This document shows, piece by piece, positions 1-64,000 of a DNA stretch of 64,000 nt. The DNA lies in the NCBI GenBank assembly GCA_016214855.1, contig JACRMT010000010.1, forward strand, positions 1-64,000, read 5' to 3'. The stretch comes from Nitrospirota bacterium (lineage in GTDB: Bacteria > Nitrospirota > Thermodesulfovibrionia > Thermodesulfovibrionales > UBA6898). The notes below the pieces were generated by a model that was given only the letters and a program-made list of their open reading frames with translations, had not been told where the DNA came from and ran no database searches. The translations under genes were made by a program, and so were the position numbers. The number at the start of each line of letters is the position of its first letter. Position 1 is the first letter of the stretch.

Positions 1-1100
1 GTTATCGCAACGGCTACGGGAAACCAAAGAACATTGCACTTATGAGCGGAACCATCAGCGTGCAGCGGCCTCGTGTTCGAGGCACAGAAGAGCGGTTTGA
101 AAGCAAGGTGATACCATTTTTCAAGCGCAGGTCGAAAGAGTTGGGGGATATGCTTCCAGAGCTGTATCTTCACGGATTGTCCAAGGGAGACTTTGAACTT
201 GCACTTCGGGGATTGCTGGGAGATGGGGCGCCGCTATCGGCCTCGTCCATCGAACGGCTAAAGGCGAAATGGCAGATTGAATATGAGCAGTGGAAGCAGC
301 AGGACCTTTCGTCTATGGAAGTAGTCTATCAGTGGGCAGACGGGATATATGTCAAGGCAGGGCTTGAGAAGGACAAGGCAGCACTGTTGATCATCATCGG
401 AGCCCTTACCAACGGAAGGAAAGTCTTCCTTGCCTGCGAAAGCGGCTACAGGGAAAGCAAAGAGTCCTGGGCAGCAGTGCTGAGGGATCTGAGAGCCCGA
501 GGACTCAGACTTGGCACATTGACGATTGCTGATGGTCATTTGGGAATCTGGTCGGCACTGGCAGAGTTACATCCAACGGGCAGGGAGCAGCGGTGCTGGA
601 ACCATAAGATCAGAAACGTCCTCGACTGTTTCCCTAAGAGGATACGCTTTGAGGCTGCCCAACAGCTCAAGCAACTGCCATATGCCAAGACACTGAAGGA
701 GTGCACGAATCTCAGAGATGCTTTTGTGAACCGGTATCAGAAAGAGTATCTCAAGGCAACGCAGAAGCTGACAACTGACTGGGAGCGCATGACGACGTTC
801 TACTCGTTTCCCAAGGAACACTGGACGCATCTCAGGACAACAAATGTCGTAGAGTCTCCTTTTAGCTCGGTTAGGCTGAGGACCGATGCTGCAAGACGGT
901 TCAAAAAAGTCCAGAATGCAACGGCCATGATCTGGAAACTGCTGCAAGTTGCAGAGAAGAGCTTCCGAGCATTGAAGGGTTATGGGTTATTGCAGAATGT
1001 TTACGAAGAAAAACAGTTTGTCGACGGGATTATGAAATGCGAATCGAAGGTGCTTGAAAGGATGGCCGCCTGATGGCTTTTTACACACCTATTGACAAGA
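1..1100 (+). mobile_element. IS256-family insertion sequence, right part
   Basis: The transposase gene is followed at 1083-1097 by ACACACCTATTGACA, which resembles the terminal inverted repeats I remember for IS256-type elements. Directly after it, in-frame TPR-like coding sequence begins. The left end and the target duplication cannot be seen because the element starts before the window; the right boundary is therefore approximate (about 1097-1100). Confidence 0.6.
3..1073 (+). CDS. IS256-family (mutator-type) transposase, 5' end outside window
   Basis: DDE transposase that cuts and joins the ends of its own insertion element. The reading frame is open to the left edge: the codons before the first ATG (42) already read like the family's N-terminal region (NGYGKPKNIALMSG), so the true start lies off the window. 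Counting from that Met, the acidic triad is visible as D100 in QWADGIY, D164 in TIADGHLG and E271 in TNVVESPFSS, and the conserved block ELALRGLLGDGAPLS precedes it. The visible part is 343 residues of a family usually near 400, and all three catalytic residues are present, so the enzyme may be intact. The reading frame ends about 25 bp before the probable right end of the element. Confidence 0.93.
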   Translation, partial: YRNGYGKPKNIALMSGTISVQRPRVRGTEERFESKVIPFFKRRSKELGDMLPELYLHGLSKGDFELALRGLLGDGAPLSASSIERLKAKWQIEYEQWKQQDLSSMEVVYQWADGIYVKAGLEKDKAALLIIIGALTNGRKVFLACESGYRESKESWAAVLRDLRARGLRLGTLTIADGHLGIWSALAELHPTGREQRCWNHKIRNVLDCFPKRIRFEAAQQLKQLPYAKTLKECTNLRDAFVNRYQKEYLKATQKLTTDWERMTTFYSFPKEHWTHLRTTNVVESPFSSVRLRTDAARRFKKVQNATAMIWKLLQVAEKSFRALKGYGLLQNVYEEKQFVDGIMKCESKVLERMAA

Positions 1101-1572
1101 CCTCCTGGCCGACTTCGACAAAGCGGTAGCACTTAAAGAGAAGGATGCAACTAATTTGTCGTGGAGAGGTGAGATGCATAGACGGCTATGTAATTACGAC
1201 AACGCTATGAAGGATCTATCCGCTGCAATTCAATTAGCGGAAGCGAACGATAATTTTGCTCTGTCAAGGCGAGCGGCAGTATATATTGCTATCGGCGATA
1301 TTGTTGCAGCAAGAGCTGATTTGGCCCGTGTCAAAGAAGTTAGGTCAGAGAACGTTGCCGTCCTTTACAACCAGGCAGTCGCTTTCTCTCTGGAGGATCA
1401 ACCATCTGAGGCAATTGATCTACTGAGGCGAGCAATTAAGATAAGCGCAGAAGCACGACATTATGCTGTTAATGATGATCTTTTCGACCCGCTAAGGAAT
1501 ATGCCAGAATTTCACGAATTAATAAACGTGCATAGACAAGCTGAGATAGACGACATTGGTGGACGCCCTTGA
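1099..1572 (+). pseudogene. TPR protein remnant truncated by the IS element
   Basis: The frame ending in a TGA at 1570-1572 stays open and TPR-like back to about 1099, right against the IS end, where an in-frame TGA (1093-1095) lies in the IS. The peptide begins DLLADFDKAVALKEKD and continues with helix-turn-helix repeats (CNYDNAMKDLSAAIQLAE, GDIVAARADLARVKE, DQPSEAIDLLRRAIK), typical of tetratricopeptide repeats, which mediate protein-protein contacts. No normal start codon precedes the homology; a TTG at 1156 is the only candidate and would cut into a repeat. I read it as the 3' part of a longer TPR gene whose 5' part lies on the other side of the insertion. It could still be translated from the TTG, but function is doubtful. 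Confidence 0.65.
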
Positions 1573-1604
1573 CATTGGACACTGATGACTTGTCCCAACC
1601 ATAC

Positions 1605-1763
1605 ATTCAACCGGTCAAGCCGATTAATTCTGTGTTCTCCGCTCGCTTCGCGAGCGCAGAATGCGGCAGTTGAGCGGACGAACTTCTGGTTCCCGCTCGC
1701 TAACGCTCGGGAGAACCAGGAGTTCGAGCCAGACCCCCTTCGGGGCCGCTCAACTGCCGCATT
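1605..1763. repeat. Nested inverted repeats, possible integron attC-like site
   Basis: Outer arms of 18 bp (1660-1677 and 1746-1763) are perfect inverted copies. Inside them lies a second pair (1679-1693 with 1711-1725, two mismatches). Just upstream, 1633-1660 forms another hairpin around CGCTCGC-TTC-GCGAGCG. GTTGAGC (1669-1675) and ATTCAAC (1605-1611) fit the degenerate core-site patterns of attC sites, but the canonical spacing is not clear. The DUF4279 start codon lies only 15 bp further on. Strong structure is certain; identity as a recombination site is a guess. Confidence 0.55.
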
Positions 1764-1778
1764 ACACATAATGAGTAA

Positions 1779-2210
1779 ATGAAATACGACGATAAATATA
1801 CATCTTGCAAACGCACCTATGCCAGCCTGTGTATCTATCCTGGTGAAATCCTGCCCGAAGAAATAACAAAACGGCTAAAGACCGAACCAACGGAAATTGT
1901 CCACAAAGGCGATCTTGATTACAAAGGCAGAAAGAGAAAGCTTCACGGCTGGTTTTTAAGGACTCAGGGCGTTATTAAATCTCGCGACTCTCGACGCCAT
2001 ATTGATTGGATAATCGAAAGAATTAAGAACAGGAAAACTGAAATCAAAAAGCTCCAATCCCAGGGGGCAGAAATGTATATCACATGCTTATGGCTTCCTC
2101 GGGGGTACGGAGGTGGTCCAACTATCAGTCCCCCTCAGATGGCAGAGCTATCAAAACTAAACATTGAGGTCTGGTGGGATATCTATTGCGCCTTGGAAAA
2201 CAATGAATAA
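1779..2210 (+). CDS. DUF4279 domain protein
   Basis: A 143-residue protein with the features I associate with the DUF4279 family: an N-terminal strand followed by PGEILPEEITKRLKTEPTE, then KGD, a Trp-containing strand (GWFLRTQG), a long helix ending in the basic stretch RIKNRKTEIKKL, and a C-terminal block with GYGGGPTISPPQMAELSKLNIEVWWDIY. The biochemical function of the family is unknown. The ATG at 1779 has no recognisable ribosome binding site, and the gene lies between two inverted-repeat structures (1605-1763 and 2225-2315) on either side, an arrangement seen for promoterless gene cassettes. No signal peptide or membrane segment; probably cytoplasmic. Confidence 0.75.
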   Translation: MKYDDKYTSCKRTYASLCIYPGEILPEEITKRLKTEPTEIVHKGDLDYKGRKRKLHGWFLRTQGVIKSRDSRRHIDWIIERIKNRKTEIKKLQSQGAEMYITCLWLPRGYGGGPTISPPQMAELSKLNIEVWWDIYCALENNE

Positions 2211-2224
2211 TAAAAAACGTGTAA

Positions 2225-2315
2225 AACCAGCATCAACACCGACCGGGATGAAACGTGGTTTGGTTTTATGAAAATGCTGGTTGCCCCGGCGGGTCAGCCA
2301 TGTCGTTATGCTCCC
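2225..2315. repeat. Inverted repeat after the DUF4279 gene
   Basis: Perfect 9-bp arms AACCAGCAT (2225-2233) and ATGCTGGTT (2274-2282) enclose a 40-bp loop. They are followed by a GC-rich stretch and CGTTATGC near 2303-2310, which faintly resembles the 3' core of attC sites. It could equally be the gene's transcription terminator, although no T-run follows. The remaining bases up to 2389 show nothing else. Confidence 0.4.
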
Positions 2316-2389
2316 AATATATATTGATAAATAATACGCAAATTGGCTTGCTTTGGCGGCAAGTCTATCCGAAAGAGATATTATGACAA

Positions 2390-2728
2390 ATGAACAAAAC
2401 AGAGATTGAACAATTCAAACACAAGCTGCTCAGTCTTCGATCCGAACTCCAGGACCTTGAAAAAGCTTCGATAGAAGCGGCAAAGCCGGTGGAATTGGAT
2501 CAAGCCGGCATGGGCCGCCTTTCCCTCATGAGTGCCATGATAGCGCAGCGAAGGTCAGAGGAAGGCTCAAGGCTTCCGCAGCGTCAACTCCTGAAAATTG
2601 AAGGAGCTTTGCGTCGCATCGAATCCGGTGAATACGGTAAATGCTTTATGTGCGAGGAAGACATTGAGGCCCAGAGGCTTTCCGTAGATCCGACAGACAC
2701 ACGCTGCATGAAATGTATCGAGGAATAG
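2390..2728 (+). CDS. DksA/TraR-family zinc finger protein
   Basis: A 112-residue member of the DksA/TraR C4 zinc-finger family. Such proteins bind in the secondary channel of RNA polymerase and tune initiation with or without ppGpp. An N-terminal helical hairpin rich in Leu/Glu (residues 1-80) leads into RRIESGEYGKCFMCEEDI and then CMKC; C85, C88, C106 and C109 form the CxxC...CxxC zinc site. The acidic DxxDA tip of true DksA is not obvious, so a DksA-like protein of unknown target is the safer name. A strong terminator follows at 2759-2790. The ribosome binding site before the ATG is weak. Confidence 0.88.
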   Translation: MNKTEIEQFKHKLLSLRSELQDLEKASIEAAKPVELDQAGMGRLSLMSAMIAQRRSEEGSRLPQRQLLKIEGALRRIESGEYGKCFMCEEDIEAQRLSVDPTDTRCMKCIEE

Positions 2729-2758
2729 TTTATCCGTTACAGAATATGTATTATCATA

Positions 2759-2790
2759 AAAGAGGTCCGGAATAATCCGGACCTCTTTCT
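2759..2790. terminator. Rho-independent terminator between convergent genes
   Basis: A perfect 12-bp stem (2759-2770 with 2777-2788; arms AAAGAGGTCCGG and CCGGACCTCTTT) with a 6-base loop and a T-rich tail. The gene at 2390-2728 reads toward it from the left and the gene at 2873-4120 from the right. The A-run on the left arm and the T-run on the right mean it may serve both directions. Confidence 0.88.
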
Positions 2791-2872
2791 GTCTTTCGAT
2801 TAGCTATCGCTCAAACGATCTCACTTACGCTGCATACGCCATAGCTGCCGTTACCAGACTGCCGGGACTGGA

Positions 2873-4120
2873 TCAGAAACCGAGGATACCCCTCATAAGT
2901 CCGCCCTTGCCTTTGCGCGGTCTCTCATCGTTTCTTTCCGTATCAGCAGGCTGTTCGTCCTGCTCCTGCTGCCTGCCTCTTGTGCGGCGTTCTTCCCTGC
3001 CGCCCTCCATTCCAAGCGGCAGCATTCCGGTCGATTTGTTCCGCAATTTCATGGACCATATATACTCATGAGGGACTTTCGGGTCTTTCGGCTTTGGCGG
3101 CCAGGCTATATTTAACTCATCACCATAGCCGATGAACTGCACTGCAGCACCCTTTGCCTCTTTAAATATTCCCTGCGGAATTGAACAGCTCGTCACTTCA
3201 GGCCCCATCACTGCCTTCTCCTTGATAAACCTGTTCACATCAGCAGGGGAAAGATAGTTCATCAGCCCATATCCCGGATCCTGAGGTTCGCTCGATGACC
3301 ATATGACCATCTCTCCGGTCTTCTCATTATGAGCCATTGCCATGGCAAAATAACCAAGGGCCGTCGGTATCTTCTTCCACTGAAATTTAATGCTGTCTGC
3401 AAGTCCGCCCTTCACTGATGAAAACTCGACCGGAGCCATGAAGTCATGTTTTTCATCAACAGAGAACTTGATGTCAGGAGAATAATTGCCATGCACAAAG
3501 TGCTGTCCTTCCAGAGAGCTTCCTTTCGGAATTTCCTTCCGGTCAATCCTGTTCGGCCATTCAGCATATGCCCAGCCTGTTCTCTGCGATGGCGGATACT
3601 GGGCAGACCCTCGCTTGCCTGACATTGCCTTGCCAAAGTCGATCATGCTCATCTTCTCCGTATCCAGGACCTTTGGCTGGCCCGGCCGAACAGTCTCGCT
3701 GCATCCCCAGTACATGAGCATGCGCATCTTCGGTTTTTCGTATTTTGTCTCCTCGCCCTCTTCCTCTTTCACCGATTTTGTCCTCTCCGGAATGATCAGC
3801 GGAAGCGTGCTGCCCATCTTCTGGCCCGGAGGTATGTCATGGGTCGCCTCAGGAGCGGCAGGTACTGCTTTGGGCGAATTGAGCTGGAGCATAAGGCTTC
3901 GCCCTGGACCCATGCCTGCGGACCTGCCCATCATCATGCCTTCGAGTCCGCCCATCTCCTCAGATGACATGCCCGGAATGGTCATATTCTGCGTTGATAC
4001 GTTCATCCAGTATTGGGTGATCGGGGGCTTCTTTTCTTCTGCCGTTGCAAGGCAAGAAAAGCTGAGCAACAGTGCTGCGGTCAGGATGCAACCTGTTTTT
4101 TTCATACATCGTATCTTCAT
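2873..4120 (-). CDS. Secreted protein of unknown function
   Basis: I do not recognise a family. The 415-residue product starts with a clear Sec signal peptide (KKTGCILTAALLLSFSCLATAEE), so it is exported. A Met/Gly-rich stretch (residues about 45-80, EEMGGLEGMMMGRSAGMGPG) follows, then mixed sequence with several Trp and Tyr (MLMYWGCSE, WAYAEWPNR, YIWSMKLRN), and a highly charged, Arg/Gln/Glu-rich tail ending in KGKGGLMRGILGF. The ATG at 4120 has GGAGGA six bases upstream, which favours it over the internal Met at residue 6. It lies 21 bp downstream of the DedA-like gene on the same strand and is probably co-transcribed with it. The Met-rich segment could bind a soft metal such as copper, but that is speculation. 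Confidence 0.8.
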   Translation of the reverse strand: MKIRCMKKTGCILTAALLLSFSCLATAEEKKPPITQYWMNVSTQNMTIPGMSSEEMGGLEGMMMGRSAGMGPGRSLMLQLNSPKAVPAAPEATHDIPPGQKMGSTLPLIIPERTKSVKEEEGEETKYEKPKMRMLMYWGCSETVRPGQPKVLDTEKMSMIDFGKAMSGKRGSAQYPPSQRTGWAYAEWPNRIDRKEIPKGSSLEGQHFVHGNYSPDIKFSVDEKHDFMAPVEFSSVKGGLADSIKFQWKKIPTALGYFAMAMAHNEKTGEMVIWSSSEPQDPGYGLMNYLSPADVNRFIKEKAVMGPEVTSCSIPQGIFKEAKGAAVQFIGYGDELNIAWPPKPKDPKVPHEYIWSMKLRNKSTGMLPLGMEGGREERRTRGRQQEQDEQPADTERNDERPRKGKGGLMRGILGF

Positions 4121-4141
4121 AGTGTCCTCCAGATTATTTTT

Positions 4142-4801
4142 TTAAACAGCATCATCTTCACAAACCTTGCGATAACGGTGACGGAGATACTCGATGACCC
4201 CGGGCAGGATCGAGAGAATGATTATCGCCATGATCACCAGCGTAAAGTTCTTCTTCACGACAGGAATATTGCCGAAGTAATAGCCGCCAAAAATAAAGGC
4301 CGCTATCCAGGCAATGCCTCCAACAACGTTGAAGCCAATAAAATGCAGATAGGTCATCCTGCCGATACCGGCCACGAAGGGTGCAAAGGTACGGATGATC
4401 GGCATGAACCGCGCAATAATGATCGTTTTGCCTCCATGCTTTTCATAGAACCGGTGCGTCCTGTCCAGATATTCGCGGTTCAGAAACCGAACCTTCTCCT
4501 TATGAAAGATCTTCGGACCCACATAACTGCCGACCCAGTAATTGACCGTATCTCCGGCTATAGCAGCAACGGTAAGCAGCACAAAAAGCCAGATCACGTC
4601 AAAGGCACCGAGCGCTGCAAAGGCGCCGGCAGCAAACAGCAGCGAGTCACCGGGGAGGATCGGTGTGATCACAAGCCCTGTTTCGCAGAAGATGATCAGG
4701 AAAAGGACGAGATAGGTCCAGAGCCCGTATGCCTGGATCAAAGAACCGAGATGTTTATCCAGATGCATGAAAATATCTATAAAGGTCTTTATCAGCTCCA
4801 T
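4142..4801 (-). CDS. DedA-family (VTT/SNARE-associated) membrane protein
   Basis: Integral inner-membrane protein of 219 residues. DedA proteins act in lipid homeostasis and proton-motive-force maintenance; members of this superfamily have been linked to undecaprenyl-phosphate or phospholipid flipping. Family motifs visible in order are [22 protein letters not shown] (about residues 38-59), [16 protein letters not shown] (80-95) and [19 protein letters not shown] (130-149), the last carrying the functionally important Arg residues. Four to five hydrophobic helices are visible and the C-terminus is basic. It is first in a probable two-gene operon with the secreted protein gene. Confidence 0.93.
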
Positions 4802-4892
4802 TTATTTTCCTTGGTCATTTATTTTTAACTGTTACGAACGCCATCACTTATTGAGGCATTACTATAAGTGCATAGGTTCTTATCACTCACAA

Positions 4893-4969
4893 AAAATCTC
4901 CCCTCACCCCTCTTTGCCAAAGAGGGGCTTGATACCTCCCTTTAGCAAAGGGAGGATAGGAGGGATTTA
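4893..4969. repeat. Dispersed palindromic repeat, copy A
   Basis: Two hairpins in tandem: CCCCTCTTTG-CC-AAAGAGGGG (4907-4927) and CCTCCCTTT-AGC-AAAGGGAGG (4935-4955), followed by AGGAGGGATTT. It belongs to the family with copies near 15379, 17751, 20946, 38706 and 56430. It sits between the corA stop and the start of the dedA gene. Confidence 0.8.
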
Positions 4970-5024
4970 ATAATTGAATGTCTTCATACTTATGAACTTC
5001 TTAATCATGTATCTTCGCATATCC

Positions 5025-6125
5025 CTACAGCCACTTCTTCTTCCTGAAAAAGATCAGCATCCAGACGGCAATCGCGATCATGATACCCCAGATCATGTAA
5101 TACCCGTAGGGCCATTCAAGCTCCGGCATATGTTTGAAATTCATGCCGTACACACCTGCTATAAAGGTGAGCGGCATAAAGATCGTGGCGATGATCGTCA
5201 GTACCTTCATCACGGCATTCAGCCTGTTGGATACGCTCGAAAGGTAGATATCAAGCATGCCGGAAACCATGTCGCGGTATGACTCGACCGTGTCGATCAC
5301 CTGTATGGTGTGATCATAGACATCCCGCAGATAAAGCCGTGTCGATTCCTGCACGATATCAGAATCGGTCCGGCTGAAAATACTTATCACCTCACGCAAT
5401 GGCCAGACCGCTTTTCTGAGATAGATCATCTCGCGCTTCAGGTAATGAATATCATGCAGCGTAGTCGTTGTCGGATTCGAAACAAGTCTTTCCTCAAGCA
5501 GTTCTATCTTTTCACCCAGTTTCTCAAGGATGGAGAAATAGTTATCTACAATAGCATCGATGAGCGAGTACGCAAGATAATCAGCGCCGAACTTGCGCGC
5601 CCGTCCCTTCTCATTTCTGAGCCGCTCGCGCAGATGACCAAAGACATCGCCCTCAAGACCCTCCTGGAACGAAATGACATAATTTTGGCCTATGATAAGG
5701 CTGACCTGTTCTGTCGAAACCGCGTTTGCCGCTTCATCGAAATAGAGCATCTTCAGAACAATGTAAAGGTAATCCGTGTAGCTCTCGATCTTGGGACGCT
5801 GCTCGGAGTTCTGAATGTCCTCAAGTACCAGGGGGTGAAGATTATAACATGCACCGATCTTCTCGATGATCTCTGCCTGGTGAATGCCGTCAATATTGAT
5901 CCAGGTAACGGTCGGTTTGTCCCTGAAAGCAAAGCAGGCCTCTATGGCGTCAAAACTCTGCTCGATAAACTGCGCTTCATCGTAATCAATGACTGTTATC
6001 TTTGCCTTCTCGGCACGCTGTCTGCCGATATGAACGAGCGAGCCGGGCGGAAGTCCCGCCTTCTGTGATCGCTTTCGTAGAGTTCTTTTCGTATGATCGG
6101 GCATGGAATAAGAGAATAATACCAT
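5025..6125 (-). CDS. corA: CorA-family magnesium/cobalt transporter
   Basis: Pentameric divalent-cation channel of the inner membrane, 366 residues. A large N-terminal alpha/beta cytoplasmic domain (with PTVTWINIDGI and HPLVLEDI) is followed by the long stalk helix and, at the C-terminus, two membrane helices. The first of these ends in the signature YGMNF, which forms the pore mouth, and the protein closes with the basic tail FFRKKKWL. Length and architecture match full CorA proteins. The first 15-20 residues are uncertain: neither the ATG at 6125 nor the next Met (residue 8) has a good ribosome binding site. Mg2+ is the usual substrate; Co2+ or Ni2+ are possible. Confidence 0.93.
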   Translation of the reverse strand: MVLFSYSMPDHTKRTLRKRSQKAGLPPGSLVHIGRQRAEKAKITVIDYDEAQFIEQSFDAIEACFAFRDKPTVTWINIDGIHQAEIIEKIGACYNLHPLVLEDIQNSEQRPKIESYTDYLYIVLKMLYFDEAANAVSTEQVSLIIGQNYVISFQEGLEGDVFGHLRERLRNEKGRARKFGADYLAYSLIDAIVDNYFSILEKLGEKIELLEERLVSNPTTTTLHDIHYLKREMIYLRKAVWPLREVISIFSRTDSDIVQESTRLYLRDVYDHTIQVIDTVESYRDMVSGMLDIYLSSVSNRLNAVMKVLTIIATIFMPLTFIAGVYGMNFKHMPELEWPYGYYMIWGIMIAIAVWMLIFFRKKKWL

Positions 6126-6274
6126 GAAAAAGCCGCAGAAATCAGGCTGCTGCGATCCGGGTCTGCATGAGGCAAGACCTGCAGATCTGCGCAGGAAGTG
6201 ATCGAGGGAAAGATATTACGGTACAGGCCATATTCTCATGCCGACATGTTCCGGGAATGCAAATTATTTTTTTG

Positions 6275-6304
6275 TTGGTAACACCATAAAACTTCTGCTA
6301 TAGT
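6275..6304 (+). promoter_or_regulatory. Possible sigma-70-type promoter of the lemA operon
   Basis: TTGGTA (6275-6280) and TATAGT (6299-6304) are 18 bp apart, about 28 bp before the lemA start codon. They match the -35 and -10 consensus at four and five of six positions. No experimental support. Confidence 0.35.
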
Positions 6305-6332
6305 CTAATAAAATCACCTTTCCGGAGGGACT

Positions 6333-6908
6333 ATGGTCGCGATTGCTGGATTATTATTAATGCTGTTCCTTGGTATTGCCGTGCTGATCGTCGTTGCCGT
6401 GATCGTCATCTACAACAGGCTTGTACGTCTCAGGACAACCGTGAAGTCTTCCTGGTCTGATATCGATGTAAACCTGAAGAAGCGCTATGATCTTGTGCCG
6501 AATCTTGTCGAAACGGTCAAGGGTTACGCCGGTCATGAAAGAGCGGTCTTCGAAAATGTAGCTCTGGCGCGTTCAGCAGCCATGAAGGCAACATCCCCGG
6601 GTGACAAGGCAAAATCGGAGAACATGTTCACCGAAACCCTGAAGAGCCTTTTTGCCGTTGTTGAGGCCTATCCTCAGCTTCAGGCAAACACAAACTTCTT
6701 GCAGCTTCAGCAGCAGTTAAAGGAGCTTGAGGACAATATTGAATATTCCCGCCGCTATTTCAACGCTGTGGTCCGGGACTATAACATCATGACCGAGACC
6801 TTCCCGTCCAATATCATCGCCGGCCAGTTCAAGTTTGAGAAGTCCGAGTTCTTCGAACTGGAAGAGGCAGCAATAGAGAGAAAACCGACAAAAGTAAGTT
6901 TTTCCTGA
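6333..6908 (+). CDS. lemA: LemA-family membrane-anchored protein
   Basis: 191 residues: one N-terminal membrane helix (residues 3-28), then a long helical-bundle domain with the family signatures IYNRLVRLR, SWSDIDVNLKKRYDLVPNLVETVKGYA and LEDNIEYSRRYFNAVVRDYN. LemA proteins are anchored with an extracytoplasmic N-terminus and a coiled cytoplasmic body; the molecular function is unknown. A good ribosome binding site (GGAGGG, 5 bp before the ATG) fixes the start. The DUF2207 gene begins 7 bp after the stop, the usual partner of lemA in many bacteria, so the two probably act together in the membrane. Confidence 0.95.
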   Translation: MVAIAGLLLMLFLGIAVLIVVAVIVIYNRLVRLRTTVKSSWSDIDVNLKKRYDLVPNLVETVKGYAGHERAVFENVALARSAAMKATSPGDKAKSENMFTETLKSLFAVVEAYPQLQANTNFLQLQQQLKELEDNIEYSRRYFNAVVRDYNIMTETFPSNIIAGQFKFEKSEFFELEEAAIERKPTKVSFS

Positions 6909-6915
6909 GGTATAG

Positions 6916-8664
6916 GTGAAGAGGCCGGGTAGTCTTCCCCTTCTCTTTTTCTGTCTTGTTCTCTGTCTGGGCCTCTTTCTTTCTTCTGCCTCTTCTGCGC
7001 AGGACTTCACCATCAATGATTTTGACGTCTTCATCGCCATAAAGGAAGACTCCTCCTTTATGGTCAGGGAGACCCTTACCGCAGAGTTTCACAGTCCGCG
7101 CCACGGCATCTACCGGGATATTCCCTACATCTACACAGACAGCACCGGCGGGACCATGAAGACGCCGATCGATATCCTTTCGGTCACGGACGGAAGCGGC
7201 TCGGATATTTCATACCGTCTGATCAGGCAGGGAAATACGATCAGGGTCCGGATCGGCGATGCAAAGAAGTATGTCACCGGCATACGGAAATACGAGATCA
7301 CTTACAGCGTTGAAAATGCCGTCCTCTTCTTTGACGATCATGACGAGCTTTATTGGAATGTGACCGGAAACGAATGGAACGCCGCTATTACAAGGTCCCG
7401 CTGCATGGTATCGCTCGCAGGGGGAAGAACAAAGGAACACTGGGCATCGTGCTACACGGGCAGAAAAGGTTCCCGTGATTCCGCATGCAGGAGCATTCCC
7501 GGAGATAATGTTATTGAATTCATCACGGATGGTCCGCTTCAGGCAGGAGAGGGACTCACCATAGCATACGGCTGGGACAAGGGCATTGTTTCACCTCCCT
7601 CCTCTTTCAGAAAATTTATCTGGCTTATGAACCTGAAACAGAACTGGGTATTCATCCTGCCGGTTCTCTCTTTCGTCTTCATGCTGTTCATCTGGATGCA
7701 GACAGGCAGGGACCCGCGCGTAAGAGAATCCATTACGGTTATGTACGGCCCGCCCGAGTATTTCAAGATACCGCTCACACCTGCAGAGGTCGGCACCATG
7801 GTCGATGAAAAGCTCGATCCCCGCGACATAACAGCAACCATTATCGGGCTGGCTGTGAAAGGGTACATAAAGATCGAGGAAACGATAGAGGAAGGTCTCA
7901 TATTCGACAAAAAAGACTACTATCTGAAAAAGGTAAAAGATGCGGATGCATTGCTCACCCTGTTCGAGAAACAGGTTATGCTGGATATTTTCGGCGTCAT
8001 GCCGGGCAAAATGATCTCAGAGCTGAAGAACACCTTTTACAAGAACATCCCTTCCCTGAAAAGTTCTCTCTACAAGGAGCTTGTGAAAAAGAATTACTTT
8101 AATACGAACCCGGAGCACGTGCGGGTCACATACAGTGTTATAGCCGCAGCACTGGGTTTCGGCATCGCCTTTGGACTCACCACGCTTTTCGGAGATGCTG
8201 CCGGGGAGGTCAGAACAATATCTGCAGGGGTCCTGACAGGGCTATCCGTGCTCGGCTTTGCCAAATTCATGCCCGCAAAGACGCGGGAAGGGTCTGCTGT
8301 ATACATGCAGATCCTGGGCTTTCAGGAGTTCATGAACAGGGCAGAAAAGGACCAGCTTGACCGGATGAAAGACCAGAACCTTTTTTCGAAGTTCTTTCCG
8401 TATGCGCTGGCCCTCGATGTGGCTGACAACTGGGCCAGGGCGTTTGAGGGCATCTATCAGGAACCGCCGGACTGGTACGTCTCGCCTGGCGGCATACGAG
8501 CATTCGATCCGATCAGCTTCAATCACTCCATGAATTCAGCCATGTCAAACCTGTCATCGGCCATGTATTCTGCGCCGCGGGGAAGTGGGGCAGGAGGCGG
8601 AGGGAGTTTTGGCGGAGGCTCTTCAGGCGGCGGTTTTGGCGGAGGCGGAGGCGGGAGCTGGTAG
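6916..8664 (+). CDS. DUF2207 family membrane protein
   Basis: 582 residues starting at a GTG preceded by GAGGTATAG. A signal peptide (to SASSAQ, about residue 29) exposes a beta-rich extracytoplasmic domain with the family block RETLTAEFHSPRHGIYRDIPYIY. A membrane helix follows at about 235-262 (NWVFILPVLSFVFMLFIWMQTGRDP), then a cytoplasmic winged-helix-like segment with the block YFKIPLTPAEVGTMVDEKLDPRDI, and two more hydrophobic helices near 400-450. The last 30 residues are almost pure Gly/Ser (SFGGGSSGGGFGGGGGGSW), a tail commonly seen in this family. The function is unknown; its pairing with LemA is conserved. Confidence 0.92.
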   Translation: MKRPGSLPLLFFCLVLCLGLFLSSASSAQDFTINDFDVFIAIKEDSSFMVRETLTAEFHSPRHGIYRDIPYIYTDSTGGTMKTPIDILSVTDGSGSDISYRLIRQGNTIRVRIGDAKKYVTGIRKYEITYSVENAVLFFDDHDELYWNVTGNEWNAAITRSRCMVSLAGGRTKEHWASCYTGRKGSRDSACRSIPGDNVIEFITDGPLQAGEGLTIAYGWDKGIVSPPSSFRKFIWLMNLKQNWVFILPVLSFVFMLFIWMQTGRDPRVRESITVMYGPPEYFKIPLTPAEVGTMVDEKLDPRDITATIIGLAVKGYIKIEETIEEGLIFDKKDYYLKKVKDADALLTLFEKQVMLDIFGVMPGKMISELKNTFYKNIPSLKSSLYKELVKKNYFNTNPEHVRVTYSVIAAALGFGIAFGLTTLFGDAAGEVRTISAGVLTGLSVLGFAKFMPAKTREGSAVYMQILGFQEFMNRAEKDQLDRMKDQNLFSKFFPYALALDVADNWARAFEGIYQEPPDWYVSPGGIRAFDPISFNHSMNSAMSNLSSAMYSAPRGSGAGGGGSFGGGSSGGGFGGGGGGSW

Positions 8665-8708
8665 GCGGATGAGCGGTATCTTGTCATCTCCGGAGAGTGT
8701 GATAAACT

Positions 8709-8960
8709 GTGATCATGGATATGACAGAGATCCGGGAACTGGCAGGCAGATTCACTCCTGAACAGATCGAGGGCTGTATAACCCAGCAGCTTCAGATCGG
8801 CGAGAATGTCTGCGTAAGTGACGCATCCACGGAAAAGGTCGTCAATGAACTTTCCAAGGCACAGTTCATACGTGAACTGATTGGTAAGGGTTACACAATG
8901 TCTGATGCGATCCGGGAGCTTGCCCGGCGCATACGCAGAGTCCAGAGAGGATTTGAATAG
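8709..8960 (+). CDS. Small conserved-looking protein, function unknown
   Basis: An 83-residue, probably helical cytoplasmic protein (REL AGRFTPEQIEGCITQQLQIGENVC... ending KGYTMSDAIRELARRIRRVQRGFE). I cannot name its family with confidence. The start is ambiguous: GTG at 8709 or ATG at 8715, with GGAG at 8692-8695 a little far from both. It is co-oriented with the lemA/DUF2207 genes and the lipoprotein gene and could be the third gene of their operon. Two Cys residues do not form a recognisable metal site. Confidence 0.6.
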   Translation: MIMDMTEIRELAGRFTPEQIEGCITQQLQIGENVCVSDASTEKVVNELSKAQFIRELIGKGYTMSDAIRELARRIRRVQRGFE

Positions 8961-8995
8961 GCGGTTTCGCAAATCGTTCCTGATCGGAGGATGAT

Positions 8996-9433
8996 ATGAA
9001 AAAGTATTCGGTTCTATTTCTTCTGTTGTCACTCATGCTTGCAGGCTGCGCCCAGACCGTAACAACGTACGGCGTGGGCAGTATTGACACCGTTCCAAAA
9101 ACAACGTATACGCTTTATGAATACAGCTCTGGTCCGGCGGGCCTCAACCGGGTTATACTGCTCAAACATCCTGAAAGCACTGTTGAGGTCGTACCCTATT
9201 CAGCACAGATATCGACCCTGCAGGGGACCCCGGCTGACGCCATGCATTTCATGGACAGAGGCAGGTATTACAAGCATATGCCGGTACTCGGGGTAAGTCA
9301 TAACGGCAAGACCGTCGGATATCTCCTGGGACCCGTGCAGCATATCTTTTCACGGGATTCGATAGAGGTCAATCTCTTTGAGCGCGAGGGGAAGATCTAC
9401 TTCTCGGTCTTTGAACGGACGTACAACGATTGA
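8996..9433 (+). CDS. Small lipoprotein of unknown function
   Basis: 145 residues with a type II signal peptide: KKYSVLFLLLSLMLAGC, where LAGC is a classical lipobox and the Cys (residue 18) would be lipidated. The mature part is about 128 residues of mixed beta-type sequence without a domain I recognise. The residues after the Cys (AQ) do not include the Asp inner-membrane retention signal, so outer-membrane anchoring is likely. GGAGG seven bases before the ATG supports the start. It ends the plus-strand run that began with lemA. The 120 bp to the next gene, which is convergent, hold nothing obvious. Confidence 0.8.
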   Translation: MKKYSVLFLLLSLMLAGCAQTVTTYGVGSIDTVPKTTYTLYEYSSGPAGLNRVILLKHPESTVEVVPYSAQISTLQGTPADAMHFMDRGRYYKHMPVLGVSHNGKTVGYLLGPVQHIFSRDSIEVNLFEREGKIYFSVFERTYND

Positions 9434-9556
9434 TCTCAGGGCTGTGCAGGGAAACAGCCGGTGAGGATGCCATAATTGCACCGGAGTGAGAAGCAGACTT
9501 CGGGTTCTATCCTCTCACCCCGGACTGCCGTGGCTTATAGTAAATTGACAGATCGA

Positions 9557-11566
9557 TCAGATCGTAAACGTAATAAGGACCTCATCGGTCTCTACAGCTT
9601 TGCCGATAGCAGCTGCCACATGCTCCACAACCCCGTCGCAGGGTGAGGAAACACCGCTTTCCATTTTCATGGATTCGATCACCACAAGGTCCTGGCCGCG
9701 GTACACACGATCGCCTTTCTTTACCAGGATACCGACTACCATACCGGGAAGCGGTGAGAGGAGCACATTTTCGTGGACGCTTTTTTTCTCCTTCGGCATG
9801 TACTGGGCCAGCTCCCACTCCTTGAGCGTGTATATTTCAAAAATACGGGAGTTGCCGCAATAAGCGGCCCATATGAAGTTCTGCCGGTACTGAAGTCTGA
9901 AGTATTGATCTACGCCGTTTATCTTCAGTTTCAACCTTCGCCGGTAAAACTCAAAAAAAGGTGCAACGACAGTATATTCTGCGCCGTTTATCCTGAAACT
10001 CCAGTCTGCGGATGTGAGCCCTTCATGCAATTCAACTTCAAAGATATCCTTATTGCCTTTGACGACATAATAGTGCCGCTGATCCGGCTTGTGAGAAAGT
10101 CCGACCTTTGCCGCCATCGGTTTTAACGATTCACGGACCAGATTCCTGCGGTTGTGATAAACGATGGTCGAGGCAATGACCATAGCCTCAAGCTGCCCTG
10201 CCGGCGGGTCAATTTTGGCCTCGCCCTCCTCAAAATATTCATCAATGAACCCGGTTGAAAGGTCCCCCCTGATAAAGGCAGGGTGGTTGAGAATGGAGTT
10301 TGCAAAGTTCAGGTTGGTGGTCACGCCCTCGACGTGGTATCGATTCAGGGCATTGATCAGCGTAGTTCGGGCTTCTTCCCGCGTCTCACCCCAGCTGATC
10401 ACCTTGGAGAGAAGCGAGTCGTAATATACGCTTACGAAACTGCCGGCCTCGACACCGCTGTCAAGCCTGATATTCCTGCCCTTGAGATTAGAATACCGGG
10501 TGATCAGTCCGGTGGACGGCAGAAAATTACGTCCGGAATCCTCAGCGCAGATCCTGGTCTCTATGGACCAGCCCTTGATCGAGACATCCTCCTGCGAAAT
10601 CGGCAGCGCTTCGCCAGATGCTACCCTCAGTTGCAGTTCGACCAGGTCAAGGGAAGTGACCATCTCGGTGACCGGATGCTCCACCTGCAGCCTTGTATTC
10701 ATCTCCATGAAGAAAAAGTTCCTGTGACTATCCATGATGAATTCCACGGTCCCGGCATTGGAGTACCCTGCCTCCCGGGCAAGGGCACAGGCCATTTCAC
10801 CCATGCGGGACCTGAGGGCTGCATCAACCGCCAGGGAGGGAGACTCTTCGATCACCTTCTGGTAGCGCCGCTGGATAGAGCATTCCCGTTCTCCGAGAGA
10901 GACGACTTTCCCATGCTGGTCAGCAATGATCTGGATCTCGATATGGCGGGGACTGCTCACAAATCGTTCCAGAAAGATCCTGTTGTCGCCAAAGGCCTTG
11001 CGGGTCTCTTCCTGCGCAGACTGGAGGGCGGATTCAAGCTCAGAAGGCGTGGCAACCATGCGCATACCCCGGCCGCCGCCTCCTGCAGCCGGCTTGAGCA
11101 GGATCGGATACCCGATCTCGGCAGCGATCGCCTTGATCTCTTCAAGGTCAACAATAGGAAGGTTGTGACCGAGCACCACGGGCACCCCTGCTTTCATCGC
11201 AATATTCTTGGCGGAAATTTTATCTCCCAGTGCAGCGATCACCTCAGATGAGGGCCCTACATAGGTCAACCCGGCCCTGACCACGGCTGCGGCAAATTCC
11301 GAATTCTCCGAAAGGAACCCATATCCCGGATGAATGGCCTGGCAGCCCTGGGTGAGCGCAGCCTTGATAATTTTGTCATGCACAAGATAGGAGGAAGGTG
11401 AAGGCGACGGACCGATATGCACCGCCTCGTCAGCCTCCCGGACATGGAGTGAACGTGCATCAATATCCGAATACACGGCAACCGTCTTTACCTTCAGCTT
11501 TCTGCAGGTCCGGATTATTCGGATAGCGATCTCACCGCGATTGGCTATAAGGATCTTTTCAAACAT
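9557..11566 (-). CDS. pccA: Acyl-CoA (propionyl-CoA type) carboxylase, biotin carboxylase + BCCP subunit
   Basis: 669 residues. The N-terminal biotin carboxylase module (1-450) begins FEKILIANRGEIAIRIIRTC and carries the ATP-grasp Gly-rich loop (KPAAGGGGRGMRM) and the active-site stretch EMNTRLQVEHPVTE. It uses ATP and bicarbonate to carboxylate biotin. After a linker domain the C-terminus has a biotinyl motif, VIESMKMES, in which the acceptor Lys is flanked by Met on both sides. Fusion of the two parts in one chain is typical of PCC/MCC alpha subunits. It is last in the succinate-propionate operon, right after the carboxyltransferase gene, so propionyl-CoA is the likely substrate; acetyl-CoA use cannot be excluded. 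Confidence 0.93.
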   Translation of the reverse strand: MFEKILIANRGEIAIRIIRTCRKLKVKTVAVYSDIDARSLHVREADEAVHIGPSPSPSSYLVHDKIIKAALTQGCQAIHPGYGFLSENSEFAAAVVRAGLTYVGPSSEVIAALGDKISAKNIAMKAGVPVVLGHNLPIVDLEEIKAIAAEIGYPILLKPAAGGGGRGMRMVATPSELESALQSAQEETRKAFGDNRIFLERFVSSPRHIEIQIIADQHGKVVSLGERECSIQRRYQKVIEESPSLAVDAALRSRMGEMACALAREAGYSNAGTVEFIMDSHRNFFFMEMNTRLQVEHPVTEMVTSLDLVELQLRVASGEALPISQEDVSIKGWSIETRICAEDSGRNFLPSTGLITRYSNLKGRNIRLDSGVEAGSFVSVYYDSLLSKVISWGETREEARTTLINALNRYHVEGVTTNLNFANSILNHPAFIRGDLSTGFIDEYFEEGEAKIDPPAGQLEAMVIASTIVYHNRRNLVRESLKPMAAKVGLSHKPDQRHYYVVKGNKDIFEVELHEGLTSADWSFRINGAEYTVVAPFFEFYRRRLKLKINGVDQYFRLQYRQNFIWAAYCGNSRIFEIYTLKEWELAQYMPKEKKSVHENVLLSPLPGMVVGILVKKGDRVYRGQDLVVIESMKMESGVSSPCDGVVEHVAAAIGKAVETDEVLITFTI

Positions 11567-11623
11567 GGCAACCCCTTAAATGTAATATCAGTATTCTCTG
11601 CAGAACGTATCTCAACGCTTGGC

Positions 11624-13177
11624 TCACAATGGAATATTCCCATGTTTCCTCTGCGGCCGGACAGTCCGCTTGTTCTCCAGAAACTGGAGACATCGGATCA
11701 GCCGGTGCCTGGTATCACGCGGATTAATGACATCGTCAATGAATCCTCTCTTGGCAGCCATGAAGGGATTGGCATATGTCTGCCGGTATTCATCCGTCTT
11801 CCGGGCGAGCATCTCCTCCGGGTCTGCAGCCTCGTCGATCTCCTTGCGGTAAATGATCTGCGCTGCACCTTTGGGTCCGAGCACGGCAATCTCCGCTGCA
11901 GGCCAGGCAAGATTCATATCACAGCCGATATGTTTGGAATTCATGACCACGTACGCGCCGCCGTATGCTTTGCGAATAATGACCGTGATACGAGGCACGG
12001 TTGCTTCTGAAAAGGCATAGAGCAGTTTTGCCCCGTGGCGGATGATGCCGCCATGCTCCTGTTCCGGACCGGGCATGAATCCCGGGACATCTTCAAGACA
12101 GACAAGCGGAATATTGAAGGCATCGCAGAAACGGACAAAGCGGGCCGCCTTTTCCGAGGCCTGGACATCAAGGACGCCGGCCAGCACTGCAGGCTGGTTG
12201 GCGATGAGGCCGATGGTCTGTCCGCCGAGACGGCCGAAGCCCACGATGATATTCCGTGCAAAATGAGGATGGATCTCCAGAAACTCAGCCCCGTCCAGAA
12301 TACTGGTGATCAGGATCTTCATGTCATAGGTCTGATTCGGATTGGCCGGGACCAGATAATCCAGAGCCGGGTCCGTGCGTTCAGCAGGGTCCCTCAGATC
12401 AAGGAGCGGCGCCTGCTGACGATTGTTTGAAGGCAGATAACTGATCAGCCGTCTCACCTCCCGCAGACAGAGGATATCATTGGGGAAGGCGAAATGGGCC
12501 ACACCGCTTTTTTTGCTGTGTACCATGGCCCCGCCCAGTTCTTCTGCCGTAATGTCCTGGTGCGTAACGGTCTTGACCACATTGGGGCCCGTGACAAACA
12601 TATATGAGGTGTTTTCGACCATGAAGGTGAAATCCGTTATGGCAGGGCTGTACACCGCACCGCCGGCGCAGGGGCCCATGATGCAGGATATCTGAGGCAC
12701 CACACCGCTTGCCTGGACATTGCGGTGGAAAATTTCTCCATACGCTGCCAGCGATTCAACTCCCTCCTGAATACGCGCGCCGCCCGAATCGTTCAGACCG
12801 ATGATAGGTGCGCCGACCTGTACGGCATGGTCCATGACCTTGCAGATCTTCTGGGCATGTGCCTCACCGAGCGCGCCGCCCATGATGGTGAAATCCTGGC
12901 TGAATACAAAGACCTCGCGGCCGTCAATGGTGCCGTGGCCGGTGATCACCCCGTCTCCGGGAAACTCACCGATGCCGGTATTCTGGCCGGCCCTGCCGGT
13001 CATCAGCAGATCAAATTCCTCAAATGAACCCTCGTCGAGAAGCAGCTCAATACGCTCCCGCGCGGTGAGCTTGCCCTTGCGGTGCTGGGCCTCGATCCTT
13101 TTAGCCCCTCCGCCGAGAAAGGCCTCTTCTTTCATGGATTCAAGTTTTCTCAGATTATCCTGGCCTGGCTGCTGCAC
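11624..13177 (-). CDS. pccB: Propionyl-CoA carboxylase-type carboxyltransferase (beta) subunit
   Basis: About 517 residues; moves CO2 from carboxybiotin to propionyl-CoA to give (S)-methylmalonyl-CoA, or runs in reverse as a decarboxylase. Typical PccB/MmdA blocks are the start of the crotonase-like fold ([18 protein letters not shown]), [41 protein letters not shown], and the CoA-binding second half with [24 protein letters not shown] and [16 protein letters not shown] at 13177 is preferred because GAGGGG lies seven bases upstream; the GTG at 13183 would sit inside the ribosome binding site. It is followed 57 bp on by the biotin carboxylase gene. No membrane decarboxylase subunits (MmdB-type) are nearby, favouring a soluble carboxylase. 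Confidence 0.93.
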
Positions 13178-13201
13178 GATCACACCCCCTCAGAATAGGT
13201 C

Positions 13202-13597
13202 TTATTCACAGAACTCGGTGAGCACGCCGAATGTGCTCTTCGGGTGCAGAAACGCCACCTGCTTGCCTCCGGCGCCCGCTACCGGAGTCTCATTGATCAA
13301 TCTGCATCCATGCTCCCGGGCGGTTCCCAGCTGACCGTCGATATCATCGGTATGATACGCAATATGATGGAAGCCCTCGCCCTTTTTTTCCAGAAATCCG
13401 GCAATAGGGCTGTCATCAGAAGTAGGCTCCAGCAGCTCGATATGGATATCGCCTACCGTAAAAAAAGCGGTCCGCACCTTTTGCGAGGCCACCACCTCTT
13501 CCTTTTCACAGACAAGCCCCAGCACTTCTTCGTAAAATTTGCGCGACGCATCAATGGACCTTACCGCGATCCCCAGATGATCAATTTTCTCTATCAT
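13202..13597 (-). CDS. mce: Methylmalonyl-CoA epimerase
   Basis: 131-residue vicinal-oxygen-chelate (glyoxalase-fold) enzyme that interconverts (S)- and (R)-methylmalonyl-CoA, linking the carboxylase product to the mutase substrate. Metal ligands are recognisable: His in KIDHLGIAVRS (near residue 7), His in GEGFHHIAYHT (near 78) and Glu in the final GVLTEFCE. Length is normal for the family. It lies between the mutase large-subunit gene and the carboxyltransferase gene on the same strand, exactly where the pathway order would put it. Confidence 0.94.
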   Translation of the reverse strand: MIEKIDHLGIAVRSIDASRKFYEEVLGLVCEKEEVVASQKVRTAFFTVGDIHIELLEPTSDDSPIAGFLEKKGEGFHHIAYHTDDIDGQLGTAREHGCRLINETPVAGAGGKQVAFLHPKSTFGVLTEFCE

Positions 13598-13658
13598 GGT
13601 ATCAATCTCTCCAACATGGTTTTCTTCATTATACCGGCCTCCTCAGCCGCGGAACGGA

Positions 13659-15299
13659 TCATCCTCTGTACTCACCGAACACTCCGCGCAGTACCTGGCA
13701 GATCTCACCCAGTGTAGCATATGTTTTGACTGCCGCAAGTATCCCGGGCATCAGGTTCGATGAACTCCTGGCGCATGCCGACAGATCCGCAAGCGCTTCC
13801 TCGACCTTTTTATTGTCACGCCTTTGACGCAGTTCCTTCAGGCACTGGACCTGGGCATTCTCTACCTCAGGATCAACACGCAGCAGAGGAGGCTTTGTAT
13901 TCTCATCGATCCGAAACTCGTTGACCCCGACGATTATGCGCTCGCCTTTTTCGATCTCCTGCTGGTAATCATAGGCGCTGTTCTCGATCTGGCGTTGGAT
14001 AAAACCATCTTCGATCGCAGCCACCACACCGCCGGCCTTTTCGATCTTCGCAATGAGCTCAGAGGCCTCTGCCTCTATGCGGTCAGTGAGCTCTTCAATG
14101 AAATAAGATCCTGCCAGCGGATCGACGGTATTAGCCACTCCTGATTCATGGGCTATCACCTGCTGCGTACGAAGTGCCGTGCGTACGGAATCCTCAGTAG
14201 GCAGGGACAGCGCTTCATCCCGTGAATTGGTATGCAGGGACTGAGTGCCGCCAAGGACCGCGGACAGGGCCTGAATGGCGACTCTGACGATATTATTGTC
14301 TATCTGCTGGGCAGTAAGTGTGTAACCTGCAGTCTGCGTATGGAAGCGCAGCATCAGACTTGCAGGCTTCTTTGCATGAAAACGATCCTTCATGATACGT
14401 GCCCAGAGCCTTCTGGCAGCACGGAATTTTGAAACCTCTTCGAGAAGATCAGAGGATGCATTGAAGAAGAACGAAAGTCTGGGTGCAAAATTATCGAGCT
14501 CAAGCCCGGCATCAAGTGCGGCCTGCACATAGGTTATGCCATTGGCCAGGGTGAACGCCACCTCCTGGACTGCGGTGGACCCGGCCTCCCGGATATGATA
14601 GCCGGAGATCGAAATGGTATTAAAGTCCGGGGTATGTTCTGTGCACCATTTGAAAATATCGGTGATCAGCCGCAGACTCGGCTTGGGCGGAAAGATATAC
14701 GTGCCGCGGGCTACGTATTCCTTCAGGATATCGTTCTGGATCGTTCCTTTGATCTGGCCGATCGCCACGCCCTGCTTTTCAGCCACAGCCGCATACATGG
14801 CAAGGAGTATGGCAGCAGGTGCGTTGATTGTCATGGAGGTTGAGACCTTATCCAGGGGGATCTGGTCAAAAAGGAGTTCCATGTCAGCTAATGAGTCAAT
14901 CGCCACCCCGACCTTACCCACCTCGCCTGCAGCCATCGGATGATCAGAGTCATACCCGATCTGGGTCGGCAGATCAAATGCTATTGAAAGACCGGTCGTG
15001 CCCTGCTCCAGAAGATACCGGTAACGCCGGTTCGATTCCGATGCGGTCGAGAAACCGGCATACTGGCGCATGGTCCAGAGCCGTCCGCGGTACATGGTGG
15101 GCTGTACTCCGCGCGTATAGGGATAGCTTCCGGGAAAGCCTATTTTTTCGAGATAGGCATCATCGATACTATCCGGCACTGCAAGACGGGTAATTTCCTC
15201 GCCGCCATGATTGGTGAACTTCTCTCGCCTCTCCGGATAGCGGCCCAGGCTTTCGGCCAGCTTCTTTTCCCAGTCAATATGTTCAGGATGTTTTGCCAT
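13659..15299 (-). CDS. mcmA1: Methylmalonyl-CoA mutase, catalytic subunit
   Basis: 546-residue TIM-barrel subunit that isomerises (R)-methylmalonyl-CoA and succinyl-CoA by a radical mechanism. Signature stretches are [56 protein letters not shown] and [11 protein letters not shown]. The protein stops after the substrate-binding barrel and lacks the C-terminal B12-binding domain; that domain is supplied by a separate gene (16416-16838). The split form is known from archaea and many anaerobes. An isobutyryl- or ethylmalonyl-CoA mutase is possible from sequence alone, but the neighbouring epimerase, MeaB-like GTPase and carboxylase argue for methylmalonyl-CoA. Confidence 0.93.
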
Positions 15300-15378
15300 A
15301 ATAATTATCCAATTCAGCTCAGGATTACCTTCGGTTCACCGAAGGCTTTCGAAAATAGCGTTTTTTGCTCATTCGTAC

Positions 15379-15426
15379 AAATCCCCCCACGCTCCCTTTT
15401 TGTAAAGGGAGGTTAGGAGGGATTTT
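15379..15426. repeat. Dispersed palindromic repeat, copy B
   Basis: A short copy: CTCCCTTTT-TG-TAAAGGGAGG followed by TTAGGAGGGATTTT, bounded on the left by AAATCCCCCC. It lies between meaB and the mutase catalytic-subunit gene, inside the operon, where it would be transcribed as an RNA hairpin. Confidence 0.75.
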
Positions 15427-15439
15427 GGATTAAATATGT

Positions 15440-16387
15440 TCATGAACCTTTCTGATCCCTGGCTCGCAAAGATTCCCGTTCGAGCAGTTTTGCAGCCTGC
15501 AGACGGGGTGCCCCTTTCCGGTCATGCTCCCATCTCTCTATCTTCTCGATTATCGAAGGCTTTATCATCTCAAGTGCCCAGTCCAATACTTCAAGGTCAT
15601 AGGCCTTTTCCCTTCGCCTCCTGCGCTCACCAGTCCCCCGGTGCGAAGCGTCAACAGTTTCGATCGAAGCAAGCAGCCCGTCTATTCCTTTATCTTCCGA
15701 AGCCACGGTCATGCAGACTTTTGTCTCTTCTTTTCCCTTGCGGACACCCTCCCGAGCAATAGCCTCCATATCCATGGCAAGGGTCTCTGCGCCCGCGCAG
15801 TCCGCCTTGTTCACGATCAGGATGTCAGCCACCTCCAGAAGCCCTGCCTTCATTGCCTGAATATCGTCGCCAAGGCCTGGAGCAAGCACCAGTGCTGTGA
15901 TGTCTGCAAGCCTGACGATATCCATTTCGGACTGTCCGACGCCAACAGTCTCAATGATAATTACGGAGCAGCCGCTGCCGGCAAGTATTCTCACTGCAGC
16001 TCCCGCTGCGGCGCATAATCCTCCCAGCCTGCCCCGTGTGGCCATGGAACGTACAACCACGTCCTTATCCAGTGCATGGCCCATCATCCGGATCCGGTCA
16101 CCGAGGATCGCACCGCCGGAAATGGGTGAAGAAGGATCTACTGCAATAACCCCTACCCTTTTTCCCTGAGCGCGGTATTTTGAGATGATCCGGTCTGTTA
16201 ATGTCGATTTTCCGGCCCCGGGAGGACCGGTTATACCTAATACCGTTGCCTCATCAACAAGAGAATCATCAATGGATGAGAGTATTTCATCCGACAGAGG
16301 ATCGTTTTCTTCAACAAGGGAGATGGCCCGGGCAATTCCCCTTGGATCCCGCTCTCTCAATCCCCTCAGTATCTTTTCACTCAGCAT
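15440..16387 (-). CDS. meaB: MeaB/ArgK-type GTPase, methylmalonyl-CoA mutase chaperone
   Basis: G3E-family P-loop GTPase that gates adenosylcobalamin loading and protects the mutase from inactivation. The Walker A motif GITGPPGAGKSTLTDRI lies at about residues 50-66, followed by VGVIAVDPSSPISGGAILGDRIRM, the switch block VIIIETVGVGQSEMDI and the base-specificity motif NKAD. I place the start at ATG 16387 (product about 315 residues): GGAGGA stands nine bases before it, and an upstream-extended frame would overlap the preceding gene without a better signal. It lies between the B12-binding subunit and the catalytic subunit genes and is clearly part of the same system. Confidence 0.93.
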   Translation of the reverse strand: MLSEKILRGLRERDPRGIARAISLVEENDPLSDEILSSIDDSLVDEATVLGITGPPGAGKSTLTDRIISKYRAQGKRVGVIAVDPSSPISGGAILGDRIRMMGHALDKDVVVRSMATRGRLGGLCAAAGAAVRILAGSGCSVIIIETVGVGQSEMDIVRLADITALVLAPGLGDDIQAMKAGLLEVADILIVNKADCAGAETLAMDMEAIAREGVRKGKEETKVCMTVASEDKGIDGLLASIETVDASHRGTGERRRRREKAYDLEVLDWALEMIKPSIIEKIERWEHDRKGAPRLQAAKLLERESLRARDQKGS

Positions 16388-16415
16388 CAGTGAAATTCCT
16401 CCGACATTCGTTAAA

Positions 16416-16838
16416 TCAGGTTCTGCGAGCTTCATGTGCCTCGCAGGCACTGCGAAAAGCGGCAATGATCTTGTCTACAGGGGTCCCCGGGGTGTACACA
16501 GCATTGATCCCGGCATCTTTGAGCAGCACGATGTCCTCATCAGGGATTATACCGCCGCCCAGCACAGGAATATCTCCAGCCCCTGCATTCGTCAGTGCAC
16601 GCACCACTGCAGGGAAGAGGCTCATGTGCGCCCCGGAAAGCAATGACAAACCGACCGCTGAAACATCTTCCTGAACAGCGGCAGAGGCGATCTCTTCGGG
16701 CGTCCTTCGGATGCCGGTATAGACCACCTCAAAGCCGGCATCACGAAGTGCGCGGGCAATGAATTTGGCGCCCCGATCATGGCCGTCAAGGCCCGGTTTT
16801 CCGATTAAAACTCTATGTGTTCTCTTTTGTTCAGGCAT
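16416..16838 (-). CDS. mcmA2: Methylmalonyl-CoA mutase, B12-binding subunit
   Basis: 140 residues forming a Rossmann-like cobalamin-binding domain. KPGLDGHDRGAKFIARAL contains the DxHxxG motif (D-G-H-D-R-G, residues about 18-23) whose His coordinates cobalt, and later LSGAHMSLFP and GGGIIPDED line the nucleotide tail pocket. Together with the 546-residue subunit it makes a complete mutase. Adjacent genes are meaB (28 bp downstream of the stop) and the succinyl-CoA synthetase alpha subunit gene. Confidence 0.94.
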   Translation of the reverse strand: MPEQKRTHRVLIGKPGLDGHDRGAKFIARALRDAGFEVVYTGIRRTPEEIASAAVQEDVSAVGLSLLSGAHMSLFPAVVRALTNAGAGDIPVLGGGIIPDEDIVLLKDAGINAVYTPGTPVDKIIAAFRSACEAHEARRT

Positions 16839-16865
16839 TAAATACCCCGCGTCGTAAATAGCGTT

Positions 16866-17735
16866 CTAAAAAATGTCGGCACAGAAATCACCGAACCTGC
16901 CGAGATTATCGCATACATGAATACCAACTTCCTTCATGACAGCGATCTTTGACTGGGCAGTGCCGCTGCTGCCATTAACTATGGCCCCTGCATGCCCCAT
17001 CCGTCTGCCCGGAGGAGCGCTCAAGCCCGCCACAAACCCGACTACCGGCTTGCTGACCTTTTCCCTGATATAGGCAGCAGCCTCTTCTTCTGCAGTGCCG
17101 CCGATCTCGCCCACAAGCACAATGCCCTTTGTCTCAGGATCTGCTTCAAAGGCCTTGAGGCAATCGATAAAATTCGTTCCATTTACCGGGTCGCCTCCGA
17201 TGCCGAGGCAGGTTGTCTGTCCGATCCCCTTGGTGGTCAGCTGATGCACCACCTCATAGGTAAGGGTGCCGGAACGCGACACAACGCCAATGGGTCCGCC
17301 CGGCTTGTGGATAAAGCCCGGCATAATACCGATCTTGCACTGGCCCGGCGTTATGATCCCGGGGCAGTTCGGTCCGATGAGCCTTGCTTTTTTACCGTTC
17401 AGATAATTCTTTATCCGCATCATGTCGAGCACAGGAATGCCTTCTGTGATAGCCACAATGAGATCGATATCAGCGTCGATCGCCTCCATGACCGCCTTTG
17501 CGGCAAAGGCCGGAGGCACAAAGATCATGCTGCAGTTCGCTTTGGTTTCACTGACAGCTTCCCGGACAGAATTGAAGACCGGCACATTGTCCATGGTCTG
17601 TCCGCCTTTTCCGGGTGTCACACCACCGACTACACGAGTGCCGTATTCGATACACTGCCGGGTATGGAACATGCCTTCTTTCCCGGTAATTCCCTGGACT
17701 AGCAGTCTGGTCTCTTTATTTACGAAAATTGACAT
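16866..17735 (-). CDS. sucD: Succinyl-CoA synthetase, alpha subunit
   Basis: 289 residues; with SucC it interconverts succinyl-CoA and succinate with substrate-level NTP formation. It has the CoA-binding Rossmann N-terminus ([23 protein letters not shown]), the ligase core ([20 protein letters not shown]) and the phosphorylated active-site His in [12 protein letters not shown]. Family length is normal. It lies downstream of sucC, separated by copy C of the dispersed repeat, and is followed by the B12-binding mutase subunit, so succinyl-CoA is the product or substrate handed to the mutase. Confidence 0.95.
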
Positions 17736-17750
17736 AATCTATTATCGTGT

Positions 17751-17877
17751 CCCTTCAGTTACGGGGTTTAAAAGTCCTCCCCTTTCCAAGGGGAGGTGCG
17801 GTGGGGTATCGGAATATCTACCATAACCTCCCCAACCCCTCCTTGCTAAGGCGGGGCTAAGACCTGGAACTGAAACG
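17751..17877. repeat. Dispersed palindromic repeat, copy C (long form with terminal inverted repeats)
   Basis: Long copy bounded by TTCAGTT (17754-17760) and AACTGAA (17868-17874), which are inverted copies of each other. Inside are two hairpins (CCTCCCCTTT-CC-AAGGGGAGG and CCCCTCCTTGCTAAGGCGGGG). Read on the opposite strand, copy F (56430-56555) matches it over nearly its whole length. It separates sucC from sucD. Confidence 0.85.
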
Positions 17878-17908
17878 TTACCCTCTGTCATATCTTCTTC
17901 AGTTCTCG

Positions 17909-19072
17909 TCATTTTCCGACAATCTCAGCGATCCTGCCCGCTGCATCGTTCAGGTCCTCTGCTGTAATAAGATTCAGCCCGGATGCAGCGAGGATCTCCC
18001 TGCCCTTTTCGACATTCGTCCCCTGCATGCGGATCACAACCGGCACACGTATACCGGTCTTTCTGGCCGCCTGCACAACCCCTTCGGCAAGAACGTCGCA
18101 CCGGAGAATACCGCCGAAGATATTGATCAGGATCGCTTTTACATTGCTGTCGCTCAAAATGATCCGGAAACCGTTCTCGACCATCTCCGCATTCGCCCCG
18201 CCGCCCACATCCAGAAAGTTCGCAGGCGAAGCACCGGCACTCTTGATAAGGTCCATGGTAGCCATGGCCAGTCCGGCGCCGTTCACCATATTGCCAACAT
18301 TCCCATCCAGGTTGATGTAATTGAGATTGAATTTCGATGCCTCTAATTCCAGAGGGTCCTCTTCATTCGTATCCCGGTATTTCAGGATCTCCTTCTGACG
18401 GAACAGGGCGTTATCATCAATGTCGATCTTGGCATCAAGTGCGATCAGGTCCTCCTGGGCAGTGATCACCAGAGGATTGATCTCAAGCAAAGAACAGTCG
18501 GTTTCGATGAAAAGTGCGTATAGATTCTCGATCAGTGCAGAGAATTTTTGGGTAAGTGCTTCATTCAGATCGAGACCGGCTGCGATCTGGCTGCAGTGGC
18601 CAGGCTCGATCCCGGTGAGCGGATTGATTAACACCCTGATGATCTTTTCAGGGCTTTTTGCTGCAACTTCCTCGATATCCATTCCGCCGGCCCGGCTTGC
18701 GATGATCATGATCTTTGCCGTGGAGCGGTCCGGGATGATCGAGAGATAGAGTTCCTGACTGATATCGAGCCCCTGCTCCACCAGGAGCTTCCCGACCTTC
18801 TTCCCCTCGGGACCGGTCTGTGGCGTCACCAGCGGCCTTCCCAGTATGGTCGCAGCAACGCTCCTTACCTCGTCAAGGCTTCGGGCAAGTTTGACACCGC
18901 CGCCCTTGCCGCGGCCGCCCGCATGGATCTGTGCCTTGACTACAACGGGGAATTTGCCGAGCTTTTCGGCTGATGCAGCAGCCTCATCAGGACTTGTAGC
19001 AAGATAGCCCTCAGGAACAGAAATGTGATGCTGACGAAACAGTTCCTTTGCCTGATATTCGTGGATCTTCAT
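17909..19072 (-). CDS. sucC: Succinyl-CoA synthetase, beta subunit
   Basis: 387 residues, full length. The ATP-grasp N-terminal domain starts MKIHEYQAKELFRQHHISVP and contains VVKAQIHAGGRGKGGGVKLA, the nucleotide-binding loop; SLLEINPLV and NLDGNVGNMVNGAGLAMATMD are the metal/phosphohistidine-site and CoA-ligase blocks. It is the first gene of the minus-strand operon that continues through sucD, both mutase subunits, meaB, epimerase and carboxylase. A possible promoter and operator-like palindrome precede it (19127-19180). Confidence 0.95.
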   Translation of the reverse strand: MKIHEYQAKELFRQHHISVPEGYLATSPDEAAASAEKLGKFPVVVKAQIHAGGRGKGGGVKLARSLDEVRSVAATILGRPLVTPQTGPEGKKVGKLLVEQGLDISQELYLSIIPDRSTAKIMIIASRAGGMDIEEVAAKSPEKIIRVLINPLTGIEPGHCSQIAAGLDLNEALTQKFSALIENLYALFIETDCSLLEINPLVITAQEDLIALDAKIDIDDNALFRQKEILKYRDTNEEDPLELEASKFNLNYINLDGNVGNMVNGAGLAMATMDLIKSAGASPANFLDVGGGANAEMVENGFRIILSDSNVKAILINIFGGILRCDVLAEGVVQAARKTGIRVPVVIRMQGTNVEKGREILAASGLNLITAEDLNDAAGRIAEIVGK

Positions 19073-19126
19073 TCAACCGCCTCTTCCCCTAACATTCCTA
19101 CAAATTGAAAACTATATTTTTGTTTA

Positions 19127-19180
19127 ATATTAGCAGAGCAAACCCCAAGTCGGCAATACATTTATAAGACAATCTTATAA
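19127..19180 (-). promoter_or_regulatory. Possible promoter and palindromic operator upstream of sucC
   Basis: On the minus strand TTGCCG (19156-19151) and TAATAT (19132-19127) are 18 bp apart. Just upstream of the -35 box is the perfect palindrome TTATAAGA-CAA-TCTTATAA (19162-19180), a typical size and position for a dimeric regulator site. Which regulator binds is unknown. Confidence 0.4.
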
Positions 19181-19294
19181 TGACCGGAGGCAACCGTGTC
19201 TTTTCCCAGCGCACAAAGGCCTTTAGGCGGTCGAATCATCTGTAAAGGTCTGTGTTTACGGGACGTTACCAATTCAAACAACATACTCCTCTGA

Positions 19295-19705
19295 TCACCA
19301 GAGTACCAGACGAAAATCCTTATATTCCTTTATAAGTTCGAAATCTGCCCTGTTCGAGGTAACGACTGCAGCTCCATAGGTCCTGGCTGTCAGGGCAATC
19401 AGAACATCAAAATGCAAATCCCTCAGCTTTTCAGGCAAAAAACCTTTGCGCTTATTCATTTTCAGAAGTATTTCACCAGAATCAATCCAGTTTTGTGCCG
19501 TAGGCGTCAGGATGGGATGATTTTTCGCCAGCAGATTAACAAACGTACGCTCTGCATCTTTCGTAGCACCGCGAAGAAGCTCTGCAAGCACAACAGAAGA
19601 GTTCCGCACAAGCGCATTAAGATTCTGAAATTGCCGGCTATACTTATTGGCTCTCAGGTGATCTATGAAAATCGAGGTATCGAAAATAACGGCGTTATCT
19701 TCCAT
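19295..19705 (-). CDS. vapC: VapC-type PIN-domain toxin
   Basis: 136-residue PIN-domain ribonuclease, toxin half of a type II toxin-antitoxin pair. Conserved acidic residues are visible: two Asp in the N-terminal block VIFDTSIFIDHL, Glu in SSVVLAELLRG, Asp in LHFDVLIALTA and Asp in TSNRADFELI, together forming the Mg2+ site. The ATG at 19705 is chosen over the TTG nine bases upstream because GAGG precedes it; it overlaps the end of the antitoxin gene by 11 bp, the usual translational coupling. Confidence 0.9.
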   Translation of the reverse strand: MEDNAVIFDTSIFIDHLRANKYSRQFQNLNALVRNSSVVLAELLRGATKDAERTFVNLLAKNHPILTPTAQNWIDSGEILLKMNKRKGFLPEKLRDLHFDVLIALTARTYGAAVVTSNRADFELIKEYKDFRLVLW

Positions 19706-19889
19706 GGGCCTCAAACTGCAATTTACCTCCTTGTTTCAAAACAAGAGCCTTAAACCTCTTAAGGGCAACAACTTCTTTAAGGGCCATGTGCACTGCTTCA
19801 GTCCTCGATTTCGCCCCCAACACCTTCAGCGCATCGTCTGCAAGTTTAGTATCAAGCCTTATTGATGTCATCCTGACCGATGATTTCAT
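19695..19889 (-). CDS. vapB: VapB-type antitoxin
   Basis: 64-residue protein starting MKSSVRMTSIRLDTKLADDALKVLGAKSRTEAVHMAL, the ribbon-helix-helix pattern of VapB antitoxins, followed by a short C-terminal tail (LVLKQGGKLQF) that would wrap the toxin. Such proteins neutralise VapC and repress their own promoter. GGAGACGGAC before the ATG supports the start; the gene overlaps vapC by 11 bp. Confidence 0.87.
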   Translation of the reverse strand: MKSSVRMTSIRLDTKLADDALKVLGAKSRTEAVHMALKEVVALKRFKALVLKQGGKLQFEAHGR

Positions 19890-20047
19890 GTCCGTCTCCT
19901 TCTCTTCTTCTATATATACAATGCTAAAGTTATGTATATATGTTTGTCAATGAGCTGCAATGGCCTCTGCCTGACAAGAAAAATACAATACGGGCATATT
20001 TTATTTGGCCGACGTTTATGATCAGCAAACTTATTTATTATATTTTT

Positions 20048-20890
20048 TTATGCAATCTGGCGGGCAAGGCCGGCCAAAACAGTTCCCGGGCCGACCTCGA
20101 TAAACGTGTCAGCGCCCTGCGCACGAAGGCTTGTCACTGTCTCAACCCACTTCACACTGCTATAGATCTGCTTAACCAGATTCGAGGCGATCGAATCATC
20201 CGTATATGGCTGGGCACTGCAGTTGGCAATGCAGGGAATCTGCAGGCTGTTGAAACTGAATTCCGTTAGAAATGCCTCGAACTCTTCTGCCGCCGGTTTC
20301 ATGTAACGACTATGAAACGCGCCGCTGACCGGGAGGATAACCGCCCTCTTGGCTCCCTTTTCCTTCATCTGCGGCGCAAAGATCTCTATGTCAGCCTTGG
20401 GACCGCAGATCACTGTCTGGCCCGGGGAATTGAAATTGGCCACATCAATGCTGACTGCGCCGAGTTCAGCCAGGGCCGCGGCGACAGCATCACCCGTCAT
20501 GCCTAATATGGCTGCCATGCCTCCGCCAGTGGCTGCGTTCATCAGTGTGCCGCGCTTCTGGACCAGCCTGAGGCCAATGCCAAAATCAAAGGCCCCTGCA
20601 GCATACAGGGCTGCATACTCTCCCAGGCTGTGGCCGATCACAAAATCCGGCCTAAGCTCCTCAACCTCGACCTTGGCCAGATAGCTCAGGATATCGACGA
20701 CGTACAGCGCCGGCTGTGTGTAGTCCGTCTGCCTGAGCTTATCGTCAGGATTCGCAAGGCAGAGCTCCTTGATCGAGTAACCGAGAATTACATCCGCCTC
20801 TGCGACCAGATCAGGATAACGATCGAAAAGATCAGCGCCCATACCAACAGCCTGGGAACCCTGACCGGGGAACATGAATACCGTTGTCAC
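20048..20890 (-). CDS. fabD: Malonyl-CoA:ACP acyltransferase (FabD-type)
   Basis: 280 residues; transfers malonyl (or another acyl) groups from CoA to acyl carrier protein. The N-terminal FMFPGQGSQAVGMG forms the oxyanion loop, the catalytic Ser is in GHSLGEYAA, and the catalytic His is in SGAFHSRYMKPA. It starts with GTG at 20890, six bases after GGAGGTG. It is shorter than E. coli FabD (about 310), and blocks such as YSIKELCL and QTDYTQPALYVV also occur in stand-alone acyltransferases of trans-AT polyketide systems. No other fab or pks genes are adjacent, so housekeeping FabD is assumed but not proven. Confidence 0.85.
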   Translation of the reverse strand: MTTVFMFPGQGSQAVGMGADLFDRYPDLVAEADVILGYSIKELCLANPDDKLRQTDYTQPALYVVDILSYLAKVEVEELRPDFVIGHSLGEYAALYAAGAFDFGIGLRLVQKRGTLMNAATGGGMAAILGMTGDAVAAALAELGAVSIDVANFNSPGQTVICGPKADIEIFAPQMKEKGAKRAVILPVSGAFHSRYMKPAAEEFEAFLTEFSFNSLQIPCIANCSAQPYTDDSIASNLVKQIYSSVKWVETVTSLRAQGADTFIEVGPGTVLAGLARQIA

Positions 20891-20945
20891 AAAACACCTC
20901 CAAAAGTTCAGAATAACTGCATTGGTACAGCTGTGACGACGAACC

Positions 20946-21055
20946 AGCAGTTATGAAAACGGGCTTGGATCCCCTCCTTACCAAGGAGGGGCATGGGGAG
21001 GTTTTGATGCATCTTCCAATACCCCACCCGACCTCCCCTTGTAAAGGAGAGGAGA
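20946..21055. repeat. Dispersed palindromic repeat, copy D
   Basis: Starts CAGTTATGAAAA, then hairpins CCCCTCCTT-ACC-AAGGAGGGG and CCTCCCCTT-GTA-AAGGAGAGG joined by a 40-bp spacer with CAATACCCCACC that is also found in copy F. It lies between the etfA stop and the fabD start. Confidence 0.8.
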
Positions 21056-21084
21056 AACACCACTCGCCGCTGAAGCCTTACTTA

Positions 21085-22269
21085 TTACCCTTTTATCTCT
21101 TTGATCTTTCTGGTCAGCATCGGCACGATCTCATTTGCGTCACCGACTATGCCGTAGGTGGCAACATTGAAGATCGGGGCATCAGGGTTCTTATTGATCG
21201 CAATGATTACGTCGGAGGACTGCATACCGACCAGGTGCTGCACTGCGCCTGAAATACCGCAGGCAATATAGAGCTTCGGGCTGACGGTCTTGCCGGTCTG
21301 CCCGACCTGGTTGCGATAGGGGATCCAGCCTTCATCAACAGCAGCTCTTGACGCTGCCACTGACGCGCCCAGCACATCCGCAAGTTCATACAGGAGCTGA
21401 AAGCCCTTTTCTCCGGCCATGCCCCTTCCGCCTGCAATAATGACATTCGCATCCTGAAGATTGACCGCGAGTTCAGAGACCTCCTTTACGGTCTCGATCA
21501 CTTTAGTGCGGGAGGATATGCCCTTTGCGCTGACCTTAATGAGCTCGCCTGTCTTCGCCTCACTATACTCTCCCTTTTTCATGACGCGCGGTCTGACCGT
21601 CGCCATCTGCGGCCGTGCATGGGGGCAGAAGATCGTTGCCATAATATTGCCGCCGAATGCAGGCCTGACCTGAAGCAGGTTCTTTGTCTCTGCATCGATC
21701 TCAAGAGAGGTGCAGTCTGCGGTGAGCCCTGCTCTCAGTTTTGCGGCGACCCTCGGGAAGAACGATCTTCCAATCGGCGTGGCGCCGGTCAGCACGATCT
21801 CGGGCTTCTGCTCAGTGATCAGCTTCGACAGAAGCGCTGCATACGGCTCGTCATTAAACGCGCTCATGAGCGGGTCGTCGCAATGGAACACCTTGTCAGC
21901 GCCCCAGCGCATAAGCTCCTTTGCATCCTGCTCTGTGCCGCCGAAGAGGACTGCGGAGAGGTCTGTACCCAATTTTTCGGCAAGCCCTCTGCCGGCGCCC
22001 AGAAGTTCAAGAGAAACGCCGGCGATCTTGCCGTCGCGCTGCTCTGCAAAGACCCAAACCCCCTTGCCCTGAGCTGTCTCCTTTGTATCTGATGCCTCTT
22101 TCACCTCAGAGATGGCGCCTTCAGGGCATACGCTCATGCAGGCCCTGCAGAGCTGACAGAGCTCAGTGATCCCGGCCTTTCCGTCCTTTATCACGATAGC
22201 ATCATACGGGCATGACTGGACGCATGCCTCACAACCTGTGCATAGCTCTCTGTTGACCTTTATATACAT
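21085..22269 (-). CDS. etfA: Electron transfer flavoprotein alpha subunit with N-terminal ferredoxin domain
   Basis: 394 residues. The first 60 carry two [4Fe-4S] ferredoxin motifs (CTGCEACVQSCPYD and CQLCRACMSVCPEG); the remainder is a normal EtfA ending in the FAD-binding domain (GGRGMAGEKGFQLLYELADVLG, RAAVDEGWIPYRNQVGQTGKTV, ACGISGAVQHLVGMQSSD). ETF passes electrons between acyl-CoA dehydrogenases or similar enzymes and the respiratory chain; the extra clusters suggest a link to ferredoxin or to another Fe-S partner, as in several anaerobes. The gene overlaps the end of etfB by 10 bp. Confidence 0.95.
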   Translation of the reverse strand: MYIKVNRELCTGCEACVQSCPYDAIVIKDGKAGITELCQLCRACMSVCPEGAISEVKEASDTKETAQGKGVWVFAEQRDGKIAGVSLELLGAGRGLAEKLGTDLSAVLFGGTEQDAKELMRWGADKVFHCDDPLMSAFNDEPYAALLSKLITEQKPEIVLTGATPIGRSFFPRVAAKLRAGLTADCTSLEIDAETKNLLQVRPAFGGNIMATIFCPHARPQMATVRPRVMKKGEYSEAKTGELIKVSAKGISSRTKVIETVKEVSELAVNLQDANVIIAGGRGMAGEKGFQLLYELADVLGASVAASRAAVDEGWIPYRNQVGQTGKTVSPKLYIACGISGAVQHLVGMQSSDVIIAINKNPDAPIFNVATYGIVGDANEIVPMLTRKIKEIKG

Positions 22270-23042
22270 TTGCTCTCCACCAGTTCCTTTACCAGAGTAT
22301 CGATCTGCTCTTCAGCTGTGCCTTCGAGCATCTTCCTGTCCTTCTTCGCCTCAGGGGCAAAGATGTTCTTCACCTGCGTGGGAGAACCTTTCAGCCCAAG
22401 ATCGCTCTCCTCGACCTTGAGGTCTGCAGCGGTCATCTTTCTGATCTCCGCCTTCTTTGCAGCCATCTTGCCCTTGAGCGACGGCAGCCGCGGCGTGTTC
22501 AGCTCCTTCACCACAGTAAGCAGCACAGGCAGCGACGTCTCGACAACATCATACCCGTCATCCATCAGCCTCTGCAGCACAAGTCTGTCAGGAGTGACCT
22601 CATCGACCTTGCGGATATAGGAAATATGCGGGATATCCATGAACTCTGCGATCTCAGGCCCGACCTGCGCCGTGTCTCCGTCAATGGCCTGCTTGCCGCA
22701 GAGGATCACATCAGCGCCGATCTGTTCTATGGCCTTTGAAAGGGCATAAGCAGTGGCCCAGGTGTCGGAGCCTGCAAAGGCCCTGTCTGTCAGGAGCACC
22801 CCTTCGTCGGCACCCATCGCAATAGTCTCGCGGAGCGCTGTCTCTGCCTGGGGCGGGCCCATGGTGAGCACAATCACTTTGCCTCCTGCCTGTTCCCTGA
22901 TCTGAAGGCCTGCTTCGAGGGCATGCAGGTCATAGGGGTTTATTATGGTGGGCACACCGTCCCTGATGAGCGTGTTCGTCTCCGGATTGATCCTGACCTC
23001 TGCGCTGTCAGGCACCTGTTTAATGCATACAACTATCCTCAT
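22260..23042 (-). CDS. etfB: Electron transfer flavoprotein beta subunit
   Basis: 260-residue partner of the ferredoxin-bearing EtfA. Family blocks include VCIKQVPDSAEVRINPETNTLIRDG, NPYDLHALEAGLQI, VLTMGPPQAETALRE, and DVILCGKQAIDGDTAQVGPEIAE near the nucleotide-binding region. The C-terminal recognition-loop region has LPSLKGKMAAKKAEI. It is transcribed first and overlaps etfA. Whether the pair performs electron bifurcation cannot be decided from what I can see. Confidence 0.95.
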   Translation of the reverse strand: MRIVVCIKQVPDSAEVRINPETNTLIRDGVPTIINPYDLHALEAGLQIREQAGGKVIVLTMGPPQAETALRETIAMGADEGVLLTDRAFAGSDTWATAYALSKAIEQIGADVILCGKQAIDGDTAQVGPEIAEFMDIPHISYIRKVDEVTPDRLVLQRLMDDGYDVVETSLPVLLTVVKELNTPRLPSLKGKMAAKKAEIRKMTAADLKVEESDLGLKGSPTQVKNIFAPEAKKDRKMLEGTAEEQIDTLVKELVESKCI

Positions 23043-23188
23043 ATGTTTGGTCCTTTCGATTTACGCGGAAATTACGATGAGATACATCTATTTTTGTGAG
23101 CTGAATTTTATCACAGCAGGTTTTAGAGCGTCAACGCATAGCAGTGAAATACCGTTTACTAAGGAGGCCATAGGTATCGCCCCACAGG

Positions 23189-23252
23189 TTGTCATTCCCG
23201 CCTGTCGGGAATCCTTCTGTGAAGAGGAATTGCGGACAAGACGCAATGACAG
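23189..23252. repeat. Second dispersed repeat type with TGTCATT termini
   Basis: TGTCATT (23190-23196) and AATGACA (23245-23251) are inverted ends about 60 bp apart. The left end holds a hairpin ATTCCCG-CCTGT-CGGGAAT (23194-23212). Elements with CATTCCCGC...GCGGGAATCC cores are common intergenic repeats in many bacterial genomes. It lies between the response-regulator/kinase operon end and etfB. Confidence 0.65.
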
Positions 23253-23278
23253 ACAAAGAGAACTTACTTACGATTTCC

Positions 23279-25162
23279 TTAGTGACTGTCCAGCACCTCC
23301 CGCACCTTCCTGAGCAGATCGTCGGGTTTTACCGGTTTCGAGATAAAGACTACTCCCTTATCCGGAATGCCTCCATGGGTAAAGATCTCCTCGGCATAAC
23401 CACTCATAAAAATGGCCTTCATGTCAGGTCCGATCCTGTGTATCTCATCATACACCTCTCTGCCGTTCTTCTTTGGCATGATACCATCAAGGATGACCAG
23501 CCCTATCTTTTCACGATTATCGATAAATTTTCGCAATGCATCCTCGCCGTCGACTGCTTCGATCACGGTGTACCCGGCATTTCTCATGACAACTGAAGAA
23601 AGTCTTCTCAACGGCGCGTCATCTTCCGCGATCAGTATCGTCTCTGTGCCGACCGTAATACCGGCGACAGGCTTTTCCTCAGTCTCTTCCTCTGCATACT
23701 TTGTCAGCGGCAGAAAGATCTTGAAGACCGTGCCATTTCCAACCTCGCTGTATACATTGATAAAACCATTATGTTGTTTCACCAAGCCATGCACTACAGC
23801 AAGACCCAGTCCTGTGCCCTTGCCCACTTCCTTTGTTGTGAAGAAAGGCTCGAATATGCGGGACAGGGTATCAGCGTCCATGCCGCAGCCGGTATCTGAC
23901 ACCCTAAGAAGAGCATATTCACCGGCTTTACCATAACCATGCATCACAACATAATCATCATGCATGACAAAGAACTCTGTAGAAATATTCAGCCTGCCGC
24001 CAGACGGCATGGCGTCACGGGCATTGGTCGCAAGGTTGATCAGTATCTGGTCTATCTGACTCGCATCAGCCAGAACAATCAGGTCTTTGCCAAAAAGGCT
24101 TATCTCAATGCTTATATCCTCCCGAACAAGCCTGTGCAGCATTTTCTCTATACCCTTGATGATCTCATTCAGGTTTGCAGGCTTCATGTCGAGCACCTGC
24201 TTCCGGCTGAACGCAAGGATCTGCTGCGTAAGTGCTGCACCACGCATGCCGGCAGAAGCGATCTCGTCCACATATTTCCGGAGAGGGTCGGCGGCATCCA
24301 TCTGCATCTGGAGCAAACCGGCATAACCAACTACCGCATTAAGCACATTATTGAAATCGTGCGCGATCCCTCCTGCAAGCTGTCCGATCCCCTCAAGTTT
24401 CTGGGCGTGGCGAAGCTGGTTTTCAAGACTTCTGCGTTCAGTAATGTCGCGTGCCGTGGCATAGGTAATTCCATCATCTTTATTATAGATCGCCCGCCAC
24501 GACAGCCACCGCAACGAACCATCCTTATGAACATACCGGTTTTCAAAATTGAGCGAATAGCCTATTCGCAGCTGTCTGGCCATTTCATCAAGGGTTGCCT
24601 GTTTGTCATCGGGATGAACAAATTCGATGAACGGCTTTGACACAAGCTCTGCCTCGGTATACCCGAGCGTTTCCGAACAGGAAGGGTTTGTCTTTATGAA
24701 AGACCCATTTGGATCAGCGATGCACATTAGGTCAGTAGAGGTTTGAAAGAATTTAAAATACTGTTCCCGCTCAAATTCAAGCTTGGCACGTTCAATTGCG
24801 TGTTTTATTGCCCGCGAAAGCAGCTTATGGTCTATCTGTCCTTTGATTAAATAATCCTGCGCGCCGTCTTTAACTGCCTGGGTCCCTATCGTTTCATCTG
24901 CAAGTCCGGTAAGCACGATAATCGGCGCTTTCGGTCCGTTTTTATTCAATTTCGTAAGCGTTTCTAACCCCTGGCTGTCCGGAAGGCCGAGATCCAGTAA
25001 AATTACAGAATAATCTTCCGATTGAATCTGTTCAATTCCATCAGATAAACGGTCGACACGCGTAAGCTCAAAACTGACCTTGGCAGCGGTCAGCATCTCC
25101 TCTATGAGGTCTGTATCTCCCGGATTGTCCTCGATCAGCAGTATCTTGAACCCTTCGGTCAT
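23279..25162 (-). CDS. Hybrid sensor kinase: receiver-PAS-HisKA-ATPase-receiver
   Basis: 627-residue cytoplasmic phosphorelay protein without membrane helices. Order of domains: receiver (1-120, acceptor D57 in VILLDLGLPDSQG), PAS (about 135-245, TSTDLMCIADPNGSFIKTNPS), dimerisation/phosphoacceptor domain with H268 in GGIAHDFNNVLNAVVGYAG, ATPase (N box LATNARDAMPSGG, G boxes SDTGCGMD and GKGTGLGLAVVHG), and a C-terminal receiver (about 505-625, LVILDGIMPKKNG). The input signal is unknown. Its ATG overlaps the stop of the upstream response-regulator gene (ATGA), so they are translationally coupled. Confidence 0.93.
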   Translation of the reverse strand: MTEGFKILLIEDNPGDTDLIEEMLTAAKVSFELTRVDRLSDGIEQIQSEDYSVILLDLGLPDSQGLETLTKLNKNGPKAPIIVLTGLADETIGTQAVKDGAQDYLIKGQIDHKLLSRAIKHAIERAKLEFEREQYFKFFQTSTDLMCIADPNGSFIKTNPSCSETLGYTEAELVSKPFIEFVHPDDKQATLDEMARQLRIGYSLNFENRYVHKDGSLRWLSWRAIYNKDDGITYATARDITERRSLENQLRHAQKLEGIGQLAGGIAHDFNNVLNAVVGYAGLLQMQMDAADPLRKYVDEIASAGMRGAALTQQILAFSRKQVLDMKPANLNEIIKGIEKMLHRLVREDISIEISLFGKDLIVLADASQIDQILINLATNARDAMPSGGRLNISTEFFVMHDDYVVMHGYGKAGEYALLRVSDTGCGMDADTLSRIFEPFFTTKEVGKGTGLGLAVVHGLVKQHNGFINVYSEVGNGTVFKIFLPLTKYAEEETEEKPVAGITVGTETILIAEDDAPLRRLSSVVMRNAGYTVIEAVDGEDALRKFIDNREKIGLVILDGIMPKKNGREVYDEIHRIGPDMKAIFMSGYAEEIFTHGGIPDKGVVFISKPVKPDDLLRKVREVLDSH

Positions 25163-25614
25163 TTTCTGGCTCCGTTGGGAAGAGACACTATACAGAGCCA
25201 GAACTCCTCAATGGACTGGACCACATGCAGAAACTGTTTCATGTCGATCGGTTTTGTGATGTAGCAGTTGGCATGCAGGTTATAGGTCTTGAGGATGTCC
25301 TCCTCTGCGCGCGAGGTCGTAAGAATGACGACCGGAATGCGTTTGAGCTCCGCGTCATTCTTAATTTCTGCAAGCACCTGGCGGCCGTCTTTTTTGGGCA
25401 GATTCAGATCTAAGATAATAAGGTCAGGCCGTGGTGCATTGACATATTTTCCTGTTTTCAAAAGAAAGCTCATAGCCGCAACACCGTCCTGCACAACATG
25501 CAGCGTATTATGCAGTTTGCCCATACCTAAGGCCTCCCGAGCCAAATCAACATCACCCGGATTGTCCTCAACCAGAAGAATATCAATCGGCCGTACTAAC
25601 GCCTTGCACTCCAT
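25159..25614 (-). CDS. Single-domain response regulator (Rcp1-like)
   Basis: 151 residues, one receiver domain: LLVEDNPGDVDLAREAL at the start, phosphoacceptor D69 in DLIILDLNLPKKDGR, conserved Thr/Ser in VVILTTSRAEED, and the Lys in YITKPIDMKQF. No output domain; such proteins relay phosphate or act by protein contact, as cyanobacterial Rcp1 does with phytochrome kinases. GGAGGTAA before the ATG is a strong ribosome binding site. It lies between the membrane kinase gene and the hybrid kinase gene and may shuttle phosphate between them. Confidence 0.94.
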   Translation of the reverse strand: MECKALVRPIDILLVEDNPGDVDLAREALGMGKLHNTLHVVQDGVAAMSFLLKTGKYVNAPRPDLIILDLNLPKKDGRQVLAEIKNDAELKRIPVVILTTSRAEEDILKTYNLHANCYITKPIDMKQFLHVVQSIEEFWLCIVSLPNGARK

Positions 25615-25632
25615 AGAATGTTACCTCCTTTC

Positions 25633-28443
25633 CTATTTGGGAATAGTAAAATAGAACGTCGTCCCTTTTCCAGGCTCTGACTCAAACCATATCCGGCCGC
25701 CATGGCGTTCAACTATTTTCTTGCAGATGGCAAGACCGATTCCGCTGCCGGGATACTCTTCCTTAGTATGAAGCCGCTGAAAAATGACAAATACCTTGTC
25801 AGCATACTGTTGCTCCATGCCAATGCCATTGTCATTAACGGAAAAAAGCCATTCCACACCTTCGTCCCTTGCGGAAATTTGAATTTTAGGGTCATCCGTC
25901 CCGCGGAATTTTACTGCATTGCCTATCAGGTTCTGAAATACCTGCACCAGTTGGGACGCATCGGCCCGCACTTCGGGGAGCACGTCATTCGTGATGATTG
26001 CCTTCGCCTCATCAATATTCATCTTCATATTATTTTTTGCCTCTTCCAGCACTGCGTACGCTTCAACCGGCTCAGGAGGTCTTCCCCTCGTTCCTATGCG
26101 GGAAAAGACCAGGAGATCATTTATCAGCAGCTGCATGCGGACCGCACCATCCACAGCATAGTGGATAAACTTTTTGGCTTTGTCATCGAGCTGATTTTCA
26201 TACCGTTCTGCAAGCAGCTGCGTGTAGCTCGCAACCATGCGCAAAGGCTCCTGCAGGTCGTGAGAAGCCACGTAGGCGAATTGTTCCAGCTCTTTATTGG
26301 AGCGTTGAAGATCAGTCAGGGTCTCATTAAGCCGGTCCTCAGCACGCTTGCGTTCGGTGACATCGCGGGTTATCTTGGCAAATCCCCTCAGCAACCCATC
26401 CTTGTCATAGAGCGCGGTAATAACAACATCAGCCCAGAACCGGGCGCCGTCTTTACGCACCCGCCATCCCTCGCCCTCGAACCGTCCTTTCGCAACTGCC
26501 TCTTTTAATTCCTGCACGGGTTTGTCCTGTTCAATATATTCCTGAGGATAGAAACAGGAGAAGTTCCTGCCAATTATTTCTTCTTCACTGTACCCGTTAA
26601 TTCGCTCTGCACCAGGATTCCAGCTCATCACATTGCCATTGGGGTCCAGCATAATTATTGCGTGGTCTTTTACTCCTTCTATTAATAAGCCGAGTCTCTC
26701 ACGGCTTTCATTCAGCGCCTCAGTCGTCTCACATTTCATCCGGTAAAATTGCGTGAGCTGCTGCCGCCAAACCATACCAAAGGCTGCTCCTGCGCCTATA
26801 AGCAGGGTTAAGACAAGAACTATGGTCATCCATAGTATTTCCCTCATCGGCCCATATACTTCGGAAATGTCCATCCGGGAGACCAAAAACCAGGGAGAAT
26901 CGGCAACAGGCCTCAGATCGGCGATCACGCGCACTCCCCTATAGTCTCTGCCCTCCATGATTCCCTTCCTGCCAAGAACGGCCTGGGCAGCAGGTAATTC
27001 ATTTTGAGCAAGCGGTCTGCGCAGATTGAGTGCTGCATTCTTCTGGAATCTGAGTTCGTTCAGAAAAAGGGCTTCATCTCCTTCACGCCGGACAAGCAGT
27101 GTTTCGGCTGTCTTACTTGGCGTCGGCCAGCGGTTAATAAATGGATACAGATATTTCTCAGGATCAATACGCAGGACAAGTGTCCCCACCGCAGGTTTAC
27201 GGTCACGTTCATCGAAAATGGGAATCAGTATTGCCAGATAGACTAGTCCGTCATATTCATTGCGATAGAAATCTGCAAAGGTCAGTTTTTTCGTTCGCAG
27301 GACTTCTTCAGCGCCCTGTATCAGATACCTGGAAATCGGCTGAGCCTCAGATGCTGACATCCGTTCCCTTCCTGAAGCATCAAGCAGAAAGACCCGGTCA
27401 TATTCATGTCCTGACTGAACATGCTGCAGCCAAGTTCCGAGTCTTGCTGCAACCTCGGTGTCATCAGGCCTTTGCATGTAGTTACGCACCAATCCGAAAA
27501 AGTTCGGATTCTTAAAAAAAAGCTCAGCATCCATCAACCGCTCTTTTCTCCAATGAACGAGTTCGTCACCCTTCAATTCAGCAATGGCCGAAAGCTGCCG
27601 TTCGATCTCTGTCCGATGGCGTGATTCATAGTTCCGGAAATACATAAACCCCGCAATCACGATACCCAACGCGAGTACGACGAAAACCATGAAAAACAAA
27701 TATGAGGCTCGTCTGGTAGATTCAAGATTCTGAAGGGACTGCCTGGCGCGAGGCGCTGACAGCGCAAGCAGTGCAGTTCCAAGAGCAATGAACGCCATAC
27801 TGGTCAGCGCGGCCGGAGGAATGAAGGCAGTGCCATAAAGAATCGGACTTCCATAGAGATACGCAAGAACAAGAGTTGACCCGGTAACGATAACGCTGCA
27901 GGCAACCCAAAAGGCAATATTGGCCGGCTGGCGCCGTTTACTCGAGGACAGGAGAGACAATAGATAGGAAATTGACGACAGCAGAAAACTGAACGCAGTG
28001 ACCGGCGACATGTAACCCACCTGCAGTTCACCCGGTTTATTCACCACAGTAAAGCCAAGGTGTTCGGCCTCCAACCGTATGCCAAGCAGCGACAATACGA
28101 ACAGCACCGCAGCGATCAGCGCTCCTGCCGCAATGAGAAACAGGCCCGCCCGATATGATACCTGACTGTTCGGGAGATAGGTGCGAAGTAAAATCGCTCC
28201 GCTATACAGCACGAACATCAGCGCCGTGTCAGGGGCCACCGGTATCTTGCCCGAGCCAAGGCTTGCAAGAACTGGCAGGTCAAGAGCCCATCCGAGGATA
28301 GCGACAACACCGACAGCAGCGACAAACGTGGCGCAAATGCTGATCAGAATGCGGAAACGCCCTGCCCCCCGGTCGTCTGGCAGAGGTCCGGAAGTGGCGT
28401 TATCCTCCGTCTCCCTCACTTCATCAGCCACAACGACCCCCAT
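25633..28443 (-). CDS. Membrane sensor histidine kinase with extracytoplasmic sensor and PAS domain
   Basis: 936 residues. The N-terminal 260 contain about seven to eight hydrophobic helices (an integral sensor module); a further helix near 260-285 leads to a large extracytoplasmic domain (about 290-550, resembling double-Cache-type sensors: LDASGRERMSASEAQPISRYL, VYLAILIPIFDERDRKPAVG), closed by another helix. Then a PAS domain (DHAIIMLDPNGNVMSWNPGAERINGYSEEEIIG), phosphoacceptor H728 in YVASHDLQEPLRM, and the ATPase (QNLIGNAVKFRG, NDNGIGME, GSGIGLAICKKIVERHGG). The signal is unknown. First gene of a three-gene operon with the response regulator and the hybrid kinase. Confidence 0.92.
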   Translation of the reverse strand: MGVVVADEVRETEDNATSGPLPDDRGAGRFRILISICATFVAAVGVVAILGWALDLPVLASLGSGKIPVAPDTALMFVLYSGAILLRTYLPNSQVSYRAGLFLIAAGALIAAVLFVLSLLGIRLEAEHLGFTVVNKPGELQVGYMSPVTAFSFLLSSISYLLSLLSSSKRRQPANIAFWVACSVIVTGSTLVLAYLYGSPILYGTAFIPPAALTSMAFIALGTALLALSAPRARQSLQNLESTRRASYLFFMVFVVLALGIVIAGFMYFRNYESRHRTEIERQLSAIAELKGDELVHWRKERLMDAELFFKNPNFFGLVRNYMQRPDDTEVAARLGTWLQHVQSGHEYDRVFLLDASGRERMSASEAQPISRYLIQGAEEVLRTKKLTFADFYRNEYDGLVYLAILIPIFDERDRKPAVGTLVLRIDPEKYLYPFINRWPTPSKTAETLLVRREGDEALFLNELRFQKNAALNLRRPLAQNELPAAQAVLGRKGIMEGRDYRGVRVIADLRPVADSPWFLVSRMDISEVYGPMREILWMTIVLVLTLLIGAGAAFGMVWRQQLTQFYRMKCETTEALNESRERLGLLIEGVKDHAIIMLDPNGNVMSWNPGAERINGYSEEEIIGRNFSCFYPQEYIEQDKPVQELKEAVAKGRFEGEGWRVRKDGARFWADVVITALYDKDGLLRGFAKITRDVTERKRAEDRLNETLTDLQRSNKELEQFAYVASHDLQEPLRMVASYTQLLAERYENQLDDKAKKFIHYAVDGAVRMQLLINDLLVFSRIGTRGRPPEPVEAYAVLEEAKNNMKMNIDEAKAIITNDVLPEVRADASQLVQVFQNLIGNAVKFRGTDDPKIQISARDEGVEWLFSVNDNGIGMEQQYADKVFVIFQRLHTKEEYPGSGIGLAICKKIVERHGGRIWFESEPGKGTTFYFTIPK

Positions 28444-28703
28444 GTTTTGCTCATATCCGCGTCATAATCGGATCGTCAAGAGGTAAAAACGTTTTTGTTC
28501 TGTCTGGTTGAGTGGCAGCAAAGAAAAGATACTCTCGAAGGAATGCAGACTGTTCGATTTTCGGCCCACCATTATCGCGCCCCTTTGTAATGATCAAAAC
28601 GCTATCCTACAGGCAAGATATCAGAAATTAAGGGGACTGTCAAACATCCAGGGGGCATCGGGGGCATCCCTGGCCGGCTTCCGGCAGTTTAGATTAAGGG
28701 GGG

Positions 28704-29972
28704 CTACGGATAGCCTAACGGGGAACTCAATGTTTTCAGGAAAGCTTCAATCTTTAACAGTTCTGCATTGGTAAGTGCCTGATGCCCGAGCTCCCTGCTT
28801 GAACTGCGCTGGTAGAAACTCAGGACTTCGGACAGGGTCTTCAGTTGGCCGGCATGCATATATGGCGGTCTCTCTGCGACATTCCGCAAGGTAGGCGTCT
28901 TGAACGCACCAACGTATTTAGTCTTGTTCGTGTCTATGAATCTCAGCTCCGAACATTCATCCGGTTTTGCATCACTGTATTTACCGAAACAGTTGAACTC
29001 GTCCGTCATAACCTTGATGATGCCGTCAGCCCTGCCTTTGTCCTTAACATTGCCAATGCCGATATCATGGAAACTGCTGTTCGTAAAGAGTGGGCCCGTG
29101 TGGCAGTTCGTGCATTTTGCCTTGCCGATGAAAAGCCTCAAACCTTCAACCGCATCTTTCTTCATGAGCTTATCTGCCGTTTCAAGTTCGTTCTTCACTA
29201 CTGCATCAACGTATTTATCAAAGGGCGCTGACTGGGGCAGGATCTGGGCCACAAAGGCAGCAATGGCCTTGCCGATATTCGCATAGATCCTGTTGACACT
29301 GTCCCTGTCCTGAGGTTTCATTGCCTGCCAGGCCTTCAGGGCAACGGGATTTCCTGTACCCGGGCTTGCCTTTGGCGGGCAGGTCTTATGATCTATTCGG
29401 GGGAGCTTGCCGAATATTTCTTCATATTCTTTTTTATACCTGTCTGCTATCAGATGCGCGCACATTGAACGGGTGAAGCCGTGCTCCACAGAGCTCTCGA
29501 TAGGCCCGATCGCCTGTGACCAGAGGCTGTCCTTTCTGCCATCCCAGAAGAACCATGCATTGTATGCATTACCGATCAGAGGCATGGTCCGTCTCGTGGT
29601 CGTGCCCATGCCTTTGGCAAGAGGAAGTTTATCAGTAAAGCTGTCCTCAGGAATATGACAGATTGCGCAGGAGACCTTGCCGTTAGCGCTGAACTTTTTA
29701 TCAAAGAAGAGTTTTTTGCCGAGCGCTATTGCCCTGGGATCGTCAGCATGCTTATTGGATGGGTCTTTTGGGATCGGCGGAAGGGAAGAAAGTGAAAGGG
29801 AGCGGAGAATTCTTAACTCTTCTCCGCTCCATGCATGAATCTCTTTCAGATCTTTATCTTCTGCTGATGCATTTGACGGAATGCCGAACATCAGCAAAAA
29901 CCCGGCGGCCAGCAATACACCGCAACAAATAGCCCTGAAAAAAGAGATATCAGATATCCTTTTCACAGGCAT
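28704..29972 (-). CDS. Dihaem cytochrome c peroxidase (MauG/CCP family)
   Basis: 422 residues, exported (signal peptide to about residue 37, ending SNASA). Two c-type haem motifs are present: CAICH (102-106) and CTNCH (287-291), with the spacing of the bacterial dihaem peroxidases, which reduce H2O2 in the periplasm using cytochrome c electrons; MauG-like relatives oxidise proteins instead. KFSANGKVSCAICHIPEDSFTD and the C-terminal FKTPTLRNVAERPPYMHAGQLKTL are family blocks. Its neighbours upstream on the same strand encode a Cys-rich periplasmic protein, a YtkA-like protein and an outer-membrane barrel, so a role in metal-linked redox chemistry is conceivable. Confidence 0.92.
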   Translation of the reverse strand: MPVKRISDISFFRAICCGVLLAAGFLLMFGIPSNASAEDKDLKEIHAWSGEELRILRSLSLSSLPPIPKDPSNKHADDPRAIALGKKLFFDKKFSANGKVSCAICHIPEDSFTDKLPLAKGMGTTTRRTMPLIGNAYNAWFFWDGRKDSLWSQAIGPIESSVEHGFTRSMCAHLIADRYKKEYEEIFGKLPRIDHKTCPPKASPGTGNPVALKAWQAMKPQDRDSVNRIYANIGKAIAAFVAQILPQSAPFDKYVDAVVKNELETADKLMKKDAVEGLRLFIGKAKCTNCHTGPLFTNSSFHDIGIGNVKDKGRADGIIKVMTDEFNCFGKYSDAKPDECSELRFIDTNKTKYVGAFKTPTLRNVAERPPYMHAGQLKTLSEVLSFYQRSSSRELGHQALTNAELLKIEAFLKTLSSPLGYP

Positions 29973-29983
29973 TATCCGATGAT

Positions 29984-30841
29984 CTATTTCAGCTGGAGAT
30001 TAAAGGTAACGATATCGGTCTTTCCGCCTGCCTTGACCGTGAATGTCATGGTCCACCAGCCGGTCATGCTGAACTTGATGCCTTCAACAACATACGTGCC
30101 GTCGTTGTTATTCTTCACCTTGGGCTGTGTAGGCAACCCGTGACCATGCTCCGGCATATCGCCGGCTACCGTGATCTCAGCATCCTTCACTGCCTTTCCG
30201 TCAGCAGTCTCCACATTCAGCTTCCAGCTCATGAGCTTGTTCACAGGAACTGCATCAGACTCACTCGTATAGGAGGCCTTGAATGTTCCACTTTTTGACA
30301 GCATGGTCCTGGCATAGTCAGCATCTGCAGTCGGCGCTTTCACATCATCTGAAGCTGCGCCGGCAGCGGCGTCGGTCTTATAGTTGCAGCCTTTTCCGTG
30401 CTTTCCGTGTCTGGCTTTCATATTCTTGTGATCTGCATCACAGTGTCCGCAGTTACAGCCGTCTTTGCCGCCACCCTTGCAGGAGCATGTGCCCTTACCA
30501 CTCTTGCAGTGGTCACACTGACAGTTCTTACCGCACTGGCACCCGCCTTTGCTACCACCCTTGCAAAAGCATCCCTTTGCTCCGGCCTTGCACTGACACT
30601 CTCCCTTACCAGTCTTGCAATGTTCGCACTGGCAATCTTTTCCGCAGCTGCATCCGGTCTTACCGTCAGTCCTGCATGCGCAGTCGCCCTTGCCGGTCTT
30701 GCAGTGGTCACACTGGCAGTCCTTGCCGCACCCGCATTTCGCCGCGTTCTCCGCTGCTTGAACAGAATCAAAAACAGGCGCCCACGCCATGGATCCGAGA
30801 AATGCTACTGCGAGAAGAATTACTCCAATCTTTTTGATCAT
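29984..30841 (-). CDS. Exported Cys-rich (metallothionein-like) protein with YtkA-like domain
   Basis: 285 residues. A signal peptide (to about residue 30, VQAAENAA) is followed by 27 Cys between residues 36 and 152, arranged in repeats of the type C-x-C-G-K-D/N-C-Q-C-D/E-H-C-K-T/S-G-K-G (starting at 36, 64 and 101) with extra CxC pairs between. After His-rich RHGKHGKG the chain ends in a beta domain (about 185-285: SWKLNVETADGKAVKDAEITVAGDMPEHGHGLP, KFSMTGWWTMTFTVKAGG) of the YtkA-like family. The density of CxC motifs is that of metallothioneins, so tight binding of Cu, Zn or Cd in the periplasm is likely. I do not know a named family with this combination. It lies 11 bp upstream of the peroxidase gene. 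Confidence 0.85.
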   Translation of the reverse strand: MIKKIGVILLAVAFLGSMAWAPVFDSVQAAENAAKCGCGKDCQCDHCKTGKGDCACRTDGKTGCSCGKDCQCEHCKTGKGECQCKAGAKGCFCKGGSKGGCQCGKNCQCDHCKSGKGTCSCKGGGKDGCNCGHCDADHKNMKARHGKHGKGCNYKTDAAAGAASDDVKAPTADADYARTMLSKSGTFKASYTSESDAVPVNKLMSWKLNVETADGKAVKDAEITVAGDMPEHGHGLPTQPKVKNNNDGTYVVEGIKFSMTGWWTMTFTVKAGGKTDIVTFNLQLK

Positions 30842-30962
30842 ATGCTCTCTCCTTATAATATTTATACAAATAAATACATTAAATTTAAACGCATCTTAGA
30901 AGTCTCTATATTTTTGCCATGCATGGATGGTTATGGGCCCGAGGCCGACAACGTCAGCGCTC

Positions 30963-31439
30963 CTATTTTTTCCCCTTTATCGAATCAGGATCATACTTCC
31001 CTGCCTGCAACCTGTTGTTCAACACCTCAGGGAAGGTAAATACCACCCCATCTTCTATCTTCTTCTTTTTTACTGAGATGCTCAGTTTCCAGGTCCCCTC
31101 CTTAGGGAGTCCGGAATTCGGTACAAGATATAAGCCGCCGCCCTTTTCCTTCACCTTCAGCGGCTCGGCAATACCCGTTATCGTCACCGCGACCTTTGCA
31201 TCCTCAACATCCTCGTCATGGCTGTCATGGACAACGATACCGACCATGTCCTTGCCGATCTTATACTCCTTTTCATCAAGCAGCACCTCAATACTCACCT
31301 GCCCCTTTTCTGATATGGCAAAAAGCGTGTTGTTAAAATGCTTCGTAAATGAAGCACCCTTCTCATTGCTTCCCGCGTGCGCAGAGGCGACTACGAAAAA
31401 AGCAATAACCGCAATGCTCGCAACAACGATCCTTTTCAT
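30963..31439 (-). CDS. Exported YtkA-like domain protein
   Basis: About 158 residues: signal peptide (KRIVVASIAVIAFFVVASAHA) and one beta-sandwich domain with VSIEVLLDEKEYKIGKDMVGIVVHD, DAKVAVTITGI and EGTWKLSISVKKKK, similar in plan to the C-terminal part of the neighbouring Cys-rich protein. Related YtkA/FixH-type domains are found near copper and cytochrome-oxidase genes. ATG 31439 is preferred because AAGGGG stands six bases upstream; an ATG at 31457 overlaps the preceding stop but gives a poorer signal peptide. No Cys or Met-rich metal site is visible. Confidence 0.8.
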   Translation of the reverse strand: MKRIVVASIAVIAFFVVASAHAGSNEKGASFTKHFNNTLFAISEKGQVSIEVLLDEKEYKIGKDMVGIVVHDSHDEDVEDAKVAVTITGIAEPLKVKEKGGGLYLVPNSGLPKEGTWKLSISVKKKKIEDGVVFTFPEVLNNRLQAGKYDPDSIKGKK

Positions 31440-31453
31440 GATATCCCCTTTCA

Positions 31454-32419
31454 TCATAAGCTGAAGCTGGCACCGAAGAGCGCCTTGTATTTTGTGTCAT
31501 CCTGGATACCGTTCATGTCCTGAAGAAGCGGAATACCTATAGAAAGATAAGTGGAGAAGTTCTTGCCAAAGACAAGCCGCATCCCCGGAGAAAGAAATAA
31601 TGTATTACCGCCGCTGTTTGGATCTTTTTCTCCCCTGATCCTCTGTTTCCCTTTCCATTCCCCGTTTGCCTCGAGAATAAGATCCCATGCAATTGTCCCG
31701 CTCACTACGCGGTAGGAAAGCGCCGCATTATAATCGAACATATCCCCGAGATTGGTAAACTGCGTGCCGCGCGTAGCGAACGTATACTGGAGATTTCCGT
31801 CCAGAGAAACCTTGCCATATCTTTTCGTTGCCGCTATGCCGAGGATCGGATTCCATGATCCGGTGCCCGGCAGGAACTCAGCCTCAAATGTCTCACCTTG
31901 TATATCCCGATCGTTCGTCTTACCCGTCGGGATCTTGAGACCAAGGAACAGGGCAGATTCCAGATTATCAGGCGTCTTCAGAAAGCGGTACTGTCCCATC
32001 AGGGTAAGATCGCCGATCCCCTTTGCATTACCATGGAGATGGATCTCTCCCGGCTCATCGCCGTGAGCCTCGCGAATATTGTCGATCTTTTCGTAAGACA
32101 CCTTCATACTGACGGAAAGGTTGTCCGTTATCCCATACCCCATGCTCACGGTACTGTGAAACACCGATTCCGCAGTATGGGCATCCTTTCCCTGCATCGC
32201 AAATCCGAGCAGTTGGCTGTCAGAGAAACCATCAAGGTCAATGAACTCTGCCTGCGCAGCAAAGGACAACTTCCCCTGCGGCAGGGTTGTCGCTGATACC
32301 GTCCTGATCGGCCCTGTCTGGCCCAGGCCGGCTCCTCCCGAAGGATGATGAGCAAAGGCAGTCCCGGAAACCAGTACTATAATAACGACAGCAAAGATCA
32401 ACAGTTTACGAATATGCAT
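31454..32419 (-). CDS. Outer-membrane beta-barrel protein (MetA-type 'transporter')
   Basis: 321 residues with a signal peptide (ending GTAFA) and a mature N-terminus that begins HHPSGGAGLGQTGP, a His pair right after the predicted cleavage. The rest alternates hydrophobic and polar residues in about 12-14 strands (LSFAAQAEFIDL, NLSVSMKVSYEKI, DLTLMGQYRFL, SLDGNLQYTFATRG) and ends with a C-terminal Leu strand (ALFGASFSL), as outer-membrane barrels do. It resembles the phenol-degradation MetA-like group often annotated 'transporter'. First gene of the cluster with the YtkA-like, Cys-rich and peroxidase genes. Confidence 0.83.
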   Translation of the reverse strand: MHIRKLLIFAVVIIVLVSGTAFAHHPSGGAGLGQTGPIRTVSATTLPQGKLSFAAQAEFIDLDGFSDSQLLGFAMQGKDAHTAESVFHSTVSMGYGITDNLSVSMKVSYEKIDNIREAHGDEPGEIHLHGNAKGIGDLTLMGQYRFLKTPDNLESALFLGLKIPTGKTNDRDIQGETFEAEFLPGTGSWNPILGIAATKRYGKVSLDGNLQYTFATRGTQFTNLGDMFDYNAALSYRVVSGTIAWDLILEANGEWKGKQRIRGEKDPNSGGNTLFLSPGMRLVFGKNFSTYLSIGIPLLQDMNGIQDDTKYKALFGASFSL

Positions 32420-32540
32420 AGAGGCCCCCTTTATCTATAATTTTGTTAGTTTACCATACTTGAGCTGCCTGCGGAAAAACTGCAGCGTATAGTGTTCTGG
32501 CTCATACGTATGCCGCCCTGTTTCTGGTAGAATATAAAAA

Positions 32541-33683
32541 ATGCTGAACATACCTGTTCCTTATGAAAAACTTCTGCAGTTTCAGGAGAAGCTCGGTCTC
32601 AGCAATGAAGCACTCCTGAAGCTCAAGCCGTATCAGAAACTTTTCGCATCAAAAAAAGAGGAGTTCGCTGTTTATTTCAATGATGTTTTTCAGAGTCTCC
32701 CCGATGCTAAATTGGTCCTGGACTATCAGCAGAGCCCGGGCCATATGCTCAAGGTATGGGCCTTCTGGTTCGGAAAGGTCTTCAGCTCATCGCTCGATGC
32801 AGATCTCCTAGCCTATCTCTGGAAGATCGGTCTCCGCCATGTTGAGGTGAACCTTGACCAGAGGTTCTCAAACCTTGGGTTTTCTATCATCCGTCAGTTC
32901 TGCCACAAAACTCTGCTTTCCGACAGAAATGATGAGAACAGGACAGACATTCTGAAACTTATCGATATGATCATTGACTTCTGCCTTCTGGTCGAGACAA
33001 GCGCCTATATCGATGCAACCACCCGCTGTGACATAGAGATCATCAAAGGCATAGCGGACCGCGTCAGGAACCCGGTGACCGTCATAGGCGGCAGTATCAG
33101 GAGACTTCAAAAGACGGTCGAAACAGGCAGTCCTGTATACGGTGTTTATGACTCGGTGCTTCAGGAGAATAAGCGCCTCGAACATATGGTCTCTGACATC
33201 AAAATGTATTTTGAGATGTTCCAGCAAGACCCCGTATTCAGGACCCTCAGTATCAATGATATCATCAGCAAAACGATCGAAGAGCTGCAGATGCCCGGAT
33301 CCCGGATCAAAACTGATCTTTCTCCTGACGCAGTACTGATCCATGCTGATGCAAAGGACATTGGCTCTGCCTTCTATCACATTCTGCAGAACAGCTTTGA
33401 GGCGGCAGACCCCGATCATCCGGAGATAAGAATATCCTCCAGGCTGGTCAGCGAACCTCATCTCGCCGTAGAGATCCGCATATTCAATTCAGGGCAGCCT
33501 TTTAATGTAAGCGACGAGGAAAAACTGTCAACACCCTTCTATTCGACAAAACCGACAGGCACCGGGTTCGGCATACCGATCATCCGGCTCGCCATGAGAA
33601 AAAATCAGGGCAAGGCAACATTTGAGCCGGTGCAGGAAGACGGGACAAAGGTCACGTTGCTGCTGCCGCCGGCCGGCCCCTGA
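32541..33683 (+). CDS. Globin-sensor histidine kinase homologue lacking the phosphoacceptor His
   Basis: 380 residues, soluble. Residues 20-155 look like a protoglobin/globin-sensor domain, with proximal-type H100 in LWKIGLRHVEVNLDQRFS. The kinase part follows: the H box, normally HExRNPL, reads ADRVRNPVTVIGG, with D173 where the His should be (GAC at 33057-33059). The ATPase domain keeps the N box (ILQNSFEAAD) and a G2-like loop (TGTGFGIPIIRLA), while the G1 box is altered (IFNSGQPF). It may bind ATP without autophosphorylating and signal by contact. The ECF sigma factor gene starts 46 bp downstream, suggesting it regulates that system in response to O2 or NO. Confidence 0.85.
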   Translation: MLNIPVPYEKLLQFQEKLGLSNEALLKLKPYQKLFASKKEEFAVYFNDVFQSLPDAKLVLDYQQSPGHMLKVWAFWFGKVFSSSLDADLLAYLWKIGLRHVEVNLDQRFSNLGFSIIRQFCHKTLLSDRNDENRTDILKLIDMIIDFCLLVETSAYIDATTRCDIEIIKGIADRVRNPVTVIGGSIRRLQKTVETGSPVYGVYDSVLQENKRLEHMVSDIKMYFEMFQQDPVFRTLSINDIISKTIEELQMPGSRIKTDLSPDAVLIHADAKDIGSAFYHILQNSFEAADPDHPEIRISSRLVSEPHLAVEIRIFNSGQPFNVSDEEKLSTPFYSTKPTGTGFGIPIIRLAMRKNQGKATFEPVQEDGTKVTLLLPPAGP

Positions 33684-33729
33684 TCAAAACGGGTCCGGAA
33701 CAAATCTGATCGATCGCCTGTCTCAAGAT

Positions 33730-34338
33730 ATGACGGAAACTAACCCGATGCACGAAGACAAGGACCGGGAGCTTGTTGCCCTCTGCCGAAAGGGCGATAT
33801 TGACGCATTTGAAATACTGGTGAGGAATTATCAGAAGAAAATGTTCAACATGGCATTCCGTATAACAGGCAGCATGGAAGATGCCTCTGAAGTCGTTCAG
33901 GACGCTTTTGTCTCTGCGTATCGAAATCTTAAGCGCTTTGAAGAGCGGTCGCAGTTTTCGACCTGGATTTATGCCATAACCGTGAACACCGCAAGGAACA
34001 GACTGACTCAGGCCAGGACAAGAAGCCGGCATGAGACTGATTCTCTTGATGACCCTTCATCTGCCGGTGAGGATATGAAAAAGTTCGAGCCTGCGTCAGG
34101 CGAGCCATCCGCTCTTGACCTGCTGAGCCGGAAAGAGCAGCAGCTGAAGGTCCAGGAATGTCTGAACAGGCTGGATCATGATTTCCGGGAAGTGATCGTT
34201 CTGAGGGATGTACAAGGTTTTTCTTATGATGAGATCAGCGCCATACTCAGTATTGCGGCCGGCACGGTCAAGTCACGTATATTCAGGGCACGTGAGTCTG
34301 TAAAAGAATGCCTGAAGAAGATGTTGGGAGACTGGTAG
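33730..34338 (+). CDS. ECF (RpoE-like) RNA polymerase sigma factor
   Basis: About 202 residues. Region 2 (LVALCRKGDIDAFEILVRNYQKKMFNMAFRITGSMEDASEVVQDAF) melts and recognises -10 DNA; region 4 (CLNRLDHDFREVIVLRDVQGFSYDEISAILSIAAGTVKSRIFRARESVKE) binds -35 DNA. ATG 33730 is used; ATG 33748 is an alternative. The coding frame is open further upstream but would overlap the kinase gene. The stop codon is directly followed by the anti-sigma factor ATG at 34339, so the two are co-translated. Confidence 0.93.
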   Translation: MTETNPMHEDKDRELVALCRKGDIDAFEILVRNYQKKMFNMAFRITGSMEDASEVVQDAFVSAYRNLKRFEERSQFSTWIYAITVNTARNRLTQARTRSRHETDSLDDPSSAGEDMKKFEPASGEPSALDLLSRKEQQLKVQECLNRLDHDFREVIVLRDVQGFSYDEISAILSIAAGTVKSRIFRARESVKECLKKMLGDW

Positions 34339-35349
34339 ATGGACTGCAGAGACATCCGAAAAAAACTTTCTGACAGCAGTGGCGGACCTGTTCCACCTGA
34401 TGACAGGGTGCTCATTGACGAGCATATCCGGAATTGCGGTGAGTGCGCGGAATATGCTGCTGAAATGAAAAGAACGATCAGGAGACTGAGAACGCTTGAA
34501 GAGGTCGAACCTCCTGCCGGGCTGACCGTAAAGGTGATGAATAAAATCCGGTCAGAGGCAAGGCCAATAAGGGGATGGAAAGAATGGCTCTTCTACCCGC
34601 TGCATATCAAGCTGCCGCTTGAGGCTTTTGCTGCAATTCTGATAACCGTGGCAGCCGTCTTTATCTATAAGAATATGGGGCCTGAGCTTCAGAAGATGGA
34701 GGTTCAGCCTCAGGCTCCGGCTATCAGGAGCATGCCTGCTGCGCCTGAAAAAGAGCTGCAGAAGCCAGAGATACAGAAAAAAAGTATACAGCCGCAGCGT
34801 CTTCAGGAAGCAGCGAAACATAAAGACAGTGCCGCTAAAACTGAGACGCGTGAGATCTTGACGCAAAAAAATGAAATACCTGTTGAACAGCCAGCTCCAG
34901 CCGCTGCTCCCACAATGCCTGCGCCCTCCTCCTCATTTGCGCCGTCTCCTGCCCTTTCAGCTGCAGCGCGGCATGCCGAAACAGGCAAGGCTGCAGGTAT
35001 GGCAGCCCGGGATGAGACGATGCAAAGGGCTGCGCCTGCAGCACCGCGTTCTGAACTCCCGGCAGAAAAAAAAGCAGCCGGGCTTACCACCATTACCCTA
35101 ACGGTCAGAGAGTTGGATGCTGCTAAAAAAGAGATCGAGGCATACATTGCCAAAAGCCATGGAGAATTGAAGATTAGCGAAGAGTCCGAGTCCCGTATCA
35201 TCCTTACAACAAAGCTCGATCCTTCAAAAATCCCAAACTTTCTTGAACACCTGGGCAGCCTTGGCAGAATAAAAGAAGACCTCAGGGTATTATCGCTGCA
35301 AAGTGGCTTGTTCAAACTGATCATTGAAAAACCATCACCAGGGAGATAA
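34339..35349 (+). CDS. Membrane-anchored zinc-finger anti-sigma factor
   Basis: 336 residues. The N-terminal ZAS-type zinc finger has H29, C33 and C36 (EHIRNCGECAEY) plus C3. A single membrane helix lies at about 93-110 (LEAFAAILITVAAVFIY). The long Pro/Ala/Lys-rich periplasmic linker (115-245) ends in a folded domain (ITLTVRELDAAKKEIEAYIAKSHGEL...) that resembles DUF2275/DUF4349-type modules. It should hold the upstream ECF sigma factor at the membrane until a periplasmic signal leads to release. It begins one base after the sigma factor stop codon. Confidence 0.87.
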   Translation: MDCRDIRKKLSDSSGGPVPPDDRVLIDEHIRNCGECAEYAAEMKRTIRRLRTLEEVEPPAGLTVKVMNKIRSEARPIRGWKEWLFYPLHIKLPLEAFAAILITVAAVFIYKNMGPELQKMEVQPQAPAIRSMPAAPEKELQKPEIQKKSIQPQRLQEAAKHKDSAAKTETREILTQKNEIPVEQPAPAAAPTMPAPSSSFAPSPALSAAARHAETGKAAGMAARDETMQRAAPAAPRSELPAEKKAAGLTTITLTVRELDAAKKEIEAYIAKSHGELKISEESESRIILTTKLDPSKIPNFLEHLGSLGRIKEDLRVLSLQSGLFKLIIEKPSPGR

Positions 35350-35429
35350 TTCCCTCAGTAATGAGAAGCCTTTTGAGATGCCATTGCCTTCGGCTCGTAC
35401 TTTTGATAGTATTCTTAATCATGAATACC

Positions 35430-35550
35430 TTCGGTTCTCGTACAGGGGACTTGCACCCCATAAGTTCACGCCCATGCCGGGCGTACACCCACAGGTGAAC
35501 CGAACGCAGCAAAACGGCGCACCACGCCGGCACCATTGTGTTGAAAGAAA
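35430..35550. repeat. Structured repeat upstream of the Fe-S protein gene
   Basis: Two neighbouring hairpins, GGGG-ACTTGCA-CCCC (35447-35461) and ACGCCC-ATGCC-GGGCGT (35469-35485), the second enclosed by GTTCAC/GTGAAC. I recall very similar sequence between genes in unrelated bacteria, sometimes near integron-like arrays, but cannot verify it here. The frame of the next gene runs open through this stretch, and the peptide it would give is best ignored. Confidence 0.45.
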
Positions 35551-35554
35551 GAAC

Positions 35555-36280
35555 ATGAGACAAAAAATCCGGAACGGTATCATTTTAATCACTTTTTTTC
35601 TCTTCCCGGCAATTTTCTATTATCTGTCTCCTGTGCTCATTATTCAGTCAAGCTCACAGGGCGTAATCAATGGAAGTTTCGTAATTTTTTTCCTATTATT
35701 TTTCAGTTCTCTTTTCTTGGGCAGAGGATATTGTGGCTGGGTTTGTCCTGCCGCTGGTTGTCAGGAGGCTATTTTTCTTGCAAGGGATAAAAAAGTAACT
35801 TCGGGCAATCGCATTAAATGGTTCATCTGGATACCATGGATAAGCACGATTTTCATTTTGGCAATCAAGTCTGGAGGATATCGCCAAACCAACTTTTTCT
35901 ATATGACGACACACGGTCTTTCCGTCGTAGACGTCCAGAGCCATATTACCTACCTCATCGTTCTATTTCTCCTTATCGTCTTACCGGCGTTTATTTTTGG
36001 CAAGCGATCCTTTTGCCATCATTTATGCTGGATGGCTCCTTTTATGATCGCAGGCAGAAAGATTAGAAATTATTTCCATTGGAACTCATTACAGTTAAGG
36101 CCAAAACCAGAAACGTGTAAACATTGTCACTCCTGCAACGAACATTGTCCAATGAGCCTCTCCGTAGAAGAAATGGTTCATCAAGAAAACATGGAAAATG
36201 CCGAGTGCATTCTCTGCGGCAACTGTGTTGATAGTTGCAAGCATGGTGCAATTGAATTTGATTGGAATAGATCAAAATAG
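35555..36280 (+). CDS. Membrane 4Fe-4S protein (NapH/NosR-like)
   Basis: 241 residues. Four to five hydrophobic helices (IILITFFLFPAIFYYLSP, FVIFFLLFFSSLFLG, WFIWIPWISTIFILAI, YLIVLFLLIVLPAFIFG) and a cytoplasmic-type Cys motif RGYCGWVCPAAGCQ after the second helix, then at the C-terminus two ferredoxin motifs (CKHCHSCNEHCPMS and CILCGNCVDSCKHG). This layout is that of the polyferredoxin quinol-side proteins NapH/NosR/CcoG. It would pass electrons between the quinone pool and a periplasmic partner. No nap or nos genes are near. ATG 35555 is used because the upstream part lies in a structured repeat; the ribosome binding site is weak, and the gene may be an acquired cassette. Confidence 0.85.
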   Translation: MRQKIRNGIILITFFLFPAIFYYLSPVLIIQSSSQGVINGSFVIFFLLFFSSLFLGRGYCGWVCPAAGCQEAIFLARDKKVTSGNRIKWFIWIPWISTIFILAIKSGGYRQTNFFYMTTHGLSVVDVQSHITYLIVLFLLIVLPAFIFGKRSFCHHLCWMAPFMIAGRKIRNYFHWNSLQLRPKPETCKHCHSCNEHCPMSLSVEEMVHQENMENAECILCGNCVDSCKHGAIEFDWNRSK

Positions 36281-36289
36281 AATTACTGC

Positions 36290-36405
36290 TTGAAACCGGA
36301 GAACTCAGCACCTCGCACGAGACAGAAGTAAATAACGATGATTCAACCAGGCAGAAGCACCGGCCTAAAACCGCCGGTGTTCTCCCGAGCCGTTGGGTGC
36401 GAGCT
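36290..36405. repeat. Inverted-repeat region after the Fe-S gene, attC-like
   Basis: Contains hairpin CACCGGC-CTAAAAC-CGCCGGTG (36359-36380), GGAGAAC (36298-36304) pairing with GTTCTCC (36379-36385), and CTCGCAC (36312-36318) pairing with GTGCGAG (36395-36401). CCGTTGGGTGC at about 36389-36399 fits the GTTRRRY 3' core of attC sites. Together with the structure at 35430-35550 it brackets the Fe-S gene. Interpretation as recombination sites is unproven. The rest of the 274-bp gap shows no gene. Confidence 0.4.
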
Positions 36406-36554
36406 GTTCGCTTCCAACCGCTCGGCAAGCCTGAAATGAAGGAGCGGATTCATATATATCGTCTGAGGCCGGAGGACTACCGGAAGGATATAAACATTTT
36501 TCGCACCTCGGTAGAGTTCGTGAGCAAATTACAAACCACGAAAAGGGGGAAGAA

Positions 36555-37004
36555 ATGACAATAAACGGCGTAGTGAAGATTTTGGTAGCTGGTCTCGTTG
36601 GCGGCTTTATTGGTAACGGGGTGATGGGTGCCTTATTTTCCAGCCCTCCAGTCCAGTCGATACTCTACAACCCCGAATGGCAAAGTCAGCTTTTTATGGA
36701 GATCGCCCCGAAACGAAACATACCGGTCTCGGTCGCTGGTCTTGTTATATTGAGCATAATACACGCATGGCTTTTCAACGTTCTCATGCCCTCGATACCC
36801 GGAAAGACATGGATGAAAAAAGGACTATTCTGGGGGCTAACGATTTGGTTGATGTACTGGTTGTTTCAGGAATGGTTTATCTATAACACGTTGCTTGGTG
36901 AGCCTCTGCTACTGAATGTTCTCGAACTCATTATTTTGATGCTGGGTTCCCTGATTGAAGGAATTGTCATTGCGTTTTTTCTGGCGCGTAAGAACGGGGC
37001 ATAG
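36555..37004 (+). CDS. Four-helix membrane protein, function unknown
   Basis: 149 residues, mostly hydrophobic: helices at about 6-28 (VKILVAGLVGGFIGNGVMGALF), 55-75 (VSVAGLVILSIIHAWLFNVL), 85-105 (GLFWGLTIWLMYWLFQEW) and 118-143 (LNVLELIILMLGSLIEGIVIAFF). No Cys or His cluster. I do not recognise the family with certainty. A purine-rich ribosome binding site (AAGGGGGAAGAA) precedes the ATG. It is followed by a terminator-like hairpin at 37149. Confidence 0.75.
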   Translation: MTINGVVKILVAGLVGGFIGNGVMGALFSSPPVQSILYNPEWQSQLFMEIAPKRNIPVSVAGLVILSIIHAWLFNVLMPSIPGKTWMKKGLFWGLTIWLMYWLFQEWFIYNTLLGEPLLLNVLELIILMLGSLIEGIVIAFFLARKNGA

Positions 37005-37148
37005 CGAGGAATGGAAGGAAACCCCCGGCTGGAGCAGGCTGCTGAAGCTCATCGGAGAGTAGAAACTGAGCAGAGATTGGGACTATTGTAATTTCTATCT
37101 GAAAGTCATGAGGGCTACTCATTCTTCTTTATCCTAATCCAATAGCTG

Positions 37149-37192
37149 CCGGACATTTCCATGATACAATGGAAACGTCCGGGAACTTTTTC
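37149..37192 (+). terminator. Terminator-like hairpin
   Basis: A 14-bp stem with one mismatch (37149-37162 with 37169-37182; arms CCGGACATTTCCAT and ATGGAAACGTCCGG), six-base loop, followed by GAACTTTTTC. It would end transcription from the membrane protein gene before the DUF4139 gene. Confidence 0.7.
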
Positions 37193-37249
37193 ATATGCTC
37201 CCATGTCTAAAGCAGCAAGATCGCAAAATTAAAACAGAGGAGGAGCACC

Positions 37250-38698
37250 ATGAAGAAAAAACTTATTTCGATTGCAGCCAGTCTGCTCTGTCTCATCACC
37301 ACAGGATTGCCGGCGGCAGCCGAAAAAGAAGCTGCGAAACCCGTGCTGTCAACCGGGGTCGGGGACCAGACAGGGATCGCCATCACCATTTACAACGTCA
37401 ACCTCGGGCTCGTAAAGGACACAAGGCAGCTGAAGATTCTGAAAGGAAGCAGTGAGCTGAAGTTCATGGATGTCGCATCGCAGATCATCCCGGCAAGTGT
37501 TCATATCAAGTCACTGGTAAGCAGCGACAGCCTGTCGGTAATTGAGCAGAATTATGAATACGACCTTCTGAATCCCCAGAGGCTCCTGGATAAATATGTT
37601 GGCAAAGAGGTGAAGCTCTATCAGAAAAACCCGTACACGGAGAGGGAAGAGGTCATCACAGCCACCCTGCTCTCGAACAACGGCGGCCCTATCTTCAGGA
37701 TCAACAATGAGATAACCTTCGGCCATCCCGGTCGAATCATTTTTCCGGAAGTGCCTGAGAATCTGATCTCGAAACCGACCCTGGTCTGGCTGCTCGAAAA
37801 CAGCCTTTCATCCATGCAGAAGGTTGAGGCATCCTATCTCACTAACGGCATCACCTGGCGCGCGGACTATGTCGTAACGCTCAATGCAAAAGACAATAAA
37901 GCCGACCTGTCCGGATGGGTGACGATCGACAACAAAAGCGGCGCAACATACAGAGATGCAAAACTGAAGCTTGTTGCCGGAGATATCAACAGGGTGAAGG
38001 ACGAGCAGGACTATAAATACAAGATGATGCGTGTTGCTGAAGCCGCAATGGCCAAGCCGGCCCCACAGTTTAAAGAGGAGGAGTTCTTTGAATACCACAT
38101 CTACACGCTTGAACGTCCATCTACGATCAGGGACAACCAGACCAAGCAGATCAGTCTGGTCAGCGCTGATTCGATACCAGTAAAAAAAGAACTCGTTTTC
38201 AAAGGCGCCAATTACTACTACACCTCGAGGTACGGCGATGCCATCACAAACCAGAAGGTGACTGTCCTTGTGGAGATCCAGAACAAGAAAGACCATAACC
38301 TCGGCATGCCCCTTCCAAAAGGCACGGTAAGGGTGTATAAGCATGACGCAGAGGGCAGCCTGCAGTTCGTGGGAGAGGATTCGATCGATCATACGCCCAA
38401 AGACGAAAAGATCCGGATCAAATTAGGCGATGCCTTTGATGTTGTGGGCACGCGCAAACAGATGGACTGGAAGAAGATCGCGTCAGACACGTATGAGGCA
38501 AGCTTCGAGATATCGCTCAGAAACCACAAGAAAGAAGATATCGTAGTAAAGGTCGTGGAACCGATCCCTGGCGACTGGACCATGCTCAGTTCATCTCATG
38601 AATATACAAAGGCCGCAGCCTTCACTGCTGAATTCAATATCCCTGTGCCGAAGGACAAGGAAGTTAAGCTCACGTACCGGGTGAAGATGAGGTATTAA
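37250..38698 (+). CDS. Exported DUF4139 domain protein
   Basis: 482 residues with a signal peptide (KKKLISIAASLLCLITTGLPAAA). The body matches what I know of DUF4139: ITIYNVNLGLVKDTRQLKI near the start, WLLENSLSSMQKVEASYLTNGITWRADYVV in the centre, GWVTIDNKSGATYRDAKLKLVAGDINRV, and the C-terminal strands FEISLRNHKKEDIVVKVVEPIPGDW and VPKDKEVKLTYRVKMRY. Function is unknown; such proteins are probably periplasmic or surface-attached. GGAGGAGCACC before the ATG is a strong start signal. The gene stands alone between a terminator and repeat copy E. Confidence 0.9.
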   Translation: MKKKLISIAASLLCLITTGLPAAAEKEAAKPVLSTGVGDQTGIAITIYNVNLGLVKDTRQLKILKGSSELKFMDVASQIIPASVHIKSLVSSDSLSVIEQNYEYDLLNPQRLLDKYVGKEVKLYQKNPYTEREEVITATLLSNNGGPIFRINNEITFGHPGRIIFPEVPENLISKPTLVWLLENSLSSMQKVEASYLTNGITWRADYVVTLNAKDNKADLSGWVTIDNKSGATYRDAKLKLVAGDINRVKDEQDYKYKMMRVAEAAMAKPAPQFKEEEFFEYHIYTLERPSTIRDNQTKQISLVSADSIPVKKELVFKGANYYYTSRYGDAITNQKVTVLVEIQNKKDHNLGMPLPKGTVRVYKHDAEGSLQFVGEDSIDHTPKDEKIRIKLGDAFDVVGTRKQMDWKKIASDTYEASFEISLRNHKKEDIVVKVVEPIPGDWTMLSSSHEYTKAAAFTAEFNIPVPKDKEVKLTYRVKMRY

Positions 38699-38705
38699 GA
38701 ACATT

Positions 38706-38758
38706 TGCCATAACCTCCCCTCACCCCTCCTTGATAAGGAGGGGATTAAAGCCCGGAT
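38706..38758. repeat. Dispersed palindromic repeat, copy E (short)
   Basis: ACCTCCCCTCACCCCTCCTT-GAT-AAGGAGGGG with flanks similar to half of copies A and C. It sits between the convergent DUF4139 and cytochrome genes, 7 bp after the first stop, and may double as a terminator. Confidence 0.75.
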
Positions 38759-38803
38759 CGGCAATCACTTGATGGATGAGGTAAATTTCTGCTTTTCTTC
38801 TGA

Positions 38804-39556
38804 TCAGAGGGTATTGAGATATGCGATTATGTGCAAGACCTCTTCATCAGACAGGTAGGAAAATGACGGCATGTCCTTAAACGGGCTTCTGAGCTGCGCA
38901 GCGATATTGTCGGGTATAGCAGGCTTTCCGCTCACCGGAAGCCGGGGATTTTTCAGAATTCCTTTATGACCGGGACCGGTTAACGTCTTGTTGGTAAGAG
39001 GGTCATGGCAGAAGGTGCATTTGTCTTCATACAGTTCTTTTCCCTTCGTGATGCTTTCAGGATCAGTCCTGGCGATCATCCCTGCCTGCTCGGCTCCAGC
39101 TGCCTTTTTCTGGTCAGATGATCCAACAGCCGGGATCTCTTTCCCGAGTTTTGTGATCAGGAGGTAATATCCAGCCGACGTCGCGATCATGCAGAGGCTG
39201 AACAGTGCCAGAATAAGGCCTGCGGTCTGAAGCTTTGCATAGAACTGCCGGTATATAGTTGTAACCAGGATCTTGAAAGAAAGAAGAAGCAGTACAGAAA
39301 CGGCAAACAGCGCATGGAACGTCACCCTGACAGACGGCTCGGCCTTGGTCCGTACCAGAAATCCAAAGCAAAGATAGGTCAGACCGAGACAGAGAACAAG
39401 ATACAAAATGCCATTCGCCCGATGAATTTTTCTGAGAGTGTCGCGGTTGAACTTCTGCTCGGCCCTGCCGAAGATCTCAAAGGCAGTAAATATCCCAGTG
39501 AGCGCAGATGCGAGCACAGCCAGTGAGAAAAGAGATTTCAGAAGAAAAATCGGCAT
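38804..39556 (-). CDS. Membrane-anchored c-type cytochrome
   Basis: 250 residues. The first 145 hold four hydrophobic helices with basic loops (IFLLKSLFSLAVLASALTGIFTAF; GILYLVLCLGLTYLCFGFL; VTFHALFAVSVLLLLSFKILV; TAGLILALFSLCMIATSAGYYLL), of the kind seen in small cytochrome b-like subunits; a few His (for example in KIHRANG and VTFHAL) could bind haem. The C-terminal 90 residues form a cytochrome c domain with CTFCH and a distal Met candidate in FKDMPSFSYLSDEEV. It probably links the quinone pool to periplasmic cytochromes such as the small one encoded just upstream on the same strand. Confidence 0.8.
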   Translation of the reverse strand: MPIFLLKSLFSLAVLASALTGIFTAFEIFGRAEQKFNRDTLRKIHRANGILYLVLCLGLTYLCFGFLVRTKAEPSVRVTFHALFAVSVLLLLSFKILVTTIYRQFYAKLQTAGLILALFSLCMIATSAGYYLLITKLGKEIPAVGSSDQKKAAGAEQAGMIARTDPESITKGKELYEDKCTFCHDPLTNKTLTGPGHKGILKNPRLPVSGKPAIPDNIAAQLRSPFKDMPSFSYLSDEEVLHIIAYLNTL

Positions 39557-39658
39557 ACATCTCCTTTTCTGAAATAACAGAGGTAAAGGGAGGGGAAGGA
39601 CGCAGGCAGAATACCCGCCCTATACCTATCCCCTGCCTTTACCTGCAGTTTCTATTCT

Positions 39659-40009
39659 TTAGTAACCGCTTGTTGCCTTCTTCAAAGACTTGATGTACGC
39701 AACCATATCCTGCATCTGTGCAGACTTAACATCAATTGCCTTGCCCTTGTTGGCGCCCTCAATACATACGTTAACAGCTTCTTCGAGGCTCTTCTGGGTC
39801 TTGCCCATGATCTTGAACTCTTTCTTGTCAGCTGCCTTTTCCATACCCTTGCCGTTGGCATGACAATCGTTGCACGACTTGGATCCTCCGGCAAATTTCT
39901 TGTCATTGAACAGAGCCTTGCCCTTTGCTGCATCACCAGCTGCAAAAGCAGCCGTAAAGACCAGTCCAAGCACGATCAGCGAAAACATAACGATCTTTAC
40001 TATCTTCAT
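39659..40009 (-). CDS. Small periplasmic cytochrome c
   Basis: 116 residues: signal peptide (KIVKIVMFSLIVLGLVFTAAFA) and a single class I cytochrome c domain with CNDCH in GGSKSCNDCHANGKGM and a possible Met ligand in AQMQDMVAYIKSL. GGAGGTGA, seven bases before ATG 40009, decides the start; the longer frame has no such signal. Likely electron carrier for the neighbouring redox proteins. It lies about 100 bp upstream of the membrane cytochrome gene in the same direction. Confidence 0.9.
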   Translation of the reverse strand: MKIVKIVMFSLIVLGLVFTAAFAAGDAAKGKALFNDKKFAGGSKSCNDCHANGKGMEKAADKKEFKIMGKTQKSLEEAVNVCIEGANKGKAIDVKSAQMQDMVAYIKSLKKATSGY

Positions 40010-40167
40010 TCTTTCTTCACCTCCCTTCAGAATAACGATTACCGTTATTTTACTGTTCAGAGACACGGGGCGCAACAGTTTTCAGGCAGACATCAGCGCT
40101 GTTTATTGATTACCCGTTCTTTTGATATAATGTTCATATACTTCTAAACTGTTCAGAGGGGGAAAAC

Positions 40168-40659
40168 ATGATATCAGAAGCAGTTGCAACAGCGATCAAG
40201 ATGGAGACCGATGCCATTGCATTTTATGAGGAATCCGCAAACAAGGCTCATCACGCCTTTGGCAGGGAAATGTTCAAGGGTTTCGTAAAAGACGAGAGGC
40301 GGCATCTCGCAATGCTTCAGAACCTTTTCAAGGGCATGGGGCTGAAGGAGGATTTCGCCAGCCCAAGGGCAGAGATCAAGACCGTTTTCAGCATGCTTAA
40401 GGACCAGATGATGCAGAGGGCCGAGGCTGTTCAGAGCGAACTGGATGCGATCAAGATCGCGCTCGACATGGAAAAGGCGGGTTTTGATTTTTATACAATA
40501 GCTGCGGCAAACGCCCCGACGCCGGAAGAAAAGAAGCTCTTCGAGCGTCTTGTGATCGAAGAGAACGATCATTTTTCGATACTCAACGAAACCTATACGT
40601 TTCTCGAGAACACCGGCCAGTGGTTCATGTACGAAGAGAGAGGGATCGTCGAAGGATAA
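40168..40659 (+). CDS. Ferritin-like/rubrerythrin-type di-iron protein
   Basis: 163 residues, all-helical. Two copies of the E...ExxH pattern are visible: KMETDAIAFYEESAN with FVKDERRHLAML, and ALDMEKAGFDFYTIAA with VIEENDHFSIL, giving a di-iron centre in a four-helix bundle. No rubredoxin domain is present, so it is a 'ferritin-like/rubrerythrin core' protein; such proteins remove peroxide or store iron in anaerobes. GAGGGGG before the ATG. The flavodiiron protein gene starts 112 bp downstream in the same direction, consistent with an oxidative or nitrosative stress locus. Confidence 0.88.
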   Translation: MISEAVATAIKMETDAIAFYEESANKAHHAFGREMFKGFVKDERRHLAMLQNLFKGMGLKEDFASPRAEIKTVFSMLKDQMMQRAEAVQSELDAIKIALDMEKAGFDFYTIAAANAPTPEEKKLFERLVIEENDHFSILNETYTFLENTGQWFMYEERGIVEG

Positions 40660-40771
40660 CCTGAATATGCCTGGCCGGGACAAGGGGCAGGGGTTATGAA
40701 CTCCTGACCTGACCGTCACACCGGTATCCCGGAACATGCGCCATCGACATATTTTTTAAGGAGGAATCATA

Positions 40772-41986
40772 ATGAAAGCTGTACAAATAAAGCCTGATAT
40801 CTATTGGGTAGGGGCTATTGACTGGGGGGTCCGTGACTTCCACGGATATATAACCCCGAATGGAACCACATACAATAACTACCTGATCGTCGACAAGGAC
40901 ATCACCCTTGTCGACACCGTAAAGCATGACTTCTCCGAGATCACGATCGACAATATCATGAGCATTTGCGATCCTTCGCAGATCAGGAATGTCGTTATAA
41001 ACCATATCGAACCTGACCACGTGAGCAGCATCGACAAGATCATGGATCTCTGCCCCAGCGCGATGATCTATATCACGGACAAGGGGAAAAAGGGCCTTGA
41101 CCGTCATTTTGATACGTCCAGGTGGCAATTTACGATCGTCAAGACAGGTGATACGCTGAGTACGGGCAAATATACGATCCAGTTTCTCGAAACCCCGATG
41201 CTCCACTGGCCTGACTCGATGATGAGTTTCATAAAGGAGGCAAAACTCCTCTTGTCCCAGGACGCATTCGGCCAGCATCTTGCAACTGCTGCGCGTTTTG
41301 ATGACGAGTTCGTGGAGTGCGCCTCCCACTCCGAACTTGACGAGGCAGTGGTCGAATATTATGCGAACATTCTCATGCCCTTTGGACAGCTCATCAAGAA
41401 CAAGATCGCAGAGGTGCAGAAACTGGGACTTGATTTTGACATGATCGCCCCTGACCACGGTATCATCTGGCGGGGAGCACCCAACAAGGTCATCCAGGAC
41501 TATCTCAATATGGCAAACGGCAAGGCCGCACTCAGGGTCGCCGTCATCTATGACACCATGTGGCACAGCACCGAACATATGACCTACCCGCTCATGCGCG
41601 GCATTCAGGATGCCGGCGTTGACTGCAAGATCATAAAGCTCAGGGCAACACCGATGAGCGTTGCGATCAAGGAGTTCTGGAAATCACGCGGATGCCTCAT
41701 CGGCACGCCGACACTGAACAACATCATGTTCCCGTCTGTGGCTGAATTTCTTACCCATCTGCGCGGCCTCAGGCCGAAGAACCGCATCTGCGGTGCATTC
41801 GGCAGCTTTGGATGGGGAGGCGGTGCAGTAAAAGATGCGTATGAGGATTTCAAACGCATGGGCCTTGAGATCGTTGAGCCGGGCGTTCAGGTGCAGTACC
41901 GCCCGTCCGCTGCTGATGACGAGGCATGTTATGCGTTCGGCAAGGCATTTGCCGAGAAGGTAAAGGAATATCACAGCAAGTTCTGA
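40772..41986 (+). CDS. fprA: Flavodiiron protein (FprA; O2/NO reductase)
   Basis: 404 residues, cytoplasmic. The N-terminal metallo-beta-lactamase-like domain has the di-iron motif H78-x-E80-x-D82-H83 (NHIEPDHVSSID), a further His in MLHWPDSM and one in APDHGIIW; the C-terminal flavodoxin domain (about 253-400) binds FMN (VIYDTMWHSTEHM and GAFGSFGWGGGAVK). These enzymes reduce O2 to water and/or NO to N2O, using rubredoxin or similar donors. GGAGGAATCATA precedes the ATG. The octahaem cytochrome gene starts 20 bp after its stop, so the two are almost certainly in one operon. Confidence 0.95.
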   Translation: MKAVQIKPDIYWVGAIDWGVRDFHGYITPNGTTYNNYLIVDKDITLVDTVKHDFSEITIDNIMSICDPSQIRNVVINHIEPDHVSSIDKIMDLCPSAMIYITDKGKKGLDRHFDTSRWQFTIVKTGDTLSTGKYTIQFLETPMLHWPDSMMSFIKEAKLLLSQDAFGQHLATAARFDDEFVECASHSELDEAVVEYYANILMPFGQLIKNKIAEVQKLGLDFDMIAPDHGIIWRGAPNKVIQDYLNMANGKAALRVAVIYDTMWHSTEHMTYPLMRGIQDAGVDCKIIKLRATPMSVAIKEFWKSRGCLIGTPTLNNIMFPSVAEFLTHLRGLRPKNRICGAFGSFGWGGGAVKDAYEDFKRMGLEIVEPGVQVQYRPSAADDEACYAFGKAFAEKVKEYHSKF

Positions 41987-42006
41987 TGGTATAAAAGGGG
42001 GCTGCA

Positions 42007-43554
42007 ATGGGCTCACGGAAGATACTCTCAGCCTGTCTGATGCTGGTTTCTGCTCTCTGTTCAGACGGCATCGGCAGCGCTGATGATAAGGGAACAAGAT
42101 CCGGGATCAGACTCAGCCCCCAGACGCAGGCCTGTGTAGGGTGTCACAGCAAGGTCACCCCCGGCATTGTGGAAGACTGGCTTTCCAGCAGACACTCGTT
42201 TACAACGCCTGAAGCGGCATTAAAGAAACCTGCGCTTGAGCGGAGGATCTCAGTTGCAACTCTGCCCGATGACCTCATGGCATTCGCAGTCGGCTGCTAC
42301 GAATGCCACAGCAGAAATCCGGAAAAGCACGCGGATAATTTTCAGCACATGGGATACCGGATAAATGTCGTTGTCTCCCCACATGACTGCAGCACCTGCC
42401 ATCCTGTGGAGGTGCTGCAGTATTCGGGAAGCAAAAAAGCACATGCATGGAAAAACATCATGTCAAACCCGGTCTATCATTCCCTCGTTTCAAGTATTGA
42501 CGGTCTCAAAACCGTGGAAAATGGAAAGATAGTCGCGCTGCCGCCATCACCCCAAACCCTCCAGGAAACCTGTCTCGGCTGCCACGGCACAAAGGTAGAA
42601 GTCAACGGCATGAAGAAGGTCTACAGCAACAGCGTGTGGGGAGAGATAGAAGTGCCGAATTTAACGAACTGGCCGAGTCAGGGAGTTGGCCGCGAAAACC
42701 CTGACGGGAGCATCGGTTCCTGCACATCATGCCATTCGCGTCATGCTTTCTCGATCAAAGAGGCACGCAAACCTTACAGCTGCGGCCAATGTCATCTCGA
42801 CCCTGATGTTCCGGCTTTCAATGTATATAAAGAAAGCAAGCATGGGTCCAGATACGACAGTCATGAAAATGAATGGAACTTTACCAATGTTCCCTGGGTG
42901 CTCGGCAGGGACTTTCAGGCCCCTACCTGTGCAACGTGTCACAACAGCCTGATCACCTCTCCTGACGGGACGGTCATCGCGGAACGGACGCATGACTTCG
43001 GCGCCCGCCTCTGGGTGCGGCTCTTTGGACTCATATATTCCCACCCGCAGCCCAAGGACGGCAATACCACGATCATCAGGAACAAGGACGGTCTTCCGCT
43101 GCCGACCACGTTTCTCAATGAGCCTGCGTCAGACTTTCTCATTAATAAGGCGGAACAGGAAAAACGATACGACACCATGAAAAATATCTGCAGGGGCTGC
43201 CACAGCACCCGATGGACCAATGACCACTTCGCAAAAATGGACAATACGATCAGGGAGACGAATGAGATGACGCTGTCAGCGACTAAACTCATGTCCGAGG
43301 CATGGGACAAAGGCATTGAAGACAGATCAAATCCCTTTGATGAACAGATCGAAAAACTCTGGATCAGACAGTGGCTTTTTTATTCGAACTCTGTCAGGTA
43401 TGCCTCTGCCATGACCGGCGCACCGGATTATGCAGCCTTCAAAAATGGATGGTGGGAGCTTTCCGAAAATCTCCAGAAGATGAGGGATATGATCGATCTT
43501 AAGGCCCGCCTGAAAACGATGCATTCGCTCCCTCAGCCGCAAAAAACTGATTAG
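42007..43554 (+). CDS. Octahaem cytochrome c of the hydroxylamine oxidoreductase family
   Basis: 515 residues, exported (signal peptide to about residue 24). Eight CxxCH motifs occur in order: CVGCH (43), CYECH, CSTCH, CLGCH, CTSCH, CGQCH, CATCH, CRGCH. The spacing and blocks such as YKESKHGSRYD, GRDFQAPTCATCHN and the C-terminal LFYSNSVRYASAMTGAPDYAAFKNGWW match the HAO/octahaem family. HAO members oxidise hydroxylamine (or hydrazine), whereas related forms reduce nitrite or NO. Whether the catalytic haem carries the Tyr cross-link of true HAO (a Tyr is present in APDYAAF) needs an alignment. It sits between the flavodiiron and radical SAM genes, spaced 20 and 10 bp. Confidence 0.87.
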   Translation: MGSRKILSACLMLVSALCSDGIGSADDKGTRSGIRLSPQTQACVGCHSKVTPGIVEDWLSSRHSFTTPEAALKKPALERRISVATLPDDLMAFAVGCYECHSRNPEKHADNFQHMGYRINVVVSPHDCSTCHPVEVLQYSGSKKAHAWKNIMSNPVYHSLVSSIDGLKTVENGKIVALPPSPQTLQETCLGCHGTKVEVNGMKKVYSNSVWGEIEVPNLTNWPSQGVGRENPDGSIGSCTSCHSRHAFSIKEARKPYSCGQCHLDPDVPAFNVYKESKHGSRYDSHENEWNFTNVPWVLGRDFQAPTCATCHNSLITSPDGTVIAERTHDFGARLWVRLFGLIYSHPQPKDGNTTIIRNKDGLPLPTTFLNEPASDFLINKAEQEKRYDTMKNICRGCHSTRWTNDHFAKMDNTIRETNEMTLSATKLMSEAWDKGIEDRSNPFDEQIEKLWIRQWLFYSNSVRYASAMTGAPDYAAFKNGWWELSENLQKMRDMIDLKARLKTMHSLPQPQKTD

Positions 43555-43564
43555 GAGGGAAGGG

Positions 43565-44554
43565 ATGACCTTCCCTCACCCGCGATTTCTCCAGCTTTAT
43601 CCCACGACTCGCTGCAACCAGAGCTGCTCCTTCTGCTTTAACGGTCCGGTCGGCCATCCCGGGGACCTGTCCCCTGAACATGCGCTGAACCTTCTCGATA
43701 TCATGCCGGGTCTCGGCATTTTTGACCTGGACATCATGGGCGGCGAGCCGTTCCTGCTGCCATGGATGCCGTCGTTCATTCACGCTGCGATCAAAGAAGG
43801 GATCATGGTAAATATCAGTACCAATGGGAGCTTCCCCGAGGTCATGGAAGCGTTCAGGGGATTAAACCCTGAGAAGATCAACATCGGCATTTCTCTTGAG
43901 GGAAGTTCTGCCCAAACACACCGCCGTCTTACCGATGCAGCCTATTACGAAAAGGCAGTTTCAAGCATCAGGTCACTTGTTGCGATGGGCCTGGATCCGA
44001 TTGTGAAAACCGTCGTGAACAGAACTACCATGCCGGACATCCCCTTAATTGCAGAACTGCTTAGTAAACTGGGGGTCAGGCGATATTATCTTATCCATAT
44101 GGATCTTCTCGCAGATGCGGTCAGCGCTCAGCATTCAGCGCTCAGCTACCCGGAATTCCTGAGCTTTTTTCAAGAGATCAAATCAGCCAACACTGGAATT
44201 GAGATTAACAGGGTAAACGCCTCATGCTTTGAAAAACAGACACTTCCAAAAGGAGTGCGCTGCGCCGGAGGAGTGAGAAAACTCTCAGTCATGCCCGATG
44301 GCTCTGTCTATCCCTGCAACCTGTTTCAGCACGTCCCGGCATTCGATCTCGGGAATATCTTTACTGATCCGTTTTCGGTAATATGGTCAAGTCCCCGTCT
44401 CGATCACTTCAGAACATTCGGAGAGAACAGCTGCGGGATAACGGCCTGCAAAAATCATGCATCCTGCACAGGCGGCTGCCCTGCTCATGGCATTCTTCAT
44501 GGTCAGGGACTGCAGGGCACGGACATTCGCTGCATGGAGAGGACTAATCTTTAG
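43565..44554 (+). CDS. Radical SAM/SPASM protein, possible maturase
   Basis: 329 residues. The SAM-binding [4Fe-4S] motif is CNQSCSFC near residue 18 (TTRCNQSCSFCFNGPVG); GGEP follows at DIMGGEPFLLP. The C-terminal third has Cys-rich SPASM-type clusters (RCAGG, SVYPCNLF, and CGITACKNHASCTGGCPAH). SPASM proteins usually modify peptides or proteins, for example by making thioether or C-C cross-links, or act in cofactor synthesis. A good ribosome binding site (GGAGGGAAGGG) lies before the ATG, 10 bp after the octahaem cytochrome stop; the neighbouring cytochrome is the most obvious candidate substrate, but this is inference. The stop lies at the start of the duplicated lpxL fragment. Confidence 0.9.
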   Translation: MTFPHPRFLQLYPTTRCNQSCSFCFNGPVGHPGDLSPEHALNLLDIMPGLGIFDLDIMGGEPFLLPWMPSFIHAAIKEGIMVNISTNGSFPEVMEAFRGLNPEKINIGISLEGSSAQTHRRLTDAAYYEKAVSSIRSLVAMGLDPIVKTVVNRTTMPDIPLIAELLSKLGVRRYYLIHMDLLADAVSAQHSALSYPEFLSFFQEIKSANTGIEINRVNASCFEKQTLPKGVRCAGGVRKLSVMPDGSVYPCNLFQHVPAFDLGNIFTDPFSVIWSSPRLDHFRTFGENSCGITACKNHASCTGGCPAHGILHGQGLQGTDIRCMERTNL

Positions 44555-44660
44555 CGATCTTCCACCGTCTGTGGCTCCAAAGCCAGTCTGAAGGATATTT
44601 CTTATATACTCTTCAAGCGCTTTCGAAAAATTGATCGTATCATGAAGAAGAACCGTATTG
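44555..44660 (-). pseudogene. Fragment of an lpxL-like gene 3' end (direct-repeat copy 1)
   Basis: 44558-44658 is about 95% identical to 48416-48517, the last ~100 bp of the intact lpxL-like gene. It encodes the same C-terminal peptide up to NFSKALEEYI, then a one-base deletion in a T-run (near 44601-44606) shifts the frame. No start or upstream part of the gene remains. It is a duplicate remnant directly after the radical SAM gene and forms a direct repeat around the giant cytochrome gene. Confidence 0.9.
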
Positions 44661-44663
44661 ACA

Positions 44664-44695
44664 ACGGCTGAAAAATCCAGACGGCTGAAAAATCC
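44664..44695. repeat. Short tandem repeat upstream of the giant cytochrome
   Basis: ACGGCTGAAAAATCC occurs twice with a 17-bp period (44664-44678 and 44681-44695), directly after the duplicated lpxL fragment. The next bases (TTGACA at 44696-44701, TATAAT at 44714-44719) look like promoter boxes, but their 12-bp spacing is too short for a normal sigma-70 promoter; a TAAATT at 44719 would give 17 bp. Nothing else is visible up to 44857. Confidence 0.6.
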
Positions 44696-44857
44696 TTGAC
44701 ATCGAGGTCTAAGTATAATAAATTTTATAAGCAGGCTGATAGTTATAGATTTAGACTTTTTTTGATCAAGGCAGATGAGTGGACTGACGCAATGAATCTA
44801 TAAGAAAAAGCGATAGCAAATGAGAGGGAAATCAATTAATTTGTTCAAGGAAGGGGA

Positions 44858-47800
44858 ATGAACAAGGCAGCAGAGGTAATTATTAATCTCCTCGTCACCG
44901 TTGCATTCATTGCGTTCATATACTTCGGCTTGTATAGTCCGAGAATTACAGAAGCGGCATCGATGGGGCCGAAAAGTCCCAAAACCGCAGCAGGTGTCTG
45001 GACAAACCCAAACAATGCCTTGACGAGTGATACTGCCTACGCAACCTACAATCTCACTGAAGGGGCAAATCTAACACTTTCGAAATATGTATTTACCATT
45101 CCTGCCGCTTCAAAAATCGATGGCATTGAAGTATCCGTAAAGGGTTTTGGCAGTAATGCGGCGAACAGGACAATAGCGGTTTCCCTTACAAAAAATGGAA
45201 CTGCCGCAGGTACGGCAAAGACTCAGCTGCTGACTGGTACAGATGCCACCTACACATTAGGAACAGCCTCAGATCTATGGGGAGCCACGTGGCTGAACAC
45301 CGAGATAAACTCTGAGACTTTTGGTGTTATGCTTAGAGACCCCGATGCCACGGCAAGTGGTTTCAACATTGATCATGTATCTGTAACCGTTACCTATACT
45401 CCAAATGAGCCAATGATGCACAACTCTGCCAGCATTGGCTCTGGAAAGTGGGGAGCAGACGGCTGGGGTATTGCAGGCGGCAAATATGGTGAGTTTGTAT
45501 GCGAGACCTGCCACACCAGGAATACGCCAAACATTAAGAGGGTGAATACATCCGTGGCTGCACCTGATCCGGCTCCTTCAAACTTCCCGGGAACCGGTCA
45601 GGCAATAGTTTTTAACATTACAAGCAATGGCGCGTCTGATTTCGGTGATGACTCTTCAGCACATGCTACCTCAACCAAAATCTGCGAGGTCTGTCATACG
45701 TATGACGCAGGCTCTGCAAATGGAGTTAAATACCACGCTTACGATATGTCAGCAGACTTAGCAGATAGGACCCATAACAACAATACGGATTGCATGACCT
45801 GCCACTGGCATGCACAGGGCTTCAAGCCATCCTGTAGAGTATGCCACGGGTTCCCTCCCATTGACTCTGAGACAATGGTATCAAACCCGTCGTCAACAGG
45901 ATCTGCTACTGCAGGTGCACATGCCAAACATGCGTCATCTTCCGGGATGAGCTATTCCTGCGACACGTGTCACTTCAGCGGCATGCCGGCAACTCCCATC
46001 AACGGCAATAACAGGATACAGATCGGCTTTAATGTTTTCGGCACAGGCGGGGGCTCGTATGACGGTCAAGCCCTCATAAACGGTTTTGTCTATGAAGGGA
46101 AAAACAGCACAACCATAACCACAGGCGGATCAAAGACCTGCTCAGGTATCTACTGCCATGGCTCGACCATGACATCCAACAACGGAACTAATTTGACTCC
46201 GGTGTGGGACAACCCTGCAACGGCTGCATGCGGAACCTGCCATGGCGCTACTGCGGCAAATCCACCACTCAGGGGCAGCCACAGGACACATACGATGAAT
46301 GATACCTGGTGGCATGCTCCCAATACCGACCCTCCCTTTAACAATTACATCTACGGCAGGAACATTGCATGCACGGTATGTCACAACAATTACCCGTCCA
46401 GTCATGTAAATGGAAAAACCGACTGGTCCTTCGATGTTTCAACGTATCCAATGCTTTCCGGAGCTGAATACATGGGAGGTTCAAGCGGTTCATCGAATCC
46501 TGTTCCGGTCACCTACGGCCAATGTGCCAATCTGTACTGCCACAGCATTGTCCAGACGAGCACTGGAGGGCCGCTGACAGGTCTCGCCGGGGAATATAAA
46601 GCGCCGACCTGGGGCAATCTGGATGAAGGCACATGCGGTACGTGCCATTACGCTGATGCCGGACATTCATACTGGGCAGATAAAGGCATGAGTGCTATTG
46701 AGATAAGCTCAGGAAGCCATACAAAACATCTCGATAACCTTACGTATACTGTAGGCGGGGGATCAAAGGGGCCGGGCAGGTGTGCTGCCTGCCATAACTA
46801 TGTCGGATCAGACAACCTTCTGGGCTGCGCATCAGTCTGTCACAATAGCGGCAACCTTCATGTCAACTATCAGATTGATGTGAAGTTTCCGCCGACAAAG
46901 TACGGCAGCAGCGCTTCTTATACCGGCACGCCCGATCCGGGCAATGGCTATGGAAACTGCTCAAATACCTACTGCCACGGCAATGGGACATCTGTATCGA
47001 CCAGCACAATCCCGGGCAGCTCTTCACCAGACTGGGGTGCTGCCGGGCCGCTCGCCTGCAACTCATGCCATGCTTACCCGCCTGCTTATTCAAATGGTTC
47101 TCCAAAGGCAAACAGCCATGTCAGGCATGGTCATATATCATGCGAAAAATGTCATTGGGCAACGACACAGGCGAGCAGTACGATAAACGACTATTCGAGG
47201 CATGTAAATCAACAGTATGATATCGGCAACAGTACAGGCACCATCACATATACTTTTAGTATGGGGGGAGGATCCTGCAGCGGGACATTCGCCTGTCATG
47301 GCAATGCGACCTGGGGAACTTCAATCACGCCGCCAAACTACGCAAACTGTCTTTCCTGCCATAAGACAGCAATGGGCAGCAGAAGGCAGATCGTCGATAG
47401 TAACGGTGACGGTTCAGGGAGCGGCGGAGATTTTAAAAAGATCTCACATCACCACTATCCGGCCAGCGGTACGATTACCAACGCCGACTGCCAGGTATGC
47501 CACGACACATCCCTTCACCCGGGTGGAAACATCCGGCTGAAGAATGCGGATACAGGAGAAGTATATATATACAGCGCGGCCAGTCCTTCAACGGCTGAGG
47601 ACCACTGCCTGAGTTGCCATGACGCCGATGGGGCCGGCGGCAACATGATTCCCTTCTCTGACGGGAAGGTCCTCGGTCAAACCACCTATCGAAGCAGTAT
47701 TGATATAAAGAGCAACTGGGACAAAAATTACGGACACCGGCAAAAGGGTCTTACATGCCTTGGCGATGGCACTCCGAATACAGGATGCCACGTTAGTGGA

Positions 47801-48388
47801 CACGGCTCGGACTATAAGGGGCTCTTGAGCAAAAACCTGACTCTCCCCAATCCATCTACCGCATATTATAGTGCAGCGGACGAAGGTTCGTATGATATCT
47901 GCTTCAATTGCCATCAAAACTATCCCCGGGTGACAAAGGAAGCCATTTTAGGATACAGGCTCGGCGGTAATTATGACTTAAACGGTGAGGGTCCGCCGCC
48001 CTACAACCTTCCGAATATCCTGACATTATTCAGGGACAGGAATGGACAAGGCACCGGAAATCCCTATGACAACCCTCTTTTCTGGACGAACTTATATACC
48101 AATCTCCATTACTTTCACGTGCAAAGTGGTGGGTGGTCTTACAGGGGAGCAACAAGCTCATCCATGAACTGCATAGCCTGCCATAACGTTCATGGTTCGA
48201 ATACAGCGTCAGGATGGACTTACGATGAGATGCAGTATAATCGTTATACGGGCACAGGCAGTGACCAATACGGAACTATGGACGCCGCAACCTATACGAT
48301 TCTCAATAATTATCCGACTAATTGCACTTTCAACTGTCATAGCCTGCAAGGGAAAACGCATAATTGGTTTGAGCCGCCAGGGGAGTAA
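44858..48388 (+). CDS. Giant multihaem c-type cytochrome (Geobacter-type C-x4-CH repeats)
   Basis: 1176 residues. An N-terminal membrane/signal segment (EVIINLLVTVAFIAFIYFG) precedes a beta-sandwich domain (about 45-182) without Cys. From C215 to the end I count 16 CxxCH motifs plus seven atypical ones: three C-x4-CH (CSGIYCH, CANLYCH, CSNTYCH), two C-x3-CH (CASVCH, CTFNCH), one C-x5-CH (CSGTFACH) and one C-x10-CH (CLGDGTPNTGCH), up to 23 haems. The alternation of C-x4-CH with CxxCH a short distance on is the 'CxxxxCH...CxxCH' repeat of Geobacter OmcB-like and related cytochromes. An extracellular or cell-surface electron-transfer role is likely. It is flanked by 100-bp direct repeats (44558, 48416). 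Confidence 0.92.
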   Translation: MNKAAEVIINLLVTVAFIAFIYFGLYSPRITEAASMGPKSPKTAAGVWTNPNNALTSDTAYATYNLTEGANLTLSKYVFTIPAASKIDGIEVSVKGFGSNAANRTIAVSLTKNGTAAGTAKTQLLTGTDATYTLGTASDLWGATWLNTEINSETFGVMLRDPDATASGFNIDHVSVTVTYTPNEPMMHNSASIGSGKWGADGWGIAGGKYGEFVCETCHTRNTPNIKRVNTSVAAPDPAPSNFPGTGQAIVFNITSNGASDFGDDSSAHATSTKICEVCHTYDAGSANGVKYHAYDMSADLADRTHNNNTDCMTCHWHAQGFKPSCRVCHGFPPIDSETMVSNPSSTGSATAGAHAKHASSSGMSYSCDTCHFSGMPATPINGNNRIQIGFNVFGTGGGSYDGQALINGFVYEGKNSTTITTGGSKTCSGIYCHGSTMTSNNGTNLTPVWDNPATAACGTCHGATAANPPLRGSHRTHTMNDTWWHAPNTDPPFNNYIYGRNIACTVCHNNYPSSHVNGKTDWSFDVSTYPMLSGAEYMGGSSGSSNPVPVTYGQCANLYCHSIVQTSTGGPLTGLAGEYKAPTWGNLDEGTCGTCHYADAGHSYWADKGMSAIEISSGSHTKHLDNLTYTVGGGSKGPGRCAACHNYVGSDNLLGCASVCHNSGNLHVNYQIDVKFPPTKYGSSASYTGTPDPGNGYGNCSNTYCHGNGTSVSTSTIPGSSSPDWGAAGPLACNSCHAYPPAYSNGSPKANSHVRHGHISCEKCHWATTQASSTINDYSRHVNQQYDIGNSTGTITYTFSMGGGSCSGTFACHGNATWGTSITPPNYANCLSCHKTAMGSRRQIVDSNGDGSGSGGDFKKISHHHYPASGTITNADCQVCHDTSLHPGGNIRLKNADTGEVYIYSAASPSTAEDHCLSCHDADGAGGNMIPFSDGKVLGQTTYRSSIDIKSNWDKNYGHRQKGLTCLGDGTPNTGCHVSGHGSDYKGLLSKNLTLPNPSTAYYSAADEGSYDICFNCHQNYPRVTKEAILGYRLGGNYDLNGEGPPPYNLPNILTLFRDRNGQGTGNPYDNPLFWTNLYTNLHYFHVQSGGWSYRGATSSSMNCIACHNVHGSNTASGWTYDEMQYNRYTGTGSDQYGTMDAATYTILNNYPTNCTFNCHSLQGKTHNWFEPPGE

Positions 48389-48407
48389 GTCGTGGCGTCA
48401 GCTATCA

Positions 48408-49295
48408 TTAGACGCTCTTCCACCGTCTGTGGATCCAAAGCCAGTCTGAAGGATATTTTTTTATATACTCTTCAACCGCTTTCGAAAAATTGATCGTATC
48501 ATGAAGAAGAGCCGTATCGCTGTTTTCATCCGCGACCAGGGGGATCTCCTCCTGGATCTCGATAATATGCCCTGTCTCCGTCCTCCTGATGAAAAGCGGC
48601 ACAACTGCAGCTCCGGTCTTGCGCGCAATAAGGGCCGGGGTTTTCATGGCATAGGCATTCGCACCAAGAAAATGAATAATAATACCCTCGGATTTCAGCA
48701 CGCTCTGATCCATAAGCATGGCAACCGCTTCCTTCTTTTTCAGTGACGACAGTATATGCCTGAGCGCACCCTGCTTATAGATGATATGATTGCCGTATTT
48801 CTCCCTCGTCCGCTCGATCAGCCTGTTGAGGTATGCATTATTCTGCTTCCGGGCGATGATGCTCGCGCCGCCAAGGGTCATGGAAAGGTACACGGCCATC
48901 AGTTCCCAGTTGCCGCAGTGACCCGTGATGCAGATGACACCATTACCCCGGCTCATTGCCTTCGCGAAGTTTTCGGCGCCTCTCAACTCCACAGTCCTGA
49001 ATATACTATCTCCCATGCCGTAGTATATCTTGACAACCTCAATGACGAGTCTGCCGAGATTTCTGAAATTCCTGCGTATGACTGCTCCCGGATCTTCGGT
49101 GAGCAGTAAGGCACCGCGCTCCACGGCACCGGCAAGATTGTCAAGAGCGATATTCCTTCTGCTCCTCCAGAACATGTACAGCAGAAGACCAAGGGCATCG
49201 CCGACGCGCAGGGCAAACCTGAGCGGCAGGACTGCAAAGGGGAATGTGACCAAAACAAGCAGACTGAACAACAAGAACTGACGGAGCCTCTTCAT
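48408..49295 (-). CDS. LpxL/HtrB-family lipid A lauroyl acyltransferase
   Basis: 295 residues, membrane-associated acyltransferase that adds secondary acyl chains to Kdo2-lipid A (or acylates related lipids). One N-terminal hydrophobic helix (FLLFSLLVLVTFPFAVLPLRFALRV), the catalytic block ICITGHCGNWELM with the H-x4-E motif, and later GGASIIARKQNNAYLNRLIERTR and VAMLMDQSVLKSEG are family features. The C-terminus WLWIHRRWK is typical. Its last 100 bp occur a second time at 44558. Its ATG overlaps the stop of the Lon-like gene (ATGA), so the two are co-translated. Confidence 0.92.
   Translation of the reverse strand: MKRLRQFLLFSLLVLVTFPFAVLPLRFALRVGDALGLLLYMFWRSRRNIALDNLAGAVERGALLLTEDPGAVIRRNFRNLGRLVIEVVKIYYGMGDSIFRTVELRGAENFAKAMSRGNGVICITGHCGNWELMAVYLSMTLGGASIIARKQNNAYLNRLIERTREKYGNHIIYKQGALRHILSSLKKKEAVAMLMDQSVLKSEGIIIHFLGANAYAMKTPALIARKTGAAVVPLFIRRTETGHIIEIQEEIPLVADENSDTALLHDTINFSKAVEEYIKKYPSDWLWIHRRWKSV
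48416..48517. repeat. Direct repeat copy 2 (3' end of the lpxL-like gene)
   Basis: The functional counterpart of the fragment at 44558-44658, with about five differences in 102 bp. The two copies enclose 3.76 kb consisting almost only of the giant cytochrome gene. Confidence 0.9.
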
Positions 49296-51721
49296 TTCCC
49301 GTTTTCTTCTTTCTCCTTTTCTTTCTGGTCGTCCTTCTTGTCCCGCTCCTTAAAAGCTTGTGCGATCTCTTCGAACCGTTTCATGACAAGGCTGCTGAGC
49401 GTTCCCTCTGGCCACGTCCCATCATCGTTCAGTTCTCCTGTCACCATGCCGGTAAAGAGCTCAAGTCCCTCCTCCACGCGGCTGATGGCATAGATGCTGA
49501 ACTTGCCGTCCTTGACTGCATCAACCACCTCTTTTTTGAGCATGAGGTTATGCATATTTTTTTGCGGCATGACCACACCATGGGTTCCGTCAAGACCACG
49601 CACTCTGCAGAGATCAAAGAAACCCTCAATCTTCTCATTAACCCCTCCGATCGGCTGCACATCGCCATGCTGGTCCATGGAACCGGTGATCGCAAGATTC
49701 TGTTTCAGCGGAACACCCGACAAGCTGCTCAGGATGACATACAGTTCGGCACAGGATGCACTGTCACCCTCGACCATATCATACAGCTGTTCAAACGTTA
49801 TGGAGGCAGAAAAGCTTATCGGCTTTTTCCCGGCATAGGTGCTGTGGATATAGTTGCTGATGATCAGGATCGCCTTTTCATGGATCTTGCCGCTCATCTT
49901 TGTTTCACGCTCGATATTGACCACGCCGGCCTTGCCGGTAAAGGTCTTTGCCGTTATCCTCGAAGGTTTGCCGAACATATAGTCGCCCATGTCCAGGACA
50001 GCAAGCCCGTTGATCTGTCCGATCGTTTCTCCCTTCGTATCTACGATGATAGATCCCTCGACGATCATTTCCTGAATGCGGTCCTCGATCCTGCTGTTCC
50101 GGTACACCTTTTCCTGAAGCGCCTTCTCCACATGAGCGTTCTGAACTACCGGACTGCCTGCCTTCTTTGCCCAGTAGTTCGCTTCCCTGATAAGGTCCGT
50201 CACCTCGCTGAACTGTGATGACAGTTTCTTCTGGTGGCCCGCAAGACGGGCGCCGTACTCAACGATCTTGGAAACACCGGACCGGTCAAAAGCAAGGGTT
50301 TTTTCCTTTTTCGCTGTACTTGCAATAAAGGCAGCGTATTTCTGGACCGTCTCTGTGCTGCTGTCCATTCTGCTGTCAAAGTCTGCCTTCACCTTGAAAA
50401 GTTCCCGATATTCGTCATCTGCGTTATGAAGAAGATAATACAGATAAGGAGTCCCGACAAGGATGACCTTAACCCTGAGGGGGATAGCCTCAGGCCGCAG
50501 CGTCGTGGTTGAGATCATCCGGTACTGCTCCCAAATGTCCTCAATACGGACTTCACCATTGCGAATCGCACGCTTCAGGGCATCATAGGAGAACATGTTG
50601 CGGAGCAGATCAAGTGCATTGATCACGATATAACCGCCATTCGCCTTATGCAGAGATCCGGCCTTGATCATCGAGAAGTCCGTCGACGCAACGCCAAACT
50701 GGAACTTGTATTCAAGTCTGCCTAACAGGTTGAAATAGGTCGGATTGCTTTCATAGATACAGGGCGCACCCGTGGTCTCCGCATGGTTGACCAGCACATT
50801 TACTGCATAGCGGGTAAAGGTCGGTTCATTCTTCTGCATGCGCATGAACGGCAGAGGCGGCGCCTGCTCCTCCTGCCCCTTGAAATCATCAAGATGCTCC
50901 AGGATGTCCTCGGTCATCTCGGCCAGGTACGTGTATATCTTTTCGTGGGACTGGTATTTATGCTTCAGGTCATCGGTCAGATGACCTACGACAGAAAGCG
51001 CTGCCTCACGTTCAAGTTTGGCAAGGAGGACCTTGAGATTCTTCTCTGCGTCACGCACTTCCCGCACAACATCGTTCAATTTTTCCTGAAGTGTCTTGCC
51101 GATCTCGTCGATCTTCGTCTTGATCGATTCCTCAAGGGCTTCATATTCCTCTTCTGTTAAAGGCTCCCCGCTCTTCTTGATCGGAACGATCATGAGGCCG
51201 CTCACGCTCTTGCGGATCGAAAAACCCTTGGCCTTTGCATCTTCATCAAGCGCAGAGAAATATTCCTTCTGCTTCTGCTGAAATCCCTCTATGATCTGGG
51301 ACTTCTGCTTTTCATATTCCTTGGATTCGAAGATCTTCGGGATCTCGACCCTTAGCGTCTTGACCAGCTCTTCCATATCCTTATGAAACAGGGATGCCAT
51401 CCCGGGGGCAAGAGAAATGGCAAGAGGGACATCTGTATCCTTGAAGTTATATACATAGCACCAGTCAGAGGGCACAGGTTCATCAGCAGCCTTTTTGCTG
51501 AGAAAGGACTTGATGGTCGTCATCTTGCCTGTGCCGTTTTCGCCGAGCATAAAGATGTTGAACCCGCTGTTTTCAAGGTTCAGGCCGAAGTCAATCGCCC
51601 GCAGCGCCCGTTCCTGCCCGATCGTCTCAATCGCCTCAGGCAGTTCGTCCGTGGTATTGAATGCAAAAACAGAAGGGTCACAGCAATGGTAGAGTTCTTC
51701 GATGCTGAGCGGTCTTAACAT
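49292..51721 (-). CDS. Lon-like ATP-dependent protease (LonB/LonC-type, AAA_32)
   Basis: About 809 residues. No Lon N-domain; instead a helical AAA module with the Walker A loop MLGENGTGKMTTIKS (near residue 50-65), a coiled insertion (about 150-270, KIDEIGKTLQEKLNDVVREVRDAEKNL), the second ATPase part (NGGYIVINALDLL) and the C-terminal Ser-Lys protease domain with GDSASCAELYVILSSLSG (catalytic Ser) and PIGGVNEKIEGFFDLC (catalytic Lys). The ATG at 51721 is chosen because GGAGGACTGC directly precedes it; an upstream TTG has no signal. Its job is probably protein quality control. Its stop overlaps the lpxL-like start. Confidence 0.92.
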   Translation of the reverse strand: MLRPLSIEELYHCCDPSVFAFNTTDELPEAIETIGQERALRAIDFGLNLENSGFNIFMLGENGTGKMTTIKSFLSKKAADEPVPSDWCYVYNFKDTDVPLAISLAPGMASLFHKDMEELVKTLRVEIPKIFESKEYEKQKSQIIEGFQQKQKEYFSALDEDAKAKGFSIRKSVSGLMIVPIKKSGEPLTEEEYEALEESIKTKIDEIGKTLQEKLNDVVREVRDAEKNLKVLLAKLEREAALSVVGHLTDDLKHKYQSHEKIYTYLAEMTEDILEHLDDFKGQEEQAPPLPFMRMQKNEPTFTRYAVNVLVNHAETTGAPCIYESNPTYFNLLGRLEYKFQFGVASTDFSMIKAGSLHKANGGYIVINALDLLRNMFSYDALKRAIRNGEVRIEDIWEQYRMISTTTLRPEAIPLRVKVILVGTPYLYYLLHNADDEYRELFKVKADFDSRMDSSTETVQKYAAFIASTAKKEKTLAFDRSGVSKIVEYGARLAGHQKKLSSQFSEVTDLIREANYWAKKAGSPVVQNAHVEKALQEKVYRNSRIEDRIQEMIVEGSIIVDTKGETIGQINGLAVLDMGDYMFGKPSRITAKTFTGKAGVVNIERETKMSGKIHEKAILIISNYIHSTYAGKKPISFSASITFEQLYDMVEGDSASCAELYVILSSLSGVPLKQNLAITGSMDQHGDVQPIGGVNEKIEGFFDLCRVRGLDGTHGVVMPQKNMHNLMLKKEVVDAVKDGKFSIYAISRVEEGLELFTGMVTGELNDDGTWPEGTLSSLVMKRFEEIAQAFKERDKKDDQKEKEKEENGK

Positions 51722-51825
51722 GCAGTCCTCCAATGAAGAATCCTGCAATGCGTTTGCAGGCGATAGCTTTTTTTAGTATGCAGTATGCGAATAGTTTCAA
51801 TGCTGCCGAAGACAGGGGAAAAAGT

Positions 51826-53331
51826 TTATTTTTTCCGTGAGGCGATCTTGTTCAAAGCGTTGATGTACGCCTTGGCAGCGGCAACGATAATGTCCGTGTC
51901 AGCACCCTGGCCCCGTGCATTCTTCCCGTTCTCTTCAAGGGTAACGACCACTTCTCCCAAGGCATCAGTGCCGCCGGTGATCCCCTTTACTTCGAACTTC
52001 AGAAGATTGCTCTTGGTCTTTGTCATGCCGGCGATCGCCTTGTACGTTGCATCCACTGGACCGTCGCCCCTGGCCGTCTTCTGGACAGACCTGCCCCTGA
52101 TCTTCATCTTGATCGTAGACTTCGGAACCACTCCCATGCCGCTCGCCACCTTCAGGTCCATCAGCCTGAACACCGCCGGGATCTTCGAGAACTCCTCAGT
52201 CACCAGGGTTTCTATGTCCTCGTCAAAGATCTCCTTCTTCTGATCTGCCAGATGCTTGAACTTTACAAAAGCATTCTCGATCTCTTCGGGCGCCAGGTCA
52301 TAGCCGAGTTCCTGAAGACGGGTTTTGAAGGCGTGACGTCCTGAATGTTTGCCGAGGATCAGTTCGGTCTCCTTGAGACCGATATCCTCAGGCCGCATGA
52401 TCTCATAGGTCATCTTTTCCTTGAGCAGCCCGTCCTGATGAATGCCTGACTCATGGGCAAAGGCATTCGCGCCGACGATCGCCTTGTTCGGCTGAACATG
52501 CATGCCGGTAATCCTCGTCAGGAGTCTGCTCGTCCGGATGATCTCTTTTGTATTGATATTCGTGGTCGCCTTATAAAAATCCTTCCGTGTGGCAAGGTTC
52601 ATCACCACCTCTTCCATGGAACAGTTCCCGGCACGCTCGCCGATGCCGTTGATCGTGCATTCAACCTGCCCTGCGCCGTTACGAATAGCGGCAAGCGAGT
52701 TGGCAACGGCAAGACCAAGGTCATTGTGGCAGTGGACTGCTATGACAGCACTGCTGCCGATCTTCTCCTTGATCGCCCTGATCATGGCGCCGAACTCTGA
52801 GGGCGTGGTGTACCCGACCGTATCCGGGATATTCACGGTCGAAGCACCTGCCCGGATCACTGCCTGAACAACCTCGATAAGATAGGGAAGCTCGGTGCGC
52901 GTTGCGTCCATAGGAGAAAACTCAACATCTTCTGCAAGACTCCTTGCAAACGCTACCATGGCAACGGAACGTTTAAGCGCTTCTTCGCGACTCACCCGAA
53001 ACTGATATTTAAGGTGTATGTCTGAGGTCGAGTGAAACGTATGGATGCGGTGCCTTGGTGCATCTTTGATCGCTTCCCAGGCCCTTCTGATATCCTCCTC
53101 TTTTGCGCGGGCAAGCCCGGCAATTATAGTGCCATGCACTTCATTTGCAATACGTTTGACTGCTGCGAAGTCGCCGGGGGAGGCTATGGGAAACCCTGCC
53201 TCAATGACATCCACGCCGAGTTTAACCAACTGCTTTGCCATCGAAATCTTCTCATCAACATTCATCGAACAGCCGGGCGACTGCTCGCCGTCGCGCAAGG
53301 TCGTGTCGAATATCCTTATCGTTCTCATCAT
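51826..53331 (-). CDS. leuA: 2-isopropylmalate synthase
   Basis: About 501 residues; condenses acetyl-CoA with 2-oxoisovalerate in leucine synthesis. The start RTIRIFDTTLRDGEQSPGCSM holds the substrate-binding Arg and metal Asp, HCHNDLGLAVANSLAAIRNGA and CTINGIGERAGNCSMEEVV follow, then the C-terminal regulatory LeuA domain. ATG 53331 overlaps the pssA stop (ATGA); a longer frame upstream lies inside pssA and is ignored. A citramalate synthase is a possible alternative, but HCHND, the length and the C-terminal domain suit LeuA, and ilvC lies three genes upstream. The operon reads ilvC, psd, pssA, leuA. Confidence 0.92.
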   Translation of the reverse strand: MMRTIRIFDTTLRDGEQSPGCSMNVDEKISMAKQLVKLGVDVIEAGFPIASPGDFAAVKRIANEVHGTIIAGLARAKEEDIRRAWEAIKDAPRHRIHTFHSTSDIHLKYQFRVSREEALKRSVAMVAFARSLAEDVEFSPMDATRTELPYLIEVVQAVIRAGASTVNIPDTVGYTTPSEFGAMIRAIKEKIGSSAVIAVHCHNDLGLAVANSLAAIRNGAGQVECTINGIGERAGNCSMEEVVMNLATRKDFYKATTNINTKEIIRTSRLLTRITGMHVQPNKAIVGANAFAHESGIHQDGLLKEKMTYEIMRPEDIGLKETELILGKHSGRHAFKTRLQELGYDLAPEEIENAFVKFKHLADQKKEIFDEDIETLVTEEFSKIPAVFRLMDLKVASGMGVVPKSTIKMKIRGRSVQKTARGDGPVDATYKAIAGMTKTKSNLLKFEVKGITGGTDALGEVVVTLEENGKNARGQGADTDIIVAAAKAYINALNKIASRKK

Positions 53332-54107
53332 TGCACCCCTGTTGCTCCTGGCGGCTGTTCCTGCTGCTGTCTCTGCTTCCTGACCAGGAGTATAATATTT
53401 TCTATTATACCCCAAATAAGATATGCCATCGCAAAAACAAAAATGGCAGTGGACGGATGGATCAGCATCACAAACAGGATCATTACAAAGACAATAAGCA
53501 TCCAGAAGGGCTTCTTTTCTTTGAAGTCGACTTCCTTTAACCCATGGTATCTGAGTGTGCTGACCATCAGCAGGGCAAGAAAGATCGTAAGAAAGGGGTA
53601 CATAACGGATTTACCCGGTATACCTTCCCAGTGCACATAATAAAAAATGACCACGGAGGAGAGGATGGATGCAGCTCCGGGGATCGGCATTCCCTTAAAG
53701 GCCTTTGACCCTGAACTGCCGGTCTGGACATTGAAGCGTGCCAGCCGGAGCGCGCCGCAGGCAACGAACAGGAAGGCTGCCGCCCAGCCGAGCCTGCCAA
53801 AAGGCATAAGCGCCCACTTGTACATCATGACCGAAGGCGCAACGCCAAATGCAACGAGGTCTGAGAGCGAGTCCAACTCGACGCCGAATCGTGTCGTCGT
53901 ATTTGTCAGACGCGCGATCCAGCCATCAAGGCCGTCAAAAATATTCGCAAGCAGTATTGCCCAGGCAGCATGGAGAAAATTGCCGTTGATTGCAGACATG
54001 ATGGCATAAAAACCGCAGAACATGCCGCAGAGCGTCAGCGTGTTCGGAAGGAGATAAACTCCCTTCTTCGGCTGCTTTTCGCCATGCTGTTTGTGTCCGG
54101 CTTCCAT
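53328..54107 (-). CDS. pssA: CDP-diacylglycerol-serine O-phosphatidyltransferase
   Basis: 259-residue integral membrane enzyme making phosphatidylserine from CDP-diacylglycerol and serine. The CDP-alcohol phosphotransferase signature D-G-x2-A-R-x8-G-x3-D-x3-D is present as DGLDGWIARLTNTTTRFGVELDSLSD (about residues 57-82). Several further hydrophobic helices follow (AAAFLFVACGALRLARFNV; VMYPFLTIFLALLMVS). AGGGGGGTAGGAAT precedes the ATG. It starts 4 bp after psd ends and overlaps leuA by four bases, so phospholipid and leucine genes are co-transcribed. Confidence 0.94.
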   Translation of the reverse strand: MEAGHKQHGEKQPKKGVYLLPNTLTLCGMFCGFYAIMSAINGNFLHAAWAILLANIFDGLDGWIARLTNTTTRFGVELDSLSDLVAFGVAPSVMMYKWALMPFGRLGWAAAFLFVACGALRLARFNVQTGSSGSKAFKGMPIPGAASILSSVVIFYYVHWEGIPGKSVMYPFLTIFLALLMVSTLRYHGLKEVDFKEKKPFWMLIVFVMILFVMLIHPSTAIFVFAMAYLIWGIIENIILLVRKQRQQQEQPPGATGVQ

Positions 54108-54111
54108 ATTC

Positions 54112-54744
54112 CTACCCCCCTGAGATCCGGCCCAGGACCGTCTCTCCTGCCCTGACCATATCCCCCATCCTGACCGTTATTACCGCATCCTTCGGAAGAT
54201 AGATATCGACCCTTGAACTGAACTTTATCAGGCCATAGCGCTCTCCTGCCTGCAGTGCATCTCCCTCGCTTTTTCTGCAGACAGCCCTGCGGGCGACAAA
54301 ACCGGCAACCTGCCTCAGCAGGAGATCTCCGTACCGCGTTTCAAATACCATGTCGATATGCTCGTTCTGCATCGAAGCCTCGTCCTTATAGGCAGCGAGA
54401 AATTTCCCCTTTACATGCCGGACGGTCTTTACCCTGCCATCGCAGGGGACGCGGTTCACATGCACATTAAACGGTGACATGAATATGCTTATCTGCCTGA
54501 CATCTTTATGCAGATGCTCAGCTTCGAGAATATCCCTGATAACGATGATCTTTCCGTCAGCAGGTGCAACAAAGATATTCTTTCCTTCAGGTACCTTCCG
54601 TTCAGGATCCCTGAAGAAGTAGAACATGAACACGGTCAGCAGAAGGGAGATCAAAGCAACGCCGCCTCCCCCGATCCAGAACACGATCCCGGACAGGGCT
54701 GCAAAAAAGGTAATGAACGGATAGCCTTCGGGAGCGAATTTCAT
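54112..54744 (-). CDS. psd: Phosphatidylserine decarboxylase, short form, altered cleavage motif
   Basis: 210 residues; converts phosphatidylserine to phosphatidylethanolamine. Two hydrophobic helices at the N-terminus (15-45), then FRDPERKVPEG, VAPADGKIIVI, SIFMSPFNVHVNRVP, and near the C-terminus YGLIKFSSRVDIYLP. In this family autocleavage usually occurs at a Gly-Ser step (FGSRVD), which creates the pyruvoyl group; here residue 176 is Ser (codon AGT, one base from GGT) before Ser177. The new Ser177 is still present. The gene is placed between ilvC and pssA, as in many related genomes, so a functional enzyme is expected. Confidence 0.9.
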   Translation of the reverse strand: MKFAPEGYPFITFFAALSGIVFWIGGGGVALISLLLTVFMFYFFRDPERKVPEGKNIFVAPADGKIIVIRDILEAEHLHKDVRQISIFMSPFNVHVNRVPCDGRVKTVRHVKGKFLAAYKDEASMQNEHIDMVFETRYGDLLLRQVAGFVARRAVCRKSEGDALQAGERYGLIKFSSRVDIYLPKDAVITVRMGDMVRAGETVLGRISGG

Positions 54745-54813
54745 TTCATTAAAAGGCCGTGACTAAGGCTGTGGATTTCCTTTCCTCAACCTTAGCCTTG
54801 ACCTGAATCTGTG

Positions 54814-55839
<1,026 letters not shown>

Positions 55840-55899
55840 TTACGGTTGTTTTTTAGTGTGATTGAGAAGCAATATTATAGAATAAATACCCGGATTTTT

Positions 55900-56370
55900 C
55901 TATTTGCCGAATTGCTTTGGTATCTGTATCTTCAGTTCTGAGATCTTTTTTTTCAGGAGAGGATGAACTTTTTCGGGTGCGATCTCCCTAAGAGGTATCA
56001 GCACGAAATCTCTTTCATGCAGATGGGCATGAGGAATTTTCAGCTCAGCCGAGTCAATGATCCTGTCGTCATAAAAGAGGATATCAAGGTCAATAACGCG
56101 CGGACCCCAGTGCTCCATTGTCTCTCTGCCCATCGCTCTTTCAATATCTTTCAAAAGCAGGAGAAGTGCTTCAGGGCTGAGGTCAGTCACCGCTTCGATC
56201 GCAAGATTAATGAACTGCGGCTGGTCAGTCACTCCCCAGGGCGCAGTCTCGATCATAGATGACTGCTTCAAAACAGCGACGCCGTGCTGCTCAAGCCGTC
56301 TGATCGCCTCAAGGCAGTTTTCCTGTCTATTGCCGAGATTGGAGCCTATGCCGATATGGACCGTGGACAT
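55900..56370 (-). CDS. folK: 2-amino-4-hydroxy-6-hydroxymethyldihydropteridine pyrophosphokinase
   Basis: 156 residues; transfers pyrophosphate from ATP to hydroxymethyl-dihydropterin in folate synthesis. HIGIGSNLGNRQENCLEAIRRL (start), PWGVTDQPQFINLAIEAVT, MGRETMEHWGPRVIDLDILFYDD (containing the Mg2+ ligands D-L-D) and IPHAHLHERDFVLIPLREIAP are the family blocks in order. Full length. Separated from ilvC by about 70 bp; may be part of the same transcript. Confidence 0.94.
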   Translation of the reverse strand: MSTVHIGIGSNLGNRQENCLEAIRRLEQHGVAVLKQSSMIETAPWGVTDQPQFINLAIEAVTDLSPEALLLLLKDIERAMGRETMEHWGPRVIDLDILFYDDRIIDSAELKIPHAHLHERDFVLIPLREIAPEKVHPLLKKKISELKIQIPKQFGK

Positions 56371-56429
56371 AAAGATAGAATTCAGGAGTCAGAATGAAAA
56401 AGACAAGAGGTAGAGGATAAAGATAGTAT

Positions 56430-56555
56430 CCCTTCAGTTACAGGTGGTAGCCCCTCCTTAGCAAGGAGGGGTTGGGGAGGTTTTGGCAGATATTCCAATA
56501 CCCCACCTAACCTCCCCTTGGAAAGGGGAGGAATTTTTAACCCTATAACTGGACT
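56430..56555. repeat. Dispersed palindromic repeat, copy F (long form)
   Basis: Bounded by TTCAGTT (56434-56440) and AACTGGA (56548-56554). Hairpins CCCCTCCTT-AGC-AAGGAGGGG and CCTCCCCTT-GG-AAAGGGGAGG flank a spacer with AATACCCCACC. On the other strand it matches copy C (17751-17877) almost base for base. It lies between folK and dapL. Confidence 0.85.
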
Positions 56556-56585
56556 CTTATACAAAAATGCTCGATTTTCTCAATC

Positions 56586-57761
56586 TTACAGCGCCTTCCC
56601 TATCCTCTCGACCGCTTCCTTCATGCGAACAGAGGGGACGGTCAACGCAAATCTGATATAGCCTTCCCCGGGAGCGCCGAAGCCGTTGCCCGGCGTGCCT
56701 AACACTCCTGCCTTGTCGAGCAGGTGCGCAACAAAAGATGAGGAGTCATATCCTGCAGGAACTTTGGTCCAGAGGTAAAAGGATGCCTTGGGCTTGATAA
56801 CTTCCATGCCAAAGTCCTTGAGACCGGCATAAAGCACATCTCTTCTTTCCTGATATGTGCCCCTGATCTCGGCAAGGATACTGTCATCTGTCTCGAGTGC
56901 AGCTATGGAAGCCTCCTGCACTGCCTGGAATACGCCTGAATCAAGGTTTGATTTGATCTTGCCAAGGCCCGCGATCACATCCTTATGGCCGACCGCAAAG
57001 CCAATCCTCCAACCGGTCATGTTGTAGGTCTTCGAAAGAGAATGCATCTCAATGCCGACTTCCTTTGCCCCGTCAACCTCCATAAAACTCATCGGCTTTT
57101 CATTGTCATAGTAGATCTCGCTGTATGCCGCATCATGGCAGACAATGATGTTATTGTTGCCGGCAAGTTCGATCACCTCTTCATAGAACGACTTCGGCGC
57201 ACAGGCAGAGGTCGGGTTATTCGGGTAGTTGATGTACATCAGCCGAGTCCTTTTAAGGATATCCACGGGAATTGATTTGAGATCAGGCAGAAAATTGTTC
57301 TTTTCGACAAGGGGCATCATATAGCTTTCCCCGCCGGCAAAAAGGGTCCCGACAGGGTACACCGGATAGCCCGGCGACGGGACAAGCACCACATCCCCCG
57401 GCTCCACAAAGGCAAGAGGAATATGACCGATACCCTCCTTTGATCCGATCAGGGAGAGCACTTCTGTTTTTGCATCGAGGTCAACATTGAAGCGGCTTTT
57501 GTACCATGCAGCAACAGCCTGGCGAAAGGAGAGCATCCCTTCGTATGAAGGATACCGGTGATGTTCAGGATTCTCGACCGCTTTCTTCATGGCATCCACA
57601 ATATGCTTTGGTGTAGGGATGTCAGGGTCGCCGATGCTGAGATCTATAAGGTCAACACCCTTAGCCCTTGCCTCCTGCTTCATCTTGTCTATGGTCGCAA
57701 AAAGATAGGGGGGGAGATTTTTCACTCGTGATGCAAGCTCAACAGTAATGCTCGGTTTCAA
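56586..57761 (-). CDS. dapL: LL-diaminopimelate aminotransferase (DapL)
   Basis: About 391 residues, fold-type I PLP enzyme. It makes LL-diaminopimelate directly from tetrahydrodipicolinate for lysine and peptidoglycan. Blocks: RVKNLPPYLFATIDKMKQEARAKGVDLIDLSIGDPDIPTP, YPSYEGMLSFRQAVAAWY, INYPNNPTSACAP, CHDAAYSEIYYD and the PLP Lys in MHSLSKTYNMTGWRIGF. A TTG at 57761 with GGAGGG five bases upstream is preferred; an ATG 30 codons earlier has no such signal and would add a segment without similarity. Alanine or aspartate aminotransferase is a possible alternative, but the N-terminal signature favours DapL. Confidence 0.88.
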   Translation of the reverse strand: MKPSITVELASRVKNLPPYLFATIDKMKQEARAKGVDLIDLSIGDPDIPTPKHIVDAMKKAVENPEHHRYPSYEGMLSFRQAVAAWYKSRFNVDLDAKTEVLSLIGSKEGIGHIPLAFVEPGDVVLVPSPGYPVYPVGTLFAGGESYMMPLVEKNNFLPDLKSIPVDILKRTRLMYINYPNNPTSACAPKSFYEEVIELAGNNNIIVCHDAAYSEIYYDNEKPMSFMEVDGAKEVGIEMHSLSKTYNMTGWRIGFAVGHKDVIAGLGKIKSNLDSGVFQAVQEASIAALETDDSILAEIRGTYQERRDVLYAGLKDFGMEVIKPKASFYLWTKVPAGYDSSSFVAHLLDKAGVLGTPGNGFGAPGEGYIRFALTVPSVRMKEAVERIGKAL

Positions 57762-58187
57762 GGGTCCCTCCGGTATATATAAAGTCTGATTTTTCGGTAT
57801 AAGATTATAGCAGAAACCGGCGTACAAGTGATGTATAGTGGCCTTGGCCAACTATCTTGGGGAAACAAGCGCTAAGCATGAAATATACGACATGTAAATA
57901 AGCAGGTCTATTCCGACAGTCCCTAATATATCAAAGAAACCACCTAACATTTCTTTAAATCCACCACAAGTTGAGGCTCAATCAATGCCTGCACGAGCAA
58001 CTTTTTGATAGCCTTGATGAGAAAATATCATACATGAAAGCATCTATGGTCAATACAATGTCAGTAATGTTAGATGCAAATTGCAAATTATTGCCTCGTA
58101 TTTACTTTTCATTGTTCTACGTTAGCGTTAGTATCCCCTTAAAAAAGCTGGGGGCTACCTATCCTCGACCACCCGATTACCGGGTTT
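57762..58187. other. AT-rich intergenic region without recognisable genes
   Basis: About 430 bp of lower-GC DNA between the dapL start and the end of the toxin remnant. Reading frames here are short and show no domain I recognise. No clear promoter, terminator or repeat was seen apart from the dapL ribosome binding site. The base composition suggests an accessory insertion shared with the neighbouring toxin-antitoxin pair. Confidence 0.5.
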
Positions 58188-58501
58188 CTATTTTTCTCTA
58201 TTTTCGAGTTCTGCATCTATAGTTTGCGGGTTGCGCGCGCAATGAAAGAGCCCGAATACAATAATCTGCTCGTTTTCTATCGAAAAGTAGATAGCAAAGG
58301 GAAATCTTCTAAGCAGACGACGCCGAAAGTCTTGATACACTTTTGGATAAAGCAGGGGATTCAATGGAATTTCATTAACATAGGCATAGAACATACGAAG
58401 GAAATCTTCACCGAGACCTCTATAGATTTTGTTTCATACCACATATAACCGTTGATTAGATCCTCTTCAATTTCAGGAAGAAACCGCAGGGTATATGTCA
58501 T
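58188..58501 (-). pseudogene. RelE/ParE-type toxin with a frameshift
   Basis: An ATG at 58501 overlaps the antitoxin stop (ATGA) and reads MTYTLRFLPEIEEDLINGYMWYETK, a ParE/RelE-like beginning. In the A-run near 58427-58430 the frame shifts by one, and the family sequence continues in another frame: IYRGLGEDFLRMFYAYV, DFRRRLLRRFPFAIYFSIE, VFGLFHCARNPQTID, ending at 58188. One extra A would restore a protein of about 104 residues. Unless corrected by programmed frameshifting or explained by a sequencing error, the toxin is inactive. In the actual frame translation would stop soon after the shift. Confidence 0.85.
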
Positions 58502-58719
58502 TTCCTTGATTCTATTCTTATCCTAAGTTCATCCAAAGATAAAAGGGCTCCCGGATAAGATTTGTACCTTGCAAACCTTCTATTCAGTTCTTTTATATGA
58601 CTCTGGGGGGCAGGGATGGCAGATTCTTCAGCAGATATACTATCCCATAGATCCTCGATCAGAAGAATTTTTTCTGCTACACCCAATTTTTCAATTTGTG
58701 GAATGTCTATTACTCGCAT
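58498..58719 (-). CDS. Antitoxin of the addiction-module component family
   Basis: 73 residues: RVIDIPQIEKLGVAEKILLIEDLWDSISAEE at the N-terminus and LNRRFARYKSYPGALLSLDELRIRIESRK at the C-terminus, the pattern of the small 'putative addiction module component' antitoxins (TIGR02574-like) found before RelE/ParE toxins. ATG 58719 has GGAGGAAAGC upstream, which decides the start; a longer open frame upstream is not supported. Its stop overlaps the frameshifted toxin's start codon. The 225 bp upstream, before the SNF2 gene end, show no further gene. Confidence 0.85.
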   Translation of the reverse strand: MRVIDIPQIEKLGVAEKILLIEDLWDSISAEESAIPAPQSHIKELNRRFARYKSYPGALLSLDELRIRIESRK

Positions 58720-58945
58720 AGCTTTCCTCCTTATTGATAAGAGATTTAATAATAACATTTTTGCCCTCATTTCTCCCCTTAGCAATAATCCCCCATCCGT
58801 AGATAGATGAGTGGAGCAGATTACCTGCTCCTGCGCTGAAACTGCATCGAAGCTCTGCCTGTCATAAATTTTTGGAGGAGCTCCAGAAAAAACGACTTTA
58901 AAGAAGCAGAATTTTGAATGAAGCATCTGAAGGTCGCGACACATA

Positions 58946-61900
58946 TTAGCCAAGCAGAAAATTAAAATCAGCCCTTGTCACGAAGAAGCCTTTCTTCCCT
59001 GACCCTGATTCATCCATCACCGCCTTGTAGAGTTCGAGCTTCTTTTTTTTGAGCGCCATCATCTTTTCCTCTATGGTATGACGCATCAGGATACGGGTGA
59101 TGGTGACATTCTTCTTCTGGCCTATGCGGTGAGCCCTGTCAGATGCCTGGTTTTCCACAGCAGGGTTCCACCACGGATCGAGATGAAATACATACGAAGC
59201 CCTGGTAAGGTTCAGCCCCTGTCCCCCTGCCTTCAGGCTCAGGAGGAAGACTGACGGGCCGTCTCCATTTTGGAAAGATTCGATCAGCTTTTTTCTTTTC
59301 TTCACCTGCGTCGAGCCGTCGAGCCTCAAAAAATCTATCTTATGTTTCACAAGATCCTGCTCAAGAACATCCAGAAAGGACGTGAACTGCGAAAAGACCA
59401 GTGCGCTGTGATTCTCTTCCACAAGTTCTCTGAGACTTTCGATCAAAAATACGATCTTCGGGGATGGCTCCTTTATCTCAGGGGAGAGGAGTTGCGGTGA
59501 CACGCAGAGCTGCCTGAGCTTCAGTATGGCGGTCAGGGCAATGATCTGGGCCTGCTGTCCGGTCTTTGTGCGGTAAGCCTCATCAATGGTCTGTCTGACC
59601 TGTGCGACGGTCCTCTTATAGAGCGCCTTCTGTTTTTCGGTGAGATCGAGATAGATATCGGTCTCTGTCTTGGGCGGCAGCTCTTTCAGTATCTTCTCCT
59701 TGGTCCTTCTAAGCACAAACGGCCTCGTCCGCATTATGATCCTGTTGAGCGAAGGAGAAACCTCCTGCCTGATCAGCGGTCTGAATTCCTCATATTCGCC
59801 AAGCAGTCCGGGGACGGCAAGGTCAACGATCGAAAAGTATTCTCCTATATGATTTTCAACCGGTGTTCCGGTCATGGCGAGCTTGAAATTCCCCTTTAAC
59901 TGTCTCACCGCTCCGGTAACATCGGCATATATATTCTTGATCGCCTGGGCCTCGTCAAAGATAATGACATCGAATTTGATCTCCTTGAGCTTTTCGATAT
60001 CCCTCCTCACAAGGCCATAGGTGGTAAGCACAACATCAAAGCCCTCAAAGGAGGTGTTCCGTTCCTTGCCTGTGTAAAAGACAATCTTGAGGCCGGGGTA
60101 GAACCTTGATATTTCATTCTCCCAGTTAAAGAGAAGGCTTGGCGGCAATACAACGAGATGAGGATATTGCTCATCTCGTCCCCTGCAGCTGATACGCCCT
60201 TCCCTGATGCCTCCAAGCAGGCTTATGGCCTGAACCGTCTTTCCGAGCCCCATGTCGTCTGCCAGGCAGGCACCGAACCTGTTTTCATAAAGGAAGGCAA
60301 GCCATGTATATCCGGTCTTCTGATAGGCCCTCAGTTTTGCCTTCAGCCCTGACGGCAGGGGACGGGCATCAATCTTATCGAAAGTGGTGAGGCGGTTGAT
60401 GATCTCTTCATCTTCCTGGGGAAGCCTGATCCTTACACCGTTGTTCCTGAGCATGATCCAGTCCAGGATACGGAGACGCGGCACCTGCACCACTTCCCTG
60501 CGGCCTCCTTTCTTTTTCCCGTCTGTCTTACAGAAGTCGGAGATCATGGACAGCACCCTCTGGGAATTTGCATCAAGGATCCGGATGCAGCCGTCCTGTT
60601 CACTCATCCCCCGGCCTGCAAGTATCTTCTGCCACGTTTTCTCGTCGATCAATTTTCCGTCGCACCGTATCTCAGGCCTGATCTCGAACCAGTCAAGGTT
60701 TGAGGGTCTTGCAGCATCGAAGGCAAAATCCCATGAGGTTGTCTTTACCGGCTTCTGTTCATAATAAAGCTCAATCTCCTGCTCTTTTAACCGCTCATAC
60801 AGGAGGGGCAGGTTCCTGCTCATTTCTTCCGCCGAAACGATCATAAGGTCGTGCTGCTGCATATCCTTGAAGATCTCCCAGCCAAATATCTCATAGGCGA
60901 TTCTGTAAAGGGAGAGCTCTCTCTTTTTATTCAGATCAACGGACAGCCATCTATTGTTCTGAAGAAGCAGCTGCCGCTCGTCATGGCTGAAGATGGCGAG
61001 ATGCGCCTTCAGGACTTCTCGTGCCTCCCTTTTTATACGGTAACGTCGAAAGTCCCCATTGGCCAAAGCCTTCTTAATGACACTATCGGCGCCTGTTTTT
61101 GCCTCTTCCATGAGCATGTCGAAGAATGCCTGGCAGAGCACCTTTCTCCTCTTATGAATGCGCAGTTTAGAAGAAAAGCCGCTTCTTGTGGAGGTCAGCA
61201 TCCTGAAGAGCTTAAAGGTAGGGGATGCCGGCATACTCTCAATGATACATTCGGCCCGCAAGGTGAATAAATCTGCTTCCGGAACCTGGCTGATCATCAT
61301 CCGGTATGAGGGAACAGACTTCAAAACCTTGGCAGGTCTGCCTTCTGTCTTCAGAATGAGGCCAAGGGGTACATCTCCTTCAGAAGAGGAAAATATGAGT
61401 TGAGACATCCGGAACATCCCGACCGGGAGGGGAAAAGAGGTATTGTCATAATCCGGTGCTCCCTCGTATGCGTCAGAGGTATGCAAAATGTCGTTTGCTT
61501 CATTCCAGAACTGCCAGCCGCGCCTGTCATTGATAAGACTGAATGTTCCGGCATCAAGGTCAAAAATATAATCACCGGAAATACCTGTCGCTCCGATCTC
61601 TCTGTCCTCATGCATGCTGAGCTTGCTGATTTCCACGTGTTCGGGGTACGCGTCAAACAAGGTGCATGTCCTGTACTGCTTGACGTCCTCGAACTGTATA
61701 CCTGTTTCTCCGCTTTCAGTTTTAAGGATGATCGAATGTTTATTGCCGTATCGACGAAGAAACTGCTCAAAATCAAGCAGCCTGCCCCTATACAGGTACG
61801 ACGGCAGGGGATGCACAAACTGTCTCAGTTCATGGGGACAGGTATGGTGGTATTGCCGTAATCTCCTGTCATCAAGCCTGATATATATCTCGTTTATCTG

Positions 61901-62383
61901 TTTCCCTTTGTTGATGATAAGGGAATACCCTCTGACTTTAGGGGCAGGCTCTTCAGTCTTGTCGTTGTTCATGACAGTATCATCAGCAGGTAATTGGTCA
62001 TCGAAGAGTTCCCTGAGAAGGCCTTGCCTGCGAAATTCATCTCTATTGATGATTTTGAATGCAGTAGGATCGAGCAGGTTCTTGATCGTGAGCAAACTGC
62101 ATATGACATGTTTACAGTTGGAATGAAAGGACCATGCCGGGCAGCCACAGCCAAAGGAAAGATGACTGCCTGAGGCCTTAAGCGCGACCTGATAGGTCTT
62201 TGTCCCTTTTACGGTTGCTATAATCGCGGATTGGTCGGGTGTCCATTCAACTTCGAGCAGCTTGCCCTGCCTGTAATAGTCAAAGCCCCTTACCACATAT
62301 TGCTTGGGGGCAACCGAGTAGATATCTCCCGGGGAGAAGGCCTGCAGAAGCCCTAAGAGTTCAGCCTTTGTCGAATCAGACAT
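58946..62383 (-). CDS. SWIM zinc finger and SNF2-family helicase
   Basis: About 1145 residues. An N-terminal SWIM zinc finger (C-x-C...C-x-H: FGCGCPAW, NCKHVICSLL; about residues 115-140) precedes a long region of unknown fold, then the SNF2 ATPase: DDMGLGKTVQAISLL (Walker A), IIFDEAQAIKN (DEAQ box), LAMTGTPVENHIGEYFSI, and the C-terminal helicase lobe with FLLSLKAGGQGLNL and DRAHRIGQKKNVTITRIL. Such proteins translocate on double-stranded DNA and remodel DNA-protein complexes; the bacterial role is unsettled. Start taken at ATG 62383, since the sequence from there (SDSTKAELLGLLQAFSPGDIYSV) is family-like, although no clear ribosome binding site is present. Confidence 0.92.
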   Translation of the reverse strand: MSDSTKAELLGLLQAFSPGDIYSVAPKQYVVRGFDYYRQGKLLEVEWTPDQSAIIATVKGTKTYQVALKASGSHLSFGCGCPAWSFHSNCKHVICSLLTIKNLLDPTAFKIINRDEFRRQGLLRELFDDQLPADDTVMNNDKTEEPAPKVRGYSLIINKGKQINEIYIRLDDRRLRQYHHTCPHELRQFVHPLPSYLYRGRLLDFEQFLRRYGNKHSIILKTESGETGIQFEDVKQYRTCTLFDAYPEHVEISKLSMHEDREIGATGISGDYIFDLDAGTFSLINDRRGWQFWNEANDILHTSDAYEGAPDYDNTSFPLPVGMFRMSQLIFSSSEGDVPLGLILKTEGRPAKVLKSVPSYRMMISQVPEADLFTLRAECIIESMPASPTFKLFRMLTSTRSGFSSKLRIHKRRKVLCQAFFDMLMEEAKTGADSVIKKALANGDFRRYRIKREAREVLKAHLAIFSHDERQLLLQNNRWLSVDLNKKRELSLYRIAYEIFGWEIFKDMQQHDLMIVSAEEMSRNLPLLYERLKEQEIELYYEQKPVKTTSWDFAFDAARPSNLDWFEIRPEIRCDGKLIDEKTWQKILAGRGMSEQDGCIRILDANSQRVLSMISDFCKTDGKKKGGRREVVQVPRLRILDWIMLRNNGVRIRLPQEDEEIINRLTTFDKIDARPLPSGLKAKLRAYQKTGYTWLAFLYENRFGACLADDMGLGKTVQAISLLGGIREGRISCRGRDEQYPHLVVLPPSLLFNWENEISRFYPGLKIVFYTGKERNTSFEGFDVVLTTYGLVRRDIEKLKEIKFDVIIFDEAQAIKNIYADVTGAVRQLKGNFKLAMTGTPVENHIGEYFSIVDLAVPGLLGEYEEFRPLIRQEVSPSLNRIIMRTRPFVLRRTKEKILKELPPKTETDIYLDLTEKQKALYKRTVAQVRQTIDEAYRTKTGQQAQIIALTAILKLRQLCVSPQLLSPEIKEPSPKIVFLIESLRELVEENHSALVFSQFTSFLDVLEQDLVKHKIDFLRLDGSTQVKKRKKLIESFQNGDGPSVFLLSLKAGGQGLNLTRASYVFHLDPWWNPAVENQASDRAHRIGQKKNVTITRILMRHTIEEKMMALKKKKLELYKAVMDESGSGKKGFFVTRADFNFLLG

Positions 62384-62515
62384 CAGGTATTGTAGCAGAT
62401 GAAATTTACTGACGGGAAATTCAGAAATTAATGCTGGAGCCCTAGGATTGACAAAACAGCTGGTTTGTATTTTAATGAGAGCAGACAACCAGGGGGAATT
62501 TCAGAGATACCACAC

Positions 62516-63832
62516 ATGGCAAAAGAACAATGGGAAACATACTTCGACGCGGTCAAAAAAGAAGACTGGAAAACCGCAAAAAATATCCTTCAGCTCATCT
62601 CGAAGCAGGAAAAGCACAACCCGCAAACATTCGTAAAGATCGGTGACGTCTGCCAGCGGACAGGCGATAAAACTGAGGCGATAGCCGCATACACCCATGC
62701 AGCACAGCTCCTCCGCATGCAGGGCTTTGCCCAGAAAGCACTTGCAACGTATAAGATAGCCCTGAGGCTCGACCCCCACAATCCCGAGATCATCCAGCGT
62801 GCCGAGATGCTGATGGACGAGTTCGAGGCCGCCAAGACAGCGCCTCACATACCGATCCAGACCTCCTCATCCATAGAAGCGTCGGGGGCAGTTGAAGAAT
62901 TGCCTCTCATTTCCGAGGAAACAGTACCTGCAGTCGTTGAAGTTCCCGAGACCTCCGACTGGCTCGAAAGGACTGCTGTTTCGCCGGATACGGCAGAAGA
63001 CAAAATAATTACTTCTGACATACTTCCCCCGGACATGACAGACATGTTGGAAAGCACCTCACTGACAACAGAACCTCCCCGGCCACAGGAAGACCTTCCC
63101 CCGCAGGTTCAGGAGCCTGCGACCCCTGAACCGGGCCCATCTGTTGAGGCAATACCGTTTCATACGCTCGGCTCGCAGCAGGCAGAGTCGCCTGCTCCGG
63201 AGCAGACCGAAGTTCCTGACGAAAGCGGGGATTGGCTTGAGTCTGCATACGAAGCGCTGGATACAAAAATGTTCAGACCTGGGGCCGGAAAACCCTCGGG
63301 GGAACAGACTTCCCGTGATGATGAGGCCATTAATCTCATCTACGGCCAGAAGCCTGCCGTATCGAATGAGGATATCACCGAGGCCATGAAAGAGCTGCTC
63401 ACGCCCCTCTCAGAACGCCGGGAGAGATGCATACCGGAGATTTTTCGGGACCTGCCTGAAGAAAAAGTCATCAGCTTCATGAATGACCTGACCGTCAGGA
63501 AATATCAGGACAAGCAGCATGTTATAGAAGAAGGCGATTCCGGTGACTCCATGTTCATTATCCGGTCCGGCAGAACACGGGTCGTCGCGCATATGCTCGG
63601 CAGGGAACTGGAGCTTGCCGTGCTCGGCGAGGGCGATATCTTCGGTGAGGTCGGCTTTCTGACCGGCAGACCACGGACCGCTGCGGTGATCGCGGACGGA
63701 GCGGTCGAGGTGCATGAGATCAGCAGGCTGGACATCGAAAAGCTGATCGAGTCAAATCCTGAGATCATTGCCAAAATCGAAGACTTTTACGAAACGCGCG
63801 TCAGGGATACTATCAGAAAAATAAAAAGCTGA
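62516..63832 (+). CDS. TPR and cyclic nucleotide-binding domain protein
   Basis: About 438 residues. The N-terminus (1-100) has TPR-like helices (YFDAVKKEDWKTAKNILQLI; GDKTEAIAAYTHAAQLLRMQGFAQKALATYKIALRLDPHN). A long Pro/Glu/Ser-rich linker (110-290) of low complexity follows. The C-terminus (about 320-438) is a CRP-type cyclic nucleotide-binding fold: KYQDKQHVIEEGDSGDSMFIIRSG, LGEGDIFGEVGFLTGRPRTAAVIAD, with FGEVGFLTGRPRTA occupying the phosphate-binding cassette (usual GE(L/I)ALL...RAA). No DNA-binding domain. The ATG at 62516 is used because an upstream TTG gives no domain-like extension. Divergent from the SNF2 gene. Confidence 0.88.
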   Translation: MAKEQWETYFDAVKKEDWKTAKNILQLISKQEKHNPQTFVKIGDVCQRTGDKTEAIAAYTHAAQLLRMQGFAQKALATYKIALRLDPHNPEIIQRAEMLMDEFEAAKTAPHIPIQTSSSIEASGAVEELPLISEETVPAVVEVPETSDWLERTAVSPDTAEDKIITSDILPPDMTDMLESTSLTTEPPRPQEDLPPQVQEPATPEPGPSVEAIPFHTLGSQQAESPAPEQTEVPDESGDWLESAYEALDTKMFRPGAGKPSGEQTSRDDEAINLIYGQKPAVSNEDITEAMKELLTPLSERRERCIPEIFRDLPEEKVISFMNDLTVRKYQDKQHVIEEGDSGDSMFIIRSGRTRVVAHMLGRELELAVLGEGDIFGEVGFLTGRPRTAAVIADGAVEVHEISRLDIEKLIESNPEIIAKIEDFYETRVRDTIRKIKS

Positions 63833-63899
63833 TCTGTTTTTACGTCACCCCTTCTGCCCTGCCGTTTCCCTCGGTGCGTTCTTTCTGGTAATATTCCCT

Positions 63900-64000
63900 G
63901 TGTTCTTTCAGCAGATCATTAATGGCCTGACGCTTGGCAGTGTTTATGCCCTCATTGCCCTTGGATATACCATGGTCTATGGCATCCTTGAACTGATCAA
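63900..64000 (+). CDS. livH: LivH-type branched-chain amino acid ABC permease, 5' part only
   Basis: The sequence from 63900 reads FFQQIINGLTLGSVYALIALGYTMVYGILELI, the hallmark first helix of LivH permeases of the branched-chain amino acid (or urea/amide) uptake systems. The frame runs off the right edge, so only about 33 codons are visible. GTG at 63900 is the candidate start; the frame is open further upstream and the ribosome binding site is poor, so the start is uncertain. The rest of the transporter lies outside the window. Confidence 0.8.
   Translation, partial: MFFQQIINGLTLGSVYALIALGYTMVYGILELI

Follow-up and report, generated by a model that had tools for sequence, protein, structure and literature searches.

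Two exported copper proteins of methanotrophs, CorA of Methylomicrobium album and MopE of Methylococcus capsulatus, bind Cu(I) through two His residues and a kynurenine, and in each case a MauG-like di-haem c-type protein (CorB and SACCP, respectively) is co-transcribed (PMC3912023). A widespread two-gene pair, MbnP/MbnH (TIGR04052/TIGR04039), likewise combines a conserved-Trp partner with a MauG-like di-haem enzyme (PMC3621798). In all three pairs, the enzyme is thought to convert a Trp to the kynurenine used for copper binding. Kynurenine has reportedly also been observed in MbnP.

The locus described here resembles these systems in its core. It lies within a window of 64,000 nucleotides (the whole stretch of DNA analysed) from a Nitrospirota genome, where the open reading frame listing placed all four genes at positions 28704-32419 of the minus strand, in agreement with the first-pass annotation:

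31454..32419, minus strand: outer-membrane-barrel-like protein, mature N-terminus HHPSGG (open reading frame; neighbour comparison)
30963..31457, minus strand: Y1, a first-type YtkA-like protein (Pfam YtkA E 1.8e-4, under the cut-off; alignment)
29984..30841, minus strand: predicted exported protein of 285 amino acids with a Cys array and a second-type YtkA domain (Y2), 27 Cys (open reading frame; Pfam YtkA E 5.8e-14; Cys count)
28704..29972, minus strand: MauG-type di-haem enzyme, 422 amino acids, two CxxCH motifs (CCP_MauG E 1.9e-36; model versus MauG, Z 28.2; active-site residues)

The barrel and Y1 genes overlap by 4 nt, a 121-bp AT-rich gap precedes the Cys-Y2 gene, and 11 bp separate the latter from the enzyme gene. 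A scan for sigma-70 promoters and terminators yielded fewer sites than were found in shuffled sequences. "Cluster" is a loose label for these four genes. The barrel, proposed earlier as a member of the system, adjoins the Y2/enzyme pair only in the window and in one relative (G003), and on this ground a four-gene operon was set aside as the unit. Y1 has lost the MPxMGHG metal motif and scores 22.6 bits against PF13115, under the Pfam gathering score of 25.9; in alignments it matches the N-terminal half of fused Y1-Y2 proteins found elsewhere.

By sequence comparison, the conserved unit is the Y2 domain together with the di-haem enzyme, and neither the four-gene cluster nor the Cys array. In about 76 of 80 loci (about 95%), which represent Nitrospirota, Chloroflexota, Desulfobacterota, Gemmatimonadota, and alpha-, beta-, and gammaproteobacteria, the enzyme gene follows Y2 in the same orientation at a distance of no more than 700 bp; three of the 80 Y2 loci have no enzyme nearby. 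A separate search of plasmid homologues found the enzyme adjoining Y2 in 5/5 cases. With thresholds of E < 1e-40 for Y2 and E < 1e-60 for the enzyme, the two are held by the identical seven of 197 genomes of the phylum Nitrospirota (five genera), including one (G009) that keeps both on different contigs, and genomes of this sample with solo YtkA alone are without the enzyme. Another copy in the window genome (C18) retains Cys-Y2 beside a truncated enzyme, and its neighbours encode MsrA, MsrB, and a two-component system. The lack of joint conservation that the first-pass annotation had named as counting against a common system is therefore found for the barrel, while the enzyme stays with Y2. 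This joint conservation of Y2 and a MauG-type enzyme suggests protein modification rather than the simple periplasmic sequestration included in the earlier reading, of which the link to copper stands. No paper on the Y2/di-haem pair was found in a partial coverage of the literature, which is not proof of its being unreported; the pair is apparently a widespread two-gene module undescribed so far.

The residues that characterize the enzyme are located as follows:

29655..29669, minus strand: haem c motif 1, C102-x-x-C105-H106
29100..29114, minus strand: haem c motif 2, C287-x-x-C290-H291
28812..28814, minus strand: Tyr387, equivalent of the MauG axial ligand Tyr294 (Tyr in 62/62 relatives)

The protein matches CCP_MauG (PF03150) with 126.4 bits against a cut-off of 25.6 and carries both CxxCH motifs, placing it in this superfamily. 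W143, Q153, P157, and E163 correspond to MauG W93, Q103, P107, and E113 (via a constant offset of 50 from the match start), and Y387, aligned with MauG Y294, stands where a Met would otherwise ligate the second haem axially; all five residues are invariant in 62/62 homologues. The enzyme once labelled a di-haem peroxidase is thus indeed di-haem, but its sequence assigns it to the MauG type with a Tyr ligand. Its model superimposes on MauG, which matures the TTQ of methylamine dehydrogenase, at 2.1 A with 33% identity over 275 residues. It differs in its partner, which is other than methylamine dehydrogenase, and in having no counterpart of the surface hole-hopping residue Trp199, whose position we take to be Ala285, two residues before the second haem motif. 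Membership of MauG proper was rejected (TIGR03791, 148.1 bits against an equivalog cut-off of 443.85), as was membership of MbnH/MbnP (TIGR04039, 133.5 bits against 362.85; the partner protein matched no NCBIfam model). A Tyr ligand is no proof of protein modification, because BthA is a peroxidase despite its Tyr-His ligation (PMC6405878).

The partner domain and its candidate functional residues were mapped to the following positions:

29987..30316, minus strand: YtkA-like Y2 domain, residues 176-285, predicted CrdA fold (AF2 model, pLDDT 91)
30224..30226, minus strand: Trp206, prime candidate for modification
30128..30157, minus strand: putative metal motif M229-P-E-H232-G-H234-G-L-P-T (sequence conservation)
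30053..30076, minus strand: motif K256-F-S-M259-T-G-W262-W263 (sequence conservation)

The Cys protein passes the gathering score for YtkA-like domains (PF13115, 53 bits versus 25.9, on residues 200-266). Y2 is confidently modelled with the fold of the Helicobacter pylori copper resistance protein CrdA, its best structural match (Z 13.6, 1.9 A over 100 residues, 23% identity; next match, Z 9.7), and CrdA was the sole match (E 2.2e-4) in a profile search of PDB sequences. The model thereby upholds the proposed copper link of the YtkA domain. The copper site of CrdA is Met-rich and contains no His (PMC9182242). Equivalents of Y2 M229, M259, and Trp263 are present in CrdA, whereas the His-free MPxMPGM site is not reproduced in Y2, where His232 and His234 replace Met/Pro or a gap; Y2 further differs by two extra Trps and the di-haem partner. 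W206 occurs in 78/80 and W262 in 72/80 partnered Y2 domains, compared with 0/29 each in solo YtkA domains, in which H232 and H234 are also missing. Where Y1 and Y2 share a polypeptide, the Y1 domain has neither Trp. The presence of M229, H232, H234, M259, and W263 in 80/80 loci is partly forced by the search patterns that selected them; in a recount without the pattern filter, loci matched by one pattern alone still carry the residues of the other. The His/His/Met motif and the two extra Trps (206 and 262) set Y2 apart from the solo YtkA domains examined.

In the window, Y2 is preceded by a Cys-rich region:

30752..30841, minus strand: Sec-type signal peptide of Cys-Y2, residues 1-30, predicted by eye, MIKKIGVILLAVAFLGSMAWAPVFDSVQA
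30386..30736, minus strand: Cys array, residues 36-152
30701..30736, minus strand: repeat unit 1, CGCGKDCQCDHC
30617..30652, minus strand: repeat unit 2, CSCGKDCQCEHC
30506..30541, minus strand: repeat unit 3, CQCGKNCQCDHC

Of the 27 Cys, 26 fall within residues 36-134 and the last is C152. The three 12-residue units, of the type C-x-C-G-K-x-C-Q-C-x-H-C, start at residues 36, 64, and 101, and in nine homologous proteins their six Cys, one Gly, and one His are kept in 34/34 units. Codons drift between units (TGC/TGT, CAC/CAT), with synonymous differences exceeding non-synonymous ones, and no DNA-level tandem repeat was detectable in the array; together these observations rule out chance or a DNA-repeat artefact. 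With 23% Cys and a single aromatic residue in residues 36-152, the array shares dense CxC/CxxC motifs and few aromatics with metallothioneins, and the earlier description of a metallothionein-like repeat protein fused to a YtkA domain, with a signal peptide, was confirmed. No curated metallothionein family matched above its cut-off. Similarity to the plant EC family is weak (PF02068, 14.6 bits versus 31.8, E 0.041; 2kak, E 0.78), and in contrast to that family the array is predicted to be exported and is fused to a copper-type domain. Among the genomes searched, it is limited to two genera of one family. Because the congener G003 retains the signal peptide, YtkA domain, and enzyme without the array, the array is lineage-specific and dispensable. 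The repeats are real but deserve less emphasis than they first received: the two-gene module is the widespread form, which the Cys-rich exported protein elaborates locally. Exported Cys-rich (ExtJ-like) proteins also adjoin the C18 copy and a copy in G160.

The genomic surroundings point to copper, which we infer to be the metal of the Cys array as well. The window genome encodes four Cu P-type ATPases, and neighbour genes in relatives include CopC, a CopD-like protein, a CopCD fusion, SCO1, and multicopper oxidases, a tally that lacks a matched control and serves as context. We give roughly even chances to a two-protein copper module in which the MauG-type enzyme oxidises a Trp of Y2 to complete a copper site and the array acts as a metal buffer. 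The substrate of the enzyme (28704-29972) in the periplasm would be the YtkA/CrdA-fold domain of the protein encoded next to it (29984-30841), with H2O2, or O2 plus a reductant, as oxidant. Trp206, perhaps with Trp262, would be oxidised, with kynurenine or a similar compound as the probable product. If Trp206 lies near M229/H232/H234/M259, as proposed, its oxidation would complete the copper site. The metallothionein-like CxCGKxCxCxHC array, which this genus and a sister genus presumably acquired as an insertion after the signal peptide and ahead of Y2, may bind several Cu(I) (or other soft metals), feeding or buffering the modified site.

Like CorA/CorB and MopE/SACCP, the module would pair an exported copper protein with a MauG-like di-haem c-type protein, but it occurs far beyond methanotrophs, its partner domain is YtkA/CrdA-like, and its putative site adds two conserved Met. 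It shares with MbnP/MbnH the two-gene design and an enzyme similar in model to MbnH (6e1c, Z 28.1). CorA, MopE, and MbnP were not among the fold-search matches, nor CorA and MopE among the sequence matches, which does not exclude these families. Another Trp-oxidising copper pair, on a fold different from those of the three known pairs, would be the best explanation of the comparison.

Several other readings were weighed. The enzyme might be an ordinary H2O2 peroxidase and Y2 a copper chaperone or small copper electron donor, the two being linked since copper and peroxide stress coincide; the Trps would then have a structural role or lie on a route for electrons. Bacterial cytochrome c peroxidases (CCPs) accept electrons from small copper proteins, CCPs such as MacA (4aam, Z 30.6) lead the structural matches to the enzyme model by Z, ahead of MauG and MbnH, BthA reduces H2O2 with Tyr ligation, and the C18 copy lies near the Msr genes and a two-component system. 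This reading is nevertheless unlikely, if worth keeping in view, given Tyr387 where classical CCPs would have Met, the one-to-one co-occurrence in the sample, and a dedicated partner carrying two Trps that the solo YtkA domains examined lack, for which a peroxidase would have no need.

The view of the first-pass annotation, an exported metallothionein sequestering periplasmic Cu, Zn, Cd, or Hg, in which YtkA would anchor or deliver and the enzyme would be incidental, accords with the conserved units, the faint plant EC similarity, and the ExtJ-like neighbours; it is improbable in light of an array restricted to two genera in the genomes searched, while the array-less pair spans several phyla. 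Periplasmic disulphides, forming a rigid spacer or redox sink with no metal site, would suit a predicted exported protein in a genome encoding a DsbA-like protein. Cys totals vary and include odd numbers (27, 21, 15, and 35), CxC spacing predominates, and every unit has an invariant His between its final two Cys, which fits a metal site, so this is very improbable. Assembly of the CuA centre of a haem-copper oxidase is scarcely credible: Bacillus subtilis CtaK (YtkA) supports cytochrome caa3 function, probably via CuA assembly (PMC13344008), yet no COX2/CuA gene was found in the window genome, G002, G038, or G169, all of which carry the pair.

At somewhat less than even chances, Y2 and its enzyme make up an additional class of copper proteins that depend on a maturase, evolved independently and widespread in several phyla. 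In this class, a Met site like that of CrdA would have become one of His and Met, together with a Trp that the enzyme oxidises; one Nitrospirota lineage would then have gained an exported metallothionein-like array, so that a single polypeptide carries both a copper site with a cofactor and a buffer for several copper ions. Protein substrates are known for very few MauG-like enzymes, and the few proteins known to have kynurenine-associated copper sites come chiefly from methanotrophs. With its occurrence in many phyla, and with the proposed substrate domain and the candidate Trps specified, the present gene pair offers a direct test of the generality of this chemistry. As an exported metallothionein, the fused Cys array would be out of the ordinary, and its lineage has four copper ATPases and no CuA oxidase. 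The module could also supply a function for proteins whose annotation goes no further than "FixH family protein" or "cytochrome c peroxidase".

An ORF check confirmed the presence and coordinates of the four minus-strand genes described in the first-pass annotation, and a Cys count and domain search bore out its claim that one encodes a protein with 27 Cys and a YtkA domain. These and other genes of the window are:

28704-29972 (-), MauG-type di-haem protein (the enzyme)
29984-30841 (-), Cys-rich protein with a C-terminal YtkA domain of a second type (Y2)
30963-31457 (-), stand-alone YtkA-like protein of the first type (Y1), lacking the MPxMGHG motif of fused Y1 domains
31454-32419 (-), barrel gene
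32541-33683, histidine kinase transcribed divergently from the barrel gene and bearing a protoglobin domain at its N-terminus (PF11563, 1.9e-9), a candidate haem-based gas sensor
42007-43554, c-type cytochrome with eight haems (8 CxxCH)
43565-44554, radical-SAM-like protein
44858-48388, 1176-aa candidate large multihaem cytochrome with 16 CxxCH and five longer-spaced haem-like motifs (CxxxCH, CxxxxCH)

The N-terminus of the Cys-rich protein resembles a signal peptide, suggesting export. Nine homologous proteins together contain 34 Cys units, its own three included; six Cys, one Gly, and one His are invariant in every unit, although the codons for them vary. Homologues contain 15 to 36 Cys, and in one congener the array is absent altogether. 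Two further Cys-YtkA genes are present in the source genome, one adjoining an intact di-haem gene (C4) and the other a truncated one encoding 115 aa (C18). The C18 copy (L038, 213-6811) has a two-component system on one side and, on the other, an ExtJ-like Cys-rich exported protein, with MsrA, MsrB, and a YHS-domain protein nearby; another YHS-domain protein, exported, is encoded immediately 3' of the C4 di-haem gene (L039, 5328-5846). A second exported Cys-rich family (about 120-136 aa, YVCNCGDKCPCDSMSRNAGQCTCGKDM type) recurs in these genomes (L008, L034, and L038:6431-6811), one member weakly resembling ExtJ of selenite/tellurite operons.

Among relatives, two neighbours stay constant, namely the YtkA domain and its accompanying di-haem enzyme; in genomes lying farther out in the group, the enzyme is preceded by a fused Y1-Y2 tandem that lacks the Cys array. 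A pattern scan of one genome per species found 367 loci, of which 80 were retained. In about 76 of these the enzyme is encoded on the same strand no more than 700 bp away, and at L094 the distance is 2.7 kb; it was not found near L068, L080, or L088, the genome containing L068 encoding it elsewhere. Five plasmid homologues, recovered with tblastn instead of the patterns, all have the enzyme alongside. Across 197 evenly drawn Nitrospirota-phylum genomes, the Y2 hits (E<1e-40) and those for the enzyme (E<1e-60) fall in the identical set of seven genomes from five genera. YtkA domains of any type are common (54/118 genomes), and no enzyme was detected within roughly 1.5 kb either side of 30 solo YtkA loci. 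At L146 (2376-5059; more distant genome G160), the pair is in swapped order, an ExtJ-like Cys-rich exported protein preceding the enzyme and then fused Y1-Y2, a separate case of such a protein linked to the pair. On Polaromonas plasmid pPNAP03 (L052, 5539-6375), the ORF immediately 5' of the di-haem gene encodes both a lipoprotein-like Y2 domain and a DUF3703 domain, a combination that may be a true fusion or a missed start.

Met229, Met259, and Trp263 are common to Y2 and solo YtkA domains. Equivalents of His232/His234, Trp206, and Trp262 were each found in none of 29 solo domains; partnered Y2 domains carry Trp206 in 78 and Trp262 in 72 of 80 cases, the exceptions being mostly Phe or Tyr. 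As an internal control, Y1 domains of the same polypeptides carry MPxMxHG without either Trp. Because loci that matched just one search pattern still retain almost every residue specified by the second, the signature is not solely a search artefact. Within this sample of YtkA domains, the His pair and both extra Trps go with the enzyme and not with solo domains.

The Y2 model (pLDDT 91) best matches the Helicobacter pylori protein CrdA (Z 13.6, rmsd 1.9 Å over 100 residues; next entry 9.7), also the only match of the Y2 profile to PDB sequences. The enzyme model (pLDDT 88.5) fits CCPs, MauG, and MbnH about equally (Z 30.6, 28.2, and 28.1). Its Trp143, Gln153, Pro157, and Glu163 correspond to MauG Trp93, Gln103, Pro107, and Glu113 at a constant offset of 50, and Tyr387 aligns with MauG Tyr294; all five are unchanged throughout 62 homologues. 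The position of MauG Trp199 is occupied by Ala285. Judged by its residues, the enzyme is MauG-like, although the fold scores are alike for all three groups. That it is instead a peroxidase, as first annotated, is a real alternative, because BthA unites Tyr ligation with peroxidase activity in one enzyme.

MbnH converts a Trp of MbnP to kynurenine. This pair of partner protein and MauG-like di-haem enzyme (PMC3621798) follows the same logic as Y2 and its enzyme, as do CorA and MopE, whose copper lies close to two His and a Trp-derived kynurenine, with a co-transcribed MauG-like di-haem protein as its suspected maker (PMC3912023). Y2 is a further type of partner. CrdA, a periplasmic copper resistance protein, has a Met-rich site without His (PMC9182242), whereas Y2, predicted to share its fold, has His232/His234. 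Since, in the domains sampled, the extra Trps and His pair are found with the enzyme and not in solo domains, we propose that the enzyme would oxidize Trp206, possibly also Trp262, and that the metal at the Y2 site would be copper. The source genome encodes four copper-type P-type ATPases above the curated cut-off and one DsbA-like protein; no CuA subunit was found in it. In relatives, genes near the pair encode CopC and a CopD-like protein (the latter below the Pfam cut-off) in genome G002, a CopC-CopD fusion at L103, and SCO1 at L139; multicopper oxidases account for four of 90 neighbouring ORFs, a tally made without a control. The simplest reading of the array would be a buffer that binds Cu(I) through thiolates and is fused to the Y2 site. 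The analysis itself demonstrates the pairing, the predicted fold, and the residues; export, the metal, the chemistry, and what the array does are inferences. The initial proposal of a periplasmic metal-sequestration or metal-delivery system is partly supported, its emphasis moving to a MauG-like enzyme with a copper protein. The pair is a variant of that known theme, to which the probably exported Cys array is an unusual, lineage-specific addition.
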